Below, piece after piece: positions 1 through 34,018 of a stretch of DNA of 34,018 nt. The notes beneath the pieces are model-generated. The model saw only the letters and a program-made list of their open reading frames with translations, ran no database searches and had not been told where the DNA came from. Numbering within the stretch: the stretch's first letter is position 1; the number at the start of each line of letters is the position of its first letter. The translations under genes and the position numbers were made by a program. Origin of the DNA: Acidobacteriota bacterium (GTDB taxonomy: Bacteria > Actinomycetota > Acidimicrobiia > Acidimicrobiales > CADCSY01); assembly GCA_019510095.1 (NCBI GenBank), contig JAEKLB010000030.1, positions 1 through 34,018 of the forward strand. Direction: 5' to 3'.

Positions 1-682
1 CGCAGGCCACGAACCCCCGGCCCTGCATCATGTTCTCGAACCAGGCGTTGGCGTAGGCGATCGACACGTGGGCGCCACCCACGCCGGCCAGCATCCCGCC
101 GCCGATGACGGCTGCGTACTGCACGAGGCGAACCGGGTGGCCATAGGTGGCCAACACCTCGGCGCGCTCGCCCACGCCTCGGACCAGGAGGCCCCATCGG
201 CTGCGGTACAGCAGCCAGAACGCCCCGGGCACGAGCACGAAGCTCAGGTAGGTCAGCGGGTCGTGCTCGAAGAGGATCGGGCCCAGCCACGGGATCGACG
301 AGAGACCGGGAACGTTCCACTCCGAGAATGTCGCCGCCGTGCGGCACACGTATGAGGCACCGAACAGCGAGGTCAGCCCGAGGGCGAGGAACAACACCAC
401 CAACCCGTTGGCGAGCTGGTTGGCGCCGCGCTCGAGCACGAACCAGGCATGGACGGCGGACAACGCGCCACCGGCGACGGCGCCGGCGAGCACGCCGACC
501 CACGCGTTGCCGGTCGTCGCGGCGACGGCATAGGCGGCGAGGGCGCCGACGAGCATCGAGCCCTCGGTGCCGAGGTTCACCACACCCGCGCTCTCGGAGA
601 ACGACTCACCGACGGCGGCGTAGAGGATGGGCGTGCCAGCGCCGACGGCACCAGCCAACACCTCGAGCGGCAACGCGGTCAC
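1..682 (-). CDS. ABC transporter permease, BMP/nucleoside (simple-sugar permease-like) family, 3' part only, truncated by window edge
   Basis: Reverse-strand reading gives ...GVGGAHVSIAYANAWFENMMQGRGFVA, typical of this permease family; likely GTG start at 682 overlaps the preceding gene's stop (GTGA). Confidence 0.8.
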   Translation of the reverse strand, partial: MTALPLEVLAGAVGAGTPILYAAVGESFSESAGVVNLGTEGSMLVGALAAYAVAATTGNAWVGVLAGAVAGGALSAVHAWFVLERGANQLANGLVVLFLALGLTSLFGASYVCRTAATFSEWNVPGLSSIPWLGPILFEHDPLTYLSFVLVPGAFWLLYRSRWGLLVRGVGERAEVLATYGHPVRLVQYAAVIGGGMLAGVGGAHVSIAYANAWFENMMQGRGFVAC

Positions 683-1734
683 GTCGGCACCACCCGGCGG
701 GCGCCCCAGCCGAACACGGCGAGGAGGACGAGCGCCATCAAGACGTTCACCGTCGCGGCCGGCAGCGCCGAGTCGATCTGCAGGCTGTCGCCGGCAATGG
801 AGATGGCGGCCAGCACGACCCCCGCGAAGGCCACCTTCAGCGGGTGGTGACGGGCGAGCCAGCTGGCGAGGAAGCCGATGTAGCCATAGGTCGCCAGGAA
901 CCCGGGTCGCAGCTTGAACTCGGTGCCCGCCAGCTGGGCCACGCCGCCCAGGCCGGCGAGCGCCCCACCGACGAGCATGGCGGTGAGCAGGATGATGCCC
1001 ACCGGCAGCCCGGCCCGCCGGGCGGCCTCGGCGTTGCCCCCGACGACCCGCAACTGGAAGCCCCACCTCGTCGAGCGCAGCGCCCACCACACGATGGCGG
1101 TGGCGGCGACCGCCAGCACGAGGCCGGCGTGCACGGTGCTGGACCCGAGCATCGGGAACGTCTGGCCGGCGGGCAGCGCCGGCGTGGCCGGCTGGCCGCT
1201 GCCATGGGCGTCCTTCCACGGGTCGTAGATGAGGAAGAACATCGCATTGAGGGCCACGTAGTTGAGGAGCAACGTGGTGACCGCCTCGCTGATCCCGACG
1301 ACGAGTCGCAGCAGCACGGCGAGGGCGGCCCACAGCGCGCCCCCGACTGCGCCGGCAAGGCAGAGCGCGATGAGCGCGGAGTGACCGGGGAAGGCGTCAC
1401 CGATCGCACGCGACATGCCCACGGCGAAGATGCCGCCCATGAGGAGTTGGCCCTCACCGCCCACGTTGACGAGGCCGGCACGGGCCGGCACCGCCACCGC
1501 CAGGGCCGCGAGCACGATCGGCGTGGCCTTCACCAGCACCGACTCCATCGAGCGATTGCTCGAGAGCGACGACCACATGCTGGTGTAGGCGCTGATCGGC
1601 GCGGCACCCTTGATCGCCATCAGCACACCGAAGACCACGACTGCGCCGCCGAGGGCAGCGGTCCAGCGGACCGCTGGCGAGCGAAGCGGGTCAGCCCGCA
1701 GGGCGCGGAGCGAGACCACCAGCGCCGCCATCAC
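679..1734 (-). CDS. ABC transporter permease, BMP/nucleoside family
   Basis: 351 aa ORF, multi-TM, with [19 protein letters not shown] and [13 protein letters not shown] motifs; overlaps ATPase gene. Confidence 0.88.
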
Positions 1735-3299
1735 GCGCCCCTTCCGCTCAGCATGAGGCGGCCAACCTCGTACCGGTCGGTCGTCGCCGGGTCGACGACG
1801 CCGGCCAGCTCGCCCTCGTGGAGCACAGCGATGCGGTCGGACAGCTCGAACAGCTCGTCGAGGTCCTCGGAGATGAGCAGCACGCCGGCACCGGCCGCCC
1901 GTTGCTCGAGCAGCAGCTCTCGCGTTCGCTGGGTGGTGGCCACGTCGAGCCCTCGGCAGGGATACGCGGCGACGACCAACGACGGCGCGCCACCGAGCGC
2001 CCGCACGAGCATGACCCGTTGGATGTTGCCGCCCGACAGGGTGTCGACGAGCCGGTGGCCGGCCGCCACCTGGAGCCCGGAGCGCTCGTCGAGCTCGACC
2101 AGGTCGGCGCGGACGCGACCCCAGTCGACACCGAGACCCTTCCGGTACTGGCCCAGGTTGCCGACCGCCAGGTGCTGCGCCACATCGAGGCCGGGCACGA
2201 CGGCGTCGGCAATGGGGTCCTCGGGCACGCCCACGGCGGCGGCTGCCATGGCGCGGCGCGCCGCCCCATTGCCCAGGCCGAGCAGCTCACCAGCCACCCG
2301 CACCGACCCGCGAACCGGCGGGCGAAGACCGAGGGCGACCTCGAACAGCGCTCGCTGCCCGTTGCCGGCGATGCCGGCGACACCGACCAGCTCGCCCGCG
2401 TGCACATCGAGGTTGACCCCGACCAACTCGTCGCCGGCCAGGCTGACGCCTTCCATGCTCAAGGCCGCCCGCTCGGTCGTCCGCACCGCCGGGCGGGTCG
2501 CCGGCAGTGGCGGCACGGCTCGCCCGACCATCGCCTCGATGAGCTCGGCGTCGGTCATGGCGCTGGGATCGGCCCCGCCGACCACCAGGCGGCCGCCCCG
2601 CAGCACCGTCACCTTGTCGGAGATGGCGCGGGCCTCGGCCAGCTTGTGGGTGATGATCACCACCGACAGACCACCGGCCCGGAGCTCGCGGAGCCCGTCG
2701 AAGAGGGCGTCGACCTCCTGGGGGGCGAGGACGCTGGTGGGCTCGTCGAGGATGACCAGGCGGGCGCCGGCCATCAGCACCTTGAGGATCTCGACCCGCT
2801 GGCGCTCGCCGATCGACAGGTCGCGCACCATCGCCGACGGATCCACCTGCAGGCCGAACCGGTCGGCGGCCTCCTCGATGCGGCCGCGGAAGCGGCGGCG
2901 GTCGATGCGGAGACCGGACGATGCCAACGCCAGCACCATGTTCTCGAGCACCGAGAAGGCGGGGATCAGGCGGAGGTCCTGGAAGACCATCCCGACGCCC
3001 AGGGCGCGGGCGACGGCCGACGAGCCGAGCTCGAGCGGGTGCCCGTCGACGGCGACCTCGCCGGCGTCGGCCCGATGCACGCCGTAGATCAACTTCATGA
3101 GGGTGCTCTTGCCAGCGCCGTTCTCACCGAGCACGGCATGCACCTCGCCGGCCTGAATGGTGATGTCGACACCGTCGTTGGCGACCACGTCGCCGAACCG
3201 CTTGGTGATGCCGCGTGCCAGCAGGCGGGGCACCGCGGGGCCGGCACCCGACGTCGGCGTCGGGGCCTCGACCTCGACGTCGATCTCGACGCTGCTCAC
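1731..3299 (-). CDS. ABC transporter ATP-binding protein with duplicated ATPase domains (nucleoside/sugar type)
   Basis: Walker [23 protein letters not shown], second-domain [15 protein letters not shown]; probable GTG start at 3299 overlapping the gntR stop (GTGA). Confidence 0.9.
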
Positions 3300-3988
3300 G
3301 AGGCGGCCCCGGCCATGCGGGCGATGGCGCGGGCGACCCGCTCCTCGACCACAGCGACGGAGAGGTCGAGATGGGCCAGGAACTGGCGCTCGGCCTCGTT
3401 CACATCGCCGGCGACGAGCGCAGCGAGGATGCCGAGGTGCTCCTCGACGGTGGTGACGATGCGCTCCGCGGTCCGGAAATCGTGCATCCGCACCACCCGG
3501 ATGCGGTCGTTGACCTGGCGCAGGTGGGCAGCCAGGGCCGGGTTCCCAGCCGCCTCGGCCAGACCGACGTGGAAGTCCTCGTCGAGGAGGACGAAGGCCG
3601 GATCGGCCCCGGGCGGATCGACGCGGAGCCCGCTCCACTCGGCACGCAGTCGCTCGAGGACGGCCTCGTCGTGGTGCACGCCCATCCGCCCCGGCCGCTG
3701 GAGGGCGGCAAGCTCGAGGATCACGCGGACCTCGTAGAGATCACGGACGGCGTCGACATCGGGAGCAACCGGCTCGTAGCCGCCCTCGTCCCCGCGGCGC
3801 ACCAGGCCGTCGGCGTGCAACCGCACCAACGCTTCCCGCACCGGCGTCCGCGACATGCCGACCAGCTCGGCCAGCCGCTCCTCGCCCAGGCGCCCCCCGA
3901 GGGGGAAGTCGCCGGCCAGCAGCCGCGACTTCAGCTCGCGATAGGCGTGGTCGCTGCGGATCCCGCCACCGGGCAGGGCTGTATACAC
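3296..3988 (-). CDS. GntR family transcriptional regulator (FCD-type C-terminal domain)
   Basis: 230 aa; N-terminal w[48 protein letters not shown]. Confidence 0.9.
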
Positions 3989-4132
3989 GCAGGTGACGGT
4001 AGGAAGACGGTGTTGCCCTGCCGTGTTCCGGCCGTCAACACCGGGGGACCATCACCTGACGAAAACCTGACCCATCGACACCTACAGCCGCCGAGCTCGT
4101 ACGACCTCGTCCGTGTCGGCGACGGACGACCG

Positions 4133-4528
4133 CTACGAACCCTGGAGGGTGGGCGAGACGTGGGCGGCGACCACCCGCCACCCCTCCGGGAACCGCACCC
4201 AGGTCTGGGACTGACGACCCCCGACGGAACCGTCCTCCAGCGAGGTGAACTCGGTGAGCACCATGGCGAGGTCGGTGCCGAAGGTCTGCACCACGGTGCC
4301 GTGGAGGCGGCGGGGCGGTGCCTGCCGCGCGAGGCCCCGGCGGAACCGGGAGACCTCGTCCCACCCGTGCTGCACGTCGGCGAGCCCATAGCGCACCACG
4401 CCCGGCGCCTTCCAGAACAGCTCGTCGAGGGCGTCGACGTCGTTGGCCAGGAGGGCCGCCTCGTACCGCTCGAACACCGCCGTCATCTCGGCCACCACCT
4501 CCGGCCGGTCGACCTCGTCGTGGTTCAT
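4133..4528 (-). CDS. AtzH/HpxZ-like protein (NTF2-like fold)
   Basis: 131 aa; EMTAVFERYEAALLANDVDALDELFWKAPGVVRYGLADVQHGWDEVSRFR...RQSQTWVRFPEGWRVVAAHVS resembles AtzH-like/HpxZ proteins. Confidence 0.8.
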   Translation of the reverse strand: MNHDEVDRPEVVAEMTAVFERYEAALLANDVDALDELFWKAPGVVRYGLADVQHGWDEVSRFRRGLARQAPPRRLHGTVVQTFGTDLAMVLTEFTSLEDGSVGGRQSQTWVRFPEGWRVVAAHVSPTLQGS

Positions 4529-5364
4529 GCCAGGCGGGTGAGCTGCACGGTGACCCCGACCGACTCGGAGGCGCCACCGTGGTACACCCCCTTGAGCGGC
4601 GGGACGTCGGCGTAATCACGACCCCGTGCCACCAGCACGTGACGTTCGCCGACCCGCTCACCGATGGTGGGATCGATGCCCCACCAGTTGCCCGTCCACG
4701 CCTCGACCCACGCGTGGCTCTCGCCCATCACCACCTCGCCGATCTCGGCATCGGCGTTGGGGTGGAGGTAGCCCGAGGCGTACCGGGCGGGGATGCCCAG
4801 GGCGCGCAGCGCCGACAGCAGGAGATGGGTGAAGTCCTGGCACACGCCCGCGCCCAGTTGCCACGCCTCCTCCGAGGTCGTCTGGACAGTGGTGATCCCT
4901 GCCTCGTAGCGCAGCGACGAGCGGACCCACGCCATCGCCAGCTCGGCCGCCACACGGGGCGACGACATCGATGACAGCTCATCGAACACATGGGCGAAGA
5001 GACCGATCGGTGCGTACCGGGTCTCCTCCAGGAACTCGGCGAACCGATCGGCGGTCGCCAGGGAGCGGAGCTCGGCCCAGTCGCAGTCGGGGTCGGGCTC
5101 GGAGCGTGCCGTGGTCTCGACCAGCGAGCGGCCCGACACCAGCAACTCGGTGTGCGGCTGGTGGAGATCGAAGGCGTGGACCACCGTCCCCCAGTAGTCC
5201 GAGTACTGGATGGACCGGCACGACGGGACGACGTCCACGTTCGACTCGAGCACCAGCTGGCTCGGCGTCGCCAGCGGCGTGATCCGCACCTCGTTGTACG
5301 ACGAGGTGACAGGCGCGGCATAGCGGTAGCCGCTGCGATGGTCGATGGCCAGGCGCCAGGTCAC
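4525..5364 (-). CDS. transglutaminase-like family protein
   Basis: VTWRLAIDHRSGYRYAAPVTSSYNEVRITP...GAGVCQDFTHLLLSALRALGIPARYASGYLHP...ESHAWVEAWTGNWWGIDPT, a Cys-His-Asp transglutaminase core; GTG start overlaps the alpha-E stop. Confidence 0.92.
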   Translation of the reverse strand: MTWRLAIDHRSGYRYAAPVTSSYNEVRITPLATPSQLVLESNVDVVPSCRSIQYSDYWGTVVHAFDLHQPHTELLVSGRSLVETTARSEPDPDCDWAELRSLATADRFAEFLEETRYAPIGLFAHVFDELSSMSSPRVAAELAMAWVRSSLRYEAGITTVQTTSEEAWQLGAGVCQDFTHLLLSALRALGIPARYASGYLHPNADAEIGEVVMGESHAWVEAWTGNWWGIDPTIGERVGERHVLVARGRDYADVPPLKGVYHGGASESVGVTVQLTRLA

Positions 5365-6320
5365 TTGTTGCTCCCCTTGGCAAAGGCGGCCAGGGCGCCC
5401 TCGCGCTGCCACGGCGACGCGCTGACGCGGCCGAACCACTGCTCCGCCAACGCCCCACCGGCAGCCGAGCAGGCGGCCTGCAACGCCTGGAGCCATTCGC
5501 CGAGATCGGCGAGCAGGCGCTCCGCCGGCTCGTACTCGAGGCTGGCGCGGGCCTGGCCCAGGATCCGGCGGGCCTCATGCACCCGGCCCTCGGGCGCACT
5601 CGACCGGTCGAGATCGGCCAGGCAGCTCTCGGCGATGAGCATGGCGTGCAGCACCGACCGCGGGAACAGCCGGTCGAGGAGGAGGAACTCGACGGCGAGC
5701 CCCGGTGTGACCTCGCGGCGCACCGATCGCAGGAAGGCCTCGTAGGCCGAGCACGATGTCAGCAGGGTGACCCAGTCGTGCGCCACGGCAGGCTGACCAA
5801 CGCGCGACGACAGCAGGCGGGCCGTCATGTCGACGCGCTCGAGGCTGCGGCCCAGCACGAGGAAGCTCCAGGCGTCGTCGCGGCTCATCGTGGAATCGGC
5901 GAGCCCGAAGAACAGTGCCGATCGCTCCGGCACGAAGCGGAACAGCGCATGGGGGCCCGACAGCTCGACGGCGCGTACCTGGAGGGCCAGGGCGTGCCAC
6001 GTGGCGTTCAGGCTCTCCCACATCTCGGCCGAGATCGACTCGCGAGCACCACGGGCGTTCTCGCGGGCCGAGCGCAGCGAGCTCACGATCGAGCTGGGAT
6101 TGCTCTCGTCGAGGGCCAGCAACTCGGTGAGGCGTCGGGTGTCGAGCTCGCCTTCACTAGCGATGCCCATGACGTCGAGCAGCATCCGGCGACCGGCATC
6201 GTCGCGATCCGCGGTGTCGACGACGTCGTGCACGTGCACGTCGAGGATGCGGGCGGTGTCGTCGGCCCGCTCGACGTAGCGGCCGATCCAGAACAGCGAC
6301 TCAGCGATGCGGCGGAGCAT
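5361..6320 (-). CDS. alpha-E domain-containing protein
   Basis: 319 aa; MLRRIAESLFWIGRYVERADDTARILDVHVH is the hallmark N-terminus. Confidence 0.93.
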   Translation of the reverse strand: MLRRIAESLFWIGRYVERADDTARILDVHVHDVVDTADRDDAGRRMLLDVMGIASEGELDTRRLTELLALDESNPSSIVSSLRSARENARGARESISAEMWESLNATWHALALQVRAVELSGPHALFRFVPERSALFFGLADSTMSRDDAWSFLVLGRSLERVDMTARLLSSRVGQPAVAHDWVTLLTSCSAYEAFLRSVRREVTPGLAVEFLLLDRLFPRSVLHAMLIAESCLADLDRSSAPEGRVHEARRILGQARASLEYEPAERLLADLGEWLQALQAACSAAGGALAEQWFGRVSASPWQREGALAAFAKGSNK

Positions 6321-7892
6321 CTACTGCTGCTGCTGCTGTTGCTGGGCCGTGTCGTCACGGTCGACGGGCCCGGGGTCGGGTTGGATGCCGGCAGCGACGA
6401 CCGCGCCGAAGGGAAACGGCGTGTCGGTGAGCTCGTCGTCGCCCCGCCCGGGCGCCAGCACCCAGGTGTCCTTCGACCCGCCGCCCTGGCTGGAGTTCAC
6501 GATGAGGCTGCCCTCGCGCAACGCCACCCGGGTGAGGCCGCCGGGGAGGACCCAGATGCGCTCGCCGTCGTTGATCGCGAACGGGCGGAGGTCGAGGTGT
6601 CGGGGCACCAAGCGGTCACCGACCAGGGTGGGCGCCGTCGACAGCTCGACGACCTCCTGCACGATGAACCCCCGCGGGTTGTCGATGAGGGCGGCGCGAG
6701 CCGTTGCCAGCTCGCCGTCGGTGGCCTGTGGCCCGATGGTGATGCCGTAGCCACCGGAACCGTCGACCGGTTTGATCACCAACCGGTCGAGCCGATCGAG
6801 CACGAAGGCGAGCTTCTCGGGGTCCTCCGGCCGGTAGGTCTCGACGTTGGGAAGCAACGCCTCCTCGCCCAAGTAGTAGCGGATGAGGTCGGGCACGTAG
6901 GTGGCGATGAGCTTGTCGTCGGCGACACCGTTGCCCACCGCGTTGGAGATCGTCACGTTGCCGGCGCGCGCGGCGTTGAGGATGCCCGGGCTGCCGACCA
7001 GCGAGTCGGGCCGGAAGTGCAGCGGGTCGAGGTAGTCGTCATCGATGCGCCGGTAGACGACGTCGACCCGCCGCTCGACCCCGAAGGTCCGCATGAACAC
7101 GACGTTGTCCCGGCAGACGAGATCACGGCCTTCGACCAACGGCACGCCCATCTGCTGGGCGAGGAAGGCGTGCTCGAAGTAGGCGGAGTTGTAGACGCCG
7201 GGCGTCAGCACGACCACGTTCGGCTCGCTCGCCCGGGTCGGCGCCGCGGCTCGCAGTGCGGCCAGCAGCCGAGACGGGTAGCTCTCGACAGGCAGCACCC
7301 GATGGAGCCCGAACAGGTCGGGGAACAGGCGCACCATCATGCGCCGGTTCTCGATGACGTAGGACACACCCGACGGGCACCGCAGGTTGTCCTCCAGCAC
7401 CCGGAACCGGCCGTCGCCACCCCGCACCACGTCGATGCCCGCCACGTGGACCCGCACCCCGTTGGGAGGGACGATCCCCGCTGCCGACCGGTGGAAGTGG
7501 GTCGACGAGGTCACCAGCCGGTGGGGGACGATGCCGTCCTTCAGCACGTGGCGCGGTCCGTACACGTCGGCGAGAAACGCTTCCAGCGCTTTGACCCGCT
7601 GGATGACCCCGGCCTCGACCACCCGCCACTCCTGCGCGTCGATCACCCGCGGAACCAGGTCGAGGGGGAAGGGCCGCTCCTCACCCGACAGCGAGAAGGT
7701 GATGCCTTGGTCGCGAAAGCGGCCGTCGCGGGCAGTGGCCCGGGCATCGAGGTCATCCCGGGAGAGGGCGTGCAGGGCGCCGTGCAAGGTGGCTGCTGCC
7801 GGGCGGGCAACGGTCGACCGCTCGAACATCTCGTCCCAGGCCGGCCGCCCGTTGACGGTTGGGACCTCGTAGCCATCGAAGAGGTCGGTCAC
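6321..7892 (-). CDS. circularly permuted type 2 ATP-grasp protein, with C-terminal poly-Gln
   Basis: 523 aa; GVRVHVAGIDVVRGGDGRFRVLEDNLRCPSGVSYVIENR, VIKPVDGSGGYGITIGP; stop abuts alpha-E start (TAG|ATG). Confidence 0.93.
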   Translation of the reverse strand: MTDLFDGYEVPTVNGRPAWDEMFERSTVARPAAATLHGALHALSRDDLDARATARDGRFRDQGITFSLSGEERPFPLDLVPRVIDAQEWRVVEAGVIQRVKALEAFLADVYGPRHVLKDGIVPHRLVTSSTHFHRSAAGIVPPNGVRVHVAGIDVVRGGDGRFRVLEDNLRCPSGVSYVIENRRMMVRLFPDLFGLHRVLPVESYPSRLLAALRAAAPTRASEPNVVVLTPGVYNSAYFEHAFLAQQMGVPLVEGRDLVCRDNVVFMRTFGVERRVDVVYRRIDDDYLDPLHFRPDSLVGSPGILNAARAGNVTISNAVGNGVADDKLIATYVPDLIRYYLGEEALLPNVETYRPEDPEKLAFVLDRLDRLVIKPVDGSGGYGITIGPQATDGELATARAALIDNPRGFIVQEVVELSTAPTLVGDRLVPRHLDLRPFAINDGERIWVLPGGLTRVALREGSLIVNSSQGGGSKDTWVLAPGRGDDELTDTPFPFGAVVAAGIQPDPGPVDRDDTAQQQQQQQ

Positions 7893-7982
7893 CGTCAGGT
7901 TGTGTACACCTGCGTTGTTTCACCGCTGTTTCCGCTCGACTACGGGACGATCGACGCCCACCGATACCGTCACGAACTGCTC

Positions 7983-8582
7983 ATGGTCACCCTCCGCCGA
8001 CATCCGCTGCTGCTCGGCATCGCCGCCAGCGCCGTCTCCCTCGCCGCTGCGATGGGCGCGGCCGCCGGGTGGCAGGCGACCCACGACCACGGGCGCGCCA
8101 AGCCCGAGGTCGAGCTGCACTTCCGGCAGGGCGATCAAGACGCGAGCTCGTTGGTGAATGGTCCAGTCGAGGGACGGCCCGCCACTGCCACCAGCTTCGA
8201 GAAGCTCGACGGTGGCCTCGGCTCGCTGCGGGCGCTCCGCGGCCGGCCGGTGGTCGTGAACTTCTTCGGGTCGTGGTGCGTCCCCTGCGTCAAGGAGATG
8301 CCCGCCTTCGAGAGCGTGCACCGGGCCCTCGGCGATCGGGTGGCCTTCCTCGGGCTGGCCGTGACCGACAGTGCGAAGAACGCCAAGGCCATGGTGAAGC
8401 GGACCGGCGTGACCTACGAGATCGGGCGCGACCCGGCCGGCACCATCGCCGCCTCGTTCCAGGTGGTCAACATGCCGTCGACCTTCCTCATCGCGGCCGA
8501 CGGCACCATCGTGGCCAGCCACCCCGGCGCCCTCAGCGCTGGGCGCCTGCGCGCCCTGATCGAGAGCAAGCTGTTGCGGTGA
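7983..8582 (+). CDS. TlpA-like thiol-disulfide oxidoreductase, membrane anchored
   Basis: In-frame ATG at 7983; N-terminal TM helix then VVVNFFGSWCVPCVKEMPAFESV. Confidence 0.88.
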   Translation: MVTLRRHPLLLGIAASAVSLAAAMGAAAGWQATHDHGRAKPEVELHFRQGDQDASSLVNGPVEGRPATATSFEKLDGGLGSLRALRGRPVVVNFFGSWCVPCVKEMPAFESVHRALGDRVAFLGLAVTDSAKNAKAMVKRTGVTYEIGRDPAGTIAASFQVVNMPSTFLIAADGTIVASHPGALSAGRLRALIESKLLR

Positions 8583-9427
8583 TCGACGCCCCGCTGGCGC
8601 TGGCGTTCACCGGCGGCCTCCTGGCCGCTGTGAACCCGTGCGGGTTCCCGATGCTGCCGGCCTACGTGTCGTGGTTCATCGGCCTCGACGACGACCGCGC
8701 CGAGCAGGGCAGCCGGGTGCCGCGCGCGGTTGGCGCCGGAGCGTCGGTGTCGCTCGGCTTCCTGGCCGTGTTCGTCGGGCTCGGCATCCCGATCAACGCC
8801 GGCATGGGATCGATCTACCGGTGGATGCCGTGGCTCACGATCGTCATCGGCATCGCCCTTGCGGCTCTGGGCGTGGCGATGGTCCTCGGACACTCGATCA
8901 AGGTGGCGCTGCCGCGGCTCGACCGCGGCGGTCGTACCCGGCGGTTCGGGTCGATGTTCGTGTTCGGTGTCTCCTACGCGGTGGCGTCGCTCGGCTGCAC
9001 GCTGCCGGTGTTCCTCTTCATGGTCGTCGGCACCGCCCACCGGGCGAACGCCCTTTCCGGCCTGCTCGCCTTCGTCGCCTTCGGCCTCGGCATGAGCCTG
9101 GTGCTGATGACCCTGTCGCTGGCGCTCGCCCTGGCGCGAGAAGGCATGGTCCGGTGGCTGCGGGCCTCGCTCCGCTACGTCGACCGGGTGGCCGGCGGTT
9201 TGCTGGTGGTGGTTGGCGCCTACCTCGTCTACTACGGGCAGTTCGCGACCGATCCCACCAGGGGCACCGGCACGACGCCGGTGTCGTGGGTCGAGAGCTG
9301 GTCGACACGGGCAGGCTCGTGGCTGAACGACGGCGGGGCGCGACTGGGCTGGATCCTGGCGACCATGGTGGCCACCGGCGTGGCACTCTCACTCGTCGCC
9401 CGGTCTAGGGCGCGAGGCGCTCCCTGA
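8579..9427 (+). CDS. ccdA: cytochrome c biogenesis protein CcdA
   Basis: GTG start overlapping previous stop; LAFTGGLLAAVNPCGFPMLPAYVSWF and VASLGCTLPVFLF Cys motifs, about 6 TM helices. Confidence 0.9.
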   Translation: MIDAPLALAFTGGLLAAVNPCGFPMLPAYVSWFIGLDDDRAEQGSRVPRAVGAGASVSLGFLAVFVGLGIPINAGMGSIYRWMPWLTIVIGIALAALGVAMVLGHSIKVALPRLDRGGRTRRFGSMFVFGVSYAVASLGCTLPVFLFMVVGTAHRANALSGLLAFVAFGLGMSLVLMTLSLALALAREGMVRWLRASLRYVDRVAGGLLVVVGAYLVYYGQFATDPTRGTGTTPVSWVESWSTRAGSWLNDGGARLGWILATMVATGVALSLVARSRARGAP

Positions 9428-10010
9428 TCCAGCCGGCACCGTGGCGCCGCCAGCGGAGGCGATCGTGCATGCGGGCATCCTGGCCCTGCCAGAGCTCGAC
9501 GGTCTCGGGCACGATCAGGAAGCCGCCCCAGTGGTCGGGCAACGGCACGTCGGTGCCCTCGAATCGCTGCTCCATCTCCCTGTAGGCCCCGTCGAGCGCC
9601 TCCCGATCGGGCAGCACGGAGCTCTGGGGCGACGCCCAGGCGGCCAGGCGATTGGGGCGCCCGCGCGTCGCCCAGTAGGCCTCGACCGCTTCCCGGTCGA
9701 GCACGGCGGCTGACCCCCGCACGCACACCTGGCGCTGCAGGGGCCGGTGCCAGAACAGGACCAGGCCGCAGCGAGGATTGGCAGCCAGCTCGGTCGCCTT
9801 GCGGCTCTGCAGGTTGGTGAAGAAGCGGAAGCCCTGTTCGTCCCACCCCCGCAGGAGCACCGACCGCACCGACGGCTGACCGTCAGCGGAGACGGTGGCC
9901 AGCTGCATGGCCGTCGGCTCCGGTAGCCCGGCGGCCGTGGCGTCGCCGATCCACCGAGCGACCTCGGCCATCGGCTCGCCGCCGACGTCGTCCTCGCGCA
10001 GGTCGGGCAC
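9405..10010 (-). CDS. pdxH: pyridoxamine 5'-phosphate oxidase
   Basis: AMQLATVSADGQPSVRSVLLRGWDEQGFRFFTNLQSRKATELAANPRCGLVLFWHRPLQRQVCVRG...WGGFLIVPETVELWQGQDARMHDRLRW. Confidence 0.93.
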   Translation of the reverse strand: MPDLREDDVGGEPMAEVARWIGDATAAGLPEPTAMQLATVSADGQPSVRSVLLRGWDEQGFRFFTNLQSRKATELAANPRCGLVLFWHRPLQRQVCVRGSAAVLDREAVEAYWATRGRPNRLAAWASPQSSVLPDREALDGAYREMEQRFEGTDVPLPDHWGGFLIVPETVELWQGQDARMHDRLRWRRHGAGWIRERLAP

Positions 10011-10045
10011 CAGGAGCTTCCTAACACCCTCGGGGCTACGGTCGC

Positions 10046-11026
10046 GTGGTGCCGGCCCTGCGGCTCGTCGCGGTCTCGAAGCGGTTCCCCGGTGCTCGCA
10101 CCGACGCGGTCGCTGACCTGAGCCTCGACATGCCCGAGGGCACGGTCACCGCCCTCGTGGGGCCCTCGGGCTGCGGCAAGACGACCACCCTGCGCATGAT
10201 CAACCGGCTGGTCGAGCCCACCTCGGGCTCGATCGACCTGTTTGGCACCGACATCCGCCAGCTCGACGTGCACGAGCTGCGGCGGCGCACCGGCTACGTG
10301 ATCCAGCAGGCCGGCCTGTTCCCCCACCGGACGGTGGCCGCCAACATCGCGACCGTCCCGCAACTGCTCGGATGGGACAAGCAGCGCGTTCGGGAGCGAG
10401 TCGATCAGCTCGTGGGCCTCGTCGGCCTCGACCCGGAGCTGCTCGGGCGCTATCCGGCCGAGCTGTCCGGTGGCCAGCAGCAGCGCGTGGGTGTCGCCCG
10501 GGCCCTGGCTGCCGATCCGCCCCTCCTGCTGATGGACGAGCCCTACAGCGCCGTCGATCCCATCGTCCGGGCCCACCTGCAGGACGAGCTGCTCGATCTC
10601 CAACGGCGGGTCCGCAAGACGATCGTTCTCGTGACCCACGACATCGACGAAGCCCTCAAGCTGGCCGACCAGATCGCGGTGCTCAACATCGGCGGCGTGC
10701 TCGAGCAGTTCGCCACACCGGACGAGCTGCTTCGTGCTCCGGCCAGCCCGTTCGTCGAGCAGTTCCTGGGCCGCGAGCGGGCCCTGCGGCGTCTTGCCCT
10801 CCAGCCGGTCGGCACCGGGCCGATCGGGCCGGTGCCCGAGGTCGTCGAGGGCCTGCCGACGGTCACGACGGGCGCACCGCTGCGGGAGGCACTCGACGCC
10901 ATAGTGGCCTGGGGCGTCGAGCAGGTCGTGGTGGTGGGCGACGACGGCAGCCCGGTCGGCGGCCTCGACCTGCTCACCATCACCGAGCGCATCGGCAACG
11001 CCCCCAGCCGGCGGGACACGGCGTGA
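10046..11026 (+). CDS. osmoprotectant/betaine ABC transporter ATP-binding protein (OpuCA/ProV-like)
   Basis: Walker A GPSGCGKTTTLRMINRL, LSGGQQQRVGVARALA, DEPYSAVDP. Confidence 0.9.
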   Translation: MVPALRLVAVSKRFPGARTDAVADLSLDMPEGTVTALVGPSGCGKTTTLRMINRLVEPTSGSIDLFGTDIRQLDVHELRRRTGYVIQQAGLFPHRTVAANIATVPQLLGWDKQRVRERVDQLVGLVGLDPELLGRYPAELSGGQQQRVGVARALAADPPLLLMDEPYSAVDPIVRAHLQDELLDLQRRVRKTIVLVTHDIDEALKLADQIAVLNIGGVLEQFATPDELLRAPASPFVEQFLGRERALRRLALQPVGTGPIGPVPEVVEGLPTVTTGAPLREALDAIVAWGVEQVVVVGDDGSPVGGLDLLTITERIGNAPSRRDTA

Positions 11027-11718
11027 ATGCCGACTCGTTCATCTGGTGGGACTGGGTCGACCGCCACCTCGGCGAGATCCGCACCGCCACCTACGAGCAC
11101 CTTCGACTGACGGTGATCGCGGTCGGCCTCGGCTTCGTCCTGTCGTTGGCGCTCGCCCTCCTGTCGCTGCGGTGGCGGGCGGCCCGGGCGATCGTCACCG
11201 GGTTGGCCGGTCTGCTCTACACGATCCCCAGCCTCGCCCTGTTCGCGGTCCTGGTGACGATCACCGGCTTCAGCACCCTGACCGCCGAGATCGGGCTCGT
11301 CGGCTACACGCTCCTCATCCTGGTCCGCAACATCATCGAGGGGATCGAAGGCGTGCCGGCCGCCGTCCGTGAGGCTGCGGAGGGCATGGGCCTGAACCCC
11401 CTCCGGCGACTGGTGGCCGTCGACCTGCGGCTGGCGACGCCCGCCATCGTGGCCGGTCTCCGGATCGCCACCGTGACCACCGTCGGCTTGGTCACCGTCA
11501 CCGGCCTCATCGGCATGGGCGGCTACGGCTCGTTCATCGACGAGGGCCTCAAGCGTTCGTTCTCGACCGAGATCGTCGTGGGGGCCGGCCTCTCGGTGGT
11601 CATGGCGATGGCGCTCGACAGCGTGCTGGTCGGCATCCAGCGAGTCCTGACGCCGTGGCAGCGCTCCAGTCGCCACCGGACGAACCTCGGGTACGAGCTT
11701 CCGAAGCCGATCGCGTGA
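11023..11718 (+). CDS. osmoprotectant ABC transporter permease
   Basis: VNADSFIWWDWVDRHLGEIRTATYEHLRLTVIAV...LLYTIPSLALFAVL...GVPAAVREAAEGMG; GTG start overlaps ATPase stop. Confidence 0.9.
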   Translation: MNADSFIWWDWVDRHLGEIRTATYEHLRLTVIAVGLGFVLSLALALLSLRWRAARAIVTGLAGLLYTIPSLALFAVLVTITGFSTLTAEIGLVGYTLLILVRNIIEGIEGVPAAVREAAEGMGLNPLRRLVAVDLRLATPAIVAGLRIATVTTVGLVTVTGLIGMGGYGSFIDEGLKRSFSTEIVVGAGLSVVMAMALDSVLVGIQRVLTPWQRSSRHRTNLGYELPKPIA

Positions 11719-12422
11719 GCGGCGCCCTGGCCCAGTTCGGGCAGTACGTCACCGATCATCACCATTGGGACGGGCCGCGTGGCATCCCCCACCGGACGGT
11801 CGAGCACCTGCGGCTGTCGGTGACGGCCATGGTGGCCGCCGCTGCCGTTGCCCTGCCGTTGGGCGCCTGGCTCGGGCACGTGCGGCGGGGTGGCGTGGTG
11901 GTGCAGTGGCTGGTCAACATCGGTCGGGCTGTCCCGTCGTTGGCCATTCTCGCCATCTTGTTTCCTCTGTCGCTTCGGTACGGGTTCGGCCTCGGCTTCT
12001 GGCCGACGGTTCCTGCTCTGGTCGTCCTGGCCATCCCACCGATGTTCGCCAACGCCTACGCCGGCGTCCGCGGCGTCGATCCGGCAACCGTCGAAGCGGC
12101 GCGAGGCATGGGTCTGCGCCCGGCGCAGGTGCTCAGCCGGGTGGAGGTGCCCACTGCCCTCCCCCTCATCCTCACCGGGGTGCGGGTGGCGACCCTCCAG
12201 GTCATCGCCACCGCCACCCTCAGCGCCTACGTTGGCTTCAATGGGCTCGGCTCGTTCATCAACGAAGGCTTCCGGCAACAGGACGACGCAAAGCTGCTGA
12301 CCGGCGCAGTCGCGGTGGCGACGGTCGCCTTGACCGTCGATGCTCTGTTCGTTCTCCTCGTGCGCCGGGCCACGCCCTGGCGCATGGCGAGTGCCCGTCC
12401 ATCAAGGAAAGGAACCACGTGA
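11715..12422 (+). CDS. osmoprotectant ABC transporter permease
   Basis: TVEHLRLSVTAMVAAAAVALPLGAWLG...IGRAVPSLAILAILFPLSL...GVRGVDPATVEAARGMGL. Confidence 0.9.
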   Translation: MSGALAQFGQYVTDHHHWDGPRGIPHRTVEHLRLSVTAMVAAAAVALPLGAWLGHVRRGGVVVQWLVNIGRAVPSLAILAILFPLSLRYGFGLGFWPTVPALVVLAIPPMFANAYAGVRGVDPATVEAARGMGLRPAQVLSRVEVPTALPLILTGVRVATLQVIATATLSAYVGFNGLGSFINEGFRQQDDAKLLTGAVAVATVALTVDALFVLLVRRATPWRMASARPSRKGTT

Positions 12423-13330
12423 AACGATCACTCCGCCTCGCGCTGGGACTCACACTCGCTCTCGCGCTGATCGGCGCGGCGTGCGGGGGCGACGACAGCA
12501 ACAGCAAATCGTCGACGAAGCCCACGGTCACCATCGGTGCCCAGGACTTCGGCGAGTCGCTGATCCTCGCCGAGATCTACAGCCAGGGACTGGCGGCCAA
12601 GGGCTTCAAGGCCTCCGTTCAGAAGCTCGGTGGCTACCGCGATCTCGAGGTCACCGCATTCGACAAGGGCACCATCAACTTCGCCCCGGAGTACGCGGCG
12701 TCGATGCTGGAGTTCCTCAACGGCAAGAAGGGTGAGGCCAGCGGCGACGTCGACGCCACCGTCGAGAAGCTGCAGACGCAGCTCGACGCCAAGAAGCTCA
12801 AGGCGCTCGACGTCAGCGACGGGGTCGACACCAACGCCCTCGTGATGACCAAGGCCCGCGCCGACGAGCTCGGCATCCGCTCGATGTCCGACCTCGCCAC
12901 CAAGGGCAAGAACCTCACCTTGGGCGGCCCGGCCGACTGCGAGACCAACCCGTTCTGCATCCCCGGCCTGAAGAAGACCTACGGCGCCGACCTGGGCGGG
13001 AAGTTCAAGGCGCTCGAGAGCGGCCAGGTCGCCGCCGCCCTCGACGCCGGGCAGATCGACCTCGCCGTGCTGTTCTCGACCGACGGGCGGATCAAGGCCA
13101 AGAACTACGTGCTGCTCGGGGACGACAAGCACATGCTGGCAGCCGACAACGTGCTGCCCGTCGTGACCAACGCCCTGGCCCGGAACAGCTCGCTGACCGA
13201 CGCCACCAATGCCATCACCGCCAAGCTCACGACCGATGGCCTCATCGGCATGAACAAGCAGTACGACGTCGACAAGGTCGACGCCGCCGACATCGCCAAG
13301 GACTTCCTCGACAAGAACAAGCTGATGTAA
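12419..13330 (+). CDS. osmoprotectant ABC transporter substrate-binding lipoprotein
   Basis: Lipobox LIGAACGG; VTIGAQDFGESLILAEIYSQGLAAKG typical of OpuC/QAT-type binding proteins. Confidence 0.9.
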   Translation: MKRSLRLALGLTLALALIGAACGGDDSNSKSSTKPTVTIGAQDFGESLILAEIYSQGLAAKGFKASVQKLGGYRDLEVTAFDKGTINFAPEYAASMLEFLNGKKGEASGDVDATVEKLQTQLDAKKLKALDVSDGVDTNALVMTKARADELGIRSMSDLATKGKNLTLGGPADCETNPFCIPGLKKTYGADLGGKFKALESGQVAAALDAGQIDLAVLFSTDGRIKAKNYVLLGDDKHMLAADNVLPVVTNALARNSSLTDATNAITAKLTTDGLIGMNKQYDVDKVDAADIAKDFLDKNKLM

Positions 13331-13336
13331 CCGGTT

Positions 13337-13380
13337 CCGGCAGGGCCAGAGGACCAACGCCGGTCCTCTGGCCCTGCCGG
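13337..13380. terminator. strong inverted repeat between convergent genes (bidirectional terminator candidate)
   Basis: Perfect 19-bp stem CCGGCAGGGCCAGAGGACC / GGTCCTCTGGCCCTGCCGG, 6-nt loop AACGCC, between the binding-protein and serS stops. Confidence 0.85.
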
Positions 13381-13385
13381 TTCCA

Positions 13386-14660
13386 CTACTTCAGGACGTC
13401 GGCACCGCCGAGGTAGGGGCGGAGGACCTCGGGGACGAGGACGGTGCCATCGGGCTGGCGGTGGGTCTCGACGATCGCCGGCCAGATGCGAGACCAGGCC
13501 AACGCCGAGCCGTTGAGGGTGTGCAGGAACTCGGTGCCCTTCCCGCCGGCCGGCTTGTAGCGGGCATTGCCGCGCCGAGCCTGGAAGTCGCCGAACCACG
13601 ACACCGACGACACCTCGAGCCACTGGTCGGTGCCCGGGGCGTACACCTCGATGTCGAAGGTCCGGCGGCTGCTGAAGCTGAGGTCGCCGGTGCAGAGGTC
13701 GATCACGCGGTAGACGAGGCCGAGGTCGACGATGAGCGACTCCGCCCGTCGCAGGATCTCGGCATGGATCTCGCCTGCCTGGTCCGGCGTGCACCATGCC
13801 ATCAGCTCGACCTTGTCGAACTCGTGCGTGCGAAGCGTGCCGCGAGTGTCGCGACCGGCTGAGCCCGCTTCCCGGCGGTAACAGGGCGTATAGGCCGTGT
13901 AGCGCTTCGGCAGCTCGGCTTCGTCGAGCACCTCATCGCGATGCATCGAGGTGAGCGGCACCTCGGCCGTCGGGATCGCCCACAGATCATCCCGCTCGAC
14001 GTGGTAGGCGTCGTCAGCGAACTTGGGCAGTGCCCCCGTTGCCAGCATCGTCTCCGATCGCACCAACGTGGGCGGCCGGATCTCCTCCCACGCGTCGGCG
14101 TGCCGGTCGAGGGCCAGCTGGGTGAGCGCCCGCAGCAGGCGAGCGCCAGCGCCGCGGTAGAGGGCGAACATGGCGCCGGAGATGCGGCTGGCCCGCTCGG
14201 GATCGAGCCAGCCGCGCTCGGCACCGATGTCCCAGTGCGGCACCCGCTGATGGTCGGCCCACACCCGTTCGGCGCCGACGGTGCGGAGCAGGACGTGCTC
14301 GTCCTGGCCGCCGTCTGGCGCGTCGTCGGAGGGCAGGTTGGGGATGCCCAGCATCACTTCGCGGATCTCCGCTGCCAGCTCGTCGGCCGCCACCTCGCGG
14401 GCGGCGCGTTCGACATCGAGCGCCCGGCTCTCGCCCGCCAGCCGGTCGGCTTCATCGCCGTTGCCCTCTCGCCGGGCCTGGCCGACACCGGCCGAGAGCC
14501 GCTTGATCTCGGCCCGCAGCCGCTCGACCTCACTCAGCTCGCGCCGATGGCGGACGTCGAGCGTGGCCACCCGGTCGAGCTCGGAGGTGTCGATCCGCCG
14601 CCGCGACAACGACGCCTTCACCGCGTCGAGATCGGTTCGCAGCAGCCGGATGTCGAGCAT
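13386..14660 (-). CDS. serS: seryl-tRNA synthetase
   Basis: MLDIRLLRTDLDAVKASLSRRR...FADDAYHVERDDLWAIPTAEVPLTSMHRDEVL...YTPCYRREAGSAGRDTRGTLRTHEFDKVELM. Confidence 0.96.
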   Translation of the reverse strand: MLDIRLLRTDLDAVKASLSRRRIDTSELDRVATLDVRHRRELSEVERLRAEIKRLSAGVGQARREGNGDEADRLAGESRALDVERAAREVAADELAAEIREVMLGIPNLPSDDAPDGGQDEHVLLRTVGAERVWADHQRVPHWDIGAERGWLDPERASRISGAMFALYRGAGARLLRALTQLALDRHADAWEEIRPPTLVRSETMLATGALPKFADDAYHVERDDLWAIPTAEVPLTSMHRDEVLDEAELPKRYTAYTPCYRREAGSAGRDTRGTLRTHEFDKVELMAWCTPDQAGEIHAEILRRAESLIVDLGLVYRVIDLCTGDLSFSSRRTFDIEVYAPGTDQWLEVSSVSWFGDFQARRGNARYKPAGGKGTEFLHTLNGSALAWSRIWPAIVETHRQPDGTVLVPEVLRPYLGGADVLK

Positions 14661-14694
14661 CGCCCGACGGTAGTTGCGGCAACCCACTACCCCT

Positions 14695-14745
14695 CGTTCT
14701 TTGGCGACTTGCCCCGACTATGTGCGGGCAAGTCGCCAAAGAACG
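14695..14745. repeat. palindromic repeat, copy 1
   Basis: Perfect 20-bp stem CGTTCTTTGGCGACTTGCCC / GGGCAAGTCGCCAAAGAACG with 11-nt loop; outer 15 bp identical to copy 2. Confidence 0.9.
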
Positions 14746-14757
14746 GAGAGATGGTGG

Positions 14758-15657
14758 CTACGGCTCGGAGGGGGCGGCGGGGGCAGTGGCGAGCTCGGCC
14801 TCGACGTCGGACCAGGTGAGCTCGGGCGATCGGCGGTCGAGGGCGATGCCCCGCTCACGGTCGTCGGCTTCGGCCCGCTCGGCAAAGCGGGTGAAGAGCA
14901 TCACGATGATCGACCAGATGTAGAGGCTCCCGACCACCTTCATGAGGGCGGCGGCGATCTGTTGGTCCTCGACGGCCGTCATGCCCCACAACGACCCGGT
15001 TCTGTCGTACGACTTGTAGATCACCGAGTCGGCGAAGACCAGCCAGCCGGCGGGCACCGTGGGCACGACCGACTGCAGGAAGAGGTGGGCCATCTGCAGG
15101 GGCAGCGTGAAGCGGAGCTCCGGCAGCGGCCCCGCGACACCCATCCACATGACCAGCGAGGTCGTGAAGAGCAACACGTGCATGCCGAAGTGCACCGGGC
15201 CGTGAGCCACCGCCAGCCCGACGAGCTTGGGCCAGTGGCTGAGGACGACGACGGCGTTGAACGCCAGCGACGCTGGCACGAGGCGCGTCACCCACCGCAC
15301 GACGCGATAGCCCCGGCCCGACCCCACCACCAGGCGGGCCAACCAGGTCGGGGTGCCCAGGAGGATCATCGGGGGCACGACGAGCGAGAGCAACATGTGC
15401 TGCGCCATGTGGACGCTGTAGAGATAGCGCTCGCCGATGTCGTGCATGGGCCAGTCGGAGGCCAACCACAGCAGCAGCAGCCCACCGCAGAACCAGCGCA
15501 GCTGGCTGGCCGTGACCGCTGGCTCATCGGCTCGTGTGGCCTTCGGGCCGATCGTGCGGATGGCGTAGCGGTACAGCAGGGCGAGGCCGGCGATGAGGGC
15601 CCAGACCTCAGGATGCGGCTGCCATCGCCAGACGTCCGGAGAGGCCGCCGCCAGCAT
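14758..15657 (-). CDS. ctaG: cytochrome c oxidase assembly protein, CtaG (caa3) type
   Basis: LASDWPMHDIGERYLYSVHMAQHMLLSLVVPPMILLGTPTWLARL...VHFGMHVLLFTTSLVMWMGVAGPLPELR. Confidence 0.88.
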   Translation of the reverse strand: MLAAASPDVWRWQPHPEVWALIAGLALLYRYAIRTIGPKATRADEPAVTASQLRWFCGGLLLLWLASDWPMHDIGERYLYSVHMAQHMLLSLVVPPMILLGTPTWLARLVVGSGRGYRVVRWVTRLVPASLAFNAVVVLSHWPKLVGLAVAHGPVHFGMHVLLFTTSLVMWMGVAGPLPELRFTLPLQMAHLFLQSVVPTVPAGWLVFADSVIYKSYDRTGSLWGMTAVEDQQIAAALMKVVGSLYIWSIIVMLFTRFAERAEADDRERGIALDRRSPELTWSDVEAELATAPAAPSEP

Positions 15658-15663
15658 CCGCGC

Positions 15664-16038
15664 CTACCTCGTGATTCGCGCCGGTGGCGGGATCTTGTTC
15701 AACGGCACGCTGGTCGTGTCGTTGCCGAAGAACTGGAACGCCGTCATCATGATGGCGATGTAGACCCCCGCGGCCAGCAGGATGCCGGTGAGGAAGAACC
15801 GCCGGAACAGCAGGCTGTCGAACCGCAGGTGCATGAACCACAGGGCGACGGTCGCGAACTTGATCACCATCAGGGTCAGGAGCGAACCGATGATGAGCGC
15901 GTTGGGATGGCGGTAGCCGAGCACGATCTCGGCACCCGTGACCACCCCAAGGAAGAGGGCCACGTAGACGTACTGCAGGTCGCTCGGATGGGCATGGCCC
16001 GAACCGTGGACCGTCTCCTCGTGCGCCGCGATCGCCAT
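15664..16038 (-). CDS. cytochrome c oxidase subunit IV-like protein
   Basis: In-frame ATG at 16038; YVYVALFLGVVTGAEIVLGY...LTLMVIKFATVALWFMHLRFDSLLFRRFF. Confidence 0.83.
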   Translation of the reverse strand: MAIAAHEETVHGSGHAHPSDLQYVYVALFLGVVTGAEIVLGYRHPNALIIGSLLTLMVIKFATVALWFMHLRFDSLLFRRFFLTGILLAAGVYIAIMMTAFQFFGNDTTSVPLNKIPPPARITR

Positions 16039-16052
16039 GTCGAGTCTCTTCC

Positions 16053-16670
16053 CTACGGGTGGATGAGGTAGACGACGGTGAAGATCAGGATCCACACCAC
16101 GTCGACGAAGTGCCAGTACAGACCGACGATCTCGACCGTCTCCGCCTTCTCGGTGGGGAGGTTGCCCCGCAGCGAGAGCGTGTAGAGCGACAGCAGCATG
16201 ATGATGCCGATCGTCACGTGGACGCCGTGGAATCCGGTGAGCGTGTAGAAGGCCGAGCTCTGGAGGTTGGTCGTGTAGCCGAGGCCTTCCCGGACGAACG
16301 AGGTGAACTCGTAGACCTGCCCGGCCACGAAGGTGGCGCCGAGCGCCGCCGTGGTGAGGATCCAGATCCGGGCCCGGCGGTGGTCGCCCCGCTGGATGCC
16401 GGCCAACGCCAGCACCATGGTGAGCGAGCTCATCAGCAGCACGAACGAGCTCACCGACGTGAAGGGGATGTCGTAGATCTGGGAGACCTTGGGCCCGACG
16501 CCGACCGGCTTGTTCCGATAGATCAGGAACACCGAGATGAGCCCGCCGAAGAGCAGGCACTCCGAACCCAGGAAGGCCCACATGGCCAACTTCTCGTTCG
16601 ACAGCCCGGTGCTCGTGTGGTGACCCTCGGACTGGTCCGGGATCGGCGCGTGGACGATGGTGTCGGTCAT
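16053..16670 (-). CDS. ctaE: cytochrome c oxidase subunit III
   Basis: MWAFLGSECLLFGGLISVFLIYR...YTLTGFHGVHVTIGIIML...VEIVGLYWHFVDVVWILIFTVVYL. Confidence 0.95.
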   Translation of the reverse strand: MTDTIVHAPIPDQSEGHHTSTGLSNEKLAMWAFLGSECLLFGGLISVFLIYRNKPVGVGPKVSQIYDIPFTSVSSFVLLMSSLTMVLALAGIQRGDHRRARIWILTTAALGATFVAGQVYEFTSFVREGLGYTTNLQSSAFYTLTGFHGVHVTIGIIMLLSLYTLSLRGNLPTEKAETVEIVGLYWHFVDVVWILIFTVVYLIHP

Positions 16671-18664
16671 TGGTCGGCGTCCTCTTCGGCCTCGGCTGCA
16701 CCGGCCACGACCGCTGCCGGCTCGGGCTCATGGGTGTCGTGGGTGTCGGCGTGGCCGTGGTGGCCCGCATCGGGATCGACCGACGGCTCGAGGACGAGGC
16801 CGTAGATGCCGACGAAGGTCAGCAGCCCACCGAACCCGGCCAGCCAGTAGGAGTAGATGAGACCCCAGCCGATGAACGGCAGACCGGCAGCGATGATCAG
16901 TGGCCAGTACGACGGTGACGGCAGATGGATGTTCTCGGGCGGCGTCGCCGCCGTGAACGACTCCGGATGCTCACGGCGGTGGAGCTTGTGATCGTCACCG
17001 AGCTCGTACTTCCGGTGCCACCACTCGTCGAGCGAGCTCACGGTCGGGCTGATGTCGAAGTTGTGGGCCGGAGGCGGTGACGACGTGGCCCACTCCAAGG
17101 TGCGGGCATCCCACGGGTCGGGATCGGTGACCACGTTGTTGCGACTCTTGACCACGTTGAAGATGAAGATCAGGAAGCCGACACCGATCGTGAACGCGCC
17201 GATCGACGAGAGCAGGTTCATCAGGTTCCAGCCCATGCCGTCGGCATAGGTGGCCGTGCGGCGGGGCTGACCTTGGAGGCCCAGCACGTGCATGGGCCCG
17301 AAGGTCAGGTTGAAGCCGATGAGCCAGGTGAAGAAGTGGATCTTGCCGATCTTCTCGTCGAGGCACCGGCCGAACACCTTCGGCCACCAGAAGTAGAAGC
17401 CGGCGAAGATGCCGAAGACCGAGCCACCGAAGAGCACGTAGTGGAAGTGGGCGACGATGTAGTAGGTGTCGGTCTGTTGCCAGTCCGAGGGCGAGATCGA
17501 GTGCGTCACGCCCGAGAGGCCGCCGATGGTGAACTGCGACACCAGGGCGATGGCAAAGCACATCGCCGTGGTGAACTGGAGCTTCCCGCCCCAGAGGGTC
17601 CCGATCCAGTTGAAGATCTTCACCCCTGTCGGCACCGCGATGAACATCGTCGAGAGCGAGAAGGCGGCAACGGTCACCGGGCCGGCACCCGACGCGAACA
17701 TGTGGTGGGCCCAGACGCCCCAGCCCATGAAGCCGATGGCGATGCCCGAGAAGACCATGAACGGGTAGCCGAACAGTGGCTTGCGGGCGAAGACCGGTAT
17801 GACCTCGGACACGATGCCGAAGGCCGGTAAGACCAGGATGTACACCTCTGGATGGCCGAAGATCCAGAACAGGTGCTGCCACATCAGCGGGTCGGCGCCC
17901 TTCTGGACCACGAAGAAGTTGCCGCCGAACAGCCGGTCGAACATCAGCAGGAACAAGGCGACGGTGATGACCGGGATGGCGAAGAGCAGCAGGAACTGCG
18001 CCACCAGCGCCATCCACGTGAAGATCGGCATGCGCATGAGCGTCATGCCCGGCGCCCGCATGTTGATGCAGGTGACGATCAGGTTGACGGCGCCGAGCAA
18101 CGACGCGATGCCGGCGATCTGCAGGCCGAGGGTCCAGAAGTCGATGCCGTGACCGGGGCTGTAGAGGACGCCCGAGTTGGGCGCGTAGTTGAACCAGCCG
18201 TTGTCGGCGATCTGGTCGAGAACGGCGCCGGAGTAGAGGAACAACCCACCGAAGAGGAAGATCCAGAACGACAGGGCGTTGAGCCGGGGGAACGCGACGT
18301 CGCGCGCGCCGATCTGCAGCGGGATGAGGTAGTTGGCGAAGGCCGCCAGCATCGGCATGATCACCAGGAAGACCATGGTCGTGCCGTGCATGGTGAACGC
18401 CTGGTTGTAACGCTCGGGCGAGAGCACCTGGCCGTTGGGTTGAGCCAGCTGGGCCCGGATGAGCAGGGCCTCGAGGCCGCCGATCGCAAAGAAGGTGAGT
18501 GCGGTCGCGCCGTAGAGGATGCCGATCCGCTTGTGGTCGACGGTGGTGATCCACGACCGCCAGCCGGTGGTCGACGTCGGCCGCCGGAACGAGCCGAGGG
18601 GTTGGCGAACCTCGTCGTCGCCGGCAGTGAGCTCGAGGAGCGGGCGTTCTTCGGTGAGGGCCAT
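16667..18664 (-). CDS. ctaD: cytochrome c oxidase subunit I, canonical
   Basis: All catalytic motifs present: AFTMHGTTMVF, WIFGHPEVYILVLPAFG, WAHHMFASG, VPTGVKIFNW, VAHFHYVLFGG. Confidence 0.98.
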   Translation of the reverse strand: MALTEERPLLELTAGDDEVRQPLGSFRRPTSTTGWRSWITTVDHKRIGILYGATALTFFAIGGLEALLIRAQLAQPNGQVLSPERYNQAFTMHGTTMVFLVIMPMLAAFANYLIPLQIGARDVAFPRLNALSFWIFLFGGLFLYSGAVLDQIADNGWFNYAPNSGVLYSPGHGIDFWTLGLQIAGIASLLGAVNLIVTCINMRAPGMTLMRMPIFTWMALVAQFLLLFAIPVITVALFLLMFDRLFGGNFFVVQKGADPLMWQHLFWIFGHPEVYILVLPAFGIVSEVIPVFARKPLFGYPFMVFSGIAIGFMGWGVWAHHMFASGAGPVTVAAFSLSTMFIAVPTGVKIFNWIGTLWGGKLQFTTAMCFAIALVSQFTIGGLSGVTHSISPSDWQQTDTYYIVAHFHYVLFGGSVFGIFAGFYFWWPKVFGRCLDEKIGKIHFFTWLIGFNLTFGPMHVLGLQGQPRRTATYADGMGWNLMNLLSSIGAFTIGVGFLIFIFNVVKSRNNVVTDPDPWDARTLEWATSSPPPAHNFDISPTVSSLDEWWHRKYELGDDHKLHRREHPESFTAATPPENIHLPSPSYWPLIIAAGLPFIGWGLIYSYWLAGFGGLLTFVGIYGLVLEPSVDPDAGHHGHADTHDTHEPEPAAVVAGAAEAEEDADQ

Positions 18665-18666
18665 CG

Positions 18667-19722
18667 CTACTTCAGCGTCTCCAGGTAGGCGTACAGGCGG
18701 TCGATCTCGGCTTCGGACAGCTGGCCGATGCGCATGAGCGAGCCAGCCTTTCGCTGCGGGTTGCGCAGCCAGGCCTCGACCTCGTTGCGGTCATCGAGGT
18801 TGTAGATGCACCCGGCGAAGCAGTCACGGCTGAAGAGGTGGGTCAGGTTGGGCGCCGACGGCGAATCGGCCGCCACTGTCTGGTACTCGCCGTCGACCTG
18901 GTGGCAGCCCGAGCAACCCTTCTGGGCGAACAGGTCGTAACCCTCGGCGGCCAGGCCCGAGGTGGGCTTGGTCGGTTTCGTCTGCATGTGGGCGACCCAG
19001 TCGGCCCAGCCCGCCTTGTCGTGGGCCACGACCTTGAGCCGCATGTTGGCATGCGAGATGCCGCAGAACTCGGCGCACTGGCCGGAGTAGACGCCGGGAT
19101 GGTCGGCCTCCAGCTTCCAGTCGTGGACCCGGCCGGGGACGACGTCCTTCTTGCCGTTGAGTCGGGGGGCCCAGAACGAGTGGATGACGTCCTTGGAGTC
19201 GAGCTTGAGGGCGACGGGCACGCCGGCCGGGATGTGCAGCTCGTTGGCGGTGATGATCGGGTCGCTGATGCCGAACTTCGACTGGGCTTGGTAGGTGTAC
19301 GACCACCAGTACTTCTGGCCGGTCACCTCGACCTGGAGGGCGTTCTTCGGAACCTCGCTGAGGTCGAAGATCACCGGCACGGTGAAGACACCGACCGCAC
19401 CGAGGATGATCGCCGGAAGGATCGTCCACCCCAGCTCGAGCCGGGTGTTGCCGTGCAACTGCTCGGGGAAGTCCTCGTCGCCGGGGCGGCGGCGGAACTT
19501 GACGATTGCGAAGAGGACGAGTCCCTGCACGAGGCAGAACACCGCGACCGCGATCAGGAAGACCGGGTTGAACAGGTGGTCGATCTTGCGGGCGTACGGC
19601 CCTTCCGGCTTCAGCGTGTCCTGCGGCGCGTTCGACGCGCAGGCCGATAGGAGCAGCGACAGCGCGAGGACCGGCACCAGCCGGAGCCCCTTCCGCCGTC
19701 GAGCCGCGGGGAGGCGGGTCAC
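18667..19722 (-). CDS. ctaC: cytochrome c oxidase subunit II with C-terminal cytochrome c domain (lipoprotein)
   Basis: Lipobox LLSACAS; CuA motif GVYSGQCAEFCGISHANMRL; heme c motif CSGCH and downstream GSLM. Confidence 0.95.
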   Translation of the reverse strand: MTRLPAARRRKGLRLVPVLALSLLLSACASNAPQDTLKPEGPYARKIDHLFNPVFLIAVAVFCLVQGLVLFAIVKFRRRPGDEDFPEQLHGNTRLELGWTILPAIILGAVGVFTVPVIFDLSEVPKNALQVEVTGQKYWWSYTYQAQSKFGISDPIITANELHIPAGVPVALKLDSKDVIHSFWAPRLNGKKDVVPGRVHDWKLEADHPGVYSGQCAEFCGISHANMRLKVVAHDKAGWADWVAHMQTKPTKPTSGLAAEGYDLFAQKGCSGCHQVDGEYQTVAADSPSAPNLTHLFSRDCFAGCIYNLDDRNEVEAWLRNPQRKAGSLMRIGQLSEAEIDRLYAYLETLK

Positions 19723-20462
19723 GGGTGGGTCTCCTCGGCGTTGGCGACGTGCTCCGACTTGTGCTCGGCGTCGTGCTTCTCGATGTGGCGCTCACCGTGC
19801 ACGAGTCCGACGATGCCACCAGCAAGGAGGGCGACAGCCCCCAGCACCACGACGGCAGTCAGGACCGACGAAGCGGCCGTCGGCTTGAACGAGATCAAGG
19901 TGGCGAGCGACAGCACGACGAGCGCCAGCCCGATGGCGGCGATGACCGAGCCGTTCTTGGGCAGGGCCAGCAGCACCCGCGAGAAGCTCAGGACGATGAA
20001 GGCGACGCCGAGGGCGGCGACGACCGGCACCTCCAGCGGGAACATCAGCTGGTTGCGGAGCTTGCGGTTGTGCTCGTGGTCCCCAGTCGCCCGCTCGGCC
20101 CATCCCTGGACCAGCCATTCGAGGAACACCAGCGCCAGCACGCCGAGGCCGGCGTAGAGGAGGGCACCGTGGCTAGCGAGACCGATCAGCGAGAGCCCGG
20201 CACCGAAGGCCGCCAAGGGCGGCCAGAAGGCAGGAAGCGACCGGCGGGCCGGCACCTCGGCCGCGGCTGGGTCAGCAGTCGCCGCGACGTCACCATCGCC
20301 GGTTGCCACCGACACCAGGCCGAGAAGGAAGGCCCCGGCCGAGATCGTGCCGAGCACGAACGCGCCGAACCATTCGAAGTCGCTGCCGAGGGCGAAGGCC
20401 CAGGCGGCGAAGAACGCCAGCGTGGACACGCCGAACCACAGCTTGCCGCCGGTGGTGGTCAT
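19719..20462 (-). CDS. multi-TM membrane protein in oxidase operon; N-terminal half resembles actinobacterial oxidase subunit IV (CtaF), His-rich C-terminal tail
   Basis: 248 aa; FGAFVLGTISAGAFLLGLV...LPAFWPPLAAFGAGLSLIGLA...; tail HGERHIEKHDAEHKSEHVANAEETH; start and stop overlap neighbouring genes. Confidence 0.65.
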   Translation of the reverse strand: MTTTGGKLWFGVSTLAFFAAWAFALGSDFEWFGAFVLGTISAGAFLLGLVSVATGDGDVAATADPAAAEVPARRSLPAFWPPLAAFGAGLSLIGLASHGALLYAGLGVLALVFLEWLVQGWAERATGDHEHNRKLRNQLMFPLEVPVVAALGVAFIVLSFSRVLLALPKNGSVIAAIGLALVVLSLATLISFKPTAASSVLTAVVVLGAVALLAGGIVGLVHGERHIEKHDAEHKSEHVANAEETHP

Positions 20463-21067
20463 GACGTCGGCCCTCCTGCGAGGAACCAGAGGCACCACCA
20501 GACGGCGATGCCGGCGACGACTGCGAAGTGCCAGAAGGCGGTGGCGCTGGCGACGAACTCGGCGTTGCGAGCATGGAACTGGCCTCCGAAGACGCGGAAG
20601 CCCATCACCACGAAGAGCAGCATGGCGGCGACGACCACGAACAGGTGCACCGCCGAGATGGCATAGACGTAGCTGGCGTAGTTGTCGGCCCCGGCGACCA
20701 GGTGGAGCTGGCCCCAGCAGAAGCTGAGCCCGTTGATGAAGGCGGCGCCGAGCATCAGGGTGACCCCCACCGCCACGTAGGCCTGGCGACGCTCGTTGGC
20801 CTTGATGGCCGACACCGCCCACTGGGCGGTGAACGACGACAGGAACAAGGCTGAGTAGGTGATGGCCAGCGCGGCGTTGGGCAAGGTCCCGGCCTCGGGC
20901 GCCCAGGTGCCGCCGGCGTGGACGGTGGCGTTGCGGGCCGAGAAGTAGGCGGCCAGCAGCCCACCGAACAACGTCACGCCGGCGACGATGACCAGCATCG
21001 TCCCGACCAGCATCACGTTGCGGCGCTCGGGGAGCGGGGGCGCCGGCAGCTCGAGGACAGCCGTCAT
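20459..21067 (-). CDS. second oxidase subunit III-like protein
   Basis: 202 aa, about 5 TM; SYVYAISAVHLFVVVAAMLLFVVMGF...ATAFWHFAVVAGIAVWWCLWF resembles subunit III helices; overlaps both neighbours. Confidence 0.8.
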   Translation of the reverse strand: MTAVLELPAPPLPERRNVMLVGTMLVIVAGVTLFGGLLAAYFSARNATVHAGGTWAPEAGTLPNAALAITYSALFLSSFTAQWAVSAIKANERRQAYVAVGVTLMLGAAFINGLSFCWGQLHLVAGADNYASYVYAISAVHLFVVVAAMLLFVVMGFRVFGGQFHARNAEFVASATAFWHFAVVAGIAVWWCLWFLAGGPTS

Positions 21068-22629
21068 GCATCTACCTCGTCGAGGAGCGGGGTCGGCGAG
21101 GTCACGGGGGGCACCGGTGCCGAGAAGTTCGAGGGCGGGGGCGGCGACGTGGTCGACCACTCGAGCGTGTGCCCACCCCACGGGTCAGCCTCCGCCCGCT
21201 GACCCTTGCGCAGGCCAGCGGCGAGCAGCGACAGCACCACGACGACCGCGCCGAGGGCCACCAGCCCGCCACCGATGGCGCTGACCGCGTTGAGGGCCCG
21301 CGCGCCGCTGGACCCGAAGTGCGTGGCCCGCAGCGGCACGTCGTTGGCCATGCCGTTGACCAGGTCGGGCGCCGCCAGCACCAGCGTGCCGACGAACGTG
21401 GTGACGAACGCCAGGGCGCCGGCCGCCTCGCTCAGCACCACGCCGTACAGCTTGGGAGCCCACCACCAGATCGCCGCCAAGGCGCCGAGCCACGCCGCGC
21501 CGGTGAGCACGAGGTGGACCTGAGCCGCCTCCCACACCGTGCCCCGCAGGTCGAGCCCGTCGATGACCGACAGGGCGCCGACGGCTGCTCCGGCAAGCAG
21601 GAGCAGCACGCTGCCCATGGCGAGGAGCAGGGCCGCGCGGGGCGCCGGCCGGCCGTTGCGCAGGCTGTCAGCCAGGAGGCCGAGCAGGGCGAGCGGCGGC
21701 ACGATCGCGGCCAGGCCGATGGCGACGTAGAGGAAGTCGTCGAAGCTCGACGGCACCTGGGCCCAGGCCCCGAGGCCGACGACCCCGAGCAGGCCGACGA
21801 TGACCATGCTGGTGCCGCGACGGCGCAGCTTGCGCCCCGACACGACCGGCACGATCTCGAGGGCGACGCCAGCCGCGGGGACGGCGACCAGGTACACCTG
21901 GGGAACGCTGAACATCCACCCGATGGCGCCATAGTCGTTCAGGTCGTAGCTGCCACCGAAGTGGTGGGTGACGTAGAGGATGGCCAGCCGCGCCAGCAGC
22001 ACCGGGGCGGTGAGCAGGGTGAGGCTGCCGCCCACGACGACCGACCAGGTGAAGGCGGGCACGTCTCCCAGCGCCATCCCCCCGGCGCGCATGGTGAGTG
22101 CAGTGGTCAGGACGCTGACCAGGCCCAAGAGCGTGGCCACGGTGAGGCCAGCCAGGGCCAGCAGGTGGAGATCGACGGCGGCCGGCTGACCACCCGAGGG
22201 GCCGCCATTGGCCAGATAGGCGCCGATCAGCAAGCCGCCGGACACGACGTAGGACCAGTAGGCGGTGGCGGATCCCCGGGGGAAGGCGATCTCGGGCGAG
22301 CCGACCTGGAGCGGCACGATGAACGTGGCGATCCCCAACAGGAGCGGGACGAGGAACAGCCACAGGGCCACCTCGCCGTGGAACGTGTACGCCTGGGCGA
22401 ACGAGCCGGCGGTCAGCACGTCGAAGCCGTTGCTCACCCGCTCCACGGCGAGGAGCTCGCCGATCACCCCGCCAACCAGCAGGAACAGGAGAGCGGTGGC
22501 GATGTAGAGCCGACCGATCCGCTTGTGGTCTGAGGTGCTGAGCCACCCCGCAAGGCCGGCGCGGTCGGCCGGAGCCCCGGCCGTGGCGGCCGCGGCCTGA
22601 GGCGCGGGTCTGGTTTCGGTCATGGCCAT
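21064..22629 (-). CDS. divergent heme-copper oxidase subunit I homolog lacking the catalytic-site ligands
   Basis: 521 aa from ATG 22629 (alternative 22623); collinear with ctaD (LSTSDHKRIGRLYIATAL; AYTFHGEVALW; C-term DPWGGHTLEWSTTSPPPPSNF vs ctaD [21 protein letters not shown]) but SVPQVY, WAQVPS, AAQVHLVL at ligand motifs. Confidence 0.93.
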   Translation of the reverse strand: MAMTETRPAPQAAAATAGAPADRAGLAGWLSTSDHKRIGRLYIATALLFLLVGGVIGELLAVERVSNGFDVLTAGSFAQAYTFHGEVALWLFLVPLLLGIATFIVPLQVGSPEIAFPRGSATAYWSYVVSGGLLIGAYLANGGPSGGQPAAVDLHLLALAGLTVATLLGLVSVLTTALTMRAGGMALGDVPAFTWSVVVGGSLTLLTAPVLLARLAILYVTHHFGGSYDLNDYGAIGWMFSVPQVYLVAVPAAGVALEIVPVVSGRKLRRRGTSMVIVGLLGVVGLGAWAQVPSSFDDFLYVAIGLAAIVPPLALLGLLADSLRNGRPAPRAALLLAMGSVLLLLAGAAVGALSVIDGLDLRGTVWEAAQVHLVLTGAAWLGALAAIWWWAPKLYGVVLSEAAGALAFVTTFVGTLVLAAPDLVNGMANDVPLRATHFGSSGARALNAVSAIGGGLVALGAVVVVLSLLAAGLRKGQRAEADPWGGHTLEWSTTSPPPPSNFSAPVPPVTSPTPLLDEVDA

Positions 22630-22711
22630 GAGCGTGCGGTGAACCTCGGGTCGACCGTCAGGGAGCCGCGGCGGACAATAGCCAGACCGGCGTGACGAGG
22701 AAGAAACAGCG

Positions 22712-23617
22712 TCACAGGCCCGACCGCAGGAGCTGGTCGAGCGCGATCGCCCCGAACAGGAGCGAGATGTAGGTGATCGACCAGCCGAACAGCTGCATGG
22801 CCGCCTGCGGGGTCTGCCGGCGCAGCAGGCGGAACGCGAACCAGGCGAACACCCCGCCGAGCACCAGGGCCAAGCCGTCGTAGACCAGCCCCATGTCGGC
22901 GACCGGGCCGAAGACCAGGCTGAGGGCCCACAGGAGCAACGTGTAGCGGACGATCCGGACGCCGGTGGTCCGCATGCTCGCCACCACCGGGAGCATCGGC
23001 ACATCGGCAGCGGCGTAGTCGTCGCGGTAGCGCACGGCGAGCGCCCAGAAGTGCGGCGGGGTCCAGACGAAGATGATGGCGAACAGCACCACCGGGGCCC
23101 ACGACAGCGAATCGCGGACTGCCGCCCATCCGACCAACACCGGGACCGCTCCGGCCGCGCCGCCGATGACGATGTTGTGGGTCGAGGTCCGCTTCAGCCA
23201 CAGCGTGTAGACGAAGACGTAGAAGAGGGTGGCGCTGATGGCGAGCACCGCACTCAGCAGGTTGACCGCCGTCCACAGGAGGACGAAGGCGGCGATCTCG
23301 AGCCCGATGGCGAAGCGAAGCGCTTGTCGCGGGGTCACTGCGCCGGTCACCAGCGGGCGATGACGGGTGCGCTTCATGAGCCGGTCGATGTCGCGGTCGA
23401 CGTACATGTTGATGGCGTTGGCGCCGCCGGCGGCCAGCGTCCCACCGATGACCGTGGCGAGCACGAGGGTGATCGCCGGCAGCCCCCGCTCGGCCACGAC
23501 CATGGTCGGAACCGTGGTCACCAGCAGCAACTCGATGATCCGGGGCTTGGTCAGGGCGACGTAGGCACCCACCCGGCCGCCGAGGCGCGCGGGGACGGTG
23601 AGAGCCTGCAACTGCAC
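22712..23617 (-). CDS. ctaB: heme o synthase (protoheme IX farnesyltransferase)
   Basis: [19 protein letters not shown]...[26 protein letters not shown]...[30 protein letters not shown] start at 23617. Confidence 0.95.
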
Positions 23618-23662
23618 GGGGTCGGAGCCTACGGGAGGGGGGTCGAGCCGTACGATTCCGCC
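23618..23662. promoter_or_regulatory. divergent ctaB/ctaA promoter region
   Basis: 45 bp between start codons; -10-like TAGGCT (minus, 23631-23626) and TACGAT (plus, 23651-23656). Confidence 0.55.
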
Positions 23663-24604
23663 ATGCGCCTGTCCCCCACCACGTACCGGCGCGTCACCTT
23701 CTGGGTGTTGGCGTCGCTCGCGGTGATCGTGGTGACCGGTGCCGCAGTGCGCCTTTCGGGGTCCGGCCTGGGCTGCACCGACTGGCCCAACTGCGAGCGG
23801 GGCCGCCTGGCGCCGGCCGAGATCAGCGACGCCCCCGCCATGATCGAGTTCACCAACCGGATGGTCACCGGGATCGTCTCGGCGGCGGTGATCGTGGCGG
23901 TGCTGGGCGCTCGGCGGCGCCGGCCCCGCCGGCCGGATCTCGAGCTGCTCGCGTGGGGGTTGGTGGTCGGGGTGGTGGCCCAGATCCTCCTCGGTGGCCT
24001 GGTCGTGCTGTTCGACCTCTCGCCCCGCCTGGTGATGGGACATTTCGCCCTCTCCATGCTCATCGTCTGGGACGCCGTCGTGCTCCACCACCGGGCCGGC
24101 CTCCCCGACCCCGGCGAGCTCGGTGCACAGACGGGCCCTCCGGGCCCGTCTGTGCATCCGGTTCGGGCGGGGGGCGGACTGCTGCGCCCGCTGGCCCGGC
24201 TGGTGGTGGCCGCCGCGGGGATCGTGGTGTTCACCGGGACGGTCGTCACCGCTGCCGGCCCACACGCCGGCGACTCGCAGGCGGCCCGTCTCGACCTCGC
24301 CATCCACGACGTGGCCCGGATCCACGGGCTGGCGGTGGTGGTCCTCGTCGGCCTGACATTGGCGTTCCGGAAGGTGGCCGCCGACGAAGCCGCCCCGCCG
24401 GCAGTGCGCACAGCTGGGCGGGTGCTGTTCATCGTGCTGCTGGCCCAGGCCGCGGTGGGCTACACGCAGTACTTCACCGGGGTGCCGGCGCTGCTGGTGG
24501 GCGTGCACATCTGCGGCGCCCTTGCCGTCTGGATCGCCGCCACCCGGCTCCCCCTGGTCGTTGCCGCGCCGGTCAGCAGCGGCGAGCTCGTGGCTGCGAC
24601 ATGA
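23663..24604 (+). CDS. ctaA: heme A synthase (COX15/CtaA family)
   Basis: [29 protein letters not shown]...[15 protein letters not shown]...[21 protein letters not shown]...[13 protein letters not shown]. Confidence 0.92.
24124..24156. repeat. intragenic perfect palindrome in ctaA
   Basis: TGCACAGACGGGCCC-TCC-GGGCCCGTCTGTGCA, 15-bp stem, 3-nt loop. Confidence 0.95.
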
Positions 24605-24894
24605 GCAACCCCGCGCCGGCCGAGGTCGACCGTCCCGACATCGACGAGGTCGTCGAGCCCGACATCCCGTGGATCGTCCTGGTGTGGAACGACCCGATCA
24701 ACCTGATGTCGTACGTCACCTTCGTCCTCCAGAAGCTGTTCGGCTACGACCTCGAGAAGGCCACCCAGCTCATGCTCGACGTCCACCACAAGGGCCGGGC
24801 CGTCGTGGCCAGCGGCAACCGGGAGAAGTGCGAGCTCGACGTGTTCCGCCTTCATGAGCACGGCCTGTGGGCCACCATGCAGCACGACACCTGA
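24601..24894 (+). CDS. clpS: ATP-dependent Clp protease adaptor ClpS
   Basis: [59 protein letters not shown]. Confidence 0.96.
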
Positions 24895-25367
24895 TGGCGC
24901 TCTTCGACAACCGCCGCGTACGACGGACGCGCAAGGGCGACTTCGAGGTCCGGCTGTCGGCCGACGAGCGCGACCTGCTCCGGTCGGTCGCCCCCCAGCT
25001 GCGGAGCCTGCTCGACGGCGATCTCGACGATCCCGGGCTGCGCCGGCTGTTCCCGGCGGCGTATGCGCACGACGCCGAGCTCGACGCCGAGTACCACGCC
25101 ATGGTCAGGGACGACCTGGCCGATCGGCGCCGGGCCTCGGTCGAGATCCTCGTCGACACCGTCGATGCCACCCGCCTCGACGAGGAGCAGCTGCTCGCCT
25201 GGATGGGTGCGGTCAACGACCTGCGACTGGTGCTCGGCACCCGGCTCGACGTCTCCGAGGACATGGACCTCGTCCCCGACCCGGGCGATCCCGATGCCGG
25301 GCTGCTGTCGCTGTACGGCTACCTCGGGTATCTCCTGGAGACGCTCATCGAGGCGGTCAACAACTGA
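24894..25367 (+). CDS. DUF2017 family protein
   Basis: RKGDFEVRLSADERDLLRSVAPQLRSLLDG...LVLGTRLDVSEDMD; adjacency to clpS is typical in Actinobacteria. Confidence 0.85.
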   Translation: MALFDNRRVRRTRKGDFEVRLSADERDLLRSVAPQLRSLLDGDLDDPGLRRLFPAAYAHDAELDAEYHAMVRDDLADRRRASVEILVDTVDATRLDEEQLLAWMGAVNDLRLVLGTRLDVSEDMDLVPDPGDPDAGLLSLYGYLGYLLETLIEAVNN

Positions 25368-25415
25368 TCAGGGTCCGGTGCGACGTACGCTCACCACGGC
25401 GCACTGCCGCGCCGG

Positions 25416-25488
25416 GCCCCCATCGTCCAGCGGCCCAGGACGCCGCCCTTTCAAGGCGGTAACACGGGTTCGAATCCCGTTGGGGGTG
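25416..25488 (+). tRNA. tRNA-Glu (anticodon TTC)
   Basis: Cloverleaf: acceptor GCCCCCA/TGGGGGT, anticodon loop CTTTCAA, T-loop TTCGAAT; CCA not encoded. Confidence 0.95.
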
Positions 25489-25550
25489 CCTCGTCGTCGA
25501 CCACCGAGCTTCGACCGCAGCCGGGTTGCCCAGCGCGGCTACCGTAGAGG

Positions 25551-25566
25551 TCCGCCTTCGGGCGGA
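25551..25566 (+). other. UUCG-capped hairpin in the 5' leader upstream of tRNA-Asp
   Basis: TCCGCC-TTCG-GGCGGA, just after a -10-like TACCGT at 25540-25545. Confidence 0.6.
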
Positions 25567-25574
25567 TGCAACAC

Positions 25575-25649
25575 GGTCCCGTGGTGCAGTTTGGAGTGCA
25601 CGCCGGCCTGTCAAGCCGGAGGTCGCGGGTTCAAATCCCGTCGGGACCG
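25575..25649 (+). tRNA. tRNA-Asp (anticodon GTC)
   Basis: Acceptor GGTCCCG/CGGGACC, anticodon loop CTGTCAA, T-loop TTCAAAT. Confidence 0.95.
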
Positions 25650-25650
25650 C

Positions 25651-25723
25651 GGTCGAGTAGCTCAGTCGGCAGAGCGCGCGCCTGAAAAGCGCGAGGTCAC
25701 CGGATCGACGCCGGTCTCGACCA
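25651..25723 (+). tRNA. tRNA-Phe (anticodon GAA)
   Basis: Acceptor GGTCGAG/CTCGACC, anticodon loop CTGAAAA, T-stem ACCGG/CCGGT with loop ATCGACG. Confidence 0.94.
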
Positions 25724-25737
25724 CTCGGAGTACGCGA

Positions 25738-25764
25738 AAGGGCCGCCCCTCGGGGGCGGCCCTT
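25738..25764. terminator. terminator hairpin downstream of tRNA cluster, facing bldC
   Basis: AAGGGCCGCCCC-TCG-GGGGCGGCCCTT, 12-bp perfect stem. Confidence 0.85.
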
Positions 25765-25800
25765 CCTCGGTCTCGCGATCGACGACGTGCGGAAGGGGGC

Positions 25801-26007
25801 TTACGCCTCCTCGACGCTCATCTCCTCGAGGCAGCGGCGGATCTCCGACGCCCGGAAGCGGCGGTGGCCGCCGAGGGTGCGGATCGCCGTGAGCTTGCCG
25901 GCGCGAGCCCAGCGAGTCACGGTCTTGGGGTTGACCCGGAACAGCTGCGCCACCTCTGAGGGGGTGAGCAGCGTCTCCGGAGCGTCGAGGTCATCGGACG
26001 TGGCCAT
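25801..26007 (-). CDS. bldC: BldC-family MerR-like DNA-binding protein
   Basis: 68 aa; LLTPSEVAQLFRVNPKTVTRWARAGKLTAIRTLGGHRRFRASEIRRCLEE; GGAG ribosome-binding site upstream. Confidence 0.92.
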   Translation of the reverse strand: MATSDDLDAPETLLTPSEVAQLFRVNPKTVTRWARAGKLTAIRTLGGHRRFRASEIRRCLEEMSVEEA

Positions 26008-26204
26008 GCTGTGATCTCCGTTGTGTGGTGGCGGGTGCGTCGAGATCGGTGTCTGGCAGGGACGTGCCATGTCCGATTCATCCCTGAACATACGGACCGC
26101 CCGAACTTCGGGAAATGGCCCGATCGGACTATTCGACCGGACAAATGGGCTAGTTGAGTGTCAACGTGCGCTGCCGGCCCGGGAGCTCGGGGCAGGATGT
26201 CGGC

Positions 26205-26744
26205 GTGCCCGATGACCTCGCCCGTCGCGTCCACCAGACCGCCCACCTGACCGGGGAGTTCACCCTCCGTTCGGGGCAGACGAGCACCGAGTACTTCGAC
26301 AAGTACCTGTTCGAGTCGGATCCCTCGCTGCTGTGGGAGATCGCCACGGCCATGGCCGCCCTGGTGCCCGACGGCGTCGACGCCCTCGCCGGCCTCGAGC
26401 TCGGCGGCGTCCCCGTCGCCACCGCCCTGTCGCAGGTCACCGGCCTCCCTTGCCTGTTCGTGCGCAAGCAGGCCAAGGACTACGGGACCTGCCGGCTGGC
26501 CGAGGGCGGCGAGATCGCCGGGCGGCGGCTGCTCGTCGTGGAGGACGTGGTGACCACCGGCGGCCAGGTGCTGGCCTCGTGCGGCGACCTGCGCGCCCTG
26601 GGTGCCACCGTCGACACCGTGCTGTGCGTCATCGACCGCGAGGCGGGGGGCACCGAGGCGTTCGCCGCCATCGGCCTCGAGCTGCGGGCCCTCTTCACCA
26701 TGACCCAGCTGAAGACGGCGGCAACTCCGAGTTCTGGGCAGTAA
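26205..26744 (+). CDS. pyrE: orotate phosphoribosyltransferase
   Basis: GEFTLRSGQTSTEYFDKYLFESDP...RLLVVEDVVTTGGQVLASCGDLRALGATVDTVLCVIDRE; GTG start at 26205. Confidence 0.9.
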   Translation: MPDDLARRVHQTAHLTGEFTLRSGQTSTEYFDKYLFESDPSLLWEIATAMAALVPDGVDALAGLELGGVPVATALSQVTGLPCLFVRKQAKDYGTCRLAEGGEIAGRRLLVVEDVVTTGGQVLASCGDLRALGATVDTVLCVIDREAGGTEAFAAIGLELRALFTMTQLKTAATPSSGQ

Positions 26745-26779
26745 CGATCGGATAGCGAGCGCCAGCGTCCAGAACTCGG
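26727..26779. repeat. inverted repeat spanning the pyrE stop codon, between convergent pyrE and purM
   Basis: CCGAGTTCTGG (26727-26737) / CCAGAACTCGG (26769-26779), 11-bp perfect arms, 31-nt interior. Confidence 0.85.
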
Positions 26780-26793
26780 GGGCTCCGGCCGGA

Positions 26794-27831
26794 TCAGTCG
26801 ACGAGCTGGACGTCGCCCCGGCCGGCGACGATCTCGCCGATGTGGGCAGCACCCTGGTGCCCGGATTCGCGGAGCAGGTCGAGGGTCTTGTAGAGGTCGC
26901 CGGGCGGCACCACCACGACCATCCCGATGCCGAGGTTGAACACCCTGGCCATCTCCTCCTTGCTGACGTCCCCCAGGTGCTGGATCTCGCCGAAGATCCG
27001 GGGCGTCTCCCAGTTGCGCCGCCAGATGACGGCGTCGGCATCGGCGGGAAGGGCCCGGTTGACGTTGCCGACCATGCCGCCACCGGTGATGTGCGACACG
27101 GCCCGCACATCGACCTTGCGGAGCAGGCGCTGGATGGCCGGCGAGTAGATCACCGATGGCTGGAGGAGCTCGTCGGCCAGGCTGTGGCCGGCGCCGTCGA
27201 AGGCGGGGTCGTCGAGCGACCGGCCCGCGACCTCGAGCAGCACCCGGCGGGCCAGTGAGTAGCCGTTCGACCGCAGCCCTGGTGACGGGATGCCAATCAG
27301 AAGGTCGCCGACCTCGACCCGGTCGCCGCTGATGATCCGGTCGCGCTCGGCGACGCCGACCGCGAAGCCGACGAGGTCGAAGTCGCCGGGATCCATCGAG
27401 CCCGGGTGCTCGGCCATCTCGCCACCGATCAGGGCACACCCCGCCTCGCGGCAGCCGACCACGACCCCGTGCACGAGCTGCTCGACATGGTCGGGGTCGA
27501 GACGGCCCACCGCGATGTAGTCGAGGAAGAAGAGCGGCTCGGCGCCCTGGCAGGCCAGGTCGTCGACGCACATGGCCACGAGATCGACGCCGATGGTGTC
27601 GAAGCGCCCGGTCGCCTGGGCCAGCAACGCCTTGGTGCCCACCCCGTCGGTGCTGGCCACCAGCACCGGGTCCTTCCAGCGCTTGGGGTCCATGGCGAAC
27701 AGCCCACCGAACCCGCCGATGTCACCGATCACCTCGGGCCGGTACGTCGAGCGAACCTTGTCCTTGATCCGGCGGACGGCCTGCTCGCCAGCGTCGATGG
27801 AGACGCCGGCGCCTTCGTAGGTCTCTCCCAT
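26794..27831 (-). CDS. purM: phosphoribosylformylglycinamidine cyclo-ligase
   Basis: MGETYEGAGVSIDAGEQAVRRIK...LVASTDGVGTKALLAQ...HITGGGMVGNVNRALP. Confidence 0.96.
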   Translation of the reverse strand: MGETYEGAGVSIDAGEQAVRRIKDKVRSTYRPEVIGDIGGFGGLFAMDPKRWKDPVLVASTDGVGTKALLAQATGRFDTIGVDLVAMCVDDLACQGAEPLFFLDYIAVGRLDPDHVEQLVHGVVVGCREAGCALIGGEMAEHPGSMDPGDFDLVGFAVGVAERDRIISGDRVEVGDLLIGIPSPGLRSNGYSLARRVLLEVAGRSLDDPAFDGAGHSLADELLQPSVIYSPAIQRLLRKVDVRAVSHITGGGMVGNVNRALPADADAVIWRRNWETPRIFGEIQHLGDVSKEEMARVFNLGIGMVVVVPPGDLYKTLDLLRESGHQGAAHIGEIVAGRGDVQLVD

Positions 27832-27834
27832 GGC

Positions 27835-29310
27835 TTAGTTGGGATCGAGCACGAGGCGCTCGAGATCCGACGCGGGCATCTCGTTCTTCTCGAGCACGTC
27901 CTTGCGGAGGTTGACCGGCACCTCGACGGGATAGTCGTTGGTGAGACATGCCGTGCAGAACCCGGCGTTGACCGCACCGGTGGCATCGAGCAGGCGGTCG
28001 ATGGTGAGATAGGCCAGCGAGTTCACGCCGAGGTAGTCGCGGATCTCCTCGATCTCGAGATTGGCGGCTAGGAGCTCCGACCGGTCGCCGGTGTCCATCC
28101 CGTAGAAGCAGGGCCAGCGGTACGGCGGGCTCATGATCCGTAGGTGGATCTCGGCGGCGCCAGCCTCCCAGAGCATGCGGAGCGTCTCTCGCAGCGTGGT
28201 CCCGCGGACGATCGAATCCTCGACGACGACCAGTCGATTGCCGGCGATGTTCTCGCGTAGGGGGTTGAGCTTCATGCGCACGCCATTGCGGCGCAGCTCT
28301 TGCGTCGGCGCGATGAACGTACGGCCGATGTATCGGTTGCGGACCAGCCCGTCGCCGTAGGGAATGCCCGACGCCCGAGCAAAGCCCTGGGCACCCGGGA
28401 TGCCGCCTTCCGGGACGGGTATCACGAGGTCGGCCTCGACCGGGGCCTGCTCGGCGAGCATCTCGCCCATCCGTTGGCGGGCGACGTGCATGTTCTGGCC
28501 GTACAGGCGAGTGTCCGGCCGGGCGAAGTAGACGAACTCGAACAGGCACAGCCGAGGGTCGATGCGAGCCTCGGGGAACGGTCGCATCGAACGCACGCCG
28601 TCGGCGTCGATGATCACCATCTCGCCGGGATCGAGCTCCCGGACCATGTGGGCGCCGACCACGTCCAGCGCCGGCGTCTCGGAGGCCAGCACCCAACCGG
28701 TCTCGAGCTTGCCGAGGCAGAGCGGGCGGAAGCCGTTTGGATCGCGCACGCCGATCACCCGCTGGCCGTCGAGGAGGACGAGCGAGAACGCCCCCTCCAA
28801 ACGGGGGAGCACCGTCATCAGTGCCGCTGGCAGATCGGCAGCACGCTCCTGGAGCTCGTGCTCGAGGAGCTCAGCGACCAGGTCGCTGTCGCTGGACACC
28901 GTGCCCGGGAGCATGCCTGCCTCGGCGGCAAGCGCCTCGGTGTTGACCAGGTTGCCGTTGTGGCCCAGCGCCACCTGGTGCTCGCCCACCGAGCGGAACA
29001 CCGGCTGGGCGTTGCGCCACGTGCTGGAGCCCGTCGTCGAGTACCTGGTGTGGCCGATGGCGAGGTTGCCCGGGAGCGCGGCCAGGCGGCGCTCGTTGAA
29101 GACGTTGGAGACAAGGCCCATGTCCTTGTCGACGAAGACCGTGTCACCGTCGCTCACCGCCATGCCTGCGGACTCCTGGCCGCGGTGCTGGAGGGCGTAC
29201 AGCCCGAGGTAGGTCAGGTGGGCGACGGGCAGACCGGGGGCGTAGACACCGAAGACCCCGCAAGCCTCCTTCGGCGAATCAGCGTCGTCGCGGGAGGACA
29301 CAGCTCTCAT
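27835..29310 (-). CDS. purF: amidophosphoribosyltransferase
   Basis: EACGVFGVYAPG...LGHNGNLVNTEAL...VVVEDSIVRGTTLRETLRMLWEAGAAEIHLRIMSPP. Confidence 0.96.
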   Translation of the reverse strand: MRAVSSRDDADSPKEACGVFGVYAPGLPVAHLTYLGLYALQHRGQESAGMAVSDGDTVFVDKDMGLVSNVFNERRLAALPGNLAIGHTRYSTTGSSTWRNAQPVFRSVGEHQVALGHNGNLVNTEALAAEAGMLPGTVSSDSDLVAELLEHELQERAADLPAALMTVLPRLEGAFSLVLLDGQRVIGVRDPNGFRPLCLGKLETGWVLASETPALDVVGAHMVRELDPGEMVIIDADGVRSMRPFPEARIDPRLCLFEFVYFARPDTRLYGQNMHVARQRMGEMLAEQAPVEADLVIPVPEGGIPGAQGFARASGIPYGDGLVRNRYIGRTFIAPTQELRRNGVRMKLNPLRENIAGNRLVVVEDSIVRGTTLRETLRMLWEAGAAEIHLRIMSPPYRWPCFYGMDTGDRSELLAANLEIEEIRDYLGVNSLAYLTIDRLLDATGAVNAGFCTACLTNDYPVEVPVNLRKDVLEKNEMPASDLERLVLDPN

Positions 29311-29332
29311 GGTGCCACGCCCGCGACGGTTT

Positions 29333-30421
29333 TCATCGCTTGGTGGCCCGGCGCAGCACGGGCGGATGGTGACGGCGCGGCGACATCCGGTCCGACGACC
29401 ACGGAGCGGGCGGGGCGTTGACCAAGGCGGCCAGTCCGACCAGGGCGGCGTCGTAGTTCACCCGCCAGCCGGAGAAGTCGAGCCAGGCCTCCTCGACGTC
29501 GGCCCTGAGGGGAACGCCAGCCGCGCCCAGCTCGTCGCGGGCGGCCTCCCACTCGGCCCTGGTGACGGAGATGGCATCGCCGCGCACGGGCGCCGGGTCG
29601 TACGGCAACGAGAAGTAGTCAGCGACCCGCCGGAGCGATACGTAGCCGGCCCTGATGCAGAGATCGGCCGCCGGTTGGTGGGGCGCATCGACGGTGCTCG
29701 AGAGGAGGCTGGCGCCGTCGAGCACCGCGCCGGCCGCGGTGATCCAGCTGCGCTCGGGTACGGGGGACCGGAAGAACGGCAGCGCCGGCGACGACGTGTG
29801 CGACTCCTCGATGTCGACGAAGCCCTGCGTCCATCGGTCCCAGACCTGGTCCTCGAGGGCCTCGAGACCGCGGATGCGATGGAAGCGCACCAGCAGCTCG
29901 ACGCCCGTTGGCGGCGCCCCGGCCTGGATGAAGCCGAGGCCCACCAGCACCTCCCGGCGTTGGAAGGCGGCGTACATCGAGGGCAGATAGGTGATGAGCA
30001 GTGCCAGCAGGAAGAGGCCGAGGCCCGCCTCGGCGAAGGCGGCCGACTGCTGGGCGGCGCCGTGCACGGGGACGAAGCCGAGCGTGGTCATCGCCGAGCC
30101 ACTGGCCTCGTAGGCATGCTCGATCGACCCGATGCCGAGGCCCCAGAAGACCAGGGTGAAGCCGCCGAGGACGAGCACGAGCCAGGTGACCACCGTGGCG
30201 AGGAGCGACATGGGCGCGTAGAACGCAAGGACGTGCTCCGCGGCGGGCGACGAGCGGGCCAGGCGACGGCGGGCGGAGATCAGCCGGCGCATGACGAGGA
30301 ACACGACCCGCGTCAGGCGAACCGGAATGCCCCTCGGCACCACCACCGTCGAGACGGCCGAGAGCACCGTCAATGCGACGACGACCACGCCGGCGGCGAT
30401 CGCCAACCCGTCGACGAGCAT
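29333..30421 (-). CDS. membrane protein with ion-channel-like pore segment and large soluble C-terminal domain
   Basis: 362 aa; several TM helices, EASGSAMTTLGFVPVHG followed by a TM helix and LPSMYAAFQRREVLV. Confidence 0.6.
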   Translation of the reverse strand: MLVDGLAIAAGVVVVALTVLSAVSTVVVPRGIPVRLTRVVFLVMRRLISARRRLARSSPAAEHVLAFYAPMSLLATVVTWLVLVLGGFTLVFWGLGIGSIEHAYEASGSAMTTLGFVPVHGAAQQSAAFAEAGLGLFLLALLITYLPSMYAAFQRREVLVGLGFIQAGAPPTGVELLVRFHRIRGLEALEDQVWDRWTQGFVDIEESHTSSPALPFFRSPVPERSWITAAGAVLDGASLLSSTVDAPHQPAADLCIRAGYVSLRRVADYFSLPYDPAPVRGDAISVTRAEWEAARDELGAAGVPLRADVEEAWLDFSGWRVNYDAALVGLAALVNAPPAPWSSDRMSPRRHHPPVLRRATKR

Positions 30422-30432
30422 GCCGACCGCCG

Positions 30433-32607
30433 CTATTCGTGGAGGGCGCCGGCCGCCATCGCCGCCGGCAGCCGGTCGCGGTAGGTGCGCACGACGTCGG
30501 CCACCGCCAGGTCGACGAGGCCCTCCACGACCAGGTCGGCACCGCCGGCGACGCCGAGCTCGCTGCAGTCGGCCCCAGCTTCGGCAGAGCGGCGGCGGAG
30601 CTCACCCAGGCTGTCGGGGGCCACGCAGGCCAGCACTCGGCCCGGCGCCTCGCTGAACAGGGCAGCGGCGTCGATCCCGCGCAGGTTGGCGCCCACGCCG
30701 GAGCGGGCCACCATCTCGCCGAGACACGTGGCCAGCCCGCCGTCGGCGATGTCGTGCACACCCTCGAGCAGGCCGTCGAGCACGAGGCCGCGCACGAGGG
30801 CAGCGACGTTCGACACCGCCCGGAGGTCGAGCTCGGCAGTGACCTCCCCGAGGAGCACGATGCTGGCGCCATCGACCAGGTGCACGCCGGGCGGGCGCCG
30901 GTCGAGCCGATCGACCATGCCCAACAAGCCCACCACCGGCGTCGGATCGATGTCACGACCGCGGCTCTCGTTGTAGAGGCTGACGTTGCCGCCGACCACC
31001 GGGATGCCGAACGCCCGGCATGCCTCACTCATCCCGTCGATGGCATCGGAGAGCTGGCGCATGACCTCGGGATGCTCGGGGTTGCCGAAGTTGAGGCAGT
31101 TGACGAGGGCCAAGGGGCGGGCGCCGACACATGCCAGGTTGAGCACCGACTCGCACACCACCATCTCGGCGCCGACGAAGGAGTCGGCCGCACACCATCG
31201 ATGGTTCCCGTCGGTGGTGAGGGCGAGGGCCCGGCCGGTGTCCGTACCAGTGGTCGGATGCTTCAACCGCAGCACGGTCGCGTCCCCGCCCGGTCCCTCG
31301 ACCGTGTTGAGGAACAGCTGCGAGTCATATTGGGAGGAGACCCACGACATGTCGCAGAGGCTGTCGAGCAGGGCCTGCTGGGGATCGCTGGGCACCTCGA
31401 CGGCGAACGGGCGGCGCGGTGGCGCGACGGCGAGCGGCCGTTCGTGGATCGGCACGTCGTCGGCGAAGGTGGTCGGCAGGTCGGCGAGGACCTCGCCACC
31501 GAAGCCACGAACCACCCGGTAGCGACCGGTGTCGGTCACCCGCCCGATCACGGTGGCCTGGACCTCCCACCGCTCGCACAGCGACACGACGGCGTCGAGA
31601 TCCTCTGGCGTGACGATGGCCAGCATCCGCTCCTGGCTCTCGCTGGTCATGATCTCCCAGGGCTCCATGCCCGGCTCGCGCAGCGGGACGACCGTCACGT
31701 CGACATCCATCCCGCTCTCGCCCTTGCCGGCCGTCTCGCTGGTGGCGCCGGTGATGCCGGCGGCGCCGAGGTCCTGGACACCGACGGCGAGGCCGGCGTC
31801 GAGGAGGGTCAGGCAGGCCTCGATGAGGCGCTTCTCCTCGAACGGGTCACCGACCTGGACCGCCGGCCGCTTGGCCTGCTCGGCGCCGTCGTCGCTGAAG
31901 CCCTCGCTGGCCATGCTGGCGCCACCGATGCCATCGCGGCCGGTCGACGAACCGAGCAGGACGGCGAGGTTGCCGACGCCCGAGGCACGGGCCAGCACCA
32001 GGCGCTCGACGGGCAGCAGACCGAGGCACAGCACGTTGACGAGGGGGTTCTCGGCATAGGTCTCGTCGAAGACGACCTCGCCACCGACCGTCGGCACGCC
32101 GACGGCGTTGCCGTAGCCCGACACGCCGCTCACGATCCCCTCCAGCAGCCAGCGGCTGCGGGGGTCGTCGAGGGGGCCGACGCGCAACGGGTCCATGACC
32201 GCGATCGGCCGGGCGCCCACGCTGAAGATGTCGCGCAGGATCCCGCCGGCGCCGGTGGCCGCCCCCTGGTAGGGCTCGAGGGCGGAGGGGTGGTTGTGGC
32301 TCTCGATCCGTATGGCCGCGGCGATGCCGTCGCCGACGTCGACCACGCCGGCGCCCTCGCCCGGCCCCACGAGGACGTGCTCGCCGGTCGTCGGGAAGCG
32401 GCGCAGGTGGACCTTCGACGACTTGTAGGAGCAGTGCTCCGACCACATCACCGCGTACATGGCCAGCTCGAGGTGGTTCGGCTCCCGGCCGAGGACCTGC
32501 TCGATCTCGCGGTATTCGGCGTCGGTCAACCCCAGCGAGCGATGCAGCGCCTCCGTCACGTCCTCACGGTAGGCGGCGCCGGGGTCGCGCTGGTCCACCA
32601 CTGCCAA
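30433..32607 (-). CDS. purL: phosphoribosylformylglycinamidine synthase subunit PurL
   Basis: WSEHCSYKSSKVHLRRFPTTGEHVLVGPGEGAGVVDVGDGIAAAIRIESHNHPS; exact start uncertain (TTG 32607 or GTG 32601/32598). Confidence 0.96.
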   Translation of the reverse strand: MAVVDQRDPGAAYREDVTEALHRSLGLTDAEYREIEQVLGREPNHLELAMYAVMWSEHCSYKSSKVHLRRFPTTGEHVLVGPGEGAGVVDVGDGIAAAIRIESHNHPSALEPYQGAATGAGGILRDIFSVGARPIAVMDPLRVGPLDDPRSRWLLEGIVSGVSGYGNAVGVPTVGGEVVFDETYAENPLVNVLCLGLLPVERLVLARASGVGNLAVLLGSSTGRDGIGGASMASEGFSDDGAEQAKRPAVQVGDPFEEKRLIEACLTLLDAGLAVGVQDLGAAGITGATSETAGKGESGMDVDVTVVPLREPGMEPWEIMTSESQERMLAIVTPEDLDAVVSLCERWEVQATVIGRVTDTGRYRVVRGFGGEVLADLPTTFADDVPIHERPLAVAPPRRPFAVEVPSDPQQALLDSLCDMSWVSSQYDSQLFLNTVEGPGGDATVLRLKHPTTGTDTGRALALTTDGNHRWCAADSFVGAEMVVCESVLNLACVGARPLALVNCLNFGNPEHPEVMRQLSDAIDGMSEACRAFGIPVVGGNVSLYNESRGRDIDPTPVVGLLGMVDRLDRRPPGVHLVDGASIVLLGEVTAELDLRAVSNVAALVRGLVLDGLLEGVHDIADGGLATCLGEMVARSGVGANLRGIDAAALFSEAPGRVLACVAPDSLGELRRRSAEAGADCSELGVAGGADLVVEGLVDLAVADVVRTYRDRLPAAMAAGALHE

Positions 32608-32659
32608 CCACTATCGGCCTGATTGCAATTGGCAAATGGAACGTGCCACATTTGGCTCT

Positions 32660-33064
32660 ATGGCAGAGGACAAGAAGCGCGTCGTCACCGAAGGTCACAA
32701 GGCGGCAATGGCCGAAGGGCGCACCCAGGGACGAGCCGTCTCCGCCTACCTCGAGGTGCTCGAGCACCATCGGCCGAAGCGGGGCCGGAAGCGCACGCCC
32801 GAGTCGATCGACCGCCGCCTCGCCGCCATCGACCAGGACCTTTCCAGTGCCAACCCGATCAAGCGGCTCTCCTTGATCCAGGAGCGACTCGACCTGATCA
32901 AGGAGAAGGAGGCCATGGCCGAGACCGTCGACATCACCACCTTCGAGAACGACTTCGTCGCCGCCGCCAAGGCCTACAGCGACCGCAAGGGCATCAGCTA
33001 CGCCGCCTGGAAGGAGCTCGGCGTCCCCGCCGAGGTCCTCAAGCGGGCCGGCATCTCCCGCTAA
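32660..33064 (+). CDS. conserved hypothetical protein, highly charged
   Basis: MAEDKKRVVTEGHKAAMAEGRTQGRAVSAYLEVLEHHRPKRGRKRTPESIDRRLAAIDQDL...RKGISYAAWKELGVPAEVLKRAGISR; in-frame ATG 32660 preferred over 32636. Confidence 0.75.
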   Translation: MAEDKKRVVTEGHKAAMAEGRTQGRAVSAYLEVLEHHRPKRGRKRTPESIDRRLAAIDQDLSSANPIKRLSLIQERLDLIKEKEAMAETVDITTFENDFVAAAKAYSDRKGISYAAWKELGVPAEVLKRAGISR

Positions 33065-33077
33065 GGCAAACACCCTT

Positions 33078-33128
33078 CGTTCTTTGGCGACTCGTGGGCC
33101 CATCAGGCCCACGAGTCGCCAAAGAACG
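33078..33128. repeat. palindromic repeat, copy 2
   Basis: Perfect 23-bp stem CGTTCTTTGGCGACTCGTGGGCC / GGCCCACGAGTCGCCAAAGAACG, 5-nt loop CATCA. Confidence 0.92.
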
Positions 33129-33131
33129 GGA

Positions 33132-33806
33132 TCAGACCTGAGCCTTGGCGGCAGCGGTCAGGAGGGAGCGGAGGAGGGGCTGGCCGTCGGTGGAGCCGAG
33201 GAGCGGGTGGCAGGCCCGCTCGGGATGGGGCATGAGGCCCACCACGTTGCGGCCCTCGCTACAGATGCCGGCGATGTCGTCGATCGAGCCGTTGGGGTTC
33301 TCGACGTAGCGCAGCACGATCCGGTCGTCGCCCTGGAGCTCGGCCAGGGTCTCCGGCGAGCACGTGTAGTTGCCCTCGAAGTGGTTGACCGGCACCCGGA
33401 GGATGGACCCCGCCTCGGCATCGGAGGTGAGCACGCTGTTGGTGCTGTCGACCCGCAGCGACACGGTGGTGCACAGGAACTTGAGCCCACGGTTCTTCTG
33501 CAGCGCACCGGGGAGCAGGCCGGCCTCGGTGAGCACCTGGAAGCCGTTGCAGATCCCGACGACCGGGCCGCCGGCGGCGGCGAAGGCGGCCACCGCGCCC
33601 ATGACCGGGGAGAAGCGGGCGATCGCGCCAGGGCGGAGGTAGTCGCCGTGGGCGAACCCACCGGGGACGATCACCGCGTCGGCGTCGCCGATGGTGGCGT
33701 CGCCGTGCCACAGCACCTCGGCGTCCCCTCCCAACAGGCGAATCGACTCGATGGCGTCCTGCTCGCAGTTCGAGCCGGGAAACAGAACGACGCCGACCTT
33801 CGTCAT
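33132..33806 (-). CDS. purQ: phosphoribosylformylglycinamidine synthase subunit PurQ
   Basis: KVGVVLFPGSNCEQDAIES...VPGGFAHGDYLRPGAIARFSPVM...VVGICNGFQVLTEAGLLPGAL...GLMPHPERA. Confidence 0.97.
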   Translation of the reverse strand: MTKVGVVLFPGSNCEQDAIESIRLLGGDAEVLWHGDATIGDADAVIVPGGFAHGDYLRPGAIARFSPVMGAVAAFAAAGGPVVGICNGFQVLTEAGLLPGALQKNRGLKFLCTTVSLRVDSTNSVLTSDAEAGSILRVPVNHFEGNYTCSPETLAELQGDDRIVLRYVENPNGSIDDIAGICSEGRNVVGLMPHPERACHPLLGSTDGQPLLRSLLTAAAKAQV

Positions 33807-34018
33807 GAGATCGTGATCACCGCGTCCTCGATGACCGGGTTGGTGAGAAACCGCTTGCACATCTCCTCGACCTCGCCGCGCGCGGCGGCCTCGTCGGCGG
33901 CCTCGACGGTGAAGCGGATCGACTTCCCCACGGTGACGCCGCTCACGCCGTGGAAGCCCAGCGTCGGCAACGACCGCTCGATGGTTGCGCCCTGCGGGTC
34001 GGCGATGCCGGGCCGGTG
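33803..34018 (-). CDS. purS: phosphoribosylformylglycinamidine synthase subunit PurS, truncated by window edge
   Basis: Reverse translation TGPGIADPQGATIERSLPTLGFHGVSGVTVGKSIRFTVEAADEAAARGEVEEMCKRFLTNPVIEDAVITIS; ATGA overlap with purQ. Confidence 0.92.
   Translation of the reverse strand, partial: HRPGIADPQGATIERSLPTLGFHGVSGVTVGKSIRFTVEAADEAAARGEVEEMCKRFLTNPVIEDAVITIS

Follow-up and report, generated by a model that had tools for sequence, protein, structure and literature searches.

The window, that is, the whole 34,018-nucleotide stretch of DNA analysed, encodes a protein that by sequence is homologous to heme-copper oxidase subunit I and yet fails the defining catalytic feature of such subunits. 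Residue-level comparison shows this protein, hereafter I*, to be without an O2-reduction site. Together with two neighbouring genes, III* and U, I* would make up a membrane module that is catalytically dead, a “pseudo-oxidase”. We favour, with moderate confidence, the view that this module has been progressively demetallated and persists as a partner, itself non-catalytic, of the caa3 oxidase encoded next to it. The genes and diagnostic codons are as follows:

22712..23590, minus strand: ctaB, heme O synthase, assigned by homology and position; conserved gene upstream of I*; 5' boundary approximate.
21064..22629, minus strand: I*, COX1-like pseudo-subunit I of 521 aa, without CuB and high-spin heme ligands, H84 and H372 kept.
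22378..22380, minus strand: codon of H84, helix II low-spin heme ligand, kept.
21904..21906, minus strand: codon of V242, at the first CuB His position.
21754..21759, minus strand: codons of Q291 (21757-21759) and V292 (21754-21756), at the position of the CuB His-His pair.
21520..21522, minus strand: codon of Q370, at the high-spin heme His position.
21514..21516, minus strand: codon of H372, helix X low-spin heme ligand, kept.
20459..21067, minus strand: III*, second COX3-like subunit of 202 aa (Pfam COX3, E 5.5e-8), with an ATGA overlap with I*.
19719..20462, minus strand: U, 7-TM protein of 247 aa, with an ATGA overlap with III*.
18667..19722, minus strand: ctaC, subunit II of the active caa3 oxidase, fused to a cytochrome c and bearing the CuA motif; GTGA overlap with U.
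16667..18664, minus strand: canonical ctaD, subunit I, all ligands present.
16053..16670, minus strand: canonical ctaE, subunit III.
15664..16041, minus strand: COX4_pro-like subunit IV.
14758..15657, minus strand: Caa3_CtaG assembly factor.

Pfam COX1 spans the entire length of I* (E 4.1e-53), and alignment to the canonical ctaD of the same window gives 33% identity. Translation and alignment bear out, residue by residue, what the first-pass annotation had read from the letters: the two low-spin heme ligands are present, the CuB and high-spin heme ligands are replaced, the PEVY Glu has become Gln with its Tyr (Tyr246) kept, and the K-channel Lys of VPTGVK is missing. The residue at the latter position is Leu, and the D-channel Asp is Glu. 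The D- and K-channel residues and the PEVY Glu are also variable among I* orthologs. In canonical A-type COX1, an Arg-Arg pair binds the heme propionates; the aligned position is Pro-Leu in the window's I*, and Arg is rare at either position across I* proteins.

The COX1 fold of I* is predicted to survive the loss of the metals. In the comparison with Pfam, known structures and an AlphaFold model that the same annotation had proposed, the I* model, built with 40 homologs, adopts the 12-TM COX1 fold (pLDDT 91.2, pTM 0.92). The closest structures in the PDB are subunits I of mycobacterial, corynebacterial and Thermus oxidases (TMq 0.85-0.88, and 0.87-0.88 for aa3/caa3 subunit I), with a TM score of 0.87 between the model and mycobacterial aa3 subunit I. 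Conservation within I* is highest in the C-terminal TLEW tail and in two loops, IV-V and II-III (PLQVG..AFPR).

Searching the class to which the window belongs, together with its relatives, and then extracting the loci yielded 48 full-length I* orthologs, all within a single order. The CuB His-His pair is lost as a pair in all 48, the first CuB position is still His in one of them (L047), and the high-spin His is lost in most. For comparison, all six metal-ligand His are kept in 104/104 scoreable canonical COX1 sequences of the other loci fetched, many of which come from other phyla. The 48 orthologs form one side of a tree branch with 100/100 support; when outgroups from many phyla were included, a subset of the I* proteins was again recovered as one deep clade (100/100), with long I* branches. 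In genome contigs, a profile of the window's I* family matched mostly canonical COX1. All but one of the named I*-bearing loci carry the labels Acidimicrobiia, Acidimicrobiales, Acidimicrobiaceae or other Actinomycetota; these labels, together with relatedness, are the basis for calling the window's order Acidimicrobiales. The exception (L226:588-9712, JAKUNG010000025.1), a contig assigned to Terriglobia (Acidobacteriota), carries a complete ctaB-I*-III*-U-II-I-III-IV-G operon with similarity typical of Acidimicrobiales; it is probably misbinned and would otherwise reflect horizontal transfer.

The lost catalytic residues, and an evolution faster than that of ctaD, could be those of a decaying pseudogene, which the first-pass annotation had already argued against, or of a sequencing artefact. 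For closely related pairs whose dS is below about 1, the dN/dS of I* is about 0.1-0.35 (example pairs, given as dN/dS: 0.040/0.177, 0.127/0.904, 0.107/1.106 and 0.116/0.405), well below 1 and hence indicative of purifying selection. The neighbouring canonical ctaD shows values of about 0.01-0.17 in pairs where both copies are available, and the dN of I* is about 2-5 times that of ctaD. If I* binds subunit I, this difference implies a loosely constrained interface. With 48 open, full-length orthologs that lack CuB, a fixed synteny (46/46 loci), co-occurrence with caa3 and a high-confidence fold, decay or assembly error is very improbable and we reject it. In the ortholog and dN/dS checks suggested along with the original claim, no CuB-intact ortholog was found and dN/dS was not near 1.

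The first-pass annotation proposed, as one possibility, that I* holds a single low-spin heme, for which H84 and H372 should be invariant. Both His are present in only 15 of the 48 orthologs and the pair is broken in the other 33; a clade of 30 members has none with both. Within the full-length members of the window's own I* family, H84 is found in 8/10, H372 in 9/10 and both in 8/10, but these columns are ordinary ones (48% and 35% of columns, respectively, are at least as conserved). In L103, the nearest relative at 62% identity, H84 is replaced by Ala, and L110 has neither low-spin His. A conserved single low-spin heme as the function of the family is thus ruled out by the pattern of ligand loss. 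It is possible, given the two His, that the window's own I* binds a single heme between H84 and H372; such a heme may persist in this lineage as a relic or in a structural role. For the quinol-docking option of the annotation, no quinol site came to light in these comparisons.

Four orthologs (L041, L048, L096 and L118) have Arg or other residues at CuB and all three heme His, and others keep the low-spin pair only (L119, L089 in part, most of the window's family, and L031). I* proteins with all heme His or with the low-spin pair only branch outside the 30-member clade. The series suggests that CuB was lost first, then the high-spin ligand and then the low-spin ligands, the counts being unrooted.

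U would complete the module. Its first half is COX-IV/CtaF-like: PF12270 (Cyt_c_ox_IV) is detected in 4/36 members, weakly (best E 0.0013), the U profile also matches small CtaF-sized ORFs, and Foldseek gives one weak match only, to chain 7q21_F (CtaF) of the C. glutamicum supercomplex (E 0.27). The model of U has a pLDDT of 81.6 but a pTM of only 0.56. The second half is akin to a 3-TM protein that follows ctaG in other actinobacterial caa3 operons. That post-ctaG gene carries a type-1 cupredoxin in most of the loci examined, namely in L252, L253, L254, L255, L257, L258 and L259. U itself ends in a type-1 cupredoxin, with His, Cys, His and Met, in seven early-branching Acidimicrobiales lineages; the copper motif is found in 7/46 scored loci and Pfam Cupredoxin_1 in 7/36 scanned. 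U of the f2 group still ends in the remnant of such a tail, which lacks the Cys-His-Met motif, and the window's U has neither a cupredoxin domain nor the His/Cys/His/Met copper ligands. At its C-terminus, the canonical ctaD of the window (16667-18664) is extended by a segment that includes a WP..-type 2-TM stretch. The same segment in relatives matches the portion of U that is COX-IV-like (model positions ~62-128), suggesting that the two have a subunit IV-like element in common.

The copper site of U occurs in 7/15 loci that keep the low-spin pair versus 0/31 of the others. This distribution is suggestive of joint heme and copper loss across I* and U. The naive Fisher p value of 1e-4 rests on only two phylogenetically independent contrasts, and we therefore do not claim a statistical link.

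These distributions bear on the idea that the module is a redox device, in which a bis-His low-spin heme of I*, and the cupredoxin of U where present, would pass electrons to or from caa3. Both His are kept in the window, in 8/10 of its family and in early-branching lineages, the seven lineages with a complete type-1 copper motif in U all keep the heme pair, and in other actinobacterial classes the caa3 operons have related genes, combining 3 TM helices with a type-1 cupredoxin, directly after ctaG. However, the pair is missing in 33/48 orthologs, the nearest relative is without H84, conservation of the two His within the window's family is nothing out of the ordinary, I* proteins do not maintain the propionate Arg pair, and the window's U is without a cupredoxin. 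Because of the ligand losses and the cupredoxin-less U, electron transfer cannot be the order-wide function, and we consider a redox module improbable. Electron transfer may have been the ancestral function of I*, and a role of this kind confined to early-branching lineages is conceivable.

What is constant across the order is the genomic setting. The gene order ctaB-I*-III*-U-II-I-III-IV-ctaG recurs across many families, I*, III* and U lie on one strand and in that order in 46/46 scored loci, and the canonical subunit I gene is 4.4-5.5 kb downstream of I* in 38/39. In the window, consecutive genes share four-base stop/start overlaps (I*/III* ATGA, III*/U ATGA, U/II GTGA); the first of these confirms the 3' overlap of I* with the next gene noted in the initial annotation. 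Taking as caa3-type any ctaD scoring above ~780 bits against that of the window, nearly every sampled caa3-type genome of Acidimicrobiales also has I*, and all those followed up do, I* being located on the caa3 contig or, in fragmented assemblies, on a separate one. I* was not seen in surveyed genomes without a caa3-type ctaD (for example f3 and f5). The source genome encodes a second A-type COX1 on another contig (L063:3902-5926, contig C112), with the six ligand His kept, Leu at the K-channel Lys of VPTGVK and a cytochrome b match on the same contig.

From synteny, gene overlap and co-occurrence, we infer a physical association of I*/III*/U with caa3. Alternatively, I* could have a part in assembly or belong to a complex of its own. 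In the former case, I*, III* and U would serve as a mould or chaperone for heme and copper insertion into caa3, beside ctaB and ctaG. Both these genes are indeed neighbours, some U proteins bear a cupredoxin, and such a role would be unharmed by the loss of the module's own metals. Still, three genes resembling subunits I, III and IV make up a core rather than a single chaperone, and neither other actinobacterial classes nor the second aa3-type oxidases that these genomes also encode have the module, which makes an assembly factor an unlikely explanation.

The role of non-catalytic caa3 partner, one of the options raised in the first-pass annotation, is the best supported, by the 46/46 synteny, the co-occurrence with caa3 and the dN/dS of about 0.1-0.35. 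The module would derive from a duplicated cytochrome oxidase core that lost its catalytic metals stepwise and retained the assembly of I-, III- and IV-type subunits as a partner of caa3. The pairing of I* with III* and U would give a core resembling subunits I/III/IV, and this pseudo-core would attach to caa3 as the scaffold of a heteromer, or in support of stability, assembly or supercomplex formation. In a more specific version, caa3 is bound to a metal-free twin made of I*, III* and U, which passed stepwise from a redox-active duplicate to a structural half, with the window's lineage as a one-heme intermediate; we put this forward tentatively, as a conjecture that may well be wrong.

To our knowledge, the described members of the heme-copper superfamily all catalyse O2 or NO chemistry. 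No description of a non-catalytic heme-copper oxidase subunit I family, or of the I* module, was found in the open-access literature searched. The I* clade offers a natural series on what the oxidase fold does apart from catalysis, and it makes heteromeric oxidase assemblies in actinobacteria rich in uncultured members a testable possibility. In addition, automatic annotation may count non-oxidase COX1 homologs of these genomes as oxidases.

Compared to A-type subunit I (CtaD/CoxA; TIGR02891, PF00115), I* has the same 12-TM fold, full-length homology, loops and TLEW motif. Unlike CtaD/CoxA, it is without the CuB and high-spin ligands, the K-channel Lys and the PEVY Glu, and does not conserve the propionate Arg pair. 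Its score against the CtaD equivalog TIGR02891 (252 bits) is far below the curated cut-off of 670.75. The known caa3 operon (ctaCDEF, CtaG) encodes one core, whereas here the operon also contains I*, III* and U, which resemble subunits I, III and IV and would form a second, metal-depleted core that precedes the first and has no subunit II of its own. Actinobacterial CtaF (PF12270) bears a weak likeness to the first half of U; beyond that half, U adds three TM helices and, in some lineages, a cupredoxin. Overall, I* resembles pseudoenzymes in general: the catalytic residues are lost, the fold and the selection on it are kept, and the proposed partner is an active paralog.
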